Position numbers and translations under genes: made by a program. Under the pieces are notes generated by a model. It was not told where the DNA came from. It saw nothing but the letters and a program-made list of their open reading frames with translations, and did not search any database. Shown here piece after piece: positions 1 through 64,000 of a stretch of 64,000 nt of DNA (within the stretch, counting starts at the first letter, position 1; each line of letters opens with the position of its first letter). This DNA is from an uncultured Alphaproteobacteria bacterium. Its GTDB lineage: Bacteria; Pseudomonadota; Alphaproteobacteria; RF32; CAG-239. The stretch lies in contig CALXTU010000001.1 in assembly GCA_944391495.1 (NCBI GenBank), positions 467,496-531,495 on the forward strand, read 5' to 3'.

Positions 1-1
1 T

Positions 2-1183
2 TTTGAATACCTTAATAAGTTTTGCCATAATCGTGCGGATTTTGCCGCGGCGTATATTAATATGCACAAATTAGCAGAATCGGTACGGTCGGCGCAAAAC
101 AAGAAGGCAGCGGCAGATGCTTTTTTGCCGCTGATACGCAGTGGGTACAGCAAGCTTTTTATGCTGCCGAATGATGACATTTTGGTTATTTTTGATAAAA
201 AACTCCGAGATGAAGCAGATTCCAGCCTGATACGGGTGCGCTTTCTGTTGCATGAAGATGCTGCGGTCAGACAGGCCGACAGCCTTGAAAGTGCTGGAGT
301 TGTCGTGTTTTATGATTTGGGGCGGGAAGAGGTCGATTTTTCCAAAAAGGTGGTGGCAGCTTGTCATAAATCGGAAAAGCCGGCAGCTTTGGTTGAAACT
401 CGTCGTAGTTCTTTTTTTAATACCAGTAATCGATCTTTCCGCAGAGAGTTGACGGCAGAAATGCTGGCAAAAGTGCAAAAGATTATTTCGGTAGCCGATT
501 TTTCGAGTTTTATACGTCGGCAGGCTATTTGCGCGGTTATCGGCAAATCGGCGCCGCAAAGGGTTTTTGAAGAGGTTTTTGTTTCAATACCGGATATGAG
601 GGATTCTCTGTTGCCTGATGTTGATATTACGGCGAATCCGTGGTTGTTTTTAGCTTTGACCGAAACACTGGATAAGAGGGTCTTGGAGATTATTTCCCGT
701 CATGACGATGGTTCTTTAATAGGTAATTTCAGTGTCAATATTAATGTATCGACGATTTTATCCGATGATTTCCAGCGTTTTGATGACAGTATCAACGGCT
801 CAATGAGGCAGAGTATTATTCTGGAATTGCAGTTGGTTGATATATTCAGCGATATTCGGTCGTTTATTTTGGCTAAAACTTTTGCCAAGGCCAGAGGATA
901 TAAAATTTGTATCGACGGGATTACGGTTGACAAACTTAAATATCTTAACCGCACGAATCTTGACTGCGATTTGATAAAAATTGTATGGCATCCGTCTTTT
1001 GTTGAAGTGATAAATGAAGACAAACATTTTATGGATTATATGAACAAGGCGGAAAGAGCCAAAATCATTCTCTGTCGCATTGATGAAGCCAATGCAATAG
1101 AGATAGGAAATTCGCTCGGAATTAACCTTTATCAGGGGCGCTATGTTCAGAGGCTGTTAAATGCCTCGTTATCAAAACGTTAG
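2..1183 (+). CDS. Degenerate EAL-domain-like protein, 5' end outside window
   Basis: The frame is open from base 2, and the residues before the first ATG at base 62 look coding, so the gene probably begins left of the window. Counting from that ATG, residues 220-365 follow the layout of an EAL (cyclic-di-GMP phosphodiesterase) domain: an SVNINVS strand, ILELQ near 253-257, CIDGI near 283-287, DLIKI near 303-307 and a closing LYQGRYV near 356-362. The EAL signature itself and the paired catalytic aspartates are not seen, so it is more likely a c-di-GMP receptor or an inactive scaffold than an enzyme. The first 200 residues are unassigned. It ends two bases into the opposing small gene's stop codon. 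Function is inferred from domain shape only. Confidence 0.6.
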   Translation, partial: FEYLNKFCHNRADFAAAYINMHKLAESVRSAQNKKAAADAFLPLIRSGYSKLFMLPNDDILVIFDKKLRDEADSSLIRVRFLLHEDAAVRQADSLESAGVVVFYDLGREEVDFSKKVVAACHKSEKPAALVETRRSSFFNTSNRSFRRELTAEMLAKVQKIISVADFSSFIRRQAICAVIGKSAPQRVFEEVFVSIPDMRDSLLPDVDITANPWLFLALTETLDKRVLEIISRHDDGSLIGNFSVNINVSTILSDDFQRFDDSINGSMRQSIILELQLVDIFSDIRSFILAKTFAKARGYKICIDGITVDKLKYLNRTNLDCDLIKIVWHPSFVEVINEDKHFMDYMNKAERAKIILCRIDEANAIEIGNSLGINLYQGRYVQRLLNASLSKR

Positions 1184-1359
1184 CTGGCATAAGTGCTTCG
1201 ACGCAGCAAACGATCTTTCTGGCTGAGGTTTTCTTTTTTTATTTTTTCTATTCTGACCATGTTCTTCCAGATATATTTTTGCTCTTCGGCAAAACATGTT
1301 TCCAGCTTAACCTGCTCACTAAACCGGATATTTCTTTTGTTCAGGTCCGAATATTTCAT
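1180..1359 (-). CDS. Small charged hypothetical protein (59 aa)
   Basis: A longer frame exists upstream, but the internal ATG at 1359 has a clear GGAGG ribosome site ten bases before it, so the 59-residue product is preferred. It is rich in Lys, Glu and Arg, has no membrane segment, and reads as mostly helical. Its stop overlaps the stop of the EAL-like gene on the other strand. I recognise no family. The strong ribosome site is the main support that it is real. Confidence 0.5.
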   Translation of the reverse strand: MKYSDLNKRNIRFSEQVKLETCFAEEQKYIWKNMVRIEKIKKENLSQKDRLLRRSTYAS

Positions 1360-1517
1360 CAATGTAAATCCTCCTTTATGATATTGGTGGACTACGGATA
1401 TATAATATAGCATAATTTGGTTTAAAAATCCAGTAAAAAGAATCAATTATCTCTTGAAAAGCGATAAAAAATTTTTAAAATATTTTTAGTCGATAAAGAG
1501 ACGGAAAGGAGAAATTT

Positions 1518-2120
1518 ATGTTGAAAAAGTTTGTTGCCATTATGTTGGCCGTAGCGGCTTTACCGGCGATTGCCGCGGAAGAATCAATCTCACTGCCGGA
1601 GCCGGAATTGCAGGGAGGCAAGCCTTTAATGGAGGCGATTACGGCGCGTAAAACCTCCAGGGAATTCAGCGCCAAAAGAATCGAACCACAGGATTTGAGC
1701 AATATTTTGTATGCGGCATGGGGAATTTCGCATGATGACAAAAGAACGATACCGACAGCGCGTAATCTGCAAAAGATGAATGTTTATGCGGTTGTGGACG
1801 GCGGTATCTGGCGGTATGACGGCAAGCAGAATATCCTGATCAGAACGGGAGAGGCTGAGGATATTATACCAGCTTTGGCCAAGCAGGATTTTGTCTTGGA
1901 AGCGCCGCTGACACTGATTTTTACCGGAGAACCTGATGATCATGACTATATGGCAATGCATGCCGGATCAGCGTATCAGAATGTTGCATTATATTGTGCA
2001 TCAAGGGGTTTGAATAATGTGGTGCGCGGCTTGATTGATTATGAAAAGGCCGACGAAGTTTTGGGTCTGGAAGGTGAGAAAGTGATTATTACCCAGACAA
2101 TCGGCTGGCCGTATATGTAA
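1518..2120 (+). CDS. Exported nitroreductase-family (SagB-like) protein
   Basis: The 200-residue product starts with a typical Sec signal peptide (residues 1-20, cleavage near AIAAEE). It continues as a nitroreductase/SagB-type flavoprotein: the FMN-contacting RKTSREF segment near residues 44-50, a TARNLQ segment near 80 and the C-terminal TIGWPY typical of the family. These enzymes bind FMN and reduce or oxidise small substrates. Export to the periplasm is unusual but recurs in anaerobes. GGAAAGGAG precedes the ATG by a few bases. It stands alone and is followed by a hairpin terminator. Substrate unknown. Confidence 0.8.
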   Translation: MLKKFVAIMLAVAALPAIAAEESISLPEPELQGGKPLMEAITARKTSREFSAKRIEPQDLSNILYAAWGISHDDKRTIPTARNLQKMNVYAVVDGGIWRYDGKQNILIRTGEAEDIIPALAKQDFVLEAPLTLIFTGEPDDHDYMAMHAGSAYQNVALYCASRGLNNVVRGLIDYEKADEVLGLEGEKVIITQTIGWPYM

Positions 2121-2121
2121 G

Positions 2122-2157
2122 AAAAAAACACCGCCTTTCAAAAAGCGGTGTTTTTTG
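2122..2157 (+). terminator. Rho-independent terminator after nitroreductase gene
   Basis: An ACACCGC / GCGGTGT stem with a short loop is followed by six T. An A-run on the other side means it could also stop the opposing histidine phosphatase gene. Confidence 0.75.
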
Positions 2158-2205
2158 TAACAAGAAAACTACCGGCTAGGCCGGCGGGTTGCTTTTTATC
2201 GGTGA

Positions 2206-2799
2206 CTATTCCGGCTGAAAAATTTTTGCGGCCGTTGTGTCGTAACACAGATGCAGAATACTGCAGTTGTGGTATTGCACGTTTTTCAGCTCCAGACCAC
2301 AGGCCAGAGCGCTAATGACGCCGGCATGACTGCAAATTCCGATATTCTTTTCGGGAATTGATGCAAGTTTTTGTAATCCTCGTAAAGCCCGGTAGAAGAT
2401 TTCTTGTTTGCTTTCACTCGGAGTTCCAGGAAATTTGAGGCTCCATGTATCTTTGGTCGGGGAAATAATTTGTTTCCACAGTCCGGGATACAGTTTTTCG
2501 ATAACATCGATTTTTTGTCCTTCGGCATTACCAAAAGAACCTTCATGCAGTTCCGGCAGCGGGCGGATTGCAATATCCGGGTAATAAGATTTGACAATAA
2601 CCGCGGTTTGATACGCTCTTTGTAAAGGAGAGGCATAAATTACCTCAAGTTTAACATTGGCGGCAAGCTGCCGGCCGAGAGTGTCAGCCTGAGAAATTCC
2701 CGTTTCGTTTAAAGGGGCATCAGTCTTGTAACCCTGGCAGATTTGATTTAAGTTGTTATCTGTCTGCCCGTGTCTGAAAATAAAAATGTTTTTAACCAT
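2206..2799 (-). CDS. Histidine phosphatase (phosphoglycerate mutase family)
   Basis: The 197-residue protein has the catalytic RHG triad at residues 9-11 with the usual following TDNN, a second Arg in the ASPLQRA segment near residue 60, and the SHAG motif near 157 supplying the second histidine. This is the histidine phosphatase superfamily (GpmB, CobC and related phosphatases), which uses a phospho-histidine intermediate in the cytoplasm. The length fits a single domain. No cobalamin or glycolysis genes are nearby to fix the substrate, so it is left as a general phosphatase. Confidence 0.85.
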   Translation of the reverse strand: MVKNIFIFRHGQTDNNLNQICQGYKTDAPLNETGISQADTLGRQLAANVKLEVIYASPLQRAYQTAVIVKSYYPDIAIRPLPELHEGSFGNAEGQKIDVIEKLYPGLWKQIISPTKDTWSLKFPGTPSESKQEIFYRALRGLQKLASIPEKNIGICSHAGVISALACGLELKNVQYHNCSILHLCYDTTAAKIFQPE

Positions 2800-2871
2800 A
2801 TGCTTAAGATATTAATAATATTTATTTGCGGGTTTTATAACATTAAGCGTTGCAAAATACAATAGAAAAAC

Positions 2872-3096
2872 TCGCTTCCCTGACTTGCAACAAGGTCTAT
2901 TCACCACATTAAAAAAAGACCCACCGGGGTCTTTTTTTAATAGGGTCTGGCTCCGTAAGCTTCGCTTATTATAAGCTCAGCAACTTCGCTGCGGTCAAAG
3001 CCCTTGTAAGCTCGTTGCGGTCGCTGTCGCTTCCCTGACTTGCAACAAGGTCTATTCACCACATTAAAAAAAGACCCACCGGGGTCTTTTTTTAAT
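2872..3096. repeat. Two 70-bp direct repeats, each with a terminator hairpin
   Basis: Bases 2872-2941 and 3027-3096 are essentially identical 70-bp copies, 155 bases apart. Each ends in an AAAAAAAGACCC / GGGTCTTTTTTT hairpin. The right-hand copy abuts the 3' CCA of tRNA-Leu and acts as its terminator; the left copy lies further downstream as a second one. The 85 bases between them are a low-complexity stretch of AGCTCG/CTTCGC words. No gene is seen between 2800 and 3097. Confidence 0.8.
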
Positions 3097-3100
3097 GTGG
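3059..3100 (-). terminator. Palindromic terminator of tRNA-Leu
   Basis: A nearly perfect palindrome with a three-base loop and A/T runs on both sides. It overlaps the encoded CCA end of the tRNA gene, so termination happens directly after the tRNA. Confidence 0.7.
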
Positions 3101-3184
3101 TGCGCTAGGCCGGACTTGAACCGGCACGGCCTTGCGGCCAACAGATTTTAAGTCTGCAGCGTCTACCAATTCCGCCACAAGCGC
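3098..3184 (-). tRNA. tRNA-Leu (anticodon TAA)
   Basis: Read on the minus strand, the 87-base gene has an acceptor stem starting GCGCTTG, a D-loop GGTAGAC, an anticodon loop CTTAAAA with anticodon TAA, a long variable arm typical of class II tRNAs, the GGTTCAAGTCC T-arm and an encoded CCA. Anticodon and long arm agree on leucine. Confidence 0.95.
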
Positions 3185-3398
3185 TTGAAACTACCCTCAG
3201 TTTATACAGAGCTTTTTGATGAATTGCAAGTTTATTTTTTTATAATTGCGAATTGCTGGGGGCTGTTGCCATTTTGCGGTTGAGTTTTGGCATAAATTAT
3301 GGTCTAAATAAAAACGGAATGACATTAATTTAATCTGTCTGCAGATGTCAGTTGACAACGTCACGGTTTGCGGCAGAGAAGTATTGAGGATAATTAAA

Positions 3399-4109
3399 AT
3401 GGCAAAAACTTTTGATATATCTTGGAAAGACTATGTATTGCCGAGTATCAATCCCGAAGGTTGGCGGTTTGTCGGAATATTTGCGGCAGTAACAGCGTTA
3501 CTGGCAATTATCTGGGAGCCGCTGGGAGTTATCGGTTTGGTCCTGACCGTATGGTGTTATTATTTCTTCCGCGATCCGCAGCGGGTTACGCCGGATATCA
3601 GTGATGTCGTCGTATCGCCGGCGGACGGTGTGGTGCAGATGATTGCCGAAGTTCCGGCACCGGAAGAGTTGAATATGGGCGAGCAGAAATTTACCCGTGT
3701 CAGTATTTTTATGAGCGTGTTTAACGTCCATGTCAACCGTGTGCCGGCCGAGGGTAAAATCACCAATGCCGTTTATGTACCGGGAAAGTTTTTGAACGCA
3801 ACGCTGGATAAAGCCAGCAAAGACAATGAGCGGCAGCTTCTGGCCATGAAGACCAAAAGCGGCAAAGATTTGTGTTTTGTTCAAATTGCCGGTCTGGTTG
3901 CCAGAAGAATCGTCTGCAAAGCGCAGATCGGGCAGGAATACAAAGCCGGAGAGAGGTTCGGCATGATTCGCTTCGGTTCGCGGCTTGACGTTTATCTGCC
4001 GGCAGGGGTTGAGCCTCAGGTTGCCCTCGGTCAGACCATGGTGGCCGGTGAAACGGTTATCGCCAATTTGTCCGACGGGGCAAAAGCGGTCAGCGGAGTG
4101 ATCAGATAA
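3399..4109 (+). CDS. psd: Phosphatidylserine decarboxylase proenzyme
   Basis: Psd converts phosphatidylserine to phosphatidylethanolamine at the inner membrane. The start at 3399 is chosen over the upstream frame because AGGA lies eight bases before it; the product is 236 residues, the short form common in alphaproteobacteria. A membrane-inserting stretch spans residues 24-55. The chain then carries the FRDPQR and SPADG motifs and the self-cleavage site FGS, where Ser194 would become the pyruvoyl group of the alpha subunit. The stop overlaps the pssA start by one base, so the two consecutive steps of the pathway are translationally coupled. Confidence 0.95.
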   Translation: MAKTFDISWKDYVLPSINPEGWRFVGIFAAVTALLAIIWEPLGVIGLVLTVWCYYFFRDPQRVTPDISDVVVSPADGVVQMIAEVPAPEELNMGEQKFTRVSIFMSVFNVHVNRVPAEGKITNAVYVPGKFLNATLDKASKDNERQLLAMKTKSGKDLCFVQIAGLVARRIVCKAQIGQEYKAGERFGMIRFGSRLDVYLPAGVEPQVALGQTMVAGETVIANLSDGAKAVSGVIR

Positions 4110-4891
4110 TGGAAAATATTAATCAAAGGCTGCAGTTGTCACGGCAGAAACTGACATCACTGCCGTTTCGTAAAATTGCGCCGAATATCGTAACGCTGTT
4201 GGCTTTGTGCGCCGGCGTTACTTCCATTCGCTATTCGATACAGGCCGACTGGAGCAAGGCGGTTTTGTGTATTTTTATTGCGGCGTTTTTTGATCTGCTG
4301 GACGGACGGGTTGCCCGGATGCTCAAGGGCTCGACCAAGTTTGGTGCCGAATTGGATTCTTTGTCTGATTTTGTCAGCTTCGGCGTGGCGCCGTCCATTC
4401 TGCTGTATCAATGGACGTTGTTTGATTTGCCGAAATTCGGCTGGTTTTTCTGTTTGCTGATGTCTATCGGCATGGCAATGCGGCTGGCCCGTTTTAATAC
4501 CATGCTGGATGCCGAACCGCAGCCGGAATACTGGAATCATTTTTTTGTCGGGGTTCCGGCACCGGCCGCCGCCGCGTTAGCGATGATGCCGATTATGATT
4601 TCGTTTGATTTTCCGGATTGGAACTGGCTGATAAGGTCCAATGCTTTTTGCGCAACCCTACTGGTGATCGTTACTTTGCTGATGGTCAGTCGGATTCCGA
4701 CTTTTTCAACCAAGAAATTGAAAATTCCGACCTGTATGTTTGTGCCGATTATGCTGGTGGTGGTGCTGTTTGCCAGTTTTGTCATCTCGCAGCCCTGGTT
4801 GACGCTCGGAATATCGACACTGTGTTATGCGGCGTCCATTCCGGTCGGCATAGTGGTTTTCTGGAACGAAAAAAGAAAATACGAGAAATAA
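4109..4891 (+). CDS. pssA: CDP-diacylglycerol--serine O-phosphatidyltransferase
   Basis: This 260-residue integral membrane enzyme makes phosphatidylserine from CDP-diacylglycerol and serine, feeding the Psd encoded just upstream. The CDP-alcohol phosphatidyltransferase signature DGxxAR-x8-G-x3-D-x3-D is intact with D65, G66, A69, R70, G79, D83 and D87. Several hydrophobic helices follow. The start codon shares its A with the psd stop. A terminator follows the gene, so psd-pssA is a two-gene operon. Confidence 0.95.
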   Translation: MENINQRLQLSRQKLTSLPFRKIAPNIVTLLALCAGVTSIRYSIQADWSKAVLCIFIAAFFDLLDGRVARMLKGSTKFGAELDSLSDFVSFGVAPSILLYQWTLFDLPKFGWFFCLLMSIGMAMRLARFNTMLDAEPQPEYWNHFFVGVPAPAAAALAMMPIMISFDFPDWNWLIRSNAFCATLLVIVTLLMVSRIPTFSTKKLKIPTCMFVPIMLVVVLFASFVISQPWLTLGISTLCYAASIPVGIVVFWNEKRKYEK

Positions 4892-4893
4892 AG

Positions 4894-4926
4894 AAAAACG
4901 ATGCCTTTTAAGGCATCGTTTTTTTA
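4894..4926 (+). terminator. Terminator between convergent pssA and unknown gene
   Basis: ACGATGCCTT / AAGGCATCGT is a perfect palindromic stem flanked by A and T runs, so it can stop both pssA and the opposing gene. Confidence 0.8.
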
Positions 4927-6366
4927 ATCTTTAGCCGCAATCCGTCGGTAATTATGCAATACGGCCAAGGGCTGGGAAAGACTGCCGATTGCTCTGCCGG
5001 TTGTCTGAAATACTTCGCGGCCGCGGCGGCCGATGGTGGCATTTTCGACAATGTTTTTGAATAGTTTGAACGGAATGTCGGTATTTGAATTGGCATTCGG
5101 GGCTGTTATCAGCCCCATATGATGACCGTTTTCAATATCTGTCAGAGGCTGAAGTCCGCCGTCGGCATTCCGAACGGCAAAATCAGCCGGCAGATTGCAG
5201 GCAATAATCCGGTTGCGGTCGTCCGGCATGACGGTCATTCTGACCGGCAGCGGTGACGGTCGGTATTTAACCGCTTCGTACAGTTCGGGATTAAACATCT
5301 TGATAAAGGGTTCTTTGCGCAGAGTGTCATCGGCGTAGTTGCTCATGAAGTGAACTCCGGAATATTTGCTGTGTTGTTGAATCGGCAAAAAGGCGTAACT
5401 GATGACAAAAATATTCTGCAAACCATCTTTAACCGTTTGCCGGTCATACAGTTGCGAAGCCAGATGATCCAAGGCATTAACCCAGCGGTGAGCATGGGCG
5501 GCGCCGGCGCAGTAGCTGACGATGGTCAGGTTGCGCAGGTTGTTTTTGAATGTTTCGTTGTCAAAAGGACAGCCGCCGCAAATGCGGTTTTGCTCGTCTG
5601 TCCGGATATCACTACCCAAAAAACCGGCCAGGTTTTGCGAAACAAAGCGCATATCGGCAGCGGTAAAAAAGTCTTCCGGCCGGCGGATTGTCTGAAGCGA
5701 CAGGGCAAATTTTTCACCGCGCGGCTGTTCAATCGGAAAATGCGCCAGAAAAACATCTGCGCGGCCGCCGAAAATTTCACTATTGTCAAGACTATGGTTT
5801 AGAAAACGGAAAGTCCAGTTTTGCAAATCTTCCTGCGTGTCGCGGATGTGAAACGGCATGGCCAGCAGCAAATTGTGGTGTTTGGGGTTGATTATAAAGC
5901 CGTGGTTATTGAATTTGACGTGTTCCACTCCGTTTGTCAGCCGTAATTTCCACAGCCGGTAGTCGCAATGTTCGCGAAAGACATATTTGCTGCCGTCAAT
6001 TTGGTGGTTGCAGGCGACCGAATATCCGGCAGCGGCCTGATAAAGATTGATTAAATCCGGATCACAGGCCTGAGCTGCCGTCAGTCGGTCAAGTGCCGGC
6101 TGAGCATCGCGGATATAGCCGCTCAGCTGCAGTGAAAATGTCAGCAGATTTTTTTCATCCAGATTTTCGGGCAGCGGCGGCAGCGGTGCCTCGCCGGAAT
6201 TGATGAGAAATTTGTTAACGGCCCGCTCAAAAAGAAAGATGCGCTTATGCCGCAAAATGGCGGCGGTCGGATCTGCGGCGGCAGGAGCTACTGCAGCTGC
6301 CGGCCGGGATATTACGTTTTCGATAAAAGCGTCGCGGATAACTTTGGCCAGAGGATTATTATTCAT
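4924..6366 (-). CDS. Hypothetical protein (480 aa), possible hydrolase fold
   Basis: The frame opens further upstream, but the ATG at 6366, starting MNNNPLAK, is the more natural start; the residues before it look non-coding and no clear ribosome site is seen for either. The first 40 residues are Ala/Pro-rich. A segment IVSYCAGAAHAHRW, about two thirds along, resembles a nucleophile elbow but lacks the exact GxSxG spacing. A GHHMGL segment lies near the end. There is no signal peptide or membrane helix. I do not recognise the family. It is divergently placed from the serine hydrolase gene at 6444. Confidence 0.75.
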   Translation of the reverse strand: MNNNPLAKVIRDAFIENVISRPAAAVAPAAADPTAAILRHKRIFLFERAVNKFLINSGEAPLPPLPENLDEKNLLTFSLQLSGYIRDAQPALDRLTAAQACDPDLINLYQAAAGYSVACNHQIDGSKYVFREHCDYRLWKLRLTNGVEHVKFNNHGFIINPKHHNLLLAMPFHIRDTQEDLQNWTFRFLNHSLDNSEIFGGRADVFLAHFPIEQPRGEKFALSLQTIRRPEDFFTAADMRFVSQNLAGFLGSDIRTDEQNRICGGCPFDNETFKNNLRNLTIVSYCAGAAHAHRWVNALDHLASQLYDRQTVKDGLQNIFVISYAFLPIQQHSKYSGVHFMSNYADDTLRKEPFIKMFNPELYEAVKYRPSPLPVRMTVMPDDRNRIIACNLPADFAVRNADGGLQPLTDIENGHHMGLITAPNANSNTDIPFKLFKNIVENATIGRRGREVFQTTGRAIGSLSQPLAVLHNYRRIAAKD

Positions 6367-6443
6367 TGTTTTTAAGTTGCATAAAGTTTTGGTTGCGTTA
6401 CAATAACTAAGATTTTCGCACTTTACAGCAAAAAAGGGGGAAA

Positions 6444-7145
6444 GTGTTGTCACTTTTTGATAATAAATATTACAAAACCGGCCGGCCGGAAAAACTGGTG
6501 ATTTTTGTACACGGGTATAACGGTTCGCCCGAGGATATAGATTATGCCATGCAGTGGTTGCGGGAGAGGCTTGACAATGCCGTTTTGGTTGTGCCGCGAG
6601 CGCCGTTTGTCTGTGAGAAAAATGCCGCTAATCTGCAATGGCTGAGTTTTTTTAAGGAAGATCCCGATATGCGTTTTCGGAATCCGGAAACACCGATAAG
6701 GGAAATTTTTGCTATTTTCAGCCGCTTGGCCGTTGATTTCCGCCGGGTGGCCGGGCAGATGAACGCTTTTGTCAGCGAGCAGCAAAAAATATGGCAGGTT
6801 GACGATGCGCATACTTATCTGGCCGGGTTTTCGCAGGGTGCGATGATTACGATTTATACGGCGCTGACACGGCCGCGGTGTCTGGGAGGTGCGGCGGCAA
6901 TTGCCGGAATTGTTCCGGGGTTCGGCGTGTTGGATGAAGAGATTTGTTCGCGGCCGCCGTTTTTGATTATGCACGGACGGGAAGATGCAACCGTGCAGTA
7001 TAAAACCCTGCCGCAGACGCTTCAGTGGTTTACCGCCCGGAAAATTCCGCACCGGGTGTTTGAGTTTGACGGGCTGGCGCATAAGATGAATGAGGCCGAG
7101 ATGCAAAAGTTGGCTGATTTTGTTAATTTTGGAGGATGTCTTTAA
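6444..7145 (+). CDS. Phospholipase/carboxylesterase-family serine hydrolase
   Basis: A cytoplasmic alpha/beta hydrolase of the Abhydrolase_2 (YpfH/carboxylesterase) type, about 233 residues, the usual size. The FVHGYNG loop supplies the oxyanion hole; the nucleophile is Ser130 in GFSQG, with Asp181 in HGREDATV and His213 in GLAHK completing the triad. There is no ATG: either the GTG at 6444 or the TTG at 6447 is used, and the GGGGG run at 6436-6440 fits the TTG somewhat better. Substrate unknown. It is divergent from the unknown gene at 4924-6366. Confidence 0.85.
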   Translation: MLSLFDNKYYKTGRPEKLVIFVHGYNGSPEDIDYAMQWLRERLDNAVLVVPRAPFVCEKNAANLQWLSFFKEDPDMRFRNPETPIREIFAIFSRLAVDFRRVAGQMNAFVSEQQKIWQVDDAHTYLAGFSQGAMITIYTALTRPRCLGGAAAIAGIVPGFGVLDEEICSRPPFLIMHGREDATVQYKTLPQTLQWFTARKIPHRVFEFDGLAHKMNEAEMQKLADFVNFGGCL

Positions 7146-7289
7146 TCATAAATTAAGAAAAACGCTTTAATCTGAAAACAGAATTTGTGCACAAAAGAAG
7201 GATACGACAAGAAGTGTTGTTTCAAGGAATGAACAGCCGGACAAAGAGGCTTTCTGCTACAGGTGTGGCGGAAAGTTTTGTTGTATCTA

Positions 7290-7299
7290 CCCCCCCCCC
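7290..7299 (+). repeat. Run of ten C upstream of the flagellin gene
   Basis: Ten consecutive C begin 51 bases before the flagellin ATG, in the promoter or leader region. Tracts of this length are prone to slipped-strand length change. No promoter elements could be placed around it with confidence. Confidence 0.9.
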
Positions 7300-7340
7300 A
7301 CGAGAAAAATTAAGCTAAAACAAACCGATAGAGGTGCGCG

Positions 7341-9038
7341 ATGAGCAGCGTTACCTTAACATCGGCCATGCGGAATAATCTGCTGTCGCTGCGGCGGCTG
7401 TCGTTACAGATGGGCAAGACGCAAGAGATATTATCGACCGGCAAAAAGGTTAATTCGGCGATAGACAACGCATCGAATTATTACCAGGCGCGCTCTTTGA
7501 CCAATCGTGCGGCGGATTTGATGGAGCTTTTGAACAGTATGGATCAGGGCATCCGGACGATAGAGGCGGCGACGGTTGGTCTGGAACAAGGCGCGGCGTT
7601 TTTGGAACAGGCGACGGCGGTGGCGACTGAGGCCTTAACTACTGCCAAAATTCCGGCAAAAGAATGGTTTGAAGCAAGACAAGATGTTGCGGCTGTGGTA
7701 AGTGATTGGAACGAGCTTAAAGCGGCGTTGGACAGAGGTATAACCGGTAACATTGTCATCTATGGCCAGATTGAATGCGAAGACAGCATTACGCTTAAGG
7801 ACGGACAAAATCTGGTCGGTGTCGGTTACTTTGGTGATTTTGATACCGAGGTTGACAAGTTCTCACAATTGAATTTTGTTAACGAACTTGACCAGCCGGC
7901 TTTTAGCAGCGTTAAAGCTTCGGGAACAAATATTATAGCTGATTTGACAATGAGAGCAACGTCACGGGGAGATAATGGAAATTTAATAAGTTGCTCCAAT
8001 CAAATGGTTTTATCAAACTTAGATATTTATCATAATCTGAAAGGACCATCTGTTGTTGTTGGTGTTATTCAGGCGATTTATGAAAGTGCAGATATCCACA
8101 TGAATAATCTTACAATTCATGCCAATCAGGAAAACATTACTAATCAGGCAATCGTCACGATATCGAATCATGCCAAAGTAACACTTGGTGGTAAATTTAC
8201 GGTGGAAGGTAATTTTAATCAAGCCCCCCTTCATTTATCAAACTATACTTATAATGATTCAGAGTTGAATATTTTATCTTCAGCTCAAATTTTTATAAAG
8301 TCAAGCGTATCAAATAATATAATCAGACACAGTAAGGTCTTATATGATGGTAACGAACCGAATCGTTTAAATATTGCGGCCGGAGCAGTTATCGGCTTTA
8401 TGAAAAACGGCAATGCAGAATATTATCAGTTTGCCAGTGATTTTGTATCGGCAGACAAAGATGGTTTTGTTATATCAAAAGACAATATAGCAGATATTTG
8501 TGATGTCAGGTCGACAACAAAGTTTGATAAGGCAGAGAATGAAATCAAGAACAAAATTACAGAAATAACAAATTACAAAAATCTGCTGCAAGGCTATGAT
8601 GAACTGATAGCCGACAGCAGCTATCAGGGGGTGAATTTGCTGACGGGCGGCAAGGTAGACGTGACGTTTAACGAAACACGGTCGCACAAGTTTACGGTTG
8701 CCGGCCAAGATATGAGCGCGCAGGCATTGGGGATAGCGACGCTTGATTGGCAGACGCAGGGTGATATTGCTCAAAGCCTGAGTGAGATTGCCGCAGCGTT
8801 GAACAGTATTCGCGGTTTTCAGGAAGAATTGGGTAACCATTACGGGATTATCCAGACACGACAGGATTTTACCGAAGCTTTGGCGGATGTTTTGGAAACC
8901 GGCGCCGATGATTTGATCTTAGCGGATATGAACGAGGCCTCGGCGGAATATCTGACATTGCAGACGAGGCAATATCTGGCGGTTAACGCGTTGTCGCTGG
9001 CGGCGCAGAGTTCCCGCGGTATTTTACGTCTGTTTTAA
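7341..9038 (+). CDS. Flagellin with a large inserted beta-helix-like domain
   Basis: Residues 1-133 match the flagellin N-terminal D0/D1 helices (NNLLSLRRL, LSTGKKVNSAIDNAS). Residues from about 405 carry the DSSYQGVNLL motif and the C-terminal helices ending SSRGILRLF. Between them lie about 270 residues that begin like a right-handed beta-helix (ITLKDGQNLVGVG) and continue in Asn/Ser-rich strand repeats. In ordinary flagellins DSSYQGVNLL follows the N-terminal helix closely, so the insert sits inside the N-terminal D1 region, not at the usual variable site. Nucleotides 7740-8560 are visibly more A+T-rich than the flanks. A GAGGTG ribosome site precedes the ATG, and a C-tract lies upstream. 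Confidence 0.88.
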   Translation: MSSVTLTSAMRNNLLSLRRLSLQMGKTQEILSTGKKVNSAIDNASNYYQARSLTNRAADLMELLNSMDQGIRTIEAATVGLEQGAAFLEQATAVATEALTTAKIPAKEWFEARQDVAAVVSDWNELKAALDRGITGNIVIYGQIECEDSITLKDGQNLVGVGYFGDFDTEVDKFSQLNFVNELDQPAFSSVKASGTNIIADLTMRATSRGDNGNLISCSNQMVLSNLDIYHNLKGPSVVVGVIQAIYESADIHMNNLTIHANQENITNQAIVTISNHAKVTLGGKFTVEGNFNQAPLHLSNYTYNDSELNILSSAQIFIKSSVSNNIIRHSKVLYDGNEPNRLNIAAGAVIGFMKNGNAEYYQFASDFVSADKDGFVISKDNIADICDVRSTTKFDKAENEIKNKITEITNYKNLLQGYDELIADSSYQGVNLLTGGKVDVTFNETRSHKFTVAGQDMSAQALGIATLDWQTQGDIAQSLSEIAAALNSIRGFQEELGNHYGIIQTRQDFTEALADVLETGADDLILADMNEASAEYLTLQTRQYLAVNALSLAAQSSRGILRLF

Positions 9039-9048
9039 GGGAAAAATT

Positions 9049-9265
9049 GAAGATCGCTTATCATCGGGAGGAATGCCTCCTGATGAGCGATGACGTGTTT
9101 GGGTGTGCCTTACACCCTTACTTGTCATGCCTCCGAATGAAATGAGGATCAGGCATCTTCAAATTTTATAACAATAAGGAAGATCGCTAATCTCACTCGC
9201 TAACGCTCGTTCAAGCGATGACTGTTTGTGAGTAGAAAGAATGCTTCCCGAGGAGCGATGACATT
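9049..9265. repeat. Dispersed repeat family C copies downstream of flagellin
   Basis: Bases 9049-9094 hold a full family C copy: a GAAGATCGCTTATCATCGGG arm, a short loop with GGAGG/CCTCC, and a return arm ending GATGAGCGATGAC. Further copies occur at 55234-55279 and 63740-63785. A partial, diverged copy follows at about 9178-9265. The 253-base gap between flagellin and uvrB holds only this and no gene. Confidence 0.75.
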
Positions 9266-9291
9266 ATGGGTGATACTTGGAGCGATAACGG

Positions 9292-11271
9292 TTAGCTCTT
9301 AAGATAAGTTTCTTCCAGCTTTTTGATCTTATCGCGGTAGAGTATGGCGGTTTCAAAATCAAGGTCGGTGGCCGCCTGCTGCATCAGTTTGTTGTATTCA
9401 CGCATTTTCTTGTCAAAGTCTTTGAGCAGGACGGCGTCATTCTCAGTCGGAGCGGTTTCTTCTTTGGCGGTCATCTCATCCATAACGCCGGATATCTTCT
9501 TTTTGATGGTTTGCGGCGTAATGCCGTGGCTGATGTTGTATTCAATTTGTTTTTTGCGGCGGCGTTCGGTTTCATCCAGCGCGGTTTTCATGGAGCCGGT
9601 GACCGTATCGGCGTATAAAATAACCCGGCCGTCGGCATTGCGGGCAGCACGGCCGATGGTTTGAATCAGCGAACGCGAAGAGCGCAGAAAACCTTCCTTG
9701 TCGGCGTCCAAAATCGCCACCAGCGAACATTCGGGAATATCCAGCCCCTCACGCAGCAGGTTGATGCCGACCAGAACATCAAAAACGCCTAAGCGCAGGT
9801 CGCGGATAATTTCAATACGCTCCAATGTGTCAATATCTGAATGCAGGTAACGGACTTTGATGCCGTTTTCATTGAGGTATTCGGTTAAATCTTCGGCCAT
9901 TTTTTTGGTCAGTGTCGTAACCAAAACGCGGTTGCCTTTGGCGATAACTTGTTTACACTCATGCATCAGATCATCAATCTGGTTTTCTACCGGGCGGATA
10001 ATGCAGAGCGGATCCGTCAGGCCGGTGGGGCGGATAATCTGCTCGGTAAAGGTACCGCCGCTTTGTTCCAGCTCCCAGTCGCCGGGCGTAGCGGAAACAA
10101 AAATGGTCTGGCCGCGCATACGGTTCCATTCTTCAAATTTGAGCGGACGGTTGTCAACACAAGACGGCAGGCGGAAACCATATTGTGCCAGTGTGGATTT
10201 GCGGTTGTAGTCGCCGCGGTACATACCGCCGATTTGCGGTACGGAAACATGGCTTTCATCAATGAAAAGAATGGTGTCTTCCGGCAGATATTCAAATAAA
10301 GTCGGCGGCGGTTCGCCGGGAGCGCGGCCGGTCAGATAGCGTGAGTAGTTTTCAATGCCTTTGCAGTGGCCGGTGGCCTCCAGCATTTCAAGGTCAAAGC
10401 GGGTGCGTTGTTCAATGCGCTGTGCCTCCAGGAGCTTGTTCTCTTCGGTGAAGGTTGCGATTTGTTCTTTAAGTTCCCGGCGAATACCCGTAATTGCCTG
10501 CGAGACGGCCGGCCGCGGCGTGACATAATGATTGGCGGGGTAAACGGTTACCTGCTGCAGCGAAACGGTTTTTTTGCCGGTGAGCGAATCGAATTCGTCA
10601 ATTTTTTCAATCTCGTCGCCGAAAAAGGAAATCCGCCAGCCGCGGTCTTCGTAGTGTGCGGGAAAAATATCCAGAATATCGCCGCGGACGCGAAAAGTGG
10701 AGCGGACAAAATTCTGCTGATTGCGGACATATTGCAACTCGGCCAGGCGCTGATAAATTTCGGTCGGGCTGATGACATCGCCTACTTTAAGCGGCAGTGT
10801 CATGGATGAATAGGCCTCAACATCGCCCAAACCGTAAATGCAGGATACGGAGGCTACGATAATCACATCGCGGTTTTCCAACAGTGAACGGGTGGCCGAG
10901 TTGCGCATCCGGTCGATTTGCTCGTTGATGGCCGAATCTTTTTCGATATAAGTGTCGGTTTTGGGGACATAAGCTTCCGGCTGGTAATAATCATAATATG
11001 ACACAAAATATTCGACATGGTTTTCGGGAAAAAACTCTTTCATCTCGGTATAGAGTTGGGCTGCCAGGGTTTTGTTCGGGGCCATAATCAGAGCCGGACG
11101 CGAGGTTTCTTCAATGATTTTGGCCATGGTATAAGTTTTGCCGGAGCCGGTAACTCCGAGCAGAACCTGGTCTTTGATGCCGTTGTTTAGTCCGTCGGTC
11201 AGCTCTTTGATGGCTTGCGGTTGGTCGCCGGCCGGCGCAAACGGCGAATGCAGCTTAAAGATGCTACTCAT
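9292..11271 (-). CDS. uvrB: Excinuclease ABC subunit B
   Basis: UvrB is the damage-verifying helicase-like subunit of nucleotide excision repair, working with UvrA and UvrC in the cytoplasm. The 659-residue protein has Walker A GVTGSGKT (residues 39-46), the beta-hairpin [12 protein letters not shown] near residue 95, the FIDESH Walker B near 340, helicase motif VI with QTIGRAARN, and a C-terminal UVR motif ([12 protein letters not shown]) for UvrC contact. It starts one base beyond the stop of the upstream TPR gene, so it may be co-transcribed with the flagellar operon. Confidence 0.98.
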
Positions 11272-11272
11272 A

Positions 11273-13822
11273 TTATTCCAAATCGCTCTCTTTTAAAGAT
11301 TCGGTATAGAATTTTGAAAAGTTGTTGAAATTCTGTACATCATTAATAATGCTGTTAATGTTTTTAATGTCAACTTTTTCTTTTTCAAGATGATTGGTCA
11401 GGACGTTGAAAACACTGTGGAACGGCGTATCTTTGAAATAAGGCATGAATTTGTTGCGCAGGCGGACCAAAACGGTTTCTTTGCCGGCCTGTTTCAAAGT
11501 GGTTGCCCAGTCAAGAATATAATTGACTTGCTCGGTTGAAAGCTTTTGCCCCGGAGTGGGTTCTTTAATCAGGTATTTGATGGTGTTTGACGCATTGTCC
11601 CAGTCGCCGGCGTTCCAGTAAATTTCAAAACGGTTGAGAATGGCGTTCGGACTCATATCATCAGCCAGCAACTCAAGGGCTTCGTCGGACCGGTCAAGCG
11701 CCGACAGTGCCCGGGCGGCAATAATCCGGCGAGGGTTGACCGTGGCCGATGCAAGGTCGGGCGCATCGGTAGCGGCCAAGATATCCAGAGCGTCCTGCGG
11801 CTTGTTTTCAAACAGGTAAATGATTGCCAGTCTGGAACCGACACGCGCCCGGTTATCCGGTGTCAGATCCGGTCTTTGCAGCAGGTCAAGCAGCAGTGTC
11901 TGCGCTCGCGGCAGCAGGTCTACCGCAACCAGCCGGTCAGACAATTTTTGGATAATCATATTTTGTTTGGGGCTGATTTTGGCCAGCCATTTAAAGTCCT
12001 GATACAAGGCCAGGGATTTAATCGGCGACATATTCTCATCGGCCAGATTGCCGATAAAAATGTCTTCAAATATTTTGACCATTTTGCCGGCAATTTGTTT
12101 TTTGCGGTTTTCATCAACCAGAAAGCCCTGTTCGTTAAGAATCCGCAAAGCATTGTAATAGTCTTTGTCTTTGAGGTAAAAATCGGAAAGTTTGCCGAGC
12201 AGCAGGATTTTAAATTCTTTTTCGCCCCAGGCAAAACGCAATTTTTCCAATTCTTTGATGGCGGCTTTAGTGTCAATGAAGTTGACCAACTGGCTTAGAA
12301 TGGTATGTCGCAGTCTGGCATAGGCTGAAAACATTGCCGAATTTGAATCAAGCAATTTCTGATATTCTTTAACGGCATTGCGCAGGTATCCCTGCATTTC
12401 AAGTCTTTGCGCCGTCAGATAGGTGATTTGCGGGCCCAGATTACGCATACGATCCGGAACCGACTGCAAAATGTCGATAAAGTTTTGCGAAGAAAGGTCG
12501 TCGCCGGTAGCAATGGCATTGCGGGCGGCAATGATGGCAATTTCGTCTTTGACGGCCTGCGGGTAGTCACGCATCAGGGATACATGGGCAAAAATCACGC
12601 TGTTGTTTTCTTCGCGGTATTCGGAAGCACTTTGGGCAATCGTGCGCCAGAAAACACCTTCGGTACTTTCGGGGAGATTGCCGGAGGAAAAGTCGCGCAC
12701 GGCTTCTTTATAGCGTCGTGCCAGAAAGTTGGCTATGCCCGACAAAGCTTTAAACTGATCGGTTTTGGTTTCCGGAAGATCAAGATGGCGCATTTGGTTT
12801 AAGATATAAAGCGCGTTTGAACCAAGGCCGTAATAAATATAGTATTGCGCCAGTTTAAGACGCAGATTATTTTTTTGATCCATCGGCGCCGCTAAAATCT
12901 GTTTGGTGAAATCTTCAACCACGTCCTTAAAATTGCGATTGGCCAGCGTTTGGGAAATTTGCAGATTAAAGGCGTTTAAGTGGGCGGTGTCTTTATCGTA
13001 ATTGAGCTGGCGCTGGTTGCGTTTTAAGACATCAAGGTCGCTTGAGATGTTAAGGCTGCGGCCGATAGCTTTTAAGGTTATGCCTGAGTTGCCGCGGTTT
13101 AAGACGATATCCGGCGCGTTGATGACAAATGCCAAGCCTTGCGCCGTCGGCAAAATATCAAAATCGGGATAACGGTAGGCGCTGTTAAATCCGAGCCCCA
13201 ACTGCGATGTCGTGGAAATGGATATAATATCGCCGATTTCCGGGTCAATAATCGACAGGATATTGCCGGTTTGATTGTTGGGAATAAACAAATATGACTG
13301 TTTCAGGCTGTCATACTGGGTAAAAATAATCAGGTTCTGGGTTTGAAACTCCGGCGGCCGGCCTGTGTATAAGTCCAAAACCCACAGCAAACCTTCTTTA
13401 CGCAGGGCATATTTGACATTCGGCGCCGGTTTGATGATGACTATCGTGCCGCCGGGGTGGGGCAGTGTGTAAATTTCCTCGGCCAGAGTGCCGGCCTCGC
13501 TCTTCAGAGTTGCGACATCTACGATATTGGGGCGGTCAAAAACCATCCAGATTTTGCCGTTGCGATCGAAGGCCGCAACGTTTACCGGAGCATTCCAGAC
13601 AAAACGCAAACTGGCAATTTCGTCTTTGGCTTGTCGGGAGGCGGGCTTAAAAAGCTGGTCTTCGGGTTTTTCCGCCGAGGGCAGGTTTAAAGTCGGCAGC
13701 GGTTCAATCGAGAAATCGGTAATGCCGGCACCGATATCCTGAGCGGTTGCCGAATACCCCCATCCGGCAGCAAAGCAGCCGCTTAAAAAGAAGATGGACA
13801 GTATTTGTTTTATCGGTTTCAC
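11273..13822 (-). CDS. Large exported TPR-repeat protein of flagellar operon
   Basis: The 849-residue product starts at a GTG and has a signal peptide (residues 1-27, cleavage near ATAQD). Residues 60-290 are beta-rich; from about 300 to the end it is helical with many degenerate tetratricopeptide-like pairs. That architecture suggests a periplasmic or outer-membrane scaffold. It follows motE closely on the same strand, so a role in flagellar motor assembly or stator support is likely. This rests on gene order, since I cannot name an orthologue. Confidence 0.75.
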
Positions 13823-13846
13823 GGTGGTTTTTTAATGCCTGCTAAG

Positions 13847-14488
13847 TTAAATGTTATTGCCTATCAGTTCGGCGGTGACCGCCTGCGCTTTTTCCGCATT
13901 CATTTGCGACAAAATGGCCGAAGATGCCGAGGGTTTCATTCCTTTGAAGATGGCCACGGTGATTTCAATGTCCATGGTGTCAAAAATGCGGGCGGCGTCT
14001 TTGGGTTTCATGGACGAATAAAGCTTAACCAGAGAATTGATGTTTTCCTGCTCTTTTTGCGAATATTGGTTGATCAGTTTGGTCAAGCGCTGCTCATATT
14101 CTTTGAGCTGCTGAAGTTTTTTGTCAATCTCGGTTTCGGCAACTTTGAGCTGAATGGCACGTTTGTCAATCTCTTTGGCGCGGACATCCAAAGCCTCGCG
14201 GCGTTCGGCAAGCTCTTGCAGAATCATGATCTCGGAGTTGCTGAAAGACGTATTTTGCGCCGGTGCCTGCTCTCCCGCCGGGGTGCCGTTTTGCAGGATA
14301 TCGGTCAGTTCGGCCGTTTCTTTGTTCAGTTTTTCTTCGGCCCGGGCGGCACTGGCAACAATGTCGATTTTTTTGTTCCCGGTTTTTTGATACAAGTCGA
14401 CAACATTGGTGATTTTGATGCTCAGGGACAAGACAGCAACAAAAATGAATATCGGCAGCAGACGGATTTTTATTTTGTTTTTTGACAT
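13847..14488 (-). CDS. motE: MotE-like motor protein (MgtE N-domain)
   Basis: A single N-terminal membrane helix (residues 9-25) is followed by an acidic linker, a long coiled coil (about 88-150) and a C-terminal MgtE intracellular N-domain of two repeats (YSSMKPKDAARIFDTMD, then FKGMKPSASSAIL). In rhizobia, MotE of this layout is a periplasmic chaperone that stabilises MotC. An AGAGGA ribosome site supports the ATG at 14488. It sits between the DUF6468 gene and the large TPR gene. The family assignment is fairly secure; the exact MotE role is inferred. Confidence 0.8.
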   Translation of the reverse strand: MSKNKIKIRLLPIFIFVAVLSLSIKITNVVDLYQKTGNKKIDIVASAARAEEKLNKETAELTDILQNGTPAGEQAPAQNTSFSNSEIMILQELAERREALDVRAKEIDKRAIQLKVAETEIDKKLQQLKEYEQRLTKLINQYSQKEQENINSLVKLYSSMKPKDAARIFDTMDIEITVAIFKGMKPSASSAILSQMNAEKAQAVTAELIGNNI

Positions 14489-14497
14489 CGGTATCCT

Positions 14498-14935
14498 CTA
14501 TTTGATAGACCTTAAGGCTTTCAAAAGCTCAAGTTCGGCAGCGGCGCGGTCGGTTGCCGGATCGGTGCCGGCGGGCGGCAGCGGCGCCTCGGTTGTCTGC
14601 GGTTTTAGGTTGCGGGAAGAACTGATGACGTTTTCCAACCGGTCGGCCAGAGAATCGGCTCTTTCGTTGATGAAAAGCAGATCGTTTTTGAGCTCTTTGG
14701 CACTGTCAACAACCTCTTTCAGACCCTCTGACGAATGTTCTGTGGCAGTTTTGAGCTTAGGAATCGAGTTTTCGGCTTTAAACGTGGCCTCGTTGAGGGC
14801 CGCAACCAGCTGCGCAAGACTTTTTTGGTTTTGGCGCAGGGCGTTAAGGCTTTTGTTGAGGTTATAAGCGTAAATGATCATCGGTATCAACAGCGCAATG
14901 ATTATCAGATTGATGATCAGCTCCAAATTAGCCAT
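14498..14935 (-). CDS. DUF6468 flagellar-operon membrane protein
   Basis: 145 residues with one N-terminal membrane helix (about 5-24) and a coiled-coil domain running to about residue 110, ending in a Pro/Ala-rich tail. Proteins of this kind accompany fliM/fliL in alphaproteobacteria and are grouped as DUF6468. The start overlaps the fliM stop by eight bases, showing translational coupling. A function in motor assembly is inferred from position alone. Confidence 0.75.
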   Translation of the reverse strand: MANLELIINLIIIALLIPMIIYAYNLNKSLNALRQNQKSLAQLVAALNEATFKAENSIPKLKTATEHSSEGLKEVVDSAKELKNDLLFINERADSLADRLENVISSSRNLKPQTTEAPLPPAGTDPATDRAAAELELLKALRSIK

Positions 14936-15932
14936 TTTTTTCCGCCTTTCCTTCTATTCTGATAACAACATGATCATCTCTGCGGCCCATGGCGCCCTTG
15001 AACAAAGGAACATCGCCGCAAAGGACGGTAACCTGATCCTGCGGGGACATATCAAGCGGCAGGAAAGAGCCTTTTTGCCATGAAGAAACATCACTTAAAT
15101 GCGCCTGGGTTTCTTTAAGCACCGCATGGATATCGACATCGGTTTCCCATAACTGCGACATCAGGTGGTTTTCCCAGATGGTGTCGCGGCCGAAACGCTC
15201 GCCCATAAACATTTGCAACAGGAGTTCACGTACCGGCTCCAGTGTGGCATAAGGAATCATCAGGTCTATGCGGCCGCCGCGGTCTTCCATATCAATGCGC
15301 AGATGAGCCACAATCACGGCATTGGACATCCGGGTGATTGTGGCAAAACGCGGGTTGGTTTCCAAGCGGTCAAAGATGAAATTGACCGAGGTTACGGGGT
15401 CAAAAGCGGTGGATAAATCGCTTAAGATGATCTGGATGATTTCTTTGACGATGTTCAGTTCAATCGTGGTATAAGGGCGGCCTTCTATACGCATGGCGGC
15501 GGTGCCGCGGCGTCCGCCGAGCAAGACGTCTACCATGGAATAGATCAGCGAACTGTCCAGCGACATCAGACTGTAATTATCCCATTCCTCGGCCTTGAAA
15601 ACGCTTAAAAGCGTGGGGAGGGTAAGAGAGTCGATATATTCGCCGAAGCGCATTGATTCAATCGAATCCAGCGAAACTTCGACGTTGTCCTGGGTAAAGT
15701 TGCGCAAAGAAGTTGCCATCAGGCGTATCAGCCGGTCGAAAACGATTTCCAACATGGGGAGTCTTTCATAAGACACCATATTGGAGTTTAAAATCGCCTG
15801 TACGCCGTTTTTTTGCAACGACGCATCTTCAAGTGATTCACCGTAGCCCAGAAGAGAATCTATCTCTTCCTGGTTGAGAATCTTGGAGTCCGGCGTTTCG
15901 GGTTCTCCGGTATTTTCTTTTCCATCTGCCAC
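14928..15932 (-). CDS. fliM: Flagellar motor switch protein FliM
   Basis: FliM is the C-ring switch component that binds CheY-P and sets rotation direction. The 334-residue protein has the N-terminal LNQEEIDSLL CheY-binding peptide, a CheC-like middle domain with the LLGGRRG loop near 140, and a C-terminal SpoA domain (VTVLCGDVPLFKG region). It starts with GTG, supported by AAGGAC seven bases before. Its end overlaps the DUF6468 gene; fliL lies just upstream. Confidence 0.96.
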   Translation of the reverse strand: MADGKENTGEPETPDSKILNQEEIDSLLGYGESLEDASLQKNGVQAILNSNMVSYERLPMLEIVFDRLIRLMATSLRNFTQDNVEVSLDSIESMRFGEYIDSLTLPTLLSVFKAEEWDNYSLMSLDSSLIYSMVDVLLGGRRGTAAMRIEGRPYTTIELNIVKEIIQIILSDLSTAFDPVTSVNFIFDRLETNPRFATITRMSNAVIVAHLRIDMEDRGGRIDLMIPYATLEPVRELLLQMFMGERFGRDTIWENHLMSQLWETDVDIHAVLKETQAHLSDVSSWQKGSFLPLDMSPQDQVTVLCGDVPLFKGAMGRRDDHVVIRIEGKAEKNG

Positions 15933-15951
15933 TTCGGTTGTCCTTTAAGTC

Positions 15952-16461
15952 TTATCTCTGCAGTTCAAACACGCTGAAATTAAGGTTTTTGATCTTAACC
16001 GGCGCGCTTACCAGATTAAAACGGTATAACAATTCTTCTTTGAGCCAGTACAAACCGGTTGAACCTTCAACTTCGTCCATATTCAGCTCAATAACATGGT
16101 TGAGAACGGTATCGGTGAGTTTTGAGGTTAAGATTTCGACAATGCGCAAATCTTCAACACTCGACAGCTCAAGCGTGAGCTTTAATTTCAGTTCGTGGCG
16201 GCCGTCTTCGCCGTTGACGAAAGCCTTAATCTCCGGCAGGTCGTAAAAAGCCGTGATACTGTCGGCATTGTCTTTGTTGTATTGGACGATGTTATACGAT
16301 CCGCCGAGAGAATCGTAGTTGTTGTTTATAGCAAAGTAAATGCCGACCGAAATACCGATGACAATCAGCAGCGGCAGCAGCAAAATCATCAGTTTTTTGC
16401 GCTTTGGGTGCTGATTTTCAATAGGTTCGTCTTGTTCGTCAAAATCGTTGTCGTCAATCAT
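15952..16461 (-). CDS. fliL: Flagellar basal body-associated protein FliL
   Basis: 169 residues: an acidic cytoplasmic N-terminus, one membrane helix (about 24-45) and a periplasmic FliL domain ending FSVFELQR. FliL forms rings around MotAB stators and raises motor torque. It is the first gene of the minus-strand operon fliL-fliM-DUF6468-motE-TPR, and its promoter must lie in the 16462-16657 gap shared with the divergent pilin locus. Confidence 0.92.
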   Translation of the reverse strand: MIDDNDFDEQDEPIENQHPKRKKLMILLLPLLIVIGISVGIYFAINNNYDSLGGSYNIVQYNKDNADSITAFYDLPEIKAFVNGEDGRHELKLKLTLELSSVEDLRIVEILTSKLTDTVLNHVIELNMDEVEGSTGLYWLKEELLYRFNLVSAPVKIKNLNFSVFELQR

Positions 16462-16615
16462 GCCGCTTCAACCGTGTTTTTTGAAGTTTACGCTTTAAGT
16501 TGAATGTATTTTAGCCGATTATTTTTATAAATAAATGCAAATTTGTCAGTTATTAAATGTTTTAGTAAAAATAATCGGGAAATCTTATAATTTAACATAT
16601 TTGAAACAATTTTTG

Positions 16616-16624
16616 TGTTATAAT
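16616..16624 (+). promoter_or_regulatory. Extended -10 promoter of pilin locus
   Basis: TGTTATAAT is a perfect extended -10 element, 34 bases before the first pilin-locus ATG. No convincing -35 is seen at the normal distance, which extended -10 promoters do not need. Confidence 0.5.
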
Positions 16625-16657
16625 GAAAACAGCTGTTAACAGAAGAGGTGTACCTTC

Positions 16658-17320
16658 ATGTATTTGTGGGTCGTTTTGACAACTTTTTTGGCGATGATCG
16701 CCGCCTATGCCCTGCCTATCCGTCAGGATACGCAGGAGGCGGTGACGGTTCCGGTCGCCCAGGCGCGGCTGGTATATATGGTTGCCAAACAGGCGGCCGG
16801 TGAACAGTTTATGAAAGAGAACGCTTATCCGTATTACAGTACAGAGGCCGAGGGGGACGTCAATTATACCAGCGGGCAGATCAGTGATGCGGATTTGGAT
16901 CCTTATATAGCGTTCGGGTTTGTGAACAGCCGTGATTTTGTGACAGCCGTTTATTGTATGGACGAAGATTTGACAACCACCCAAACCGGCAGCGGTTCTT
17001 GCAAAAAAACAGATGAAAATAAGCTGCAGCGGTTGTTGATTACCTATGGCGCCATTCCCGAAAGATGGCAGTCGGTTACGGAAGACGGCGACATAACGCC
17101 GGCGCCGGATATGATGCAGGCCTTGCGGCAGCAGTTCGGGATTAAAGATATGGCCGGTTATGTGGTTCGCGAGGGCGGCAAGATGTATGTGGTGAATTAT
17201 GAGGGAACCCGTTTTGAGGTGCCGCAGCCGGTGGCCAATAATACCAATATGGCACATTACGGACTTAACAATTGCCTGAACGACTACGGAACATGTTTGG
17301 CTTATATGCAGTGGAAATGA
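16658..17320 (+). CDS. Membrane-anchored pilin-locus protein (possibly PilM-like)
   Basis: 220 residues with one N-terminal membrane helix (1-20) immediately followed by a helix containing PVAQARLVY, which recalls PilM of IncI thin-pilus operons. The remaining ectodomain has two cysteine pairs (one near 110-125, one near 210) that could form disulfides, fitting an exported domain. It lies ten bases upstream of the giant prepilin gene with an extended -10 promoter in front. Family membership is tentative. Confidence 0.6.
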   Translation: MYLWVVLTTFLAMIAAYALPIRQDTQEAVTVPVAQARLVYMVAKQAAGEQFMKENAYPYYSTEAEGDVNYTSGQISDADLDPYIAFGFVNSRDFVTAVYCMDEDLTTTQTGSGSCKKTDENKLQRLLITYGAIPERWQSVTEDGDITPAPDMMQALRQQFGIKDMAGYVVREGGKMYVVNYEGTRFEVPQPVANNTNMAHYGLNNCLNDYGTCLAYMQWK

Positions 17321-17330
17321 GGAGGCCCAA

Positions 17331-20300
17331 ATGACAAAATACGACCGGAAAAGCATTGCCCAAAAGGGTAGTATGATGGTTGAGGCGCTGGCGCTCCTTG
17401 GCCTGATCACCATGGTTACACCGGTGTTGTACCGGAAAGCGGCCGAACGGACGACCGAGCTGCAGGATATCAACGTGGCGACGCAGATGCGGATGATTTC
17501 AAGCGCGGTTGATGATTTTATCAAAGACAACTATAATGAAATCGGCGAGACGCATAATCAGGAGGTTTTTCAGCTGACAGATGCGGAAATGGAGTCGCTG
17601 GAGAATTATCTGCCGTATGGGTTTAATATGGAAACCTCGCGGTTGTTTGACCGGTTTGACGTATCAATACGCAAACGGACGGTGGTGGATAAAAACGATA
17701 AAGAGCACCATATTTATACGACGGCGGTTTTGGCGCCGCTGCGTGAAAATATTACCATGATGCGATCATCAAAGATTGCTTCGATGATCGGCGCCAACGG
17801 CGGTGTTTATCGGAGAGTCGGCGACGGCGACAATTATATGCTGGAGGGTGTTCAGGGCGCATGGTCGGCGGATCCGTCCGATTATGATTTTTCCGGTGAT
17901 ATTAAGGAAGGCAGTCTGGTGGCGATTTCAAATAAAGCGATCGGCTCGGTCAGAGGCGATGTGAGCTCGGATGAGGCCTTGTACCGTATTGACGACGGTG
18001 ATGTTGACAAAAATACCATGCAGACGACTTTGTATATGGACGGGCATGATCTGCGCGGTCTGGCGGATTTGATAGCCCAAGGCGGCAACGGTAATACGAT
18101 TACCATCGGCAGTGAGGACAAAGGTATTACCAACAATCTGATTGTGACCGGAACCTCTAATTTGAAAGGCGCGGTAACGGCTGAAGATGATGTTACCATT
18201 GGTGGTGATTTGACGGTAGAAGGCAATACCTCGTTGAAAAACACGACGATTGATGGGGACTTGATTCAGTCCGGGGGTATTATTGATTTTAACCCGGATG
18301 ATTTTAGGCTTGTGAGCAAAGGCGATATTTATATGGATGCAGCCGGCGATACAACCATCGGCGGTACCAATGTAACGATTTCCGGTGATGATACGGTTAA
18401 AGTTAATGTCGGCGGCAACGGATTAACTATTGATAAAGATGGAAACACCATTTCCGGTGATACGACGTTTAACAACGGCGATGTAACCATTGATCATGGC
18501 GATTTGATTGTTGACGGCGGTGAGATTATTGTTTATCCGGAAAATCCTGATGAAGAAACCGGTATTACGGCAGATTGGTTATATGCTAATGTCGGGGTTA
18601 ATGTTGGTGGAGGTGATATTGTATTGAGAAAGGGGGCAGGAGCAACAATTAATAACGGTGTTGACGTTCCGACCGGTGATATTACTGCTGAGACAGGTGA
18701 TGTCATTGTTGCGAACGGAGATCTCTTGGTCGGAGGCGATACGGTTGAGGGTGCCAATCTGGTTGCCGATGGTTCTACGGTGCGGGTTAATAAAGATAGT
18801 TTTGCGGTCGGCGGCGCTGTCGGAACAACCGGCAATAAAATTGATATTAGCGATGATCGCGCGTTTATCGGAAACAGTTATGCCACCGGCGGTGCGCATG
18901 AAGGGTTGATGGTTGAGTCGGGTTCTATTGTTTTGCGGAATGCCTTGGGTAATTTGACAATGGCCAATGATGAGGTTGTCTTGGAAAGCACCAATTCCCG
19001 GGTTAAACTTGAGAAAGATTCAATTTTGATCGGTGTCGGCAAGGAAGACAGCGAAGAGGCAAAAATTGTTGCCGATGCCGGTAAAGTCGGGTTTGAAAAT
19101 AAAGGCGAGGGCGAGAATGCCACCGGTACGTCGTTGTATTTGGAAGGCGGAAAAATGAAATTCGGCATCAACGGCAATACGCAGGTTCTGGTCGATAAAT
19201 ACGGTTTGGCCCTGGCGGCGGAAGGCGGTAATCTGAGTGGCGACAGTGTTAATACGGCCACTGACGGTTCGGTGGATGACAAGTCTATTTTGAACGGTTC
19301 GCAGGTTGCCATCAGCCGCGAGGGAATTATTGAAATTAAGGCACCGACGTCTTCGGATAATGACGGTGGCTTTATCCGTGTCAGAAGGTTGGTCAGTGAT
19401 GTGCCGTACCCCAGCGATGCAGCCTTTGACGGCTATAACATCAGTGGCGGTAACCCTTCAAAACCGTATGACTATTATCAGGTTAATCCGGCTTATACGT
19501 CGGTGATGAACGACATTAAGCTGGCCAGCCGCGGCGGCGCGCGATTGAGTGATATCTTGCCGGATTTTATCAATAAAGGTATTTATGTCGTGGATAATAC
19601 ATATACGAACGACAGCGTCGGAGACTGGACCACAAAAACAGTCAGCAACGGGAAAGTGGAAGGTGTTACGGAGTGTACAGACACCAGTTGCATTGCTTCG
19701 CCGTGGATGGGTTTTGTGCCGGCGCCGCAGTGCCCGAAAAATTATGCCAAGGTTATTTCTATGAGCCCGATCCGCTGGAGAATGTCTGAAGTTTATTCGG
19801 TCTATGGTGCGGATCTTTGGGGAACCGACAGCGGAGGCACGTATAAAAGCATTGTCAGCGGTTCCAATTTTTCAAAATATTTTCTGCGGCATACGGATCC
19901 TAAACAAGCGACTTTCAAATTGGCAGCGGCCGGCGGTGATAGTCACACACATACGGTTGAAAGCGGAACGCCGTTGACGTTCCAGACCAATACCTGGCTG
20001 AATACGACCGTTTCCGGAAAATATTCGGGCGATAACAGCAACCTTGCAAATTTTCAGGGGTGGCATGCCGTTATGGGCTTTGTTTACCGGCCGTCGCAAT
20101 ATAAAGCCGTGTTGAAAGATTTAGGAGTGGATAGCTCAACGTCGGAAATTTACTGGAATATTTTCCCGGTATATGCCAGCGAAATGGCGGCCGTGGCCAA
20201 TGTTTACTGCTATTTTGACCGGAAGGGAGCCACTGCCTGGACATGGAAGGATAACACTCCGGTTTATCAATATGATCAGCTGAACAACTTCCGCGCCGGC

Positions 20301-20423
20301 TACTCTAAAGCCGCTGTTACCGGTGCTCAGGCCTGGGGATCATCAAGCGGCAAGGATACTCCCAGTACAGACAGAGGGGCGGCCATTAATGATCCGACGC
20401 TGGGTTATGATGACGTCTGGTAA
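17331..20423 (+). CDS. Giant PilV/shufflon-type prepilin adhesin
   Basis: The N-terminus is a type IV prepilin: basic leader, cleavage after Gly13 (QKG/SMMVE) with Glu at mature position +5, then a hydrophobic helix and TELQDINVATQMR, as in PilV of R64-type thin pili. Residues 250-680 are a long Gly/Asp/Thr-rich array of short strands (GDLTVEGN, GDTTFNNGD, GDLIVDGGE) that should form a beta-solenoid stalk. Residues 733-1030 form a cysteine-containing head resembling shufflon C-terminal domains (WMGFVPAPQC, GWHAVMGFV, VANVYCYFD). Ordinary PilV proteins are about half this length. No recombinase or second C-terminal cassette is present. Probably a pilus-tip adhesin; the assembly genes are outside the window. 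Confidence 0.8.
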   Translation: MTKYDRKSIAQKGSMMVEALALLGLITMVTPVLYRKAAERTTELQDINVATQMRMISSAVDDFIKDNYNEIGETHNQEVFQLTDAEMESLENYLPYGFNMETSRLFDRFDVSIRKRTVVDKNDKEHHIYTTAVLAPLRENITMMRSSKIASMIGANGGVYRRVGDGDNYMLEGVQGAWSADPSDYDFSGDIKEGSLVAISNKAIGSVRGDVSSDEALYRIDDGDVDKNTMQTTLYMDGHDLRGLADLIAQGGNGNTITIGSEDKGITNNLIVTGTSNLKGAVTAEDDVTIGGDLTVEGNTSLKNTTIDGDLIQSGGIIDFNPDDFRLVSKGDIYMDAAGDTTIGGTNVTISGDDTVKVNVGGNGLTIDKDGNTISGDTTFNNGDVTIDHGDLIVDGGEIIVYPENPDEETGITADWLYANVGVNVGGGDIVLRKGAGATINNGVDVPTGDITAETGDVIVANGDLLVGGDTVEGANLVADGSTVRVNKDSFAVGGAVGTTGNKIDISDDRAFIGNSYATGGAHEGLMVESGSIVLRNALGNLTMANDEVVLESTNSRVKLEKDSILIGVGKEDSEEAKIVADAGKVGFENKGEGENATGTSLYLEGGKMKFGINGNTQVLVDKYGLALAAEGGNLSGDSVNTATDGSVDDKSILNGSQVAISREGIIEIKAPTSSDNDGGFIRVRRLVSDVPYPSDAAFDGYNISGGNPSKPYDYYQVNPAYTSVMNDIKLASRGGARLSDILPDFINKGIYVVDNTYTNDSVGDWTTKTVSNGKVEGVTECTDTSCIASPWMGFVPAPQCPKNYAKVISMSPIRWRMSEVYSVYGADLWGTDSGGTYKSIVSGSNFSKYFLRHTDPKQATFKLAAAGGDSHTHTVESGTPLTFQTNTWLNTTVSGKYSGDNSNLANFQGWHAVMGFVYRPSQYKAVLKDLGVDSSTSEIYWNIFPVYASEMAAVANVYCYFDRKGATAWTWKDNTPVYQYDQLNNFRAGYSKAAVTGAQAWGSSSGKDTPSTDRGAAINDPTLGYDDVW

Positions 20424-20446
20424 AAAAAATCGTCTTGGCGATAAAA

Positions 20447-20480
20447 AGAGAAAAGCTCCGCTAAACCGGAGCTTTTCTCT
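20447..20480 (-). terminator. Terminator of infA
   Basis: AGAGAAAAGCTCCG / CGGAGCTTTTCTCT perfect stem with a six-base loop. T-run lies on the minus-strand side, so it serves infA and may also end the convergent prepilin transcript. Confidence 0.75.
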
Positions 20481-20502
20481 CGACAAACAAAGATTTGAGG
20501 AA

Positions 20503-20724
20503 TTAGTCTTTGTGGCGAAAAGTTATGCGGCCTTTGGTCAGGTCGTAAGGTGTCATTTCAATATCGACTTTATCACCGACCATGACGCGAATACGAAACT
20601 TGCGCATTTTACCGGCGGTGTGCGCCAGAATTTCAACGCCGTTTTCCAGTCTTACCCGGAACATGGCGTTGGGCAGCTTTTCGATGACTTCGCCGGTCAG
20701 TTCCAAAAGTTCTTCTTTACTCAT
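20503..20724 (-). CDS. infA: Translation initiation factor IF-1
   Basis: A 73-residue single OB-fold protein with the typical IF-1 start [12 protein letters not shown], the core [21 protein letters not shown] and the closing [10 protein letters not shown]-1 binds the ribosomal A site during initiation with IF-2 and IF-3. It follows the sensor kinase gene on the same strand with a 51-base gap and ends in a strong terminator. Confidence 0.98.
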
Positions 20725-20775
20725 AAAGTTGTTTCCTTCAAAGTTTTTGATTTTTAGTCGTTTATAATCCCTGAT

Positions 20776-22461
20776 TTATTTTTTTGCAAGTTTTTTATTG
20801 CCGGAAAATGATAACATAAAACAGCTGCCTTTGCCGGGGGTGGAAACAACGCTGATCGTGCCGCCCAATTTTTCGACGATTGATTTGGTGATGGCCAGGC
20901 CGAGACCGGAACCGCGGCCGTTCTTCTTCTGCGAACCGTCGGAGAAAAACGGGTTGAAAATATAGGGAATATCCTCGGCGGCAATGCCGATACCGGTGTC
21001 GGCAAAGCTGATTTGGAAACCGTCGGCCGTCGGCGAAATCGTTATTTTGATGCTTCCTTTTTCCGGAATGGCTTTGATGGCATTGAGGATAATGTTGATG
21101 ACGGCAATTTTGAAATCCGCGGCGTTGCCGCTGAGGTAATAATCATGTTCGTCCGGATGAAAGATGATGTCAATGCCCTTGCTCTTGGCCTCAAAATCCA
21201 AAATGCCCAAAACATCGTTGATGCCGGCGGTGCAGTTTATGGTCTTGTCGGAGCTTTCACCGCCGCGCGTAAGCTTTAACAGGCGTTCGGGGACTTCAAT
21301 GGCGTTTATCAGCTCGGAATGCAACAGGTTGATCATCTTTTTGTCCTCGCTCGAATCCGGTCGGTCGGCATAGTATTTGTCAATGAGGTGTTCGAGGATC
21401 ATTCGGAGGGCGCCCAGCTGGTTTTTGATTTCATGGGCGATTGATGAGGACAAGAAACCAAGAGAGGATAGTTTTTGCTGATGTGAGAAGTCAATATCGT
21501 CGCTGAGGTCGCGAATTGATTCAATGATATATTTGTGTTGATCGTCGTAAAACAACGGTGCCGCACTGACGGAAAGATGACGATTGGGATTGTGACTGAA
21601 CTGTTGGATAATGTTGACGTTCTTTTTACCCAGATGCAGAATTTCATACAGCGGGCAGCGGGAATGTTGCGGATCGCACGGGTATTTGCTTTTGAATGCG
21701 GCAGTATAGCAGGTGTGGCCGTTCGGATATTTGCGGCCGACCTGCTTATAGTAGTTTTTGTTAGCGATAACAATGCGGTAGTCTTCGTCAATAACTCTGA
21801 TGCCGTCAGGAATACTGTCAATAATGGCTTGCAAAAAAAGCTCACGGCTGCGGATTTCCGATAAGGTTGACTGCAGGTTGTCCAACATCAGGTTCAGCGT
21901 GGTGGCAAGGTTGTCAAGCTCGTCGGGATATTTGGTGTGCGGGTTTATCGGAACTCTTAAGTCAAGATTGCCTTTACCTACCTCTTCGGATATCTGTGAC
22001 ATTTTGTTGATGGGGATCAAAATCCAACGGCTGATGAGATAGCCGATGAAAATGATAAATAAAGAAAGCAGAATTGCACCAACGGCAATAATAGTGATAC
22101 CTGCACTGATTGTCTGATATTGTTCGTCAAAATTTTTGGAGCGCTCGGCAATGGCAGTTTGTTCGTTGATAATGAAATTTGACTGTTCAGTGTCGTAGGC
22201 CAGCATCGTCAGGTTTTTATATTCTTCAGGGTTCAGTTGGAACTCCGGATGCTGATTTAACAGTTGTTTGAGTTCGCGGATAAAATTGGCCGTGCGGTAC
22301 AAAAGGTCGGAATATTGCTGGTTGCGTTGAATGGATGCCAGCTGGTCTTTTTCAATCTTTGATGAATAGGCGATGTAAAACGTGAACGTAAAAACCAATG
22401 ACGAGATTAGAAACAGGCCCAAAATCGAATAAACAATTTTGCGATTTAAACTTAAAAACAT
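20776..22461 (-). CDS. Membrane sensor histidine kinase with cysteine-rich PAS domain
   Basis: 561 residues: membrane helix (8-30), a 90-residue helical periplasmic domain, second helix (121-141), HAMP (about 142-200), PAS (about 205-325), HisKA with phospho-acceptor His343 in SIAHEIKNQ, and an HATPase domain with DTGIGI and GRGSGLGLA boxes. The PAS domain holds Cys251, Cys262 and Cys269 spaced as in redox- or metal-binding PAS kinases. No response regulator is encoded in the window, so it is an orphan here. A terminator separates it from ptsN upstream. Confidence 0.9.
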   Translation of the reverse strand: MFLSLNRKIVYSILGLFLISSLVFTFTFYIAYSSKIEKDQLASIQRNQQYSDLLYRTANFIRELKQLLNQHPEFQLNPEEYKNLTMLAYDTEQSNFIINEQTAIAERSKNFDEQYQTISAGITIIAVGAILLSLFIIFIGYLISRWILIPINKMSQISEEVGKGNLDLRVPINPHTKYPDELDNLATTLNLMLDNLQSTLSEIRSRELFLQAIIDSIPDGIRVIDEDYRIVIANKNYYKQVGRKYPNGHTCYTAAFKSKYPCDPQHSRCPLYEILHLGKKNVNIIQQFSHNPNRHLSVSAAPLFYDDQHKYIIESIRDLSDDIDFSHQQKLSSLGFLSSSIAHEIKNQLGALRMILEHLIDKYYADRPDSSEDKKMINLLHSELINAIEVPERLLKLTRGGESSDKTINCTAGINDVLGILDFEAKSKGIDIIFHPDEHDYYLSGNAADFKIAVINIILNAIKAIPEKGSIKITISPTADGFQISFADTGIGIAAEDIPYIFNPFFSDGSQKKNGRGSGLGLAITKSIVEKLGGTISVVSTPGKGSCFMLSFSGNKKLAKK

Positions 22462-22547
22462 GAGGCATTCCGAATACAGTTGACGATATGCTTACTCTAA
22501 CAGGTATTTATTGCCAAAAGATAAATAAACAACAGATGTTGATTTAA

Positions 22548-22582
22548 TAAAAAAAAGAAAGCGTCCCGACGGGGACGCTTTC
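22548..22582 (-). terminator. Terminator of the kdsD-to-ptsN operon
   Basis: GAAAGCGTCCC / GGGACGCTTTC stem with a three-to-four-base loop and a nine-base A run on the plus strand, which is the T-run on the minus strand. Confidence 0.8.
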
Positions 22583-22587
22583 GGAGA

Positions 22588-23034
22588 TTAAGCTTCATTC
22601 AGAAGGGCGTAAATTTCCGTTGCTTTGGACATTTGCCGCAGTTTGTCGCAGGTGCTTTCATCTTTTAAGATGCGTGAAAGCATGGCCAGCGCCGTTAAAT
22701 GGTCGGCTCCGCTGCCTTCAGGCGACATCAGCAAAAACACCAGATCAACCGGTTTGTTGTCAACAGCATCAAAATCAACCGGATAAGACGGTTTGGCGAA
22801 AAACGCATAGACCTTGTCCAAACCCGTAAAACGGCTGTGCGGCAAGGCCGTGCCACCGCCGAAACCCGTCGAGCCCAGATTTTCGCGCTCTAAAAGAGAA
22901 TCAAAAATCGTCAGGGCATCTACACCGCAGATTTCGGAAACTTTCTGAGCCAAATCCTGTAAAAATTCTCTTTTTGAGCCGGATTTGAGCCCCAGTAAAA
23001 TATTTTTTTCAGTTAAAATATTTGAAATGTTCAT
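22588..23034 (-). CDS. ptsN: Nitrogen-regulatory PTS protein EIIA-Ntr
   Basis: The 148-residue protein is a PTS EIIA type-2 domain with the phospho-acceptor His66 in TALPHSR. EIIA-Ntr takes phosphate from the NPr/EI-Ntr chain and regulates potassium uptake, nitrogen and envelope functions. It follows hpf by 17 bases and closes the conserved rpoN-hpf-ptsN block. GGAAGAT precedes its ATG. Confidence 0.95.
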   Translation of the reverse strand: MNISNILTEKNILLGLKSGSKREFLQDLAQKVSEICGVDALTIFDSLLERENLGSTGFGGGTALPHSRFTGLDKVYAFFAKPSYPVDFDAVDNKPVDLVFLLMSPEGSGADHLTALAMLSRILKDESTCDKLRQMSKATEIYALLNEA

Positions 23035-23051
23035 AATCTTCCAACTTTTGT

Positions 23052-23606
23052 TTATTTCGGTTCTACCCAGCCGATGTTGCCGTCTTTGCGACGGTATACC
23101 ATGTTGAAGTTCTGGGTGGCAGCGTTTTTGAACATCAGAGCCGATTCATTGTTCAAATCCATGTACATAACCGCCTCGGATACCGTGCATACCGGAATGT
23201 TGGCCTCCAGCTCGGCAATGGTCAGGGGTGCATCGCCGATGTCCATTTCGTCGGCTTCTTCGTTAATGGAAAAAACAGCCTCGTTGGCAATTTCAGCCAG
23301 ACCCGTTTTGCCTTTGTGATCGTTTAGTCTGGTTTTGTGACGGCGCAGACGGGTTGCGATATGCTCATTGGCGGCATCAAAGGCAGAATAAGGATCACCG
23401 GCGGAACCGGTTCCTTTCAGAACGATGTTTTTGGCCGGATGAACCGTAACTTCGGCAATGAATTCGTCTTTGACTTTGGAAAAATTAACCGCGCAACTGA
23501 TCGGCGCCGGAAAATATTTGTTGACGGAATTCAATACGTTTTCTTCTACATGGCTGCGGAGTCTGTCTCCGATATCAACCTGATTGCCTGAGAGTGTAAT
23601 TTGCAT
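23052..23606 (-). CDS. hpf: Ribosome hibernation promoting factor (long form)
   Basis: 184 residues: an N-terminal S30AE domain (1-100) that occupies the mRNA/tRNA channel of the 30S subunit, an acidic linker, and the C-terminal domain (NIPVCTVSEAVMYMDL onward) that joins two 70S ribosomes into 100S dimers. The long form fits alphaproteobacteria. An AGGAAG ribosome site precedes the ATG. Confidence 0.95.
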   Translation of the reverse strand: MQITLSGNQVDIGDRLRSHVEENVLNSVNKYFPAPISCAVNFSKVKDEFIAEVTVHPAKNIVLKGTGSAGDPYSAFDAANEHIATRLRRHKTRLNDHKGKTGLAEIANEAVFSINEEADEMDIGDAPLTIAELEANIPVCTVSEAVMYMDLNNESALMFKNAATQNFNMVYRRKDGNIGWVEPK

Positions 23607-23732
23607 AATTTCTTCCTATAAACTAATTTTGATACATTAAAATACGGGCTGAAAAACAGTTCCGTTTGTTACAATCAAATACTATTTTATTTTGCAGAAG
23701 TCAACACAAAAGTCAAATACATTAAGCGGGGG

Positions 23733-25205
23733 TTATGCACGCTTGGCCCGCTTGCGCTGGCCGGAGGTCGGGATACCCAAAGCTTCGCGGTATTTGGTTA
23801 CGGTGCGGCGGGCAATCTTGACGCCGTCTTGTTCCAGAAGTTCGACGATTTTGTCGTCAGATAGAATATTTTGGGGATTTTCGTTGTCAATCAGCGTTTT
23901 GATTTTGTGTCTGATGACGGTGGTCGAGGTGTCGTCGCCGATATAGCTGCCGGCCGCCGCCGAAAAGAAGTATTTGAGCTCGAACATTCCGTTGGGAGCC
24001 TCAAGATATTTGCCGGTCGTTACCCGGCTGACGGTGCTTTCGCTTAAAGAGAGGGCTCCGGCAACGTCTTTGAGCGTCATCGGGCGGAGATGTTCAATCC
24101 CTTTCTCAAAAAAGTGATATTGCCGCAACACGATTTCTTCGGCAACGCGCAAGATGGTTGTGGCCCGCTGGTGCAGCGCCTTGATTAAAAAATTGGCGTG
24201 ACTTAAGTTTTCTTTAAGATAGCGGGCTGCCGATTTGTCTTTGCGGAGTTCGGCGTAATATCCGCGGTTGATTAACAGGCGGGGCAACGTCATGTCGTTA
24301 AGCTCAACCCGGTATTCACCACGGCGGTTTCTTTTAACAAAAACATCGGGAATGATATAAGTAGCCCGGTTGTCAGCAAAAGCGGCAGCCGGTTTCGGGT
24401 TGAGCGTTTTGATGAGGGCGGCGGCCGCGATGATTCGTGCCGGCGTGCAACCGCATAAAGTGCTTAGTTCTTTGAATTTGCGTTCGGCCAGGAGCGGCAG
24501 GTTGTCCAACAGCGTGTCAAGTTCGGGGGTGAGATTTCCGCCGTCGGCCAGCTGAATTTTTAAACATTCGGCCAGATTTTCGGCAAAGATGCCGGAAGGT
24601 TCAAATTGTTTCAGGCGGCCGAGGATATCGTTCAGGCGTTCGGGAGATGTTTTGAGCCGGGCGGCCAGTTCGGCAAGGTTGCCGCGAAAATAACCGGCGG
24701 CATCAAGATTTTCGCTTAAGATTCCGGCCAACAGGCGGTCTGACGCACGAGTGAAGGCCAGGTTGATTTGTTCGCTCAGCAGGTCATAAAGCGATTTTTC
24801 GCCGGTCAGTTTTTTTTCAAAATAATCAAAGGCGTCATCATCACCGCGGCGGGTTTTGTTTTGATTGTAATCAGCCCAGTCGGCGGTTTCAAATGCCTCG
24901 TAACCTTCGCTGTCGGAGCCGAAGTCATCAAATTCGGCGGCGGCATCAATATCGGGAAGCATTTCTTCCGCCGCGATTTCTTCCGGTGTTTGGCCGATAT
25001 CGTCAATGGTGGGGGCAAAATCATCTTCCGTATCGGCCAGGCGGTCATCTTCGCGCTCCAAAAGCGGGTTGCCGCGCAGCTCCTGTTCAACGGCCTCGTT
25101 CAATTCCAGATTGTTCATCTGCAGCAGACTGATGGCCTGACGCAGGCGCGGTGTCAGCAGCAGGGACGGGGATTGCCTGATTTCAAGTTTGGGAGTTAAA
25201 GCCAT
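23733..25205 (-). CDS. rpoN: RNA polymerase sigma-54 factor
   Basis: 490 residues with the Gln/Leu-rich activator-interacting region I (LLLTPRLRQAISLLQMNN), an acidic region II, the core-binding domain and a C-terminal RpoN box (ARRTVTKYREALGIP), which reads the -24 element. Sigma-54 genes need an AAA+ activator; none lies in this window. It is flanked by lptB upstream and hpf downstream, the classical order. Confidence 0.97.
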   Translation of the reverse strand: MALTPKLEIRQSPSLLLTPRLRQAISLLQMNNLELNEAVEQELRGNPLLEREDDRLADTEDDFAPTIDDIGQTPEEIAAEEMLPDIDAAAEFDDFGSDSEGYEAFETADWADYNQNKTRRGDDDAFDYFEKKLTGEKSLYDLLSEQINLAFTRASDRLLAGILSENLDAAGYFRGNLAELAARLKTSPERLNDILGRLKQFEPSGIFAENLAECLKIQLADGGNLTPELDTLLDNLPLLAERKFKELSTLCGCTPARIIAAAALIKTLNPKPAAAFADNRATYIIPDVFVKRNRRGEYRVELNDMTLPRLLINRGYYAELRKDKSAARYLKENLSHANFLIKALHQRATTILRVAEEIVLRQYHFFEKGIEHLRPMTLKDVAGALSLSESTVSRVTTGKYLEAPNGMFELKYFFSAAAGSYIGDDTSTTVIRHKIKTLIDNENPQNILSDDKIVELLEQDGVKIARRTVTKYREALGIPTSGQRKRAKRA

Positions 25206-25217
25206 CGGCCGAGCGTT

Positions 25218-25958
25218 TTACATGGAGAAGCTGTCGCCCAAATATACTTTGCGGACCTCTTCGTTGGCTACAATTTCTGCTGGAGTTCCTTCCATCAGAA
25301 CCGTTCCGCCGTGCAAAATATAGGCACGGTCGGTGATGTCCAGGGTTTCGCGGACATTGTGATCGGTAATCAAAACGCCGAGCCCCCGGTGTTTGAGCTG
25401 CGAAACCAGATTGCGAATCTCGCCGACGGCAATCGGGTCAATACCGGCCAAAGGTTCGTCCAGCAAGATATAATTGGGCTGGCTGGCCAGTGCGCGGGCA
25501 ATTTCCAGACGACGTCTTTCACCGCCGGACAGCGCCAGAGCCGGAGATTTGCGCAGGTGGGCAATCGAAAATTCGCTTAAAAGCTCTTCCAGCATGGTTT
25601 CGCGGCGGCTTTCATCATCAACAACCATTTCCAAAATTGCTTTGATGTTGTCCTCAACGCTTAAAGTGCGGAAAATGGACGCTTCCTGCGGCAGATAGCC
25701 GATGCCCAGCCGGGCACGGCGGTACATCGGCAGATTGGTGATGTCCATGCCGTCGATATGAACATCGCCGTAATCCGGCGTAATCAGCCCGGTGACGCAG
25801 TAAAAGCAGGTGGTTTTGCCGGCGCCGTTCGGCCCCAGGAGGCCGACCGCTTCGCCGCGGCGGACATATAATGATACATTGCGCAGTACCGGGCGTTTTT
25901 TGTATCTTTTGCCGATGTTAAAGACTTCAAGCTTGGCTTCGGGTGAAAAACTGGTCAT
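25218..25958 (-). CDS. lptB: LPS export ABC transporter ATPase
   Basis: 246 residues with Walker A GPNGAGKT, the Q-loop near YLPQEASIF, signature LSGGERRR, Walker B YILLDEP and the H-loop in ITDHN. YLPQEASIF is typical of LptB. It powers LptFG-C extraction of lipopolysaccharide from the inner membrane. It lies four bases after lptA and 12 before rpoN. Confidence 0.97.
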   Translation of the reverse strand: MTSFSPEAKLEVFNIGKRYKKRPVLRNVSLYVRRGEAVGLLGPNGAGKTTCFYCVTGLITPDYGDVHIDGMDITNLPMYRRARLGIGYLPQEASIFRTLSVEDNIKAILEMVVDDESRRETMLEELLSEFSIAHLRKSPALALSGGERRRLEIARALASQPNYILLDEPLAGIDPIAVGEIRNLVSQLKHRGLGVLITDHNVRETLDITDRAYILHGGTVLMEGTPAEIVANEEVRKVYLGDSFSM

Positions 25959-25962
25959 GGAT

Positions 25963-26724
25963 TTATTCCTTTTTCTTTTCTTTGAAGACGCCGCTGACGC
26001 GCCCTTTGGAACCGCTGCCGGACAAAATCTTGCTGATGCCGGTGTTGAGATCGGTTTCTGCTTTTGATCCTTTTAAAATATTGCCGCTTTGGTTAATGAC
26101 GACGTCGTCAAACAAATTTATTTTGCCGGCCTGCGCCAGGTATGTTCCCCGGAGGGCCGTCACAACGGTGTCTTCACTGATGATTTTAACATTTTGCTCA
26201 ATGTCAATCCTGTCCAACACCAGTTTGTCATCGGCGCCGGTGACAAAATAAGCGGTCATCAGGTCGGCGTAGACTTTATTGCCCTTGGCGTCGGTGGCAA
26301 CAACGCCGTCACGGGCAACGGCTTGTTTTTTTGACTGATAGTATGTGATGCTGCCTTTGGCCGTAATGTCGGCATCGGGCAGTTTGATGTGCGCCGGAGA
26401 GCCTTTCAGAACGGCGGTATCTTCATTGATATCATAGACAAGGCTGTCGCCGTCGGCATCAGCGCGGCTTGTTTTCATGACAACTTTTTTATAGGCCTCC
26501 AAACGGGACAGTTTGTTTTTGACTTTCGGATTATAAAAGCCGACCAGCGTTTCGGCGCGAATGCTCATATCGTCTTTAGCCGCGCGGGCATTGCCTCTGG
26601 CAACCAGTTTTTGTTCGTTTTGATGGTACTCGACACCGTTGTCGGCATCCAGCGTGATATCACCGGCCGCGGCCGGAAAAGATGTCAGCAGGCAAAGGAG
26701 GGCGATTGTTATTCTGGTCAGCAT
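25963..26724 (-). CDS. lptA: Periplasmic LPS transport protein LptA
   Basis: 253 residues with a signal peptide (1-20, cleavage near AAAGD) and an OstA beta-jellyroll built of repeated strands (VEYHQNEQKLVARGNARA and later INLFDDVVINQSG). LptA bridges LptC and LptD across the periplasm. It is somewhat longer than the E. coli protein, with a Lys-rich tail. Four bases separate it from lptC. Confidence 0.9.
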   Translation of the reverse strand: MLTRITIALLCLLTSFPAAAGDITLDADNGVEYHQNEQKLVARGNARAAKDDMSIRAETLVGFYNPKVKNKLSRLEAYKKVVMKTSRADADGDSLVYDINEDTAVLKGSPAHIKLPDADITAKGSITYYQSKKQAVARDGVVATDAKGNKVYADLMTAYFVTGADDKLVLDRIDIEQNVKIISEDTVVTALRGTYLAQAGKINLFDDVVINQSGNILKGSKAETDLNTGISKILSGSGSKGRVSGVFKEKKKE

Positions 26725-26728
26725 CGGT

Positions 26729-27391
26729 TTATTCCTTTTGTAAAGTTTCTTCGTTGATGATCATTCTGGTTTTGCCCGAAAATGTCAATATATTGTCACC
26801 TCCGGAAAATTCAAAACCTTCGGCGGATATTTTGCCCATAAAACCGTCACCGGTAACCGGCTTGTGTCCGTAGCCGAAAGATTTTTTCAAATCAAAGAAA
26901 GCTTCTTCGGTCTGAACGGACATTCCCCGGCTGTAAAAGCCTTCAACATGATTTTGCAGGTGCAACAGAGCCGCTTTTTGATCATAAAGTCCTTTCGGTG
27001 CCTGAATGCTGAGCCATTCTTTGCCGGCCATCGGCAGAATTGCCTCAGGCTTAATTAAGTCAAACAGCTGAGAGCCCGCAGACGTTTCTTTAATCTGTTC
27101 GGCGACAAAATTGCTGATGCGGTTTTTGTCATCGGTAATATAAATAGTCGTCTTTTCGATATTCATTTTTTCGATATCGCCTTTGCCGATGGCAAAATCA
27201 AGGCTGAATTCACGGGCATCGTTTTTTAACGACGGAAAGACCAGAAGCGTTACCGCCAAAACGGCCGCCAAACCGGGAAGAGCCAACTTGGCCAGAGTAA
27301 CCCACCGCGTGTGACCGGATATTTTTTGCGGCGACGGCGGTTTGGGCTTTGACAAACGAAAATAATTGTCGATTTCCTTGGGTTCAAGCAC
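26729..27391 (-). CDS. lptC: LPS export protein LptC
   Basis: 220 residues: a Pro/Lys-rich cytoplasmic N-terminus, one membrane helix (about 33-52) and a periplasmic LptC jellyroll domain. It starts at a GTG four bases after the kdsD stop, with GGGAG inside the end of kdsD serving as ribosome site. LptC links LptBFG to LptA. Confidence 0.88.
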   Translation of the reverse strand: MLEPKEIDNYFRLSKPKPPSPQKISGHTRWVTLAKLALPGLAAVLAVTLLVFPSLKNDAREFSLDFAIGKGDIEKMNIEKTTIYITDDKNRISNFVAEQIKETSAGSQLFDLIKPEAILPMAGKEWLSIQAPKGLYDQKAALLHLQNHVEGFYSRGMSVQTEEAFFDLKKSFGYGHKPVTGDGFMGKISAEGFEFSGGDNILTFSGKTRMIINEETLQKE

Positions 27392-27395
27392 TGTT

Positions 27396-28361
27396 TTATG
27401 CTACTCCCGCCCGCAAACAATCATGGATATGAATAATACCTACCGGTTTGTTGTCTTGCATTACGAACAACTGAGTAATGCCTTTGCCGGTGGTGTTCAT
27501 GATCTTCAGAGCCTCGGCCGCCAAGACATCAGGCGTGGTGGTCCGAGGGTTGCGTGTCATTATGTCGCCGGCTTTTTTGTGCAAAAGATCCGTTGACAGC
27601 CAGCGGCGCAGGTCGCCGTCGGTGATGATACCCAGAAGCTCTCCGTTGCGGCCGGTTACACCGACACAGCCCAGCATTTTGGAGGTCATGACCAGCAAGG
27701 CATCTTGCATGGAAGTGTCTTCCGACACCAGGGGCATATCATCGCCGGTGTGCATCAGGTCGGATACTTTTTGCAGAATGGCACCGAGTTTGCCGCCCGG
27801 GTGACGCTGTTTGTAGTCGGTTTTGCTGAAACCTTTGCGTTCCATCAGCGCAACGGCCAGAACATCGCCGAGGACAAGCGTGGCGGTTGTTGATGATGTC
27901 GGCGCCAGTCCCAGCGGGCAGGCTTCACCGTCGTTCGGCAGCTTGAGCAGAATATCGCCGGCCTTTCCCAAAGAACTGTCGGGATTTTTGGTCATGGCAA
28001 TCAGCGGAATGCCGAAACGTTTGCAATAGACCAGAATATCGGATAGTTCTTTTGATTCGCCGCCGTTGGAAATGGCCAGAACGGTGTCGTCCGTGGTAAG
28101 CATGCCCAAGTCGCCGTGGCTGGCTTCACCGGGGTGCACAAAGAAAGACGGTGTTCCGGTTGAGGCGAGAGTGGCCGAAATTTTGCGGCCGATGTGTCCC
28201 GATTTTCCCATGCCGGTTACAATGACGCGGCCTTTGGTGTTTTGCATCAAATCTAAAGCCTTGGTAAGGTTTTCGTCAAATTCATTTTCCATAATTTTAA
28301 GCGCTTCGATTTCTTTTTCAATCGTGCGTTTCGCCGAAGCGATATCCTGTTCGTTTGTCAT
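27396..28361 (-). CDS. kdsD: Arabinose-5-phosphate isomerase
   Basis: KdsD makes D-arabinose 5-phosphate, the first step to Kdo in LPS core. An N-terminal SIS domain (VTGMGKSGHIGRKISATLAS; HPGEASHGDLG) is followed by two CBS repeats, the second ending in VGIIHIHDCLRAGV. The frame opens six codons earlier at 28379, but the GGAG at 28375-28378 fits as ribosome site for the ATG at 28361, giving 321 residues. It heads the lpt-rpoN-hpf-ptsN operon. Confidence 0.93.
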   Translation of the reverse strand: MTNEQDIASAKRTIEKEIEALKIMENEFDENLTKALDLMQNTKGRVIVTGMGKSGHIGRKISATLASTGTPSFFVHPGEASHGDLGMLTTDDTVLAISNGGESKELSDILVYCKRFGIPLIAMTKNPDSSLGKAGDILLKLPNDGEACPLGLAPTSSTTATLVLGDVLAVALMERKGFSKTDYKQRHPGGKLGAILQKVSDLMHTGDDMPLVSEDTSMQDALLVMTSKMLGCVGVTGRNGELLGIITDGDLRRWLSTDLLHKKAGDIMTRNPRTTTPDVLAAEALKIMNTTGKGITQLFVMQDNKPVGIIHIHDCLRAGVA

Positions 28362-28454
28362 AAAATTTTTAGTCTCCATATATGGGTTGATATGGGGAAA
28401 GCTTAAGATTTTATTTTAAAAAGGCAAGTTTTTTTTATTTATTATGCAAGAAAT

Positions 28455-28568
28455 ATGCCTAAAGCGATGTCGGTCAGGCAAAATTACGATAAGCCGGTCA
28501 AAGGCGAGTTATCCGGACAGGCTCTGATCCGCAATCTGCAGCAGCGTGTCGGGCGGGCTGACAAGTAA
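28455..28568 (+). CDS. Possible 37-aa small protein upstream of rpsL
   Basis: A short frame MPKAMSVRQNY ... LQQRVGRADK with a plausible composition lies in the 391-base gap before rpsL. No good ribosome site is visible, and a downstream promoter separates it from rpsL. The amino-acid composition is the only support. Confidence 0.25.
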   Translation: MPKAMSVRQNYDKPVKGELSGQALIRNLQQRVGRADK

Positions 28569-28644
28569 GCGGAATTTGTTGTGTCGCCGGATTGATAAAA
28601 TCTTTGCAAAATGCCTGCCCGCCGGGGTTTTGCAAAAAAAGCGC

Positions 28645-28673
28645 TTGACTATTTGAATTTATGAGTCTAGAGT
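28645..28673 (+). promoter_or_regulatory. Sigma-70-type promoter of rpsL operon
   Basis: TTGACT, a 17-base spacer, then TAGAGT, about 80 bases before the rpsL ATG. The -35 is strong and the -10 has two mismatches. The leader after it contains no obvious terminator. Confidence 0.5.
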
Positions 28674-28752
28674 GCCGAGACTCAAAAAGGGCGAGGAATC
28701 GCACTTTTGGTGAGTTTTTTTGTTAATAACCAATACTTTAAGGAAATTTGTG

Positions 28753-29124
28753 ATGCCTACAATTAATCAGTTAATTCGTAAATCACGAACACCCAAAGTC
28801 AAGAGAAACAAAGTTCCGGCTTTGAAGGCTTGCCCGCAGAAGAGAGGTGTTTGCACAAGGGTTTATACCACAACCCCGAAAAAACCGAACTCCGCTCTGC
28901 GTAAAGTTGCGCGTGTACGCCTGACAAACGGCTTTGAAGTAATCAGCTATATCCCTGGTGAAGGTCATAACTTGCAAGAACACTCAGTGGTGCTGATTAG
29001 AGGAGGCCGTGTCAAAGACTTGCCTGGTGTTCGTTATCATATCATTCGCGGTACTCTGGATACCCAGGGTGTTACCAAACGTCGTCAACGTCGTTCTCTG
29101 TACGGCGCCAAGAGACCTAAATAA
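28753..29124 (+). CDS. rpsL: 30S ribosomal protein S12
   Basis: The true start is the ATG at 28753 ([10 protein letters not shown]), with AAGGA before it, giving the standard 123 residues. The KKPNSALRK loop has lysine at the position where changes give streptomycin resistance in other bacteria, so it looks wild-type there. First gene of the str operon. Confidence 0.98.
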
Positions 29125-29607
<483 letters not shown>

Positions 29608-29628
29608 TCGTATAACAAGGATAATAAA

Positions 29629-31704
29629 ATGGCTCGTACACATAAACTTGAATTGTACCGCAACATCGGTATCATGGCACACATTGATGCCGGTAAGACT
29701 ACTACGACAGAGCGTATCCTTTATTATACCGGACAGAGCCACAAAATCGGCGAGGTTCATGATGGCGCTGCCACCATGGATTGGATGGAACAGGAACAGG
29801 AACGCGGTATTACCATTACGTCTGCCGCAACCACCTGTTTTTGGAAAGGTCACAGAATTAACATTATTGACACGCCGGGACACGTTGACTTTACCGTTGA
29901 GGTAGAGCGCTCGTTGCGTGTTTTGGACGGCGCCATCACCGTATTTGATTCTGTTGCCGGCGTCGAGCCGCAGTCGGAAACGGTTTGGAGACAGGCCGAT
30001 AAATACGGTGTGCCGCGAATTTGTTTCTGCAACAAGATGGATCGAATCGGCGCTAATTTTTACCGCTGCCTGGATATGATTAAAGACCGCCTGGGTGCCA
30101 GACCGATGGCTTTGCAGCTGCCGATCGGCGTTGAGGCTGATTTCAAAGGTGTTGTAGATCTTTTGAATATGAATGCAATCATTTATACCGGCGATACGGC
30201 CGATTCACCGATTGAGATTCAGGAAATTCCGGCTGATTTGAAGGAAAAAGCCGAACAGTATCATGCCGAATTGGTCGAAATGGCCGTCGAGCAGGATGAA
30301 AAGGCTATGGAAGATTATCTGGAAGGTAAAGAAGTTTCGGTTGAGGTCTTGAAAAAATGCATCCGCAAGGGTACTCTGGCACAGGATTTTGTACCGGTCT
30401 TCTGCGGAACCGCTTTCAAAAACAAAGGTGTTCAGCCCTTGCTTGATGCGGTTATCGACTATCTGCCGTCACCGGTTGATCTGAAAGATGTTGAAGGCGT
30501 TAAGCCGGGAACCGATGAGGTTATTACCCGTAAAGCCGACGACAACGCGCCGCTGGCCGCTTTGGCTTTCAAGATTATGAACGATCCGTTTGTCGGGTCT
30601 TTGACCTTTACCCGTATTTATTCGGGAACGATGGTTGCCGGTTCGTATATTTACAACTCGGTTAAAGATAAAAAAGAGCGCGTCGGACGTATGCTTTTGA
30701 TGCACGCCAACAAGCGTGAGGATTTGAAAGAAGCGCATGCCGGCGATATTATCGCTCTGGCCGGTTTGAAAGATACCACTACCGGTGATACGCTGTGTGA
30801 TCAGAACAATCCGATTGTTTTGGAAAACATGGTATTTCCGGAGCCGGTTATTGAACTGGCCGTTGAACCGAAAACCAAAGCCGATGTCGAAAAAATGGGA
30901 TTGGCGTTGTCCAGACTGGCGATGGAAGATCCGTCGTTTAAGGTTTCTTCCGATCCGGATTCCGGTCAGACGATTATTAAAGGTATGGGTGAACTGCACC
31001 TTGAGATTATTGTTGATCGTCTGAAACGCGAATTCAAGGTTGAGGCCAATGTCGGCGAACCGCAGGTTGCGTATCGCGAAACCATTACCAAGCCCTGTGA
31101 TATTGAATATACTCACAAGAAACAGTCCGGTGGTGCCGGTCAGTTTGCCCGGGTTAAAATCAAATTTGAGCCGATTGAGGGGTATAACGGGTTTGAGTTT
31201 GAAAACACTGTTGTCGGCGGTAATGTGCCGAAGGAATATATTCCCGGTGTTGAAAAAGGTTTGCGTTCGGCCATGGATGCCGGTGTTATTGCCGGATATC
31301 CGGTTACCGGTGTTCACTGCAACCTGTATGACGGTGCCTATCATGAGGTAGACTCCAATGTTATGTGCTTTGAAATTGCGGCTCGTGCGGCATTCCGCGA
31401 AGGTATGCGCCAGGCGAATCCGAAGCTCTTGGAGCCGATTATGAAGGTTGAGGTTGTTACGCCCGAAGAATATATGGGCGATATTATCGGCGATTTGAAC
31501 TCGCGTCGCGGTCTGGTTAACGGCATGGATCAGCGTGCCAATGCCCGTGTTATTGACGCGCAGGTTCCTCTGGCCAATATGTTCGGTTATGTAAACACGC
31601 TGCGTTCACTGTCTCAGGGACGCGCTCAGTTTACGATGGTGTTTGACCATTATGCCGAAGTGCCGAAGGAAATTGCCGATAAGGTAAAGGCCAAAAACGC
31701 TTAA
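29629..31704 (+). CDS. fusA: Elongation factor G
   Basis: The 691-residue translocase GTPase has the P-loop AHIDAGKTT, the RGITI switch I, DTPGHVDF and NKMD motifs, then domains II-V. It drives tRNA-mRNA movement on the ribosome. Its codon use matches rpsL and rpsG (mostly GTT for valine and ACC for threonine), in contrast to tuf immediately downstream. A 166-base gap separates it from tuf. Confidence 0.98.
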
Positions 31705-31870
31705 GTTTTATTTTTACGGAAAACCGAGAGCGGCTGGCGGCAGATGAGAAGAATTTATTTTGAAAGTAATTTTTCTTGGTCAATACCGCCTCGTCTTTTC
31801 CGGTAAAGGCAAAACTGTGAAATTGATTTTTTTATTTAACTAACTTAAATTTTGTTTTGGAGATAATAAA

Positions 31871-33061
31871 ATGGCGAAAGAGAAGTTTGAGCGGACGAAG
31901 CCGCACTGCAACATCGGCACGATTGGTCACGTAGACCACGGCAAGACGACGTTGACGGCGGCGATAACGAAGGTATTGGCCGAGGAAGGCGGCGCGAGCT
32001 TTACGGCATATGATCAGATTGATAAGGCTCCGGAAGAGAGAGCGAGAGGTATTACCATCTCGACATCGCACGTAGAGTATGAGACAAAGAATCGCCACTA
32101 TGCGCACGTAGACTGCCCGGGCCACGCGGACTATGTAAAGAACATGATTACGGGTGCGGCGCAGATGGACGGAGCGATATTGGTTGTATCGGCCGCAGAC
32201 GGTCCGATGCCGCAAACGCGTGAACACATTTTGCTGGCCAGACAGGTAGGTGTACCGGCATTGGTTGTTTACATGAACAAAGTAGACCAGGTAGATGATC
32301 CGGAGTTGTTGGATTTGGTAGAGATGGAAATCCGCGATTTGCTGAAATCGTATGAATTCCCGGGAGATGAGATTCCGATTATCAAAGGATCTGCTTTGGT
32401 AGCGTTGGAAGGCGGAGATCCGAAGATTGGTCATGATTCGATTGTCGCGTTGATGGATGCGGTAGACAGCTATATACCGCAGCCGGAAAGACCGAAAGAT
32501 CAGCCGTTCCTGATGCCGATAGAAGACGTATTCTCGATTTCTGGCCGTGGTACGGTAGTAACGGGCCGTGTAGAGAGAGGCGTACTGAAGGTAGGCGATG
32601 AGATAGAGATCGTAGGTATCAGACCGACACAGAAGACGACCTGCACGGGAATAGAGATGTTCCGTAAGCTGTTGGATCAGGGCGAAGCCGGAGACAACAT
32701 CGGTGTATTGCTGCGCGGCACGAAGAGAGAAGAAGTAGAACGTGGCCAGGTATTGGCAGCGCCGGGCTCGATTACACCGCATACGGACTTCCAGTGCGAA
32801 TGCTATATTCTGACGAAGGAAGAGGGAGGTCGTCATACACCGTTCTTCTCGAACTATCGTCCGCAGTTTTACTTCCGTACGACGGATGTAACGGGAGCGA
32901 TTGAATTGCCGGAAGGTACGGAGATGGTAATGCCGGGAGATAACATCCGGATGACGGCGAAACTGATACACCCGATTGCGATGAACGAAGGCTTGCGCTT
33001 TGCGATCCGTGAAGGCGGTCATACAGTCGGAGCAGGTGTTGTATCGAAGATTTTGAAATAA
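31871..33061 (+). CDS. tuf: Elongation factor Tu
   Basis: 396 residues with P-loop [17 protein letters not shown] and NKVD motifs and EF-Tu domains II and III ([21 protein letters not shown]). TTTTGGAG precedes the ATG. Codon choice is unlike its neighbours: valine is almost always GTA, threonine and alanine mostly ACG and GCG, lysine AAG. Partly as a result the complementary strand is open over nearly the full gene. Replacement by gene transfer or conversion with a second tuf copy could explain this. A terminator follows. Confidence 0.97.
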
Positions 33062-33094
33062 GATAGCAGAGATACGATATCTGGAGATAAAAAG

Positions 33095-33128
33095 AAACCC
33101 CTTTCCGGAAAACCGGAAAGGGGTTTTT
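33095..33128 (+). terminator. Terminator of str operon after tuf
   Basis: AAACCCCTTTCCGG / CCGGAAAGGGGTTTTT stem with a four-base loop and a T-run. Confidence 0.85.
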
Positions 33129-33195
33129 GGAATAGAGATATTAGTTGTTTTTTGTACGGGTAAAAGTAATTCAAAAGTGATGAAGAGTCTGTCCT

Positions 33196-33760
33196 GTCAT
33201 GTTGAGCGGAGCGAAACATCTCAGAGGAGATTCTTCGGGACTCTTGTCCCTCAGAATGACGGTGCCCTTTATGGTCATGTTGAGGAGCAAGACGACGAAA
33301 CATCTCATAGATTCTTCGGAACTTACGTCCCTCAGAATGACAGAAAAAAAGAATGCTCAGAATGACGTTTAACGTTACTTTTGTGCGGACAAAAGTAACC
33401 AAAAGCCGCCGGGACAAGCGCTCCTCTTAACGCCCCGTCTGCGCCGGCATATCAGGCGCCGTAACTTGGCATCTTTGACAAGATGCCGCAAACAAAACGA
33501 CGATAAGGCTGACAGACCTGATTCCGGCTTGCCGGGGCTGATACGCGCAAAATCCCGGACCCGATATTTGTTCACCCTCACCTGTCATGCCGCCAAGGCA
33601 GGCATTCCTGCCTTGGCTAAGGCATCTGAAAGCGGAAGACCCCTTAGCCTTGCCTCACGGCAAGGCGGGGTGACAAGGTGGGGTGTGCCTTACGGCCGGG
33701 AGGAGTGATGGTTTGTGCGTGGGAAGAATGCTTCCCGAGGCGGGGGACGGGTTTAAATTG
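33196..33760. repeat. Composite of dispersed repeats A, B and C-like
   Basis: The 880-base gap between tuf and the next gene holds no gene. Two family A copies lie at 33196-33260 and 33274-33341, each with GTCATGTTGAG, GAAACATCTC, GATTCTTCGG and CTCAGAATGAC blocks. A 70-base family B copy lies at 33368-33437, starting TTTAACGTTACTTTTGTGCG with a GTTACTTTTGT / ACAAAAGTAAC hairpin. Further GC-rich inverted segments follow, then a family C-like fragment near 33715-33750. Bases 33761-33942 are A+T-rich with nothing recognised. Confidence 0.8.
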
Positions 33761-33942
33761 GAGCGATGACAGATTTAAATGGGGGACAATAAAAATGACG
33801 GTATTGGTTTGACGGCATATTTATTATTTTTTTAACCAATATTTGGCATTAATGTATTTAAGGGTGGCAGATAATTGTTGATTTGCACCGCCGATATTTC
33901 TAAAAAGGCTTTTGTTCCATTAAAAATTAGTTGACGGACTTT

Positions 33943-35184
33943 ATGGCAAATATTGTTGAGATAAAACCGCTGGATATTGAAAAACTGGATAAAAAACGTC
34001 GGCTTGTCGGCCGGACGACAGTGTATTCACGGATGAAACTTTATAAATATAAAGCAAGGATTTATCGTTGTCCGCCGCTTGCCGATAATGATGCAGAATT
34101 GTATAAAGTTGTTATCCGCCGGCGTCATGTCATCGGTTATTGTATGGTCTTTGTCGATGAAGACAACTATCTGGATATTCCGTTGCTGGCAACGCTTGAT
34201 CGTCATTATCGTTTGGGAAAAATCTTGTCACAGATAGCCATTGACCGGATGTTTGATTTGAATTGCAAAGGAATTAAGCTGATTGCCAGTTGGAACAGTC
34301 TTTTGCATCATTATCGGACGGGGTTTATTCCTTGTCCGCAGAAAAAAATTGACGGCAGATTGTGTGATGAAATTTTGGCGAAAGGCGATTTAAAGCAGTG
34401 TCAGAAACTTGGGTGTATCGTTATGTATCTGCCGCAAGATATTGTCAGAAGCCGGCAGGAAGAATCCAAGCTTTTGGATGACAACCGGCTGGATACCGTA
34501 AAAGGGGGTGTCGGCAGAGTTAAAGTCTGGAATAAACGGCGTCATTGTCAGGACTTGTTTAATATTGTCAAAATTGTTCATGCTTCCGGAATCGAAGACA
34601 TTGTTTTGATGTTTAAACGGCGCCGGATAGCCCTTATTACCCTTAATTATTTTTATCGTGAGACGAATCAAAACGGAAAGACGGTTTATCGGAATTGCTT
34701 GGAAGAATATCCGTCCTGGTCGGTTTTTTCGTGTTACGGAGATGACACCAGCCGGCCGAATAAAACTTTTGCCGAGTATTGGGATATTCGGGAAACAGAT
34801 GTTTATGATGCTGATGAAATTTTAAAAATCCTGTTTAAATGCGCTTTGGAAGCCGGCGCTTATCATGGTTGTCCGCTGTTGCAGATAGAAGCCGACTGGG
34901 GCGAACATGCGGCTGTTTATCGTTACGGGTTTAGAACGCAAAACTGCATGACGGAACGTTCATCAACGGAAATAGCGGCGCTGATTGAAAAAGAGGCAGC
35001 CAAGCTGAAACGAAAAAAAGGGTCTTTGAATTTTAACAAACTCGGCAGTGTGGAAATGATTATGGATAAAGAACGTGCCGTTGAACTCGGATATGAAAAA
35101 ATACGCGTATTAAATGTTTTTGGCCGGTGGCAGCGGTTTTGTGGCCGGATACGTCAAAGGTTCGGCGCCTTTTTTCATAAATGA
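33943..35184 (+). CDS. Hypothetical protein with two GNAT-like regions
   Basis: 413 residues from the ATG at 33943 (a TTG four codons upstream is possible; neither has a strong ribosome site). Residues around 50-125 (KVVIRRRHVIGYCMVF, then LDRHYRLGKILSQIAIDRMF) follow the strand-helix layout of a GNAT acetyltransferase. A second, weaker copy of that layout lies near 290-340. The protein is basic, cysteine-containing and ends in an Arg-rich tail. No motif settles the function. It stands alone in front of the MerR-type promoter. Confidence 0.7.
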   Translation: MANIVEIKPLDIEKLDKKRRLVGRTTVYSRMKLYKYKARIYRCPPLADNDAELYKVVIRRRHVIGYCMVFVDEDNYLDIPLLATLDRHYRLGKILSQIAIDRMFDLNCKGIKLIASWNSLLHHYRTGFIPCPQKKIDGRLCDEILAKGDLKQCQKLGCIVMYLPQDIVRSRQEESKLLDDNRLDTVKGGVGRVKVWNKRRHCQDLFNIVKIVHASGIEDIVLMFKRRRIALITLNYFYRETNQNGKTVYRNCLEEYPSWSVFSCYGDDTSRPNKTFAEYWDIRETDVYDADEILKILFKCALEAGAYHGCPLLQIEADWGEHAAVYRYGFRTQNCMTERSSTEIAALIEKEAAKLKRKKGSLNFNKLGSVEMIMDKERAVELGYEKIRVLNVFGRWQRFCGRIRQRFGAFFHK

Positions 35185-35194
35185 AAAAAAATAC

Positions 35195-35225
35195 TTGACT
35201 TAGAGTTAGCTCTAAATAATACAAT
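35195..35225 (+). promoter_or_regulatory. MerR-type promoter with operator in 19-bp spacer
   Basis: TTGACT (35195-35200) and TACAAT (35220-35225) are separated by 19 bases, two more than normal. The spacer is filled by the inverted repeat TTAGAG-TTAG-CTCTAA (35200-35215). Overlong spacers containing a dyad are the hallmark of promoters untwisted by MerR-family activators. It lies 32 bases before the DUF362 start codon. No merR-like gene is in the window. Confidence 0.7.
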
Positions 35226-35256
35226 GAAGCGTCTTATATAAAAAGGGGGCGCAATT

Positions 35257-36213
35257 ATGAAACGCAGGGATTTTTGTAAATTGTCCGCCAGCGCGGTTTT
35301 AGCCGGTATTTTGGGCGGACGTCTGGGGTTAAAAACCGCCACTGCGGCCGTTCCTGCCGCCGGTGAAAAAGCCAAGGTTTATTTCAGCCGGGAGATTACT
35401 CCGGAAAGTCTTCGTAAAATTTACTCAATGGTTAATCAGGACATTAAAGGCAAGGTGGCGATTAAACTGCATACCGGTGAGCCGCACGGGCCGAATCTGC
35501 TGCCGAGAGAATTGGCAAAAGCTTTGCAGGCGGATATTCCGGACAGCACGATTGTCGAATGTAATGTTTTGTATCCCAGTCCAAGGCAGACAACCGAAGG
35601 GCATCTGGAAACCCTGAAGACAAACGGCTGGACATTTTGTCCGGTGGATATTATGGATGCCGAAGGCGATGTCAATCTGCCGATTAACGGCGGCAAGCGC
35701 TTAAAAGAAGTGGCGGTCGGCAAACATATTGAAAATTATGATTCGATGGTGGTTTATACCCATTTTAAAGGCCATGCGATGGGCGGTTTCGGCGGGTCGC
35801 TCAAGAATATTGCCATCGGCTGTGCCTCAGGTAAGGTCGGCAAGGCTCAACTGCACGGTGCCGGCTGGCCGATTGGTGAAGCGTTTTTGGAAAGAATGGT
35901 TGAGGGCGGTAAAGCCGTTGTTGATCACTTCGGCAAACAGATTACCTTTATCAATGTATTGAAAAATATTTCGGTCGACTGTGACTGTGATGCACACGGT
36001 GCCAAGCCGACCTGCCCGGATATCGGCATTTTGGCGTCGACGGATATTCTGGCCGTTGATCAGGCTTCCATTGATATGGTTTATGCCCTGCCGGAAAAAG
36101 ACAAACATGATATTGTCGAAAGAATTGAGTCCCGTAAAGGACTGCATCAGCTTGAGTATATGGACGAACTTAAAATGGGGCATCGTCAGTATGAACTGAT
36201 TGAAGTGGCTTAG
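35257..36213 (+). CDS. Tat-exported DUF362 protein with LarA-like site
   Basis: 318 residues with a Tat-type signal (MKRRDF, hydrophobic stretch to about residue 31). The body is DUF362: HFKGHAMGGFGGSLKNIAIG near 169-188 and PDIGILASTD near 254-263, plus Cys242, Cys244 and Cys253, which could ligate an iron-sulfur cluster. His173, Lys183 and His200 fall in the pattern H-x9-K-x16-H, close to the H-x9-K-x15-H by which LarA holds its nickel-pincer nucleotide (His174, Lys184, His200 in L. plantarum). The LarA residue His108 has no clear equivalent; the region reads PSPRQTT. larB, larC and larE follow in the same operon. An NPN-binding role is inference. GGGGGC precedes the ATG. Confidence 0.85.
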   Translation: MKRRDFCKLSASAVLAGILGGRLGLKTATAAVPAAGEKAKVYFSREITPESLRKIYSMVNQDIKGKVAIKLHTGEPHGPNLLPRELAKALQADIPDSTIVECNVLYPSPRQTTEGHLETLKTNGWTFCPVDIMDAEGDVNLPINGGKRLKEVAVGKHIENYDSMVVYTHFKGHAMGGFGGSLKNIAIGCASGKVGKAQLHGAGWPIGEAFLERMVEGGKAVVDHFGKQITFINVLKNISVDCDCDAHGAKPTCPDIGILASTDILAVDQASIDMVYALPEKDKHDIVERIESRKGLHQLEYMDELKMGHRQYELIEVA

Positions 36214-36238
36214 TTATCGGAAAGAAGGAAACATATTT

Positions 36239-37480
36239 ATGAACAGACGTGAATTTTTGATGAGTACGCTGGCGGCTTTTGCTTTGTCGGCGCTGCCGAA
36301 ACTGACTTTCGGTGAAGCAATTCCGGTGTCGGATGCGGTTAAGGCCAAAATCAACCCGCAAAACAAACTCGGGTTCGGATTTATGCGGTTGCCGCTTACG
36401 GATCCGAAAGATCAGACGGCGATTGATTATGACGAGTTGAACAAAATGGTCGATTTGTTCCTGCAGCGCGGGTTTACGTATTTTGACACTGCCTGGATGT
36501 ATATGGGACACGAAAGTGAAATTGCTTTAAGAAAGTCACTGGTGGAGCGGTATCCGCGGGATAAGTTTACCGTGGCGAGCAAACTGCCGGTCGGTATGAT
36601 CAAAAGTAAAGAAGAACAGGAAGAAGTATTTAACAAACAGCTGGAAAAGACCGGGCTTAAGTATTTTGATTATTATCTGGTGCATAATGTTAATGCCCAT
36701 ACGATAGACAATGTCCGCAATTTTGACAGTTTTAAGTTTGTTAATGACAAAAAGAAAGAGGGCAAGGTTAAACAGGTCGGTTTTTCTTTCCATGACAGTG
36801 CCGATATGTTTGAAGAGGTTATGAAAGAATATGCTGACCAGATTGATTTCGTGCAGCTGCAGATTAATTATATTGACTGGGACAATCCGGGAATCGAAGG
36901 CCGGCGCTGCTATGAAATCGCGCAAAAGTACAACAAACCGGTGGTTGTGATGGAGCCGGTCAAAGGCGGAAGTCTGGCCGCGGTGCCGCCGGCAGTTGAA
37001 AAAATATTTAAGGACGCCGCGCCGGATATGTCGGTGGCCTCATGGGCGGTGCGCTACGCGGCAAGTCTGCCGGGCGTGATGATGGTTTTGAGCGGTATGA
37101 GCAATCTGGAGCAGGTTGAGGACAATACCTCTTATATGCAGAACTTTAAGCCGCTTGACGCCAGAGAAACGCAGGTGGTTGAAAATGCGGTCAAGACGTT
37201 GCACAGCGAACTGCAGATTCCCTGCACGGCTTGTCGTTACTGTGTTGATTCCTGTCCGATGAAAATTGCCATTCCGGAATATTTTGCCATATATAATAAA
37301 GGCAGACAGGGATTCGGCAGCAATCCGTTCAGAGGACAACAGGCGGCTTATGACAAAATGGCGGCAAACCACGGCAAGGCTTCGGCCTGTATCGGCTGCC
37401 GGTTGTGTGAAAAGAACTGTCCGCAGCATATTGAAATCAGCCAGTGGATGAAAAAAATTGCCAAAATATTTGAAGCATAA
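36239..37480 (+). CDS. Tat-exported aldo/keto reductase with two 4Fe-4S motifs
   Basis: The ATG at 36239 is chosen for its AAGAAGGA site and Tat-like signal (MNRREF, hydrophobic to about 25); the product is 413 residues. The AKR barrel has the catalytic tetrad Asp83, Tyr88, Lys115 and His149. The C-terminus carries two ferredoxin motifs, Cys329/332/335/339 and Cys384/387/390/394. This class reduces substrates with electrons from Fe-S clusters and not only NADPH. Located 25 bases after the DUF362 gene and 11 before the flavodoxin, it likely works with them outside the inner membrane. Confidence 0.93.
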   Translation: MNRREFLMSTLAAFALSALPKLTFGEAIPVSDAVKAKINPQNKLGFGFMRLPLTDPKDQTAIDYDELNKMVDLFLQRGFTYFDTAWMYMGHESEIALRKSLVERYPRDKFTVASKLPVGMIKSKEEQEEVFNKQLEKTGLKYFDYYLVHNVNAHTIDNVRNFDSFKFVNDKKKEGKVKQVGFSFHDSADMFEEVMKEYADQIDFVQLQINYIDWDNPGIEGRRCYEIAQKYNKPVVVMEPVKGGSLAAVPPAVEKIFKDAAPDMSVASWAVRYAASLPGVMMVLSGMSNLEQVEDNTSYMQNFKPLDARETQVVENAVKTLHSELQIPCTACRYCVDSCPMKIAIPEYFAIYNKGRQGFGSNPFRGQQAAYDKMAANHGKASACIGCRLCEKNCPQHIEISQWMKKIAKIFEA

Positions 37481-37491
37481 AGGAGAAAGAC

Positions 37492-38073
37492 ATGAATAAA
37501 TGGTGGTTATCGGGAATTGCCGTGGTTGCTTTGCTGGTAGCGGCGGCCTATAAGGTTATGGCTCAGACGGGAGAGGAAAACAAAACCATGGATACGCAAA
37601 ATGCTAAAATTTTAATCGCTTATTATTCGTACAGCGGCAATACCAAAGAAGTGGCCGAGGCTATTCAAAAAGAGATCGGCGGCGATTTGTTTGAAATCAA
37701 GGCTGAGGGAACTTATCCCGATGAATACCGGCCGATGACCGAACAGGCCAAAAAGGAAATTGGCGCCGGTTTCCGGCCGAAACTGACAACATCGGTTGCC
37801 GATATGGCGCAGTATGACATAGTGTTTATCGGCTCACCGAACTGGTGGGGAACAATTACGCCGCAAGTCAGCAGCTTTTTGGAAAGCTATGATTTGTCCG
37901 GTAAAACGGTTATTCCGTTTGTTACCCATGGCGGCGGCGGACAGCAGAATACCATAGCCGATTTGACTGCCCAGTGCAAAGGCTGTAAGGTGAATAGTGA
38001 CGGTTGGGTCGGATACGGCAGCCGCACATTGGGGATCGGCAGTTGGCTTGAAGATTTGGGGTTTAAGAAATAA
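37492..38073 (+). CDS. Membrane-anchored or exported flavodoxin
   Basis: 193 residues: an N-terminal hydrophobic segment (about 5-22) acting as signal or anchor, then a flavodoxin domain with the FMN phosphate loop YYSYSGNTKEVA and flavin-contacting GSPNWWGT. Flavodoxins carry electrons and are normally cytoplasmic, so export is notable and matches its two exported neighbours. AAGGAGAAAG precedes the ATG. The stop overlaps the larB start by one base. Confidence 0.9.
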   Translation: MNKWWLSGIAVVALLVAAAYKVMAQTGEENKTMDTQNAKILIAYYSYSGNTKEVAEAIQKEIGGDLFEIKAEGTYPDEYRPMTEQAKKEIGAGFRPKLTTSVADMAQYDIVFIGSPNWWGTITPQVSSFLESYDLSGKTVIPFVTHGGGGQQNTIADLTAQCKGCKVNSDGWVGYGSRTLGIGSWLEDLGFKK

Positions 38074-38753
38074 TGGCCGATTGTTTTGCGGATATCGGCT
38101 TTGCCAAACTTGATATCAGCCGCCGAGAGCGGACGGGAATGCCGGAAACGATTTACTGCGCCGGAAAGACCAAAGAACAGCTCCTTGGGATATTAAAAAC
38201 TTTCCGGGACAGGAAATGTTCGGTTCTCGGCACCCGCTGCTCGCCGGAACAGGCGGCTTTTGTCAAAGATGCCGGTGTGACGGCCGAATATGATGAGGTT
38301 TCGCGGGTGATTACACTCGCCGTCGGCGAAAGGTATAAACTCAACGGCCGGATTGCCGTTTGTACCGGCGGTACGGCCGACTTACCGGTTGCCGAGGAAG
38401 CGGCGCAGGTTGCCGAGTTTTTCGGCGCCGGGGTTGACCGGCATTTTGATGTCGGTATTACCGGGCTTCATCGCCTGTTGGCGAAGATTGAAGAAATCCG
38501 CAAAGCCGATATTGTCATTACCGTTGCCGGAATGGAAGGCGCGCTGGCCAGCGTGATTGCCGGTCTGGTGGCGGCGCCGGTTATTGCCGTGCCGACATCG
38601 GTGGGATACGGCGCGTCGTTTCACGGATTGTCGGCACTGCTGACAATGCTTAATTCCTGTGCGGAAGGCATTTCCGTCGTTAATATTGACAACGGTTTCG
38701 GTGCGGCGGTTACGGCATGTAAAATGTTGAGGATGCTGAATAATCATGACTAA
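38073..38753 (+). CDS. larB: Nickel-pincer cofactor biosynthesis protein LarB
   Basis: LarB carboxylates and hydrolyses nicotinic acid adenine dinucleotide, the first step to the nickel-pincer nucleotide. The 226-residue protein has the AIR-carboxylase-like C-terminal domain (AVCTGGTADLPVAEEAA; TVAGMEGALASVIAGLV; VPTSVGYG). It overlaps flavodoxin by one base and larC by eight, showing that cofactor synthesis is locked into the redox operon. Confidence 0.95.
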   Translation: MADCFADIGFAKLDISRRERTGMPETIYCAGKTKEQLLGILKTFRDRKCSVLGTRCSPEQAAFVKDAGVTAEYDEVSRVITLAVGERYKLNGRIAVCTGGTADLPVAEEAAQVAEFFGAGVDRHFDVGITGLHRLLAKIEEIRKADIVITVAGMEGALASVIAGLVAAPVIAVPTSVGYGASFHGLSALLTMLNSCAEGISVVNIDNGFGAAVTACKMLRMLNNHD

Positions 38754-39954
38754 ATATCTTTATCTGGAAGGTGCCGGCGGAATCAGCGGCGATATGACGG
38801 TTGCGGCACTGCTTGATCTGGGCGCTGATCGGGGCCGGCTTGATGCCGTGTTGGAAAGCCTGAAACTTGAAGGTTTTGATTACCATATTGAACGCAAGTC
38901 GTCTTACAGCATCAGCGGTTGTGATTTTGATGTGCATCTGCATCACGAAGCGCATCATCATGAAGAGGCTTATCATGAGCATCATCACCATGAGCACCGG
39001 CATCTGGCAGATGTTTACGCCATTATTGACCGCGGCGTTATGACCGACAGAGCCAAAGCTCTGGCAAAGAAAATATTTTTGATTGTGGCCGAGGCCGAAG
39101 GGAAAGCGCATGGTTGTCCGGTTGAGGAAGTGCATTTTCATGAGGTCGGGGCGCTTGATTCAATCGTTGATATTATTGCGGCCGCGGTTTTGTTTGATGA
39201 TTTGCAGATTGATGAGGTTATTGTCAACGGTCTGAGCGAAGGGCGGGGCTTTGTTGAATGTCAGCACGGCAGGCTGCCGGTTCCGGTGCCGGCGGTATTG
39301 AATATTGCCGAAAAATACGGCGTTATGCTGCGACCGACGAATAATGACGGCGAGATGGTGACACCGACGGGAATAGCCATTGCTGCCGCAATCAGGACAA
39401 CGGAAAAAATCCCTGCCGCCTATAAAATACTTAAGACGGGAATCGGTCTGGGCAAAAGGGATTTCGGACATGCCAACTTTTTGCGCGCCATGATTATTGA
39501 AGACGGGGCGGCCGATGGGCAGATGTATGTTGTGGAAACCAATATAGACGATTCAACGCCGGAAGAGCTCGGGCTGGCCATGGATAAGCTGTTTGCCGCC
39601 GGTGCCGCCGACGTGCATTTTGAGCCGTGTTTTATGAAGAAAAACCGGCCGGCATATATGCTGCGGGCCATTGTTGCGGCAGACAAGCTTGCGGCAGCGG
39701 AAGATGTTATTTTCCGCAATACGTCGACCATCGGGCTGCGTAAATATCCGGTGGAAAGAACCTGTATGGTGCGGGAAATTTTATCGGTTGAACTGCCGTA
39801 CGGCAAGGTTTCGGTTAAGAAATGCCGGTTGGGTGATATTGTCCGATACAATCCGGAGTATGAGAGTGTTAAAGCTTTAAGCGAAGCCTGCGGAAAGACT
39901 TTTCGCGAGGTGTTTGACGAAGCGCGCCGGACTGCCGGGAACAGCGGGTTATGA
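38746..39954 (+). CDS. larC: Nickel insertase LarC (single ORF)
   Basis: LarC inserts nickel into the pincer nucleotide using CTP. This copy is one uninterrupted 402-residue frame, unlike L. plantarum where LarC1 and LarC2 are joined by a frameshift. Residues 64-86 are His-rich, likely a nickel store. Typical motifs are EGAGGISGDM at the start, FHEVGALDSIVDI near 130 and NIDDSTPEELG near 265. It overlaps larE by four bases (ATGA). Confidence 0.96.
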   Translation: MTKYLYLEGAGGISGDMTVAALLDLGADRGRLDAVLESLKLEGFDYHIERKSSYSISGCDFDVHLHHEAHHHEEAYHEHHHHEHRHLADVYAIIDRGVMTDRAKALAKKIFLIVAEAEGKAHGCPVEEVHFHEVGALDSIVDIIAAAVLFDDLQIDEVIVNGLSEGRGFVECQHGRLPVPVPAVLNIAEKYGVMLRPTNNDGEMVTPTGIAIAAAIRTTEKIPAAYKILKTGIGLGKRDFGHANFLRAMIIEDGAADGQMYVVETNIDDSTPEELGLAMDKLFAAGAADVHFEPCFMKKNRPAYMLRAIVAADKLAAAEDVIFRNTSTIGLRKYPVERTCMVREILSVELPYGKVSVKKCRLGDIVRYNPEYESVKALSEACGKTFREVFDEARRTAGNSGL

Positions 39955-40763
39955 TTGACCGGCTGGAGGCATATCTGTGCGAGCTGGCACCTGCGGGCAT
40001 AGCTCTGGCTTATTCGGGCGGGGTTGACAGTTCACTGTTGCTGGCCGTTTTGGGGCGTCTGCGGCAAAAGCGGCCGTTTGCGGTGATGGCTTTGACGATG
40101 CGGACGGTTTTGCAAGATGAGCGCGAGATGGCGGAGGCCGATGATTTTGCCAAAAGAGCGGGGATAGAGCAAAAGTTTTTGACGTTTGATCCGTTTCAGC
40201 TTGAAGAAGTTCGCCATAACCGGGAAGACCGCTGCTATCATTGCAAAAAGGCGATTTTTTCGCGGTTTAAAGAATATGCCGAGGCAAAAGGGTTGAAATA
40301 TCTGCTGGACGGAACCAATGCCGATGATTTGAATGTTTATCGTCCGGGAAGAAAGGCTCTGCAAGAACTCGGCGTTGTTTCGCCTTTGGCGGAACTCGGC
40401 ATCGGCAAAGCGGAAATACGCAAGATATCGGCGGCTCTGGGGCTGCCGACGGCGGGAAAACCGGCGGTGCCCTGTCTGGCTACCCGGTTTGAATATAATA
40501 CGCTGCTGGATGATGAGATAATATCAAAGGTCGCGCAAGGTGAAAAAATAGTTCGTGAGATGCTGCCGGAGGTTAAAGATATTCGTTTGCGGGTTCACGG
40601 TAATCTGGCACGGCTGGAGGTTTCGCCGGAGAGTATACCGGCTGTTGCCGCGCAGGCAAAGGAGCTCGGCAGGGTTTTGAAGCAAATCGGCTTTGATTAT
40701 GTTACGCTTGATTTGGAAGGGTATCGCTCCGGTTGTTTTGACGGGCATTTGCAACAAAATTAG
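39951..40763 (+). CDS. larE: Sacrificial sulfur transferase LarE
   Basis: LarE activates the pyridinium carboxylates with ATP and donates sulfur, in many species from its own cysteine. The 270-residue protein has the PP-loop YSGGVDSS (21-28), the CYHCKK motif near 95-100 and Cys175 in PAVPCLATRF, matching the sacrificial cysteine of L. plantarum LarE (Cys176). With larB and larC, all three cofactor genes are complete, yet no larA lies in the window. Confidence 0.96.
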   Translation: MIDRLEAYLCELAPAGIALAYSGGVDSSLLLAVLGRLRQKRPFAVMALTMRTVLQDEREMAEADDFAKRAGIEQKFLTFDPFQLEEVRHNREDRCYHCKKAIFSRFKEYAEAKGLKYLLDGTNADDLNVYRPGRKALQELGVVSPLAELGIGKAEIRKISAALGLPTAGKPAVPCLATRFEYNTLLDDEIISKVAQGEKIVREMLPEVKDIRLRVHGNLARLEVSPESIPAVAAQAKELGRVLKQIGFDYVTLDLEGYRSGCFDGHLQQN

Positions 40764-40811
40764 AAAAATTATTATACCAATAATCATGTTTAACAAATAA
40801 AAAAAGGTAAA

Positions 40812-41558
40812 ATGATGAAAAAAACAATTTTGATTTTTTTACTGATGATGGTAATGGCCGCGCCGGTTTGGGCTCACGGTAATCACGGACAGGTTGAGCT
40901 GACATCGGGTGCAACGTTGTCGGCCATTTGGCTGGCTGCTCTGCTGACTGCAGTGTTGCACACGATTATGGGGCCGGATCACTACCTGCCGTTTATTGCC
41001 ATCGGTAAAAGTCGCGGTTACAGTCTGAAGAAGACGTTGTTCTGGACATTTGTCTGCGGAATCGGCCATATTGCGAGTGCGCTGCTGATTGCGGCAGTGT
41101 TTATTTATTTTTCGCAATGGCTGAGTTCGGAAAAGTTTGCCTGGATTGAGGAAAACCGCGGAAATGTCGCTGCGTATGCCCTCATCGGTCTCGGCGCCGC
41201 ATATTTATTGTGGGCGCTGCGCCGCCGTCTGAGGCATAAACACGGTGCGGAACATCATTTACCGCAGCCCGGGAAGGAAAAAAATATTTCCGTCTGGGTG
41301 TTGTTTATTATTTTTGTCTTGGGTCCGTGCGAAGCTTTGCTGCCGATTTTGACGGCATCCAGCGTTTTGGGTGTTTCGGCGGTTATTTCCAGCACCGTTA
41401 TTTTTTCCATTGCCACCATTGCGACGATGATGCTGGCGGTGGCACTGGGAATCCTCGGAATTAACGCATTGCGGTTTCACCGGCTGGAAGCTTATGCGCA
41501 TGAAATTGCCGGCGGGACGATTATGGCCTGCGGCGTGGCAATTATCTGCGGACTGTAA
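40812..41558 (+). CDS. Nickel/cobalt permease-like membrane protein
   Basis: 248 residues with a signal-like N-terminus (cleavage near VWAHG), a His-rich start of the mature chain (HGNHG) and about six membrane helices. Helix 2 carries HTIMGPDHYLPF, the H-x4-DH pattern used for Ni/Co binding in NicO/UreH-type permeases. A His-containing loop follows near 138-147. Its place 48 bases after larE argues for nickel supply to LarC. Direction of transport is inferred. Confidence 0.75.
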   Translation: MMKKTILIFLLMMVMAAPVWAHGNHGQVELTSGATLSAIWLAALLTAVLHTIMGPDHYLPFIAIGKSRGYSLKKTLFWTFVCGIGHIASALLIAAVFIYFSQWLSSEKFAWIEENRGNVAAYALIGLGAAYLLWALRRRLRHKHGAEHHLPQPGKEKNISVWVLFIIFVLGPCEALLPILTASSVLGVSAVISSTVIFSIATIATMMLAVALGILGINALRFHRLEAYAHEIAGGTIMACGVAIICGL

Positions 41559-41560
41559 AA

Positions 41561-41593
41561 ATTAAGCCCTCTTTTGCAAGGGGAGGGCTTAAT
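41561..41593 (+). terminator. Hairpin terminator after nickel permease gene
   Basis: ATTAAGCCCTC / GAGGGCTTAAT perfect stem; the trailing T-run is weak (CGGTTTTG), so read-through into the polyferredoxin gene is possible. Confidence 0.55.
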
Positions 41594-41623
41594 CGGTTTT
41601 GTAAAATATAAAGGATAAGATTA

Positions 41624-42898
41624 ATGGGGCGAAAGAGTTTTTATTTGCGGGTTGGTGTTGCCGCTGTTGCCGGAATTTTGATGATTTTGGCTTTTGCCGG
41701 AATTGTCTATCCGGTTCAGATTTTTGATTGGCAGCTGATGGCCGTTTTGCAGAGGGTTTTAATTGATTTTTCGGTTGCGGCTGCGGTGGTGCTGGCGGCG
41801 ATTGTCGTGTTGACGTTTTTGTTCGGCCGGATTTATTGTTCGACGATTTGTCCTTTGGGATTGCTGCAGGAACTTTTGACGGTGGTGTTTCGCCGTAAGC
41901 TGAAAATGCAGAAAAACAGGCCTTATAAATATTTTATTGCCGCTGCGGCGTTCGGGCTGCTGTTTGGCGGTACGGTGTTGGTAACAAGGCTGGTTGATCC
42001 TTACAGCGTGTTCGGCAATGCGGCCGGCGATGCCTGGTATGGTTTAGCGGCAGTGGTGCTGCTTGCCGTTTTGGTGTGGTTCAAAGGGCGGTGGTTTTGC
42101 AGCAATATCTGTCCGGCAGGTGCGATTTTGGGACTGCTGGCGAAGTTTTCGCTATTTAAGGTTTATATGGATAAAAACAGTTGTGTCGCCTGCGGTTTGT
42201 GTGCCGGAAAATGTCCGACCGGAAGTATTGACGTAAAGAATAAAACGGTTGACAACGAAACCTGCATTAAATGTCTGCGCTGTCTTCCGGTCTGTCGGAA
42301 AAGCGGTATACATTACGGTTTAAAACCGGCCGAAAAAACAGCTTTCAGTCCGGCAAGGCGGAAACTTTTGATCGGCGGTGCGGCGTTAATCGTTTTGGCA
42401 GCGGCAGTGAAAAGCGGTGCGGCATTTGTCAAAACCGCGGCGCTCAAAGTGAAGAATGTTATTCTGCCGGCAGGCGCCGGTACGGCTGCAAGATTTGTCA
42501 ACAGTTGTCTGAACTGTAATTTGTGCGTACAGAACTGTCCGATGAAAATTATCAAAAAGGCTGATGCGGATTTTCCGGTTGTTCATATTGACTATTCCGC
42601 GGGTTTTTGCGAATATGGTTGTCATAAGTGTTCGGAAGTTTGTCCGTCCGGCGCCATCAAACGTCTGAGTCTGGCGGAAAAACAGAAAACACAAATCGGT
42701 CTGGCGGCGATTGATGCGGATAAATGTATCAAATGCGGTCTGTGCGTGATGAAATGTCCCAGGGAGGCTTTGACGCGGGAGGACGGAAGCGTGTCGGTTG
42801 TTAATGCGGATATATGTATCGGCTGCGGTGTCTGCAAAACGGCATGCCCGGTTAAGGCCATAACAATTACGGCGGTTGAAACGCAGAAAATTTTGTAA
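41624..42898 (+). CDS. Membrane polyferredoxin (NapH/CcoG-like)
   Basis: 424 residues. The N-terminal half has about five membrane helices and two CxxxCP loops ([18 protein letters not shown]), as in NapH/MauN quinol dehydrogenases. The rest carries six ferredoxin-like cysteine motifs: [60 protein letters not shown] and [13 protein letters not shown] further helix lies near 250-265. Such proteins carry electrons between the membrane and soluble partners. It is a good candidate to feed the exported flavodoxin and reductase. TatA follows 13 bases later. Confidence 0.88.
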
Positions 42899-42911
42899 AA
42901 GGAGAAAAAAT

Positions 42912-43127
42912 ATGTCGTTAGGTTTGACGGAAATAGCCCTGATTTTGATTGTGGTGCTGATTTTGTTCGGCGGTAAGCGGATTCCGGAACTGGCCAAGGC
43001 TCTGGGAAAAGCCCAGTATGAATATAAAAAGGCCAAGGAAATGCTGCAGAATGAAGCGCAGGATTTGAAAAATACCGTTGAAAAAGCCGCCGAGGAAGAA
43101 GAAAAGAAATCCGAGAACCAGAAATAA
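42912..43127 (+). CDS. tatA: Sec-independent translocase TatA
   Basis: 71 residues from the ATG at 42912, supported by AAAAGGAG. One N-terminal membrane helix, the [16 protein letters not shown] hinge and amphipathic helix, and a charged tail: the TatA layout. Its stop overlaps the tatC start. No tatB is seen, so this may be a minimal TatAC system. Confidence 0.93.
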
Positions 43128-43855
43128 TGGCGGAAGATAAAGACGAAAGCCTGATTCAGCATTTGGAAGCCTTGCGCTCAATGCTGATACATTGTTTTGT
43201 TGCCCTGGCCGTCGGTCTGGTGCCGATGTTTTTGCTGGCGCCTTATTGTATGGACGGCTTAATCGCCATTATGATCGGCAATAACGAGGTTTCGTTGAAC
43301 TATTTTTCGCCGATGGAAGTGTTTATCCTGCAGATTAAAATTGCGGTGGTGCTGGATTTGGTGATTTGTTTTCCGTATATTGCCAGACAGTTGTGGAAAT
43401 TTGTTCTGCCGGCGCTTTATGACAACGAACGGCGTTTTGTGAGGTCGATTGTTTTGTCGTCGACGCTGCTGTTTGTACTCGGTGCGGCGTTTTGTATATT
43501 TTTTATTTTGCCGCTGATTATTAATTTCGGTGTCAGTTTCGCTACCGGAAACATTCAGGCGACGCTGGGCGTTTCCAACATTATTTCTCTGGCATTGTGG
43601 CTGGCGGTGGTGTTCGGGCTGATGTTTCAGTTTCCGCTGATTACCTATTCGCTGATCCGGTCGGGAATTGCATCATATGAGGTGGTTAAGGCTAAGAGAC
43701 CGTATATTTTAATCGGAATATTGATTATCGCAGCATTGCTGACACCGCCGGACGTGGTCAGTCAGATTATGCTGGCAACGCCGACATATCTGCTGTTTGA
43801 AGCCGGGCTTTATTGTGCCAAAAAGAGGGATAAAAGATTATCTGATGAAGATTGA
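43127..43855 (+). CDS. tatC: Twin-arginine translocase subunit TatC
   Basis: 242 residues, six membrane helices, the N-terminal HLEALRSMLIH signal-binding segment and the FSPMEVF loop typical of TatC. It recognises twin-arginine signals and exports folded, cofactor-loaded proteins, which would suit the two RR-signal redox proteins encoded 6-8 kb upstream. The start shares a base with the tatA stop. Confidence 0.95.
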   Translation: MAEDKDESLIQHLEALRSMLIHCFVALAVGLVPMFLLAPYCMDGLIAIMIGNNEVSLNYFSPMEVFILQIKIAVVLDLVICFPYIARQLWKFVLPALYDNERRFVRSIVLSSTLLFVLGAAFCIFFILPLIINFGVSFATGNIQATLGVSNIISLALWLAVVFGLMFQFPLITYSLIRSGIASYEVVKAKRPYILIGILIIAALLTPPDVVSQIMLATPTYLLFEAGLYCAKKRDKRLSDED

Positions 43856-44291
43856 TAAAATTACGACAAACAAGAGGAAGTTCCTGGATATTTTGCTTAT
43901 CGGCGATGAGGACGAGAAAATGATTGGCCGATATTTAGATGCATCAGATCTGTTTGTCTTGTATGATGAAGACCGGCCGGCTGCAGTATGTGCCGTTATG
44001 AAAACGGCTGAGGATATCATTGAGATAAAGAATCTGGCAACTTATCCGGAGTATCGCCGGAAAGGGTATGCATCGGCATTAATTGATTTTGTCTGTAATG
44101 AATATAAAGGAAGGTTTAAAACACTGCTTCTGGGAACGGGAGAAAATATAAAAACGCTGTGTTTTTATAAGAAACGGGGGTTTGTTGAAACCTTCAGGGT
44201 AAAGAATTTTTTTATTGATAATTATTCCCACCCGATTATTGAAGAGGGAAAATTATTGACGGATATGATTTATTTGCAAAAATCTTTATAG
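43845..44291 (+). CDS. GNAT-family N-acetyltransferase
   Basis: 148 residues from the ATG at 43845, overlapping tatC by 11 bases. The acetyl-CoA loop YRRKGYASALID near 82-93 and the FYKKRGFVE end motif are typical. Substrate unknown. It is the last gene of the tat transcript and may be unrelated to the redox system. Confidence 0.85.
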   Translation: MKIDKITTNKRKFLDILLIGDEDEKMIGRYLDASDLFVLYDEDRPAAVCAVMKTAEDIIEIKNLATYPEYRRKGYASALIDFVCNEYKGRFKTLLLGTGENIKTLCFYKKRGFVETFRVKNFFIDNYSHPIIEEGKLLTDMIYLQKSL

Positions 44292-44342
44292 CTTTTGTTA
44301 AATTGGAAAACGGCATTGTTTTCAGGAAGCTTTTTAATCAAA

Positions 44343-44714
44343 AGAGAGAGATTGACGTTCGCAAGCTCCGTTGCCTCTGCGGCGCCGGCCTAAAGGCCGC
44401 CGGCATACTTCCGTCTGCCTGCGCCTGGTAGTGAACCCCCTTTTCCCGGGGCTTCAAATCGTCCTTCCTCATCATTTACAACAAAACCCTCCGCAGGGGA
44501 GGGCTTGTTGTAAATGGCGGAGAGAGAGGGATTGACGTTCGCAAAGCTCCGTTGCCTCTGCGGCGCCGGCCTAAAGGCCGCCGGCATACTTCCGTCTGCC
44601 TGCGCCTGGTAGTGAACCCCCTTTTCCCGGGGCTTCAAATCGTCCTTCCTCATCATTTACAACAAAACCCTCCGCAGGGGAGGGCTTGTTGTAAATGGCG
44701 GAGAGAGAGGGATT
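44343..44714. repeat. Tandem 181-bp repeat seeded from tRNA-Ser 3' end
   Basis: Two nearly identical units begin at 44351 and 44531. Each unit's right end carries the last bases of tRNA-Ser including CCA (TGGCGGAGAGAGAGG); a shorter remnant precedes unit 1. Each unit also has a TTTACAACAA ... TTGTTGTAAA hairpin around GGAGGG/CCCTCC, which could terminate tRNA-Ser. Long frames seen here are artefacts. The 404 bases between the GNAT gene and the tRNA hold nothing else. Confidence 0.8.
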
Positions 44715-44787
44715 TGAACCCCCGGTACCCGGTAAAGAGTACAATTGATTTCGAGTCAACCGCATTCGACCACTCTGCCATCTCTCC
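44696..44787 (-). tRNA. tRNA-Ser (anticodon CGA)
   Basis: Minus-strand 92-base gene: acceptor GGAGAGA / TCTCTCC, D-loop GTGGTCGAATGC, anticodon loop ACTCGAAAT with anticodon CGA, a long variable arm, T-arm GGGTTCAAATCCC and encoded CCA. Long arm and anticodon agree on serine. Confidence 0.95.
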
Positions 44788-44860
44788 GTTGTCGTATCAT
44801 CGGTCTTGCTCTTTATTAACCGTTTTCTTTTTATTTTGCAAGCAGATTTTCAAAAAAAAT

Positions 44861-45235
44861 TTATCTTTCTTTTTCTCCGCGGCCGATGAGGTATTTTTTT
44901 TCAAACAACGGCTCCAGAAAAAAGGCAACGGCGTTTAACTCTTGCTGCAGTTCCCGAGGATACATCCTTTCAAGGCGGACCATCAGTTCCTTTTTATCGG
45001 TATAGCCCAGAGCCTGAGGTCCCAGAGCATCAATTGCGTCGTCAAAATTATCAAAAAGTCCGATGCCTTTAATCAAACATTCCAGATGTTCTCCGGTTGA
45101 GGCATTGCGCATATCCAGCGTATCACCGATTTTTACCTGTTGCGCTTTTTTATCAAACAGGTGAATGCCGATTTTGCGGCTGCCGTTTTTTATTTTATTA
45201 AATGAGAATTCATGGACATCAATCGAATATTTCAT
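44861..45235 (-). CDS. ASCH-domain protein
   Basis: 124 residues; the first 75 fit an ASCH domain (FNKIKNGSRKIGIHLFDKKAQQVKIGDTL), a PUA-like fold that binds RNA or modified nucleosides. The C-terminal part (YTDKKELMVRLERMYP) is helical. CGGAGG precedes the ATG. It is a single gene between tRNA-Ser and fliP. The exact substrate is unknown. Confidence 0.8.
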   Translation of the reverse strand: MKYSIDVHEFSFNKIKNGSRKIGIHLFDKKAQQVKIGDTLDMRNASTGEHLECLIKGIGLFDNFDDAIDALGPQALGYTDKKELMVRLERMYPRELQQELNAVAFFLEPLFEKKYLIGRGEKER

Positions 45236-45339
45236 CGGAAACCTCCGCCGGGTAATAGTTTATTGTATTATGGCAGAAAAAAGATGTTTTTCCACAAAAA
45301 AATCGGTTCGTGGATATTTTGGTTTGTTCTGTACGGAGG

Positions 45340-46077
45340 TCATTGAAAACTGTTGATCAATGACCCGGCAAGCATATGCCAGCCGTCTATCAGGACAAAG
45401 AAAATGATTTTGAACGGCAGGGATATAACGCTCGGCGGCAGCATCATCATACCCATGGACATTAAAACGGAGGCGACCACCATGTCAATAATCAGAAACG
45501 GAATATAGATTAAAAATCCGATTTCAAAAGCCCGGCGCAGTTCGCTGATCATAAAGGCGGGAATCGTGGTTTTAAGCGAGGCGTCCTCAATTTTTTCGGG
45601 CTTTTCTTTTGCCAGGTCATTAAACAACTGAAGATCTTTTTCACGAGTGTTTTTTACCATAAATTCTTTCAGCGGCAGGGTGGCTTTTTCCAAACCCTCA
45701 AGGAGTTCGATTTTTTCGTCGATAATCGGTTTAATGCCTTGTTCCCATGATTTCTCAAAGGCCGGGGTCATGATAAAAATGGTCATAAACAATGCCAGTG
45801 GGATTAGAACCATGTTCGGCGGCGTGGCATTGGTGGACAGAGCCGAGCGGGTGATTGAAAAGACAACAATCAGGCGGGTGAACGATGTCATCATGATGAC
45901 AATTGACGGTGCCAGCGACAAAATGGTAATCAGAGCCAGCACGCCCAAAATCCGCGCCGAGGCGGTCCCGGTTGAAACATCGTCAATGTTCAGGCTGATG
46001 TTTTGCGCCAGAGCCGGGCTGCTTAACAGCAAAACGATACCGAACAGGATTGCCGGAAAAAACAGTTTTTTAATCAT
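45340..46077 (-). CDS. fliP: Flagellar export gate protein FliP
   Basis: 245 residues with a cleavable signal peptide (1-24), then membrane helices with SFTRLIVVFSITRSAL and a large periplasmic loop, and the C-terminal GMMMLPPSVISLPFKIIFF. FliP forms the core ring of the flagellar type III export gate with FliQ and FliR, which are not in the window. The start overlaps fliO by eight bases. Confidence 0.96.
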   Translation of the reverse strand: MIKKLFFPAILFGIVLLLSSPALAQNISLNIDDVSTGTASARILGVLALITILSLAPSIVIMMTSFTRLIVVFSITRSALSTNATPPNMVLIPLALFMTIFIMTPAFEKSWEQGIKPIIDEKIELLEGLEKATLPLKEFMVKNTREKDLQLFNDLAKEKPEKIEDASLKTTIPAFMISELRRAFEIGFLIYIPFLIIDMVVASVLMSMGMMMLPPSVISLPFKIIFFVLIDGWHMLAGSLINSFQ

Positions 46078-46357
46078 GGGCAGAAACTTTCACGGGATAA
46101 GTCTGCAGCAGCAGATTGGTGCTGCCGAGCAAAATTAAAAATTCTTCGGAATCGCATTTGACGAGGACAACGGTGTTTTTGGCGTCAATCCGGCGCTGTT
46201 CGACAACGGTTAATCGTTTGGACGGCAGACCGGTCGTGCCAAGGCGGCAGGACAGCCCTTTTTGCTGGCACAATTTAATAAACCACAACGTGACCAGCAG
46301 CAGTCCCAAGACAAAAACAAGAGCCAACACCGCCTGAAAAATTTGTCCGAAATCCAT
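46070..46357 (-). CDS. fliO: Flagellar biosynthesis protein FliO
   Basis: 95 residues: one membrane helix (about 8-27) and a short cytoplasmic FliO domain (LTVVEQRRIDAKNTVVLVKC). FliO assists FliP ring assembly. An AGGACAAC site precedes the ATG. Its neighbour and overlap with fliP make the call safe despite weak sequence conservation. Confidence 0.88.
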   Translation of the reverse strand: MDFGQIFQAVLALVFVLGLLLVTLWFIKLCQQKGLSCRLGTTGLPSKRLTVVEQRRIDAKNTVVLVKCDSEEFLILLGSTNLLLQTYPVKVSAHD

Positions 46358-46461
46358 AATATGTTGTCCTTAAACTTTATTTTAAGCAAAATTATAACCT
46401 GGCGGGGGAGCAAGTCAACAAAAGCCTTGCCCTTGTTGATATTGTTTGATACATATCCGAT

Positions 46462-46974
46462 ATGAGGAAAAAAGAAGAAATTATCAATAATGAAAGACGT
46501 ACCGGCGATTTGGAGGGAATCGGCCGGGTTATGATGCCGTTGGCAAAAAAAATGCTCGGCCGCCGGGCGTTTGCCGAAGCGGACATTATTTGCAACTGGG
46601 CCGAAATTGCCGGCGAGGATACGGCGGCTTTTTCAATGCCGCGCAAGATTGATTTCAAAAAAGGCGAACGTACCGGCGGCGTTTTGCATATTGAAGTTGC
46701 GGGCGGCGCGTTTGCTCTGGAATTGCAGTTAAGAAGCCGCCAGCTGATTGATAAGGTCAATACGTTTTTCGGCTATGAGGCGGTGCGGCAAATTAAGATT
46801 CTGCAGAATCCGGCGGCGAAAACAAGCCGGATTATTCATAACCCCGAAAAAAAGCTTGTAACCGCAGAGGAAGAAAATTATATTAGAAATCTGAGTGATG
46901 GGGTTAAAAATCCCGAATTGAGCAATGCCTTACAGAAGCTTGGTCTGGCAGTTGCCGTTAACAATAAAAAGTGA
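46462..46974 (+). CDS. DUF721 / DciA-like protein
   Basis: 170 residues; the N-terminal 110 match DUF721 (CNWAEIAGEDTAAFSMPRKI, then LHIEVAGGAFALELQ). DUF721 includes DciA, the ancestral loader of the DnaB helicase. The 60-residue tail is variable. It is divergent from fliO and runs into the DsbA-like gene with a seven-base gap. Confidence 0.8.
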   Translation: MRKKEEIINNERRTGDLEGIGRVMMPLAKKMLGRRAFAEADIICNWAEIAGEDTAAFSMPRKIDFKKGERTGGVLHIEVAGGAFALELQLRSRQLIDKVNTFFGYEAVRQIKILQNPAAKTSRIIHNPEKKLVTAEEENYIRNLSDGVKNPELSNALQKLGLAVAVNNKK

Positions 46975-46981
46975 TGAAAAA

Positions 46982-47701
46982 ATGAAACTGGAAAAGATTA
47001 TTAAAGATGTAAGTGCTTTTTGTGCCGGAGTGGTTGTTTTTTTGTTGATCGGCGGGGTTTATCTGGATCTTAAAGGTTTTGAATATGACGGCCAGGGAAA
47101 TTTTGTGTTGGTGCGTCCGGCGCAGGCGGCCGAGAATGAGCCGATTAAAGAGATTCCGGCGAATTACGCGTTTCCGCAGGATCATGTCTTGGGCAGTGAT
47201 AAGGCCCCGGTTACTCTGTATGAATATTCGTCTTTCGGTTGCTTTCACTGCGCCGATTTTCACTTAGAGGTTTTGCCTGAGCTGGTTAAAGAGTATGTTG
47301 ACAAGGGGCAGCTGCGGATAGTGTTTGTTCCGCTGCCGATTGACAAGAATTCAATGGATGCCGCGCTGCTGGCAGAATGTGTTGAGGAAGATAAATATTT
47401 CAGTTTTGCCGATGTTTTGTTTAAAAAACAGCGTGACTGGGGGCTTGCCTTCAGACCGCAGAAGGTGTTGATGCAGTATGCCGCATTGAGCGGGTTGAAA
47501 AACGATAAAGCCGCTGCTTGTCTGAAAGATGATAAAACGGCCGAGAGAATTTTGCGTGATCGCCAGGCCGGTTTGTCCGATCTGGGAATTACCGGTACGC
47601 CGTCGTTTGTCGTTTCTTCAAAATCCGGCAACGAGTTGATTTCCGGTTTCCGCCCGCTGGAAGATTTTCGGCAGATTATTGATGCCCGGCTTGCAGAATA
47701 A
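46982..47701 (+). CDS. DsbA-like thioredoxin-fold protein
   Basis: 239 residues from the ATG at 46982. An N-terminal membrane segment (about 10-30) is followed by a DsbA/DsbG-type domain with active site Cys87-Phe-His-Cys90 in FGCFHCADF and the cis-proline loop GITGTPSFVV. It is probably a periplasmic thiol oxidoreductase. The DUF721-DsbA pairing is common in alphaproteobacteria. Confidence 0.88.
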   Translation: MKLEKIIKDVSAFCAGVVVFLLIGGVYLDLKGFEYDGQGNFVLVRPAQAAENEPIKEIPANYAFPQDHVLGSDKAPVTLYEYSSFGCFHCADFHLEVLPELVKEYVDKGQLRIVFVPLPIDKNSMDAALLAECVEEDKYFSFADVLFKKQRDWGLAFRPQKVLMQYAALSGLKNDKAAACLKDDKTAERILRDRQAGLSDLGITGTPSFVVSSKSGNELISGFRPLEDFRQIIDARLAE

Positions 47702-47775
47702 AGCTGAAAAATCTTAAGAAAAAAACTCTTTTATTTTAACAACTGCTTAATAATTATTGATGTAGTGTCGTAGTT

Positions 47776-48075
47776 ATGGAAAAAACGCCCGAAGACATAG
47801 AGCTGCTTGAACGGAAGATTGCCGCTTTGCGTCAAAAAGAGGGCCGCGGCGGAAAAAAGTCCGGGGATAGTGAGTTTGTCCGGGCTTCGCGGCTGGGATT
47901 GAGAATCGGGGCAGAGTTGCTATCGGCAGTGATTGTCGGCGCAGCTTTGGGGTATTTAGCCGACGGACTTTTGGGAACAAAACCGTGGCTGTTGACGGCG
48001 TTTTTGTTTTTTGGCGGTGCGGCCGGTGTGGTAAATGTTTACCGCCTGGCCAAACAGGAAGATAAAAACAAATAG
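47776..48075 (+). CDS. atpI: ATP synthase F0 accessory protein AtpI
   Basis: 99 residues with a charged N-terminus and two membrane helices in an AtpI/AtpQ pattern (GAALGYLADGLLGTKPW). AtpI helps c-ring assembly. First gene of the F0 operon. No strong ribosome site is seen. Confidence 0.85.
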   Translation: MEKTPEDIELLERKIAALRQKEGRGGKKSGDSEFVRASRLGLRIGAELLSAVIVGAALGYLADGLLGTKPWLLTAFLFFGGAAGVVNVYRLAKQEDKNK

Positions 48076-48089
48076 GGAGTGTTGCAGAA

Positions 48090-48812
48090 GTGTCTAGTCC
48101 GCTGGAACAATTTGAAATCAAGCCGATTATTCCGATTGAGATCGGCGGGGTTGATATTTCGTTTACCAATTCGGCGCTGTTTATGGTGCTGGCGGTGGTC
48201 GTGGCGACTCTGGTGCTGGGTTTGTGTCTGCGCAACAGAACTTTGGTGCCTAATGCCGCGCAGTCGGTGCCGGAGGGATTGTATGAGTTTGTGGCCAATC
48301 TGCTGCGGGAAAACATCGGTATCGAGGGGCTGAAATATTTTCCGTTTATTTTCACGATGTTTTTGTTTGTCGCTTTCGGCAATCTGCTGGGGTTGTTTCC
48401 CTATGCGTTCACGTTTACGTCGCATTTGACGGCCGTCGGCAGTTTGTCGGTTATTGCCTTGCTGTTTAATATCGGCATCGGTATCAAAAAGAAAAAACTC
48501 GGCTGGCTGCGGACTTTTATGCCGAAAGGTATTCCGTTTGCCTTGGCACCGCTGATTGTGCCGATTGAGATGATATCGTTTTTATCAAAACCGTTCAGCC
48601 TGACGGTTCGTCTGGTCGCCAACATGACGGTCGGGCATATCATGCTGAAGATTATTGCCGGGTTTATCGTCAGTTTGGGGCTGCTGGGAGTGGTGCCGCT
48701 GCTGTTTGACAGCGCCATCATCTGTTTTGAAATTTTTATTTCATTACTGCAAGCCTTTATTTATACGGTGCTGAGCTGTATTTACCTGAGCGACGCACTG
48801 CATGAACATTAA
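48090..48812 (+). CDS. atpB: ATP synthase F0 subunit a
   Basis: 240 residues, starting at a GTG with AGGGAG ahead. Multi-helix proton channel subunit with the essential arginine in LTVRLVANMTVGH and the ending FIYTVLSCIYLSDAL. It forms the half-channels next to the c-ring. Confidence 0.95.
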   Translation: MSSPLEQFEIKPIIPIEIGGVDISFTNSALFMVLAVVVATLVLGLCLRNRTLVPNAAQSVPEGLYEFVANLLRENIGIEGLKYFPFIFTMFLFVAFGNLLGLFPYAFTFTSHLTAVGSLSVIALLFNIGIGIKKKKLGWLRTFMPKGIPFALAPLIVPIEMISFLSKPFSLTVRLVANMTVGHIMLKIIAGFIVSLGLLGVVPLLFDSAIICFEIFISLLQAFIYTVLSCIYLSDALHEH

Positions 48813-48856
48813 TATAATTATGTTTAACTCATTGTTTTAGGAAAGGATTGGAAAAA

Positions 48857-49078
48857 ATGGAACCTTTAGCTTTTATCGGCGCCGGTATGTGCGCTTTGTC
48901 AATGATGGCTGCCGCATGGGGCGTGTCGCAGGTTTGGACAACGATTATCTCAACCGTCGGTCGCAATCCGCAGGTTAAAAAAGATGTCGATATCTACGGC
49001 TGGGTCGGCTTTGCCGCGGTAGAAGCCATTGCCTTGTATGCCTTGGTTATTGCTTTGGTTATGCTTACCGGCAACTAA
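48857..49078 (+). CDS. atpE: ATP synthase F0 subunit c
   Basis: 73 residues from the ATG at 48857 (a TTG three codons upstream is possible). Two helices, the polar loop GRNPQV and the ion-carrying Glu56 in AAVEAIALY. Alanine after this Glu, not Ser or Thr, points to protons and not sodium. Confidence 0.95.
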   Translation: MEPLAFIGAGMCALSMMAAAWGVSQVWTTIISTVGRNPQVKKDVDIYGWVGFAAVEAIALYALVIALVMLTGN

Positions 49079-49174
49079 TGAATATTTTGCATCCTTTCGC
49101 GGCGGGAATCTTGGTTTGAAGATTCCCCGCAGCAGAAGGAAAACGGTTAACGGTTTGTTGGAAAGAGGGTAAAG

Positions 49175-49666
49175 ATGCCACAGTTGGATTTCAGCGTTTT
49201 TCCATCGCAGTTGTTTTGGCTGGCGGTGTGCTTTTTTGCCATGTTGTTTATCATGACCCGTTTTATTATTCCCAAAACGGCAGAAATGATTGAGCTGCGC
49301 AAGGCTAAAATCAACGGTGATCTGGAAAAAGCCGCTGAGATAAAAAAGCAGGTTGAACAAACACTGGAAAAGTATAATCAGGCCTTACAAGAGGCTAATT
49401 CCCGGGCAGCGGTATCTTTGCAGCGAACCAAAGACGAACTGGAAGAAACCGTCAACCGCCGGCAGGCCGAGCTCAGTGCGCGGCTGGCAGCGGAGATTGC
49501 CGCCGGCGAGAAAAAAATTGACGCAGCCAAAGAAAAAGCTCTGCAAAAAGTGGAAGAAGCGGCGGCTGATTTGGCTGTTGATGTATTGAATAGGCTCGGC
49601 TTTGCCGGCATTAAGCCCAAAAATGCCGCTGCTGCGCTGAAAGCGTTGAAAAAGGATCAGGTATGA
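49175..49666 (+). CDS. atpG: ATP synthase F0 subunit b'
   Basis: 163 residues: one membrane helix and a long coiled-coil stalk (about 40-130). It differs from the following b subunit, giving the b/b' heterodimer seen in photosynthetic and other alphaproteobacteria. Often named atpF' or atpG in such operons. It overlaps atpF by four bases. Confidence 0.88.
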   Translation: MPQLDFSVFPSQLFWLAVCFFAMLFIMTRFIIPKTAEMIELRKAKINGDLEKAAEIKKQVEQTLEKYNQALQEANSRAAVSLQRTKDELEETVNRRQAELSARLAAEIAAGEKKIDAAKEKALQKVEEAAADLAVDVLNRLGFAGIKPKNAAAALKALKKDQV

Positions 49667-50265
49667 GCAGAGTTATTCCGGATAAAGGTATGATTGACGC
49701 GACGCAAGACGCTGTTTTAAGCGCGGCATCTGATGTTGTGCAGGTTTTGGAAAATACGGCACAGGGGCTGGATGGTGTTGAGCCGTTTTATCTGCATGCC
49801 GAATTCTGGGTCGGCACGGCTTTTGTTCTGACGATTGTCGGTCTGGCCAAACCGGTGGGACGAGTTTTGCTCAAAATGCTGCGCGGCAGAGGACAGGCTA
49901 TTGCCGACCGTATCCGCGAAGCCTCGGATCTGAAAGAAGATGCGCAAAAACTTTTGGCCGAATATGAACGCAAGTTCCGCGGTGCGGAAAAAGAGGCGGC
50001 CGATATTTTGGCACGTGCCGAACGGGAAACGGATATCATTAAAAGAGATACTCTGTCTAGGTTGGAGGCCGAAATGGCAATCCGGGAAAAGGAGGCCAAG
50101 GCCAGGCTGAAGGCGGCCGAGGTTGATGCTATGCGGGAAGTTACCATGCAAACGGCCGAGTTGACGATTGCCGCAGTTAAAAAGATTTTGGAAGAAAGCC
50201 TGGACGATAAGGCTCAGAATCAACTGATAGACGCTTCGATTGATTATTTGAAAAAGAGCGCCTGA
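49663..50265 (+). CDS. atpF: ATP synthase F0 subunit b
   Basis: 200 residues with an N-terminal extension before the membrane helix (about 48-68), then a charged coiled coil to the end (SIDYLKKSA). Last gene of the F0 operon; the F1 genes must lie elsewhere, as is usual in alphaproteobacteria. Convergent with pheA. Confidence 0.9.
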   Translation: MSRVIPDKGMIDATQDAVLSAASDVVQVLENTAQGLDGVEPFYLHAEFWVGTAFVLTIVGLAKPVGRVLLKMLRGRGQAIADRIREASDLKEDAQKLLAEYERKFRGAEKEAADILARAERETDIIKRDTLSRLEAEMAIREKEAKARLKAAEVDAMREVTMQTAELTIAAVKKILEESLDDKAQNQLIDASIDYLKKSA

Positions 50266-50282
50266 TAATAATCCTGATGAAA

Positions 50283-51119
50283 TTAAATCCGGCGATAGGG
50301 ATGGGCGCGGTAGGTCCCCAGATAAATATGGCTGTCGCTGAAAAAGGCGAGTTCGGCAAGCGCGTTTTGATAAGCGATGCTTTCCGGGTGGGCTTCCACC
50401 TCCAGATAAAACTGCGCCGAGATGAATTTGCCGTTTAACAAATAACTTTCCAGCTTGGTGATGTTGAGATTGTTGGTTGCAAAACCGCCGAGTGCCTTGT
50501 AAAGCGCGGCCGGAATGTTTTTGGCTTTGAAAATCAGCGAGGTGATAAATTCGCCGCCGTCGTTTGCGGGGATAATGTTGTCGCGCGACATTATTAAAAA
50601 ACGGGTTGTGTTGTTGCTGGCGTTTTCAATATCTGCGGCCAAAACCTTGAGACCATAGATTTTGGCTGCTGCCGAAGAAGCAATGGCCGCGGTTGACGGA
50701 TCGCCGTCGTCCAGAAGAATCCGGCAGGAAAGAGCGGTGTCGCTTTGCGCCTCCGGGCGAATCCGGTTGGCCTGCAAAAAGTTTGAGCATTGCGCCAGTG
50801 CCTGCGGGTGGGATATTGCCCGGGTTATATCCTGCAGGCGGGAGTTTGGCAGTCCGAGCAGCTGATGGCGGATGCGCAAAAAATGCTCGCCGATAATGTG
50901 CAGCGGTGTTTGAGACAGCAGAAAATGCACGTCGGCCACCCGGCCGGCGTTGGAGTTTTCTATCGGGATAACCGCAATATCGGCAACACCGTTTTGAACG
51001 GCGGCAAAGGCTTCGCCGAAGTCGGGGCAGGGAAGATATTCGGCAGCGGGAAAAAGCTCCTGACAGGCCAAATGCGAATAGGCGCCGAAAACACCCTGAA
51101 AAGCAATTCTCTGAGACAT
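50283..51119 (-). CDS. pheA: Prephenate dehydratase
   Basis: 278 residues: periplasmic-binding-like catalytic domain (AFQGVFGAYSHLA start, PIENSNAGRV, NNTTRFL with the catalytic Thr-Arg) and a C-terminal ACT domain (NIPAALYKALGGFA; LESYLLNG). Makes phenylpyruvate for phenylalanine synthesis. ESYL stands where ESRP, the phenylalanine-binding motif, is usual, so feedback control may differ. One base separates it from the upstream gene's stop. Confidence 0.94.
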   Translation of the reverse strand: MSQRIAFQGVFGAYSHLACQELFPAAEYLPCPDFGEAFAAVQNGVADIAVIPIENSNAGRVADVHFLLSQTPLHIIGEHFLRIRHQLLGLPNSRLQDITRAISHPQALAQCSNFLQANRIRPEAQSDTALSCRILLDDGDPSTAAIASSAAAKIYGLKVLAADIENASNNTTRFLIMSRDNIIPANDGGEFITSLIFKAKNIPAALYKALGGFATNNLNITKLESYLLNGKFISAQFYLEVEAHPESIAYQNALAELAFFSDSHIYLGTYRAHPYRRI

Positions 51120-51120
51120 T

Positions 51121-51852
51121 TTAATTCGTTTTCAGTTTATTCCAGCCGGAGCGGCGAACCTGATCTTCCTGCTGTTTGCGTTCCCAGTTGCGGACGGGTT
51201 CGTTCTTTTTTTGCAGCAGTTCTTTTTGTTCGTCGGTCTGAGCAACACCGATGGGCATCAGCTGGTTAAACAAAGCCGGCGAAGCAAAATCGACTTTGTT
51301 TTTGGTTAAGGGTTCGATAATGGCGTCGATAATCTGTGCAGCCGGTTTGGCATTGAAAGCGGAAATCTTGCCGCCGTAGAAAATGGCCAGGGCGTGACAG
51401 GGGGAGGACAACAGAACATCGGTCGAATCAACGCCGCGGACAAAACGGAGCATAATCTGTGGTTTGATAACGCAGTTTTCGGTTACGTCAAACAAAATAT
51501 TTTCCGGGTTCATCATCAGCTCGGATTTGATGAGAGTTTGCAGTTCTTTGTTGATAACGCCGCAGAAACCGACGATGGCCATGCCGTCAAGCGTGTAGCC
51601 GCGGTAGTTTTCGGGTTTGTTGGCAATCTGATAACAAAAAACCTGCTCGGACTGGGTGATGTTGTTGAGCGCTGATGAACCGATTGCCGAAGAAATTTCC
51701 TCCAAGATGGTATTGTATTCCGGGTTGGGCTGCCATGAGGGGGCGGCGGTTTCCGTTGCGGTATCGTCCGTCGCGGAGGCGGAACTCTGGGCAAAAGCCG
51801 GCACAGATATCAGCAGACTGAGAACCAGGGATAAAAAACGTATCATCATCAC
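51121..51852 (-). CDS. Exported hypothetical protein (243 aa)
   Basis: A clear signal peptide (1-21, cleavage near AFAQS), a Thr/Ala-rich linker and a globular domain with cysteines near 72, 96, 126 and 152 that could form two disulfides. The tail is Lys/Arg/Gln-rich. GGAG precedes the ATG. I recognise no family. It is just upstream of pheA on the same strand. Confidence 0.75.
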   Translation of the reverse strand: MMMIRFLSLVLSLLISVPAFAQSSASATDDTATETAAPSWQPNPEYNTILEEISSAIGSSALNNITQSEQVFCYQIANKPENYRGYTLDGMAIVGFCGVINKELQTLIKSELMMNPENILFDVTENCVIKPQIMLRFVRGVDSTDVLLSSPCHALAIFYGGKISAFNAKPAAQIIDAIIEPLTKNKVDFASPALFNQLMPIGVAQTDEQKELLQKKNEPVRNWERKQQEDQVRRSGWNKLKTN

Positions 51853-52247
51853 ACTCCATTTGACCGTTATATTTACAACCGGTTATTATATAAACGATTT
51901 TGGCGTTTTCCAAGCAGATAAAGAAAATAATCACAGGGCTTTTTGAGAGGGTGTCTGCCGGTTGGCAAAAACGCCGGGCGTCACTTTGAATATTTATCTT
52001 GTTTTTTGAGAAAATTTGTCTATATTAATCTTTTGTCTTTATAGTTGATAACGTCGGGCTTGCATTGCCGATAGTATTATTATGCAGAGGGCTTAGAAAA
52101 CCTTATTTTATACAAGCAGTCTTGGCATAGACTGAAAATAATGCCGGTATTTGCCTCAGGGTGGATGCCGGTGAATAAGGCTCCGCCAAATCAGCCGGGC
52201 CGGTTTGCTTGTATATCGGTTTCTAACGTCCGCCCGCCTTTTGATAA
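51853..52247. other. Intergenic region without recognisable gene
   Basis: About 400 bases, A+T-rich on the left. A CAGTCT / AGACTG hairpin lies near 52112-52130. The ATG-initiated frame at 52141-52323 looks spurious. A small RNA is possible but I cannot identify one. Confidence 0.4.
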
Positions 52248-52448
52248 AAGGGGGCTTTTCTTGTTACAAAAATCGCCGGGGCCGGCAATCCGGCGGCAAG
52301 CGAACGGGCGCTCAAACTTTTGAATGCGTTTTTAAAAATACCCAATCGGGAGGTGGCCGATAAACTGTTTGACCTGATGATGGCTTTCAACAAATCGTCA
52401 TATATGGCTAAAAAGCAACAAAAAGATGCTGATTCTCACAAACATTAA
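52248..52448 (+). pseudogene. Possible gene remnant with coding-like C-terminus
   Basis: The frame lacks an ATG but reads convincingly from NPAASERALKLLNAFLK through NREVADKLFDLMMAFNK to a stop at 52448. A TTG at 52320 could start a shorter protein. It most likely is the end of a decayed gene. Family unknown. Confidence 0.3.
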
Positions 52449-52477
52449 AGATGTCCGGAAAGACCGGCCGCGGCATT

Positions 52478-52506
52478 AAAAAAGCCCCGATTTTAGCGGG
52501 GCTTAA
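52478..52506 (-). terminator. Terminator of rpmJ
   Basis: AAGCCCCG / CGGGGCTT stem with a short loop; on the minus strand it is followed by six T. Confidence 0.75.
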
Positions 52507-52531
52507 AATTTTGGTCAAAAGCAAAAGGATA

Positions 52532-52657
52532 TTAACCCTGACGAGCTTTGAGCTTGGGGTTCTTTTTATTAATGACGTAAACACGGCCTTTGCGACGGAC
52601 GATTTGGCAGTCCTTATCACGTACTTTTTTGCTTTTCAATGAACTGTAAATCTTCAT
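52532..52657 (-). CDS. rpmJ: 50S ribosomal protein L36
   Basis: A 41-residue protein beginning [11 protein letters not shown] and ending NPKLKARQG, the longer alphaproteobacterial L36. [14 protein letters not shown] is the conserved core. In place of the four zinc-binding cysteines only one is present, so it is the zinc-free form. AAGGATT precedes the ATG. Monocistronic with its own terminator. Confidence 0.93.
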
Positions 52658-52809
52658 TTTTTTAATCCTTCAATCTTAAAAGTTGTCTGCAAGCTAGTAT
52701 AAATAAAGAAAAATGTCAACCGATATTTTTGATTCTTGATAAAAAAATAAGATTAATTTGCTTTTTGCGGGCGTTATTATATAATGCGGCAGATATGAAG
52801 GGAGCAAAG

Positions 52810-53397
52810 ATGTTCAGATTAGCGGTTGTTTTGGCTTTGCTGGCCTGGGCGACTCCGGCCGGAGCGCAGATGGCTTATGAGGACGAGGCACGGGCTTTGG
52901 GCGCGGTGGCCGGGCAGGGGTTGGCCTGCGGATCGGCCAAGTATGATACTTTTGAGCTTTTGGCACGGGCCATTATTTTGACCAAATCGCCGTCTGACGC
53001 TTTGCAGGATAAGGCCTTGCGGATTTTTACCGAGGAAAAGGCCGACGTTTTTGTTTCCAAACAGCTGGATAATTTTGCCGACTGCGCCGATATTGTCAGC
53101 CGGTTTGACGCGCAGGACATTTTTAAGGCGACGCTTTATGCCGACGGCACCATCAAAATGCCGGACGGGCAGATTTTGACGCCGCGGCAGCCTTATGACG
53201 CGACGTTGATTTATGATCCCAATTCCAACGTGCGGCAGCGGGCGGCGGCAATCTACAACCGCGACACGAGCCGGGTGCGCAAAGTTGAGTTTAAGGATGC
53301 ATCAATGCAGGCCGGCAATCAGATAAAGCCGGCGGGCGCCTCGGTCGGAAGTCAGCGGGTTTTGAGTACGCCGGCGCGAATCAGCCGCCAAAAATAA
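52810..53397 (+). CDS. Exported hypothetical protein (195 aa)
   Basis: The ATG at 52810 follows GAAGGGA and gives a proper signal peptide (cleavage near AGAQM). The mature part is helical, with two cysteines (near 40 and 75), then a Pro/Arg-rich tail. No family recognised. It is in front of ettA on the same strand, separated by 73 bases. Confidence 0.7.
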   Translation: MFRLAVVLALLAWATPAGAQMAYEDEARALGAVAGQGLACGSAKYDTFELLARAIILTKSPSDALQDKALRIFTEEKADVFVSKQLDNFADCADIVSRFDAQDIFKATLYADGTIKMPDGQILTPRQPYDATLIYDPNSNVRQRAAAIYNRDTSRVRKVEFKDASMQAGNQIKPAGASVGSQRVLSTPARISRQK

Positions 53398-53470
53398 AAA
53401 AAGATTGCTTTTGCATAAACTTGCCCTTATAGTCAGGCGCAAGGTTAATTTTTTTACGGAGTAATGTTAC

Positions 53471-55150
53471 ATGGCTGCAGTCCAGTATGTTTTTGTCATG
53501 CAAAACCTGACCAAAGTTTTTCCCGGCGGCAAAGAGCTGTTTAAGGGAATTACGCTGTCGTTTCTGCCCGGTGCCAAAATCGGCGTGCTGGGCGTTAACG
53601 GCGCCGGTAAATCAACGCTCTTGAAGATTATGGCCGGCGTTGACAAAGAATTTAACGGCGAGGCCTGGGCGGCGGACGGCGTTAAAGTCGGTTATCTGGA
53701 ACAGGAACCGAAGCTTGATCCGGCCAAAAACGTGATGGAAAATATCATGGACGGTCTGGGCGAAACCCGCGATTTGTTGAAGAAGTTTGAAGAGGTTTCG
53801 CTGAAATTTGCCGAGCCGATGAGCGACGATGAAATGAACGCCCTGATTGAGGAACAGGCGGAGCTGCAGGAAAAAATCGATGCCTGCAACGGCTGGGATC
53901 TGGAACGCACGATTGAAATCGCGATGGACGCGCTGCGTTGTCCGCCGGCCGATGCCGACGTTACCAAGCTTTCGGGCGGTGAAAAGCGTCGGGTGGCTTT
54001 GTGCCGCCTGTTGTTGCAGCAGCCGGACATGCTGCTTTTGGACGAACCGACCAACCATCTGGATGCCGAATCGGTCGCCTGGCTGGAACATCATCTGAAA
54101 GATTATAAGGGTACGGTGGTTATGGTTACCCACGACCGTTATTTTCTGGACAATGTTACCGGCTGGATTCTGGAGCTTGACCGCGGGCAGGGGATTCCGT
54201 ACGAGGGCAATTATTCGTCGTGGCTGGAACAAAAACAAAAACGCCTGGAGCAGGAAGCGCGCGAGGAAACGGCGCGGCAGAAAGTTCTGGCCAACGAACT
54301 GGAGTGGATTCAGAAAAATCCGAAAGCCCGTCAAGCCAAGTCAAAAGCGCGTATTAATGCTTATGACGAATTGTTGTCGCGCGCGGAGAGAGAAAAAATT
54401 ACAACCGCTAATATCAATATCCCGATGACCGAGCGGCTGGGAGACCTGGTGATTGAGGCTAACCATATTTCTAAGGCTTACGGCGACAGAGTACTGATTG
54501 ATGATTTGTCGTTTAAGATTCCCAAGGGTGCGATTGTCGGCATCATCGGGCCGAACGGCGCCGGCAAGACGACGTTGTTCCGTATGATTACCGGACAGGA
54601 AAAACCGGATTCCGGCGAGATTCGGATCGGCGAATCGGTTGACCTGGGGTATGTTGACCAGTCGCGTGATGAGCTCAACCCCGATAAAACGGTGTGGGAG
54701 GAAATCTCCGACGGGCTGGATATGATTAAGCTCGGCAAAGGTGAGGTACCGTCACGGGCTTATGTCGGCCAATTTAACTTTAAGGGCAGCGACCAGCAAA
54801 AGAAAGTCGGCCAGCTTTCGGGCGGTGAACGCAACCGCGTACATCTGGCCAAAATGCTCAAAAAAGGCGCCAATGTCATTTTGCTGGACGAACCGACCAA
54901 TGATTTGGATGTTGATACGCTGCGCTCCCTGGAAGAAGGTATTATGAATTATCCGGGCTGTGTTTTGGTAACCTCGCATGACCGTTGGTTTTTGGACCGT
55001 CTGGCAACGCATATTCTGGCTTATGAGGACGAAGGTCACGTCGAGTGGTTCGAGGGGAATTTTGAGGATTACGAAAAGGACAAAATCCGCCGGCTGGGCG
55101 AAGAGGCCGCCCGTCCGCACCGCAGCCGCTACAAAACCCTGACCCGATAA
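53471..55150 (+). CDS. ettA: Energy-dependent translational throttle protein EttA
   Basis: 559-residue ABC-F ATPase with two nucleotide-binding domains (GVNGAGKST and [17 protein letters not shown] and LSGGERNR) joined by the linker that probes the ribosome E site ([14 protein letters not shown]). EttA gates the first steps of translation elongation according to ATP level. Length and linker match EttA. Confidence 0.96.
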
Positions 55151-55154
55151 AAGC

Positions 55155-55182
55155 AAACCCCCTGTTTCGGCAGGGGTTTTTG
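55155..55182 (+). terminator. Terminator of ettA
   Basis: AAACCCCCTG / CAGGGGTTTTTG stem with a six-base loop and T-run. Confidence 0.8.
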
Positions 55183-55233
55183 TTTGTGTCGGGCGTTTTT
55201 TGCTTTCATCCGTTATGTGAGAATCTAAAAGTG

Positions 55234-55550
55234 GAAGATCGCTTATCATCGGGAAGAACGCTTCCCGATGAGAGATGACATAATGAGGTGTGTCATGTTG
55301 AAGCGGGAGCGAAACATCTTAGAGAGGAGATTCTTCGCTAGCGCTCAGAATGACAGTTTCCTTTATGGTCATGTTGAGGAGCAAGGCGACGAAACATCTC
55401 AATTTAACGTTACTTTTGTACGGATAAAAGTAACCCAAAACCGCCGGGCATGATACGCTCATAATCCCGGACACTTAAGTATTTGTTCTTTTTCCCAAGG
55501 GGTAATGTGTTTAAAAGAGATTCTTCGGGACGTTCGTCCCTCAGAATGAC
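55234..55550. repeat. Composite of dispersed repeats C, A, B and A-fragment
   Basis: In order: family C (55234-55279), family A (55292-55354), an A half-copy, family B (55403-55448, running into a deleted version of the longer tail seen at 33500-33580), and an A fragment (55515-55550). The whole 640-base gap between ettA and ppdK holds no other gene; bases 55551-55788 carry the ppdK leader. Confidence 0.8.
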
Positions 55551-55788
55551 AAAAAAGGTCAGCGCTCGTTCGAGCGATGACATAATGGGGTGCGTTGTAC
55601 GTTCGGGAGGGCGGTTGGGGTAAATAAACGACCGGAAGATTATTCTTTGATTTTGAAGGATATCGTGCATATTTTGCTTGAAGAATCGCAATTCTTGATA
55701 TAATCTTACTCCGACAATTTTGGGCGGGGCTTCAGGCAAGTCCCGAACATCGTTTTAACAAAAGCTTACGAAAGGAGCTGCAATTACC

Positions 55789-58482
55789 ATGAGTAAATGG
55801 GTTTATACATTTGGAAACGGCAAAGCCGAAGGCGATGCCTCTATGCGTAACCTCCTCGGCGGTAAGGGTGCCAACCTGGCTGAAATGAATACGGTCGGCC
55901 TGCCGGTACCTCCCGGATTTACCGTTACGACGGAAGTTTGCACTTACTATTACAACAATAACAAAACTTACCCTGCCGACCTGAAAGATCAGGTAAAACA
56001 GGCGGTTGCCTATGTTGAAGGCATTATGGGCAAGAAATTTGCCGATGCAACCAACCCGTTGCTGTTTTCGGTTCGTTCGGGCGCCCGCGTTTCGATGCCG
56101 GGCATGATGGACACGGTTTTGAACCTCGGCTTGAACGACGAAACCGTTAAAGCTCTGGCTAATGCTTCCGGTTCGGAAAGATTTGCTTATGACTCCTATC
56201 GCCGCTTTTTGCAGATGTTCTCGGACGTTGTTTTGGGCGCTGATCTGGATCTGTACGAAGAAGCTCTCGAAAATATGAAAAAATCCAAAGGCTATAAATC
56301 GGATACCGATCTGACGGCCGAAGATTTGAAAGAACTGGTCAAAGAATACAAAGAAATCGGCCAGAAAATCGGCAAGGTTGTTCCGCAGGATCCGTGGGAA
56401 CAGCTGTGGGCCGGTATCGGTGCCGTGTTCGGCTCCTGGATGGCTGCCCGTGCCATTACCTATCGTAAACTGAACAATATTCCGGGTGACTGGGGTACGG
56501 CGGTTAACGTTCAGACCATGGTCTTCGGTAATGCCGGCGATGACTGCGCTACCGGTGTTTGCTTCTCGCGTGACCCGGCAACCGGCGAAAACGTTTACTA
56601 CGGCGAATATCTGGTTAATGCCCAGGGTGAAGATGTTGTGGCCGGTATCCGCACGCCGCAGCCGATGGCCTCTAAGGGCGACGGCACTTCGCTGGAAGAA
56701 AAATGGCCGCACCTGTACAAAGAGCTGGTTGACGTGCGCAACAAGCTGGAAGAACATTATAAAGACATGCAGGATATGGAATTCACCATTGAGCACGGCA
56801 AATTGTGGATGTTGCAGTGCCGCAACGGCAAACGCACCGCTGCCGCTGCCGTTCGTATGGCGGTTGAGATGGTTGAAGAAGGTATGCTGACCAAAGAAGA
56901 AGCGATTATGCGCGTCGGTGCCGATCAGCTGGATCAGCTTTTGCACCCGATGCTGGATCCGAAAGCCAAGAAAAACGTTATTGCCACCGGTCTGCCGGCA
57001 TCTCCGGGTGCTGCGGTCGGTCGTGCCGTTTTCAATGCCGAGGATGCCGAAGCCTGGGCTGCCAAGGGTGAGAGAGTTATTCTTATCCGCAACGAAACCT
57101 CGCCGGAAGATATCGGCGGTATGCATGCCTCACAGGGTGTTATTACGGCCCGCGGCGGTATGACCTCGCATGCGGCGGTTGTTGCCCGCGGTATGGGTAC
57201 GCCGTGCGTTTCGGGTTCAAACGACATTACCATCAACTATGCCAACAAGACCATGACCACCAAGTCCGGTGTTGTCATTAAAGAAGGTGACTGGGTATCT
57301 TTGGACGGTGCTAAAGGTCAGATTATCGAAGGCGAAGTTCCGACGGTTAAGGCCGACACCAACAGCGGCAACTTCGGCAAACTGATGAGCTGGGTTGATG
57401 AAATCCGCGTTTTGAAAGTCCGCGCCAATGCCGAAACACCGAAAGACGCTCAGACAGCGCGCGATTTCGGCGCTCAGGGTATCGGTCTGGCCAGAACGGA
57501 ACATATGTTCTTTGACGCCAACCGTATCGGCGATATGCGGGCGATGATTTTGTCCGACACGACCGAAGGCCGCCGCGCCGCTTTGGCTAAACTGCTGCCG
57601 TATCAGAAACAGGACTTCAAAGATCTGTTTAAGATTATGAACGGTCTGCCGGTTACGGTTCGTCTGCTGGATCCGCCTTTGCACGAATTCCTGCCGCATA
57701 CCGATGCGGAAATGCAGGAACTGGCCGACAAAATGGGTATGACTTTACAGCAGGTTAAAGACCGCTCGAATGCTTTGCACGAAGCCAACCCGATGCTGGG
57801 ACACCGCGGTTGCCGTCTGGCGATTACCTATCCGGAAATTGCCGAGATGCAGACAAGGGCGATTTTGGAAGCCGCTTTGGAATGCCAGAACGAGGGCATC
57901 AAAGTTATTCCGGAAATCGAAGTTCCGCTGACCGGTTCCAAGAAAGAGCTGGATATCGTTAAAGAGGTTATCGACACCACGGCCAAACAGGTATTTGCCG
58001 AAAAAGGCAAGACCATTGACTACATCGTCGGCACGATGATTGAGCTGCCGCGTGCAGCCCTGATGGCCGAGGAAATTGCCGAAACGGCTGCTTTCTTCGG
58101 TTTTGGTACCAACGACCTGACTCAGACCACTTTGGGTATGAGCCGCGATGATACCGGCGCTATTTTGGACGAATATCGTGCCAAAGGCATCTATGTTGCC
58201 GATCCGTTTGCCTCGATTGACGTTGACGGTGTGGGCAAACTGGTTGCCAGAGCCTGCCGCAAAGGCCGCGAAACCAATGCTGACCTGCATTTGGGTGTTT
58301 GCGGTGAACACGGCGGTGATCCGAAATCAATCGAGTTCTTCCACAAGGTTGGTTTGGATTATGTTTCCTGCTCGCCGTATCGTGTGCCGGTAGCCCGTCT
58401 GGCTGCGGCACAGGCTGCGGTTAAGTTCAAGAATGAACGTGTTGTCGGCGGCGGTGACTGCTGCTGCAAAAAAGCTTGCTAA
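55789..58482 (+). CDS. ppdK: Pyruvate, phosphate dikinase
   Basis: PPDK interconverts pyruvate, ATP and phosphate with PEP, AMP and PPi; in anaerobes it often runs toward pyruvate. The 897-residue protein has the ATP-grasp domain (GGKGANLAEM start), the phospho-histidine in GGMTSHAAVVARGMG and the C-terminal PEP barrel with GVCGEHGGDP and the active-site cysteine in YVSCSPYR. The tail adds DCCCKKAC, four cysteines beyond the usual end. AAAGGAGC precedes the ATG. Confidence 0.97.
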   Translation: MSKWVYTFGNGKAEGDASMRNLLGGKGANLAEMNTVGLPVPPGFTVTTEVCTYYYNNNKTYPADLKDQVKQAVAYVEGIMGKKFADATNPLLFSVRSGARVSMPGMMDTVLNLGLNDETVKALANASGSERFAYDSYRRFLQMFSDVVLGADLDLYEEALENMKKSKGYKSDTDLTAEDLKELVKEYKEIGQKIGKVVPQDPWEQLWAGIGAVFGSWMAARAITYRKLNNIPGDWGTAVNVQTMVFGNAGDDCATGVCFSRDPATGENVYYGEYLVNAQGEDVVAGIRTPQPMASKGDGTSLEEKWPHLYKELVDVRNKLEEHYKDMQDMEFTIEHGKLWMLQCRNGKRTAAAAVRMAVEMVEEGMLTKEEAIMRVGADQLDQLLHPMLDPKAKKNVIATGLPASPGAAVGRAVFNAEDAEAWAAKGERVILIRNETSPEDIGGMHASQGVITARGGMTSHAAVVARGMGTPCVSGSNDITINYANKTMTTKSGVVIKEGDWVSLDGAKGQIIEGEVPTVKADTNSGNFGKLMSWVDEIRVLKVRANAETPKDAQTARDFGAQGIGLARTEHMFFDANRIGDMRAMILSDTTEGRRAALAKLLPYQKQDFKDLFKIMNGLPVTVRLLDPPLHEFLPHTDAEMQELADKMGMTLQQVKDRSNALHEANPMLGHRGCRLAITYPEIAEMQTRAILEAALECQNEGIKVIPEIEVPLTGSKKELDIVKEVIDTTAKQVFAEKGKTIDYIVGTMIELPRAALMAEEIAETAAFFGFGTNDLTQTTLGMSRDDTGAILDEYRAKGIYVADPFASIDVDGVGKLVARACRKGRETNADLHLGVCGEHGGDPKSIEFFHKVGLDYVSCSPYRVPVARLAAAQAAVKFKNERVVGGGDCCCKKAC

Positions 58483-58510
58483 TCTGAGCTTTTGACAACA
58501 TAAAGAAAAC

Positions 58511-58548
58511 AAAAAGCGTCTGACCTTGCGGGGTCGGGCGCTTTTTTG
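58511..58548 (+). terminator. Terminator of ppdK
   Basis: AAAAGCGTCTGACC pairs with GGTCGGGCGCTTTT across a short loop, followed by T. Confidence 0.8.
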
Positions 58549-58567
58549 CGGAGAGAATAAAAAAAAT

Positions 58568-58687
58568 TTAATTTTGTTGTACGGCCAGGATGTCTGCCAG
58601 CAGAGACATGGCGGCAAAAAGCGCAATGATGAGTAGCAGAGCGGTACATGCAAAAGCGGTTTGCCGATCAATAGAAAACTTTTTCAT
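58568..58687 (-). CDS. Possible small membrane protein (39 aa)
   Basis: MKKFSIDRQTA followed by a hydrophobic segment of about 20 residues and a short polar end. It looks like a single-span small protein. There is no ribosome site, and it lies alone in the 411-base gap between ppdK and the outer-membrane protein gene. Confidence 0.35.
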   Translation of the reverse strand: MKKFSIDRQTAFACTALLLIIALFAAMSLLADILAVQQN

Positions 58688-58893
58688 AATAAACACTTAC
58701 AAAATTATAGGAAAATAGTAATTATTTTTGTATGCCGGCGAGGTTAGTACGAATTGAATGGAAAGTCAAAGTTTATTTTTGGGGGTTGCCGGCAGGAAAA
58801 ACGGTTTGTGTAAAAGTTGCAAATTTTAACCAATAAATAAGAAATGGGTGTTAAAGTAGCCACAATAAGATAACTCTATCGGGAGAAGCTTTT

Positions 58894-59499
58894 ATGAAAA
58901 AGAGTTTGGTATCAGCTTTGGCAACATTGGCCGTATGCTTGGGGCTGAGCAGTGTGGCAGAAGCCCGGGACGGTTTTTATCTGACGGCGCGCGGCGGTAT
59001 GACCTGGAATAATCTGAACAGTAAAGATGATTCCATTTCTGCCGCGAAGGTTAGTGATTTGGACAGTGTGGGGGTGTTTGCCGGTGCGGTCGGTTACAAA
59101 TATAAATACTTCCGGTTTGAGCTGGAATATGTCAGCCGTGATGATGCCGAGGAAGATGTTACCGTGGGCGGCGTTCTTAATTCAACGGTGACGGTATCGT
59201 CAAGTTCGTATATGTTTAACATCTATGTCGATTTGATGCCTAATTACTGGATCAGCCCGTATTTTGGCGGCGGTATCGGTATGAGCAAGCTTGAACTGGT
59301 TAATGACAACGCCGGCTATGCTTATGATGAAAAATGGGAAGACGATAAGTTTACCTGGCAGATCGGTGGCGGTTTGTCAATCCGTATCAACAAATGTTTG
59401 AACATTGACGGCGGTTATCGTTATTATACCCTGGGTAAAATTGAGGGTGCCGAGGTCAATGCCCACGAATGGTACGGCGGTATCCGCTTTACTTTCTAA
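58894..59499 (+). CDS. Outer-membrane beta-barrel protein
   Basis: 201 residues: signal peptide (1-24, cleavage near AEARD) and alternating strands with the OmpA/Opa-like pattern (GFYLTARGGMTWNN at the start, HEWYGGIRFTF at the end with terminal Phe). It probably forms an eight-stranded barrel. GGGAGAAG precedes the ATG. Function unknown. Its codon use matches the host genome, unlike the following two surface genes. Confidence 0.85.
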   Translation: MKKSLVSALATLAVCLGLSSVAEARDGFYLTARGGMTWNNLNSKDDSISAAKVSDLDSVGVFAGAVGYKYKYFRFELEYVSRDDAEEDVTVGGVLNSTVTVSSSSYMFNIYVDLMPNYWISPYFGGGIGMSKLELVNDNAGYAYDEKWEDDKFTWQIGGGLSIRINKCLNIDGGYRYYTLGKIEGAEVNAHEWYGGIRFTF

Positions 59500-59531
59500 A
59501 GGTATTTTGTTTAAGTTATGAGTATTGAAGC

Positions 59532-59559
59532 AAAATCCCCGGAAATTTCCGGGGATTTT
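59532..59559 (+). terminator. Palindromic terminator after OMP gene
   Basis: A perfect 28-base palindrome, AAAATCCCCGGAAA followed by its complement. Confidence 0.7.
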
Positions 59560-59580
59560 GCTTGTTAAAGTTTCTTTTTG

Positions 59581-59800
59581 TTGTCATTCTGCCCCTTTTC
59601 TTGTCATTCTGTCCTTTTTATTGTCATTCTGAGGGACGAATGTCCCGAAGAATCTCTAAGATGTTTCGCTCTCGCTCAACATGACCATAAAGGGCAACGT
59701 CATTCTGAGGGACGAATGTCCCGAAGAATCTCTAAGATGTTTCGCTTCCGTTCAACATGACGGGATAGATTCTTCGTCGCCTTGCTCCTCAGAATGACAA
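59581..59800. repeat. Dispersed repeat A, two copies in inverted orientation
   Basis: Three short TTGTCATTCTG starts (59581, 59601, 59621) precede A copies at 59623-59684 and 59699-59761 plus a half-copy to 59798. They run opposite to the copies at 33 and 55 kb. Confidence 0.8.
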
Positions 59801-60230
59801 ACGAATAAAATACTTCCGATTCGGGAGGTTAAGACAAAAATTTTGTCAATGTAAGGGCGAAAGATTAAAAAATATTTAAAAATCAGACGGAAAGACCACC
59901 TTTATCCTGAAAAATAAACTTGCGCCAAAGGCATTTTTATGCTATATTAGAATTGCACAAATATTATCTTTAGAGAAAATTTTTCTTATCATTATGAGAT
60001 TTCAAAAAAAGGGTTCTTTATTACACGAAATAGCGTTTTCGTGATGATTTGAGCTTCTATTGTTTTTTCTCATATCTTAAAAGTCTAGGGAATTTTTCTA
60101 TATTGTGCCTCAAAATTTGTTTTCTCGGCTCTTTCGTACCTGATGCGACAGGGCTGTCACTATATATTTTTTTGACGTTCTAGCGTGGCGTCGTGATAAG
60201 TTGAATAATAAAATTTAAAAATTAATAACG
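59801..60230. other. A+T-rich leader of Bacteroidetes-like region
   Basis: 430 bases with unlike composition from the surroundings. A CACGAAA / TTTTCGTG hairpin lies near 60030-60045. No Shine-Dalgarno site precedes the next ATG; the A-rich leader resembles Bacteroidetes genes. A TATATT near 59952 could be a -10. No gene seen. Confidence 0.5.
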
Positions 60231-62183
60231 ATGAAAAAGAATTTATTTTTTATTGCCATGGTTATTGTAATGGCAATGACTTCTTGCAGTGAAAGTATGT
60301 TGGACCTTGAGGAGATGTCTCTTCAGCCTGAGCCAGATCGGGAAATACCAGGATTTTTCCTGCCGACAGATGATCCGGAATTTGTGGAAGTATTTTCCAA
60401 GGATTCCATGAGCATTGCATATACGGATAGTCCTTTGGGGCTTAAAGCTCAGGATTCAATTCGTGTTGCGGGAACTGAAGGCATTGAGGCCACTGAATCC
60501 CTTGTAAAGGTAGCCGCTGAAAAAGTAAGCTTCCATTACAACTACGATATCGTTAATACGGTGTCCGTAGAGGGATTGACAATGCCGTTCACCTACGAGG
60601 GAGTAGAATATATAATTCCTTGTGGGGTTGAGCTGACAGTGTCAGGTTTCCACAATGTGGTAGAAACCAGTAATGAGCAGGGGTTCTATGAGCTTTCCGA
60701 GACAAATTATATCTTGTCTTACGGAGAGTTAGAACTCGCCGGTGCTACTCAGGTCTTCGTTGTGGAGGAAGGTTATGTACCTCCGACAGTCGACCACATA
60801 GACTGGGCATACCGCCACGAAGCTTTCCGTCGTGAGGCAACTATATCAAACAACACCATCAACGTATTCTGCGACAATGTTGCGGATTTCGTACAGGTGA
60901 TGTCTGACAGCAGCCGCCAGAACGAGGAGAGCGTAGACTACGTTGTCGTTAACCGTTTTACTGCCTCCGTACCGGAGATACAGGCAACGGCAGACGATGG
61001 GGTTGTGGGCAATACCTACGACTTCAACAACGGTGAAGTTACCGTGTGCGGGACCAGAATCTCCGCTCAGCATATTTCAGCTGAGGTTGAGGGAAGTGTG
61101 ATGTATCAGGGTAAGGACTACGCAAGCGAGATAACTCCTTGCGAAGCCGCAGCCCGTACAATTACTTTCACCTCAGCTTCTGAAGCTGTCATTCGTTTCT
61201 ATGACGAGGACAGTGAGGACTATGCTGAGGCTACCATCTCTGTTATCGTGGTTCCTTACGAGGAGCCTGTAACGGTGGTAGACGTAGCCCGTGCATATCA
61301 GCACGTAGCCTTCCGTCCTCAGGCGGTTGTTGCAAATAATACCATTTCGGTGGTATGCGACAATGAGGCCGTTCAGACGACGACCATGTCTGACGGAACA
61401 TCTTCAAAGGTTTCTGCAAACTATACATGGACCAACCGGTTCTTGTATAGTATGCCGAGCATACCGGCTTCCGTTAAAGGACAGTCTTTCCGTTTCAACG
61501 CAGGTACCGCTGTTGTTGAGGGATATAATGTGACAGTAAACTTCTCTTCAAGGGAGGTTTCTTCCATTATGTTCGATGGAAATGACTACCGTAATGAGGC
61601 TCCGGTATGTGAAGTAAACGTTGCCACCATCACCTTCGGTGAGGGAAGCGCAACGATTACTTTCGAGCATGACAATGAAACAATCTCTGCCACGATACCG
61701 GTAAATTATATCGAGGCGGAGATCATCTCAGGTGAGATTATGGGTATGTGGATTACCGACGCATACCAGGGCCGTTCGTTAATGAGTACGGACCTTCACA
61801 TCTTGGCGAGAAATAACGACGGTTCATATACCGTATATTCCCGCGGTGTGAATGAAACAAGTTTCACCACCACCCAGCTGACAGCGTCTGAAGGACAGAG
61901 CATTTTGTCTTCCGGTCGTTCAATCGCATGGGTATGGACGGGAGCTTCATGGGTTATCGGCACCATGTATTATGAGACAAGCAGCGATGCGGATCTTGGT
62001 TATCGGATAGATTACTATGATCTTGCAGGCGGTTTGGCTCTGAGGCTTGGTGTTATGGAAGGAACCATTAACGGTGAACCTTTCCCGGAACCTTTGAAAG
62101 CCACCGGTATTGCCGAGAACGGAATGTGGACTATTTCCTATAACGGGAATAACCACTATTTTGTCGGCACAATCAATATGTAG
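60231..62183 (+). CDS. Bacteroidetes-like surface lipoprotein with repeats
   Basis: 650 residues with a lipoprotein signal (lipobox MTSC, Cys19). After an acidic N-terminus there are three related beta modules: residues about 95-180, 186-341 (AYRHEAFRREATISNNTINV) and 350-497 (AYQHVAFRPQAVVANNTISV), then a distinct C-terminal domain. Acidic linkers and short beta domains recall cell-surface lipoproteins of Bacteroides. Codons (many TAC, TTC, CCT, GTA) differ from neighbouring genes, and there is no Shine-Dalgarno site. Likely transferred. Function unknown. Confidence 0.85.
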   Translation: MKKNLFFIAMVIVMAMTSCSESMLDLEEMSLQPEPDREIPGFFLPTDDPEFVEVFSKDSMSIAYTDSPLGLKAQDSIRVAGTEGIEATESLVKVAAEKVSFHYNYDIVNTVSVEGLTMPFTYEGVEYIIPCGVELTVSGFHNVVETSNEQGFYELSETNYILSYGELELAGATQVFVVEEGYVPPTVDHIDWAYRHEAFRREATISNNTINVFCDNVADFVQVMSDSSRQNEESVDYVVVNRFTASVPEIQATADDGVVGNTYDFNNGEVTVCGTRISAQHISAEVEGSVMYQGKDYASEITPCEAAARTITFTSASEAVIRFYDEDSEDYAEATISVIVVPYEEPVTVVDVARAYQHVAFRPQAVVANNTISVVCDNEAVQTTTMSDGTSSKVSANYTWTNRFLYSMPSIPASVKGQSFRFNAGTAVVEGYNVTVNFSSREVSSIMFDGNDYRNEAPVCEVNVATITFGEGSATITFEHDNETISATIPVNYIEAEIISGEIMGMWITDAYQGRSLMSTDLHILARNNDGSYTVYSRGVNETSFTTTQLTASEGQSILSSGRSIAWVWTGASWVIGTMYYETSSDADLGYRIDYYDLAGGLALRLGVMEGTINGEPFPEPLKATGIAENGMWTISYNGNNHYFVGTINM

Positions 62184-62476
62184 AATTTAGCCCCAACCTT
62201 GCGGAAAAACCAATTGTCTTAGACAAATTGGCTTAGATGCTTGTGAAGGGGCTTCTCAGGATAAAGGACTTGAGAGAGAACAAAAACGGGAGTCGCGCCA
62301 GGATCTTATGCCTTTTTTGGTATGAGGGAGCGCTCTAAACGGTGGAACATAAGGCTAGAGTTCCGCTTCGCGCCAAGGTTGCGTGAGGTTATTACCCGCT
62401 CGTGTTTTTGTTTTTTTCTCTTCTCAATGTGGTGCAAGCCATAGTTCTTTGCCCTGGGCCCTAAAACCGCAAGGAT
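62184..62476. other. Structured spacer between transferred genes
   Basis: An AGCCCC / GGGGCT outer stem (62189, 62248) encloses a CCAATT / AATTGG hairpin. A second long-range pairing, GAGAGAACAAAAAC with GTTTTTGTTTTTTTCTC, would fold about 62270-62430. TCGCGCCA occurs twice. Unidentified; possibly an RNA structure. Confidence 0.4.
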
Positions 62477-63667
62477 ATGGGTAGAAATATTTTAGCAACA
62501 GCCATAATTTTTGCAGCGATGTCAATGAGCGCTGCGGCCCAGACTCTGGATACCGTTACGGTATCATATGGTTATCAAATTAATGATAACCATAATCTGC
62601 GTTTCACGCAGGCGAAACGTGTTCATACAGAGGTTACTGTTGGTGGTCACGCGTCGTTCGGAGGTTATACTTCGTATGGCGCAGATCTGACGGCAACCCG
62701 TGTCTATACCCCGGCAAAGGCCTTCGGCTGGAGATGGGGTGGTATGGCCAGCATGGACTATGCTAACCATTACGGAGCTACCTCCGATGTGTTGGCGGTT
62801 CTCGGAGTTCGGTTCGGGAACAAAGTTTATCTGGGTGTGGACGCGTTAGCCGGTGCTGGTCAGCTTTCATATTATGACCACGCCTGGTCCGGTGAAAACA
62901 CTCATGACTATTACAGTAGTCTGTGGCGTGTTAAAGCTGGCGCGCAGTTGAGTTTGGGATTTAAGTTGGGTGAAAAGGTCAGTCTGTCCATTTACGGACG
63001 CTACCTTCACTCTTTCAACTCTTCTGACAGCCGTACAATGATGCTGCCGGAAGGTTGGGAAGCAAGCTCGACAGAGTGGCATTCTGATCGCCTAGCCGCC
63101 GGTCTGGCCTTAACCTTCAATATCAATCATGAGACCCGTCTTTCAGGGGATAATTGTTGGCAGGCCGGAGTATATGGTGGCTATTCGTTCCTTGGAAACG
63201 AGGGATGGGTAGCCGGAGCAGAACTCCTTCATTTTAAGAGGAGTGCTGCACGCGGCGGCGCCGTATTCGGGTTGGGAAGCTATCAGGTCTTTGGAACTGA
63301 AGTTTCTACCAATACCTTTTACGGTCAGGCGGGTTATCGTGTGCTCCCAAAGGGTAGTAATTCTGTCATGGAATTTGAGTTTGGTGTTAAAGCCGGACTC
63401 GGAGAATATGCCAAGACAGAATGCGGCAGTACTGAAAACGGAGAATTCCGTATGAGTACGGCCAGCTATTCAATGGGTGTACAAGCAAAGGCATACGTCG
63501 AAATGAATCTGCATTTTGGTCGTCATCAGATCAAAATCGCAGGTGACTTCGGCGGCCATTATAACTTCGGCGCAGCCTTCACCGGCGAAGCTGATTATAA
63601 TGGTACGGCTTCTAACGGTTTTGGCAGCGATGCCATGGTAACCGTTGGCTATGCCTTCTCGTTTTGA
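62477..63667 (+). CDS. Bacteroidetes-like outer-membrane barrel protein
   Basis: 396 residues: signal peptide (1-21, cleavage near AAAQT), then many amphipathic beta strands (SLSIYGRYLHSF, QAGVYGGYSFLG) ending VTVGYAFSF with terminal Phe, so an outer-membrane barrel. The TLDTVTVSY start after the signal is common in Bacteroidetes envelope proteins. It is likely the membrane partner of the lipoprotein before it. Composition also differs from the host. A strong terminator follows. Confidence 0.8.
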   Translation: MGRNILATAIIFAAMSMSAAAQTLDTVTVSYGYQINDNHNLRFTQAKRVHTEVTVGGHASFGGYTSYGADLTATRVYTPAKAFGWRWGGMASMDYANHYGATSDVLAVLGVRFGNKVYLGVDALAGAGQLSYYDHAWSGENTHDYYSSLWRVKAGAQLSLGFKLGEKVSLSIYGRYLHSFNSSDSRTMMLPEGWEASSTEWHSDRLAAGLALTFNINHETRLSGDNCWQAGVYGGYSFLGNEGWVAGAELLHFKRSAARGGAVFGLGSYQVFGTEVSTNTFYGQAGYRVLPKGSNSVMEFEFGVKAGLGEYAKTECGSTENGEFRMSTASYSMGVQAKAYVEMNLHFGRHQIKIAGDFGGHYNFGAAFTGEADYNGTASNGFGSDAMVTVGYAFSF

Positions 63668-63685
63668 TTGATTAAGAACCTTTTC

Positions 63686-63713
63686 CCGGAGCCTCAGTGG
63701 CTCCGGTTTTTTG
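63686..63713 (+). terminator. Terminator of Bacteroidetes-like pair
   Basis: CCGGAGCC / GGCTCCGG stem with a short loop followed by six T. Confidence 0.8.
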
Positions 63714-63739
63714 TTTTAAACCGGTTTATGGGATAAGCG

Positions 63740-64000
63740 GAAGATCGCTTATCATCGGGAGGGACACCTCCCGATGAGCGATGACAATACCTTGTCATGT
63801 TGAGCGGGAGCGAAACATTTAAGAGATTCTTCGGGACTTCTGCCCCTCAGAATGACAGAAGAAAGAACGCTCAGAATGACGAATAGCCCCTACTTGTCAT
63901 GTTGAGGAGCTAAGCGACGAAACATCTCAATTTAACGTTACTTTTGTGCGGACAAAAGTAACCAAAAGCCGCCGGGATAAGCGCTCCTCTTAACGCCCCG
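63740..64000. repeat. Dispersed repeats C, A, A-half and B to window end
   Basis: Family C (63740-63785), A (63794-63856), A half (63896-63930) and B (63931-64000) in the same order as at 55 kb. The B copy is 70 bases and almost identical to 33368-33437; it is cut by the window edge if longer. No gene in this gap. Confidence 0.85.

Follow-up and report, generated by a model that had tools for sequence, protein, structure and literature searches.

DUF362 proteins as candidate carriers of the nickel-pincer nucleotide: a lar-tat gene cluster from an alphaproteobacterial genome in which larA was not found

The nickel-pincer nucleotide (NPN) serves the LarA superfamily (DUF2088, PF09861) of NPN-dependent lactate, malate and other 2-hydroxyacid racemases and epimerases. 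In LarA, as set out in the pertinent part of PMC12611868, NPN acts by taking and then returning a hydride. The cofactor is the product of LarB, LarC and LarE, and the relevant portion of PMC11796402 (mBio 2024) places larBCE without larA in about 15% of the genomes analysed there, reports NPN synthesis by the larBCE genes of Synechocystis, a cyanobacterium, refers to the user in that organism as a yet-to-be-identified protein, anticipates that the missing user will differ from LarA in fold, gives a mass shift near +450 Da for the lysine adduct of LarA, and publishes a co-expression system for NPN loading in E. coli. DUF362 (PF04015) shares Pfam clan CL0471 with DUF2088 according to PMC11770544, in the relevant part of which it figures as the outgroup of a tree, with no function assigned to it there. 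This relationship escaped the sequence-only reading of the DNA considered here, which treated DUF362 as unrelated to LarA.

The DNA in question is a 64,000-nucleotide stretch (the window) of the genome of an uncultured alphaproteobacterium (1,464,020 bases; completeness 100%, contamination 0.25). Reading of open frames together with profile searches delineates a cluster of ten genes, one more than had been counted previously, all on the plus strand between 35257 and 43855:

35257..36213, plus strand: DUF362 protein, 318 residues (PF04015, E 1.5e-40), RR signal MKRRDFCK
36239..37480, plus strand: aldo/keto reductase (AKR) with a C-terminal two-[4Fe-4S] motif (PF00248, E 2.6e-43), RR signal MNRREFL
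37492..38073, plus strand: flavodoxin (Flavodoxin_4, PF12682) with a hydrophobic, export-like N-terminal segment
38073..38753, plus strand: LarB, NPN synthesis (NF033503, 284.2 bits, cut-off 175)
38746..39954, plus strand: LarC (C1+C2), nickel insertase, NPN synthesis (TIGR00299, NF052512; PF01969, 441.3 bits)
39951..40763, plus strand: LarE, sulfur transferase, NPN synthesis (TIGR00268, 259.7 bits, cut-off 150)
40812..41558, plus strand: membrane protein without family assignment, with HT..GPDHYLPF and CG..H motifs and a His-rich loop
41624..42898, plus strand: NapH-like membrane polyferredoxin (Fer4/Fer4_5; the NapH model is the best NCBIfam match, below its cut-off)
42912..43127, plus strand: TatA (profile match)
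43127..43855, plus strand: TatC (profile match)

Profile searches agree with the names already given to the DUF362 protein, the flavodoxin, LarB, LarC, LarE, the polyferredoxin, TatA and TatC. What had been called an Fe-S reductase does have a C-terminal pair of ferredoxin motifs, but its main domain is that of an aldo/keto reductase (PF00248); the start that includes the RR motif is at 36239, and all four residues of what we take to be the AKR tetrad (Asp-Tyr-Lys-His) can be found by eye. The overlaps of 1-8 bases attributed to the lar part hold for flavodoxin/LarB (1 base), LarB/LarC (8) and LarC/LarE (4), TatA and TatC also overlap by 1 base, and the remaining gaps within the cluster are of 11-65 bases. 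The polyferredoxin resembles NapH-type membrane ferredoxins in combining Fer4_5 with multiple 4Fe-4S domains; NapH pairs with nitrate reductase, whereas in this cluster the polyferredoxin gene is partnered by the DUF362/AKR pair. A 15-pair terminator-like hairpin lies at 41561-41593, between the genes for the membrane protein and the polyferredoxin, and the last three genes (polyferredoxin, TatA and TatC) may therefore be partly separate from those upstream. Terminator-like sites number 16, near the mean of 14.4 in shuffled sequence, and promoter-like sites 19, above the shuffled mean of 11.6 (sd 3.7).

Directly upstream of the DUF362 gene, on the same strand, is an ORF of 417 amino acids (33931-35184) that drew no match in the Pfam search; at 33228-33341 a 33-nt repeat occurs twice (copies 88% alike, with a spacing of 81 bases), downstream of an ORF that by eye resembles EF-Tu. 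On the other side of the cluster, a 171-nt exact direct repeat occupies 44363-44533 and 44544-44714, its second copy overlapping the 3' end of tRNA-Ser(cga) (minus strand, 44696-44787). A search of 33000-45500 for regulatory RNA with Rfam at gathering scores returned only a tRNA.

The membrane protein had been taken for a nickel permease, a name that found no backing: Pfam and NCBIfam profile searches gave no match at E<=0.01 (DUF6488 appears only at E 0.39), no functional name occurs among the 120 homologues listed, a search of PDB sequences yielded no assignment, and the fold search, with a model of pLDDT 74, returned no PDB match at E<=0.001. Its HT..GPDHYLPF and CG..H motifs are invariant and resemble what we take to be NiCoT signatures; to call it a metal transporter is a guess.

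The DUF362 protein scores 139.9 bits against PF04015 (cut-off 24) and, at 318 residues, is shorter than LarA (about 430). The Pfam profile search found no match to PF09861 (Lar_N) in it, the NCBIfam model LarAH5 matches it below threshold (E 0.0088, residues 151-194), and a search of PDB sequences retrieved neither LarA nor another convincing relative. Fold comparison and profile-profile comparison relate it to LarA where that search had not: the protein is predicted to fold like LarA, with Foldseek TM-scores of 0.39-0.49, and hhalign pairs the two at low probability. In the sequence alignment, H173, K183 and H200 fall on His174, Lys184 and His200 of LarA (L. plantarum numbering, in which we take 184 and 200 to be the positions of the last two), a pattern that DUF362 would thus have in common with the LarA superfamily. 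K183 aligns with the lysine to which NPN is attached in LarA; H200, invariant and aligned with the nickel histidine, follows it by 17 residues as against 16 in LarA; and H173 is likewise invariant in the alignment of homologues. The number of His174 is that of the section of PMC12611868 concerned.

There are differences from LarA as well. The DUF362 position aligned with the catalytic His108 is not a histidine, and the ribose Asp and phosphate-binding Arg of LarA (Asp70 and Arg73 in the I. pallida protein; PMC12611868, its section 2.5) have no counterpart at the aligned positions; the invariant K70, E75 and R110 of DUF362 might substitute for them. The DUF362 protein also has, unlike LarA, a CDC motif (C242-D243-C244, invariant in the alignments made), an RR signal and redox neighbour genes. 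LarA_Sp and LarA_Bw, the single-histidine LarA homologues described in the relevant part of PMC12611868, offer a partial parallel: they combine the LarA fold with a single catalytic histidine out of two, as DUF362 is predicted to do, but they keep the equivalent of His108 and lose that of His174, while DUF362 does the reverse at the aligned positions.

Three types of DUF362 protein can be told apart. Type A (HFKGH...GG..KN plus CDC) takes in the exported form as well as proteins into which a ferredoxin domain is inserted. Type B (LKTH...TGAVKN) has C-terminal ferredoxin motifs; its motif region could be read at 24 of the 30 top-scoring PF04015 loci in the phylum of Sporomusa silvacetica (genome G026, the genome of locus L034), in genomes with and without LarC. 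Type C (KHHSLSGCTLSMKN), met in the sample of the source genome's phylum and read at nine loci, not all, has an RR motif in each of the six proteins aligned. H-x9-K is kept in all three types (in type B by eye). Since type B keeps it, in part in proteins from genomes without LarC, the motif alone is no proof of NPN binding, and H-x9-K by itself was discarded as a marker of NPN enzymes. The hhalign comparisons of type C are weak, with a probability of 4% against LarA, the motif not being registered without gaps, and of 2% against type A, with H-x9-K registered.

A lack of conserved linkage between DUF362 and lar genes had been named beforehand as an argument against the proposal. Linkage does recur in several phyla, but 13 of 80 exported-type DUF362 loci have a lar gene in flanks of up to 10 kb, the other 67, some on short contigs, having none in the flanks examined. 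The 13 belong to Alphaproteobacteria, Desulfovibrionaceae, Deferribacterales (LarE about 9 kb from DUF362), Telmatospirillum, Akkermansia and Oryzomonas, and a flavodoxin is a frequent, not constant, neighbour among the exported-type loci. In three close relatives (L098, L099, L110) the AKR and larB/larC/larE stay together with no DUF362 seen beside them; at L100 larBCE are present and the AKR is absent. In the phylum of S. silvacetica, type A is at most about 2 kb from LarC in at least three genomes (G026, G300 and G475; by eye). An RR-motif AKR, a DUF6599 protein, DUF362 and the polyferredoxin are adjacent at all nine type-C loci read, and at the six of these picked because LarC was on their contig, the cassette contains or adjoins larB, larC and larE. 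(The DUF6599 protein is placed between AKR and DUF362 in all nine, L172-L180; it matches PF20244 in L172 and has, by eye, a hydrophobic N-terminus.) That the same parts recur beside a very different DUF362 argues for AKR, polyferredoxin, lar genes and DUF362 being one functional unit.

A DUF362 protein carrying NPN might nevertheless be a racemase or epimerase of the LarA kind, exported or not and performing no net redox, with the AKR, the flavodoxin and the polyferredoxin engaged in other reactions. This is the alternative that survives best, and we regard it as unlikely. The LarA-like predicted fold and motifs of DUF362 would suit such a role, and the NPN enzymes of known activity are racemases and epimerases in the parts of PMC12611868 and PMC11770544 that deal with them; against this, LarA His108 is aligned with a residue other than histidine, and AKR and polyferredoxin recur next to a diverged DUF362 type. 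Because of that residue, and because an Fe-S AKR and a polyferredoxin adjoin DUF362 in two separate kinds of cassette, a net redox step rather than racemisation would be the likeliest role of the DUF362 protein.

No larA had been seen in the window, and the statement can be extended to the genome: a larA elsewhere, which the sequence-only reading had set down in advance as speaking against its proposal, was sought with PF09861 throughout the source genome (rated 100% complete), with 0 matches. A search for co-occurrence finds DUF362 and lar genes recurring together, larA-less genomes included. Among 49 genomes searched by way of exported-DUF362 loci (50 of the 80 loci having been chosen), LarC is present in 46 and a strong LarA (E<=1e-30) in 23 (25 over the family cut-off); 26 are without a strong LarA, and 23 of these have LarC, the other three being assemblies of 0.9-1.4 Mb. 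The source genome's phylum, sampled as 249 genomes (source included), has PF04015 in 43, LarC in 48 and both in 39. Completeness is 69-76% in the four genomes where PF04015 occurs without LarC. The converse, LarC without PF04015, holds for nine genomes: four carry PF09861 (in one case at 27.8 bits), and the remaining five include G088 and G216, both rated 100% complete. With the exported DUF362 as query, only the source genome was matched in this sample at E<=1e-20, and the other PF04015 proteins in it are therefore diverged. In a set of 14 controls, PF04015, LarC and PF09861 occur together in T. maritima and M. acetivorans. LarC is accompanied by PF04015 alone in Synechococcus elongatus and Haloferax volcanii, and by neither of the other two in C. 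glutamicum and M. jannaschii; Bacteroides ihuae shows PF04015 but no LarC.

A second sample, 199 genomes of the phylum of S. silvacetica, separates the types of DUF362. The counts are 159 genomes for PF04015, 118 for LarC, 96 for type A (E<=1e-8) and 108 for a strong LarA, the last rising to 138 at E<=0.001. Among the 91 genomes without a strong LarA, LarC accompanies type A in 27/29 as against 12/62 without type A, the sampled genomes being related and not independent tests, so that p values overstate independence. Where there is no PF09861 match at all, the corresponding figures are 14/15 and 11/46. For DUF362 proteins not of type A the link with LarC is not significant (8/27 versus 4/35, again with no strong LarA). 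DUF362 of any type is weakened as a predictor of LarC, no match to which was found in 45 of the 159 DUF362 genomes; such a match is missing from 14 of the 96 type-A genomes, 12 of these 14 having a strong LarA. Twelve genomes have LarC with neither a strong LarA nor type A. A strong LarA with no LarC match was seen in 29 of the 199; missing data, NPN salvage or another nickel insertase are alternative explanations.

These counts bear on the possibility that DUF362 does not bind NPN and is an Fe-S or other metal protein, by virtue of its CDC motif, co-occurring with lar genes since both are common in anaerobes. The invariance of CDC in the homologue alignment is in keeping with that, as is the retention of H-x9-K by type-B proteins with ferredoxin motifs in genomes without LarC. 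Co-occurrence, however, reaches significance with type A but not with the remaining DUF362 proteins of the same phylum, larBCE are physically linked with DUF362 in several phyla, and the fold prediction points to LarA; we hold this explanation to be rather unlikely.

The source genome has two PF04015 genes, the second on contig 2 (C2:286166-287035; L001:1360-2241). It encodes a type-A protein, 46-48% identical to the cluster copy, which keeps HFKGHAMGGFGGVLKN and by eye has no N-terminal signal, its open frame leaving no space for one; it could be a cytoplasmic user of NPN. (Directly downstream is a gene for a flavodoxin whose N-terminus resembles a signal.) That NPN serves this paralogue, the exported cluster protein being a cofactor-less relative, fits these features but is improbable, for it is the exported copy, with its invariant residues kept, that the lar cluster holds, and RR-headed copies directly adjoin lar genes in L051, L072 and L078. 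The nearest relatives of the cluster protein come from uncultured Alphaproteobacteria, a proteobacterium and Rickettsiales.

The reading that we prefer, with a probability of roughly 0.5, is that the cluster DUF362 protein is an NPN carrier, exported by Tat already loaded, with net redox as its likeliest role. NPN binding is likely, and like LarA the protein would use the product of LarB, LarC and LarE, as gene neighbourhood and co-occurrence suggest. The two RR motifs and the hydrophobic N-terminus of the flavodoxin, described as export signals in the sequence-only reading, are visible by eye, and an RR motif occurs within the first 45 residues of 48 of 80 DUF362 homologues (script-chosen starts). 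The idea of NPN loading an exported enzyme thus gains from the lar genes without larA, the LarA-like predicted fold, the aligned lysine and histidines and the recurring linkage, while Tat export of DUF362 and AKR is predicted from their RR motifs. NPN would be both synthesised and joined to the DUF362 protein inside the cytoplasm, probably sitting on Lys183 while His200 binds the nickel, and the folded holo-protein would leave through the TatAC that the cluster itself encodes. Once across the membrane, the NPN ring would accept a hydride from an organic hydroxyl or carbonyl substrate or donate one to it, as in LarA, with His173 as putative acid/base; electrons would pass between the membrane polyferredoxin, the Fe-S domain of the AKR or the flavodoxin, and the NPN protein. 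Glucose-fructose oxidoreductase is exported by Tat with its nicotinamide cofactor bound, and by analogy the AKR may possibly carry one along.

The family relation of DUF362 to LarA is already in print; what the proposal adds is types A and C as users of NPN, partly exported. In open-licence papers (subscription papers and preprints elsewhere being outside the scope of the search) no assignment of NPN to DUF362 was found, nor any match for the nickel-pincer nucleotide with the periplasm, nor, among the matches listed, any for nickel-pincer with redox, oxidoreductase or twin-arginine, and we know of no earlier exported or net-redox use of NPN. The LarA-like predicted fold of DUF362 contradicts the expectation of a distinct fold in the relevant part of PMC11796402. 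DUF362 is a concrete candidate for the NPN user where larBCE occur without larA, as in S. elongatus and H. volcanii. We suggest, tentatively and at somewhat less than even odds, that types A and C form a second widespread nickel-pincer class, the missing users of organisms with larBCE and no larA, represented here by a respiratory hydride-transfer enzyme outside the cytoplasmic membrane, wired through an Fe-S AKR and a polyferredoxin. If this is true, NPN chemistry would extend from racemisation to net redox, outside the cytoplasm and with electron carriers.
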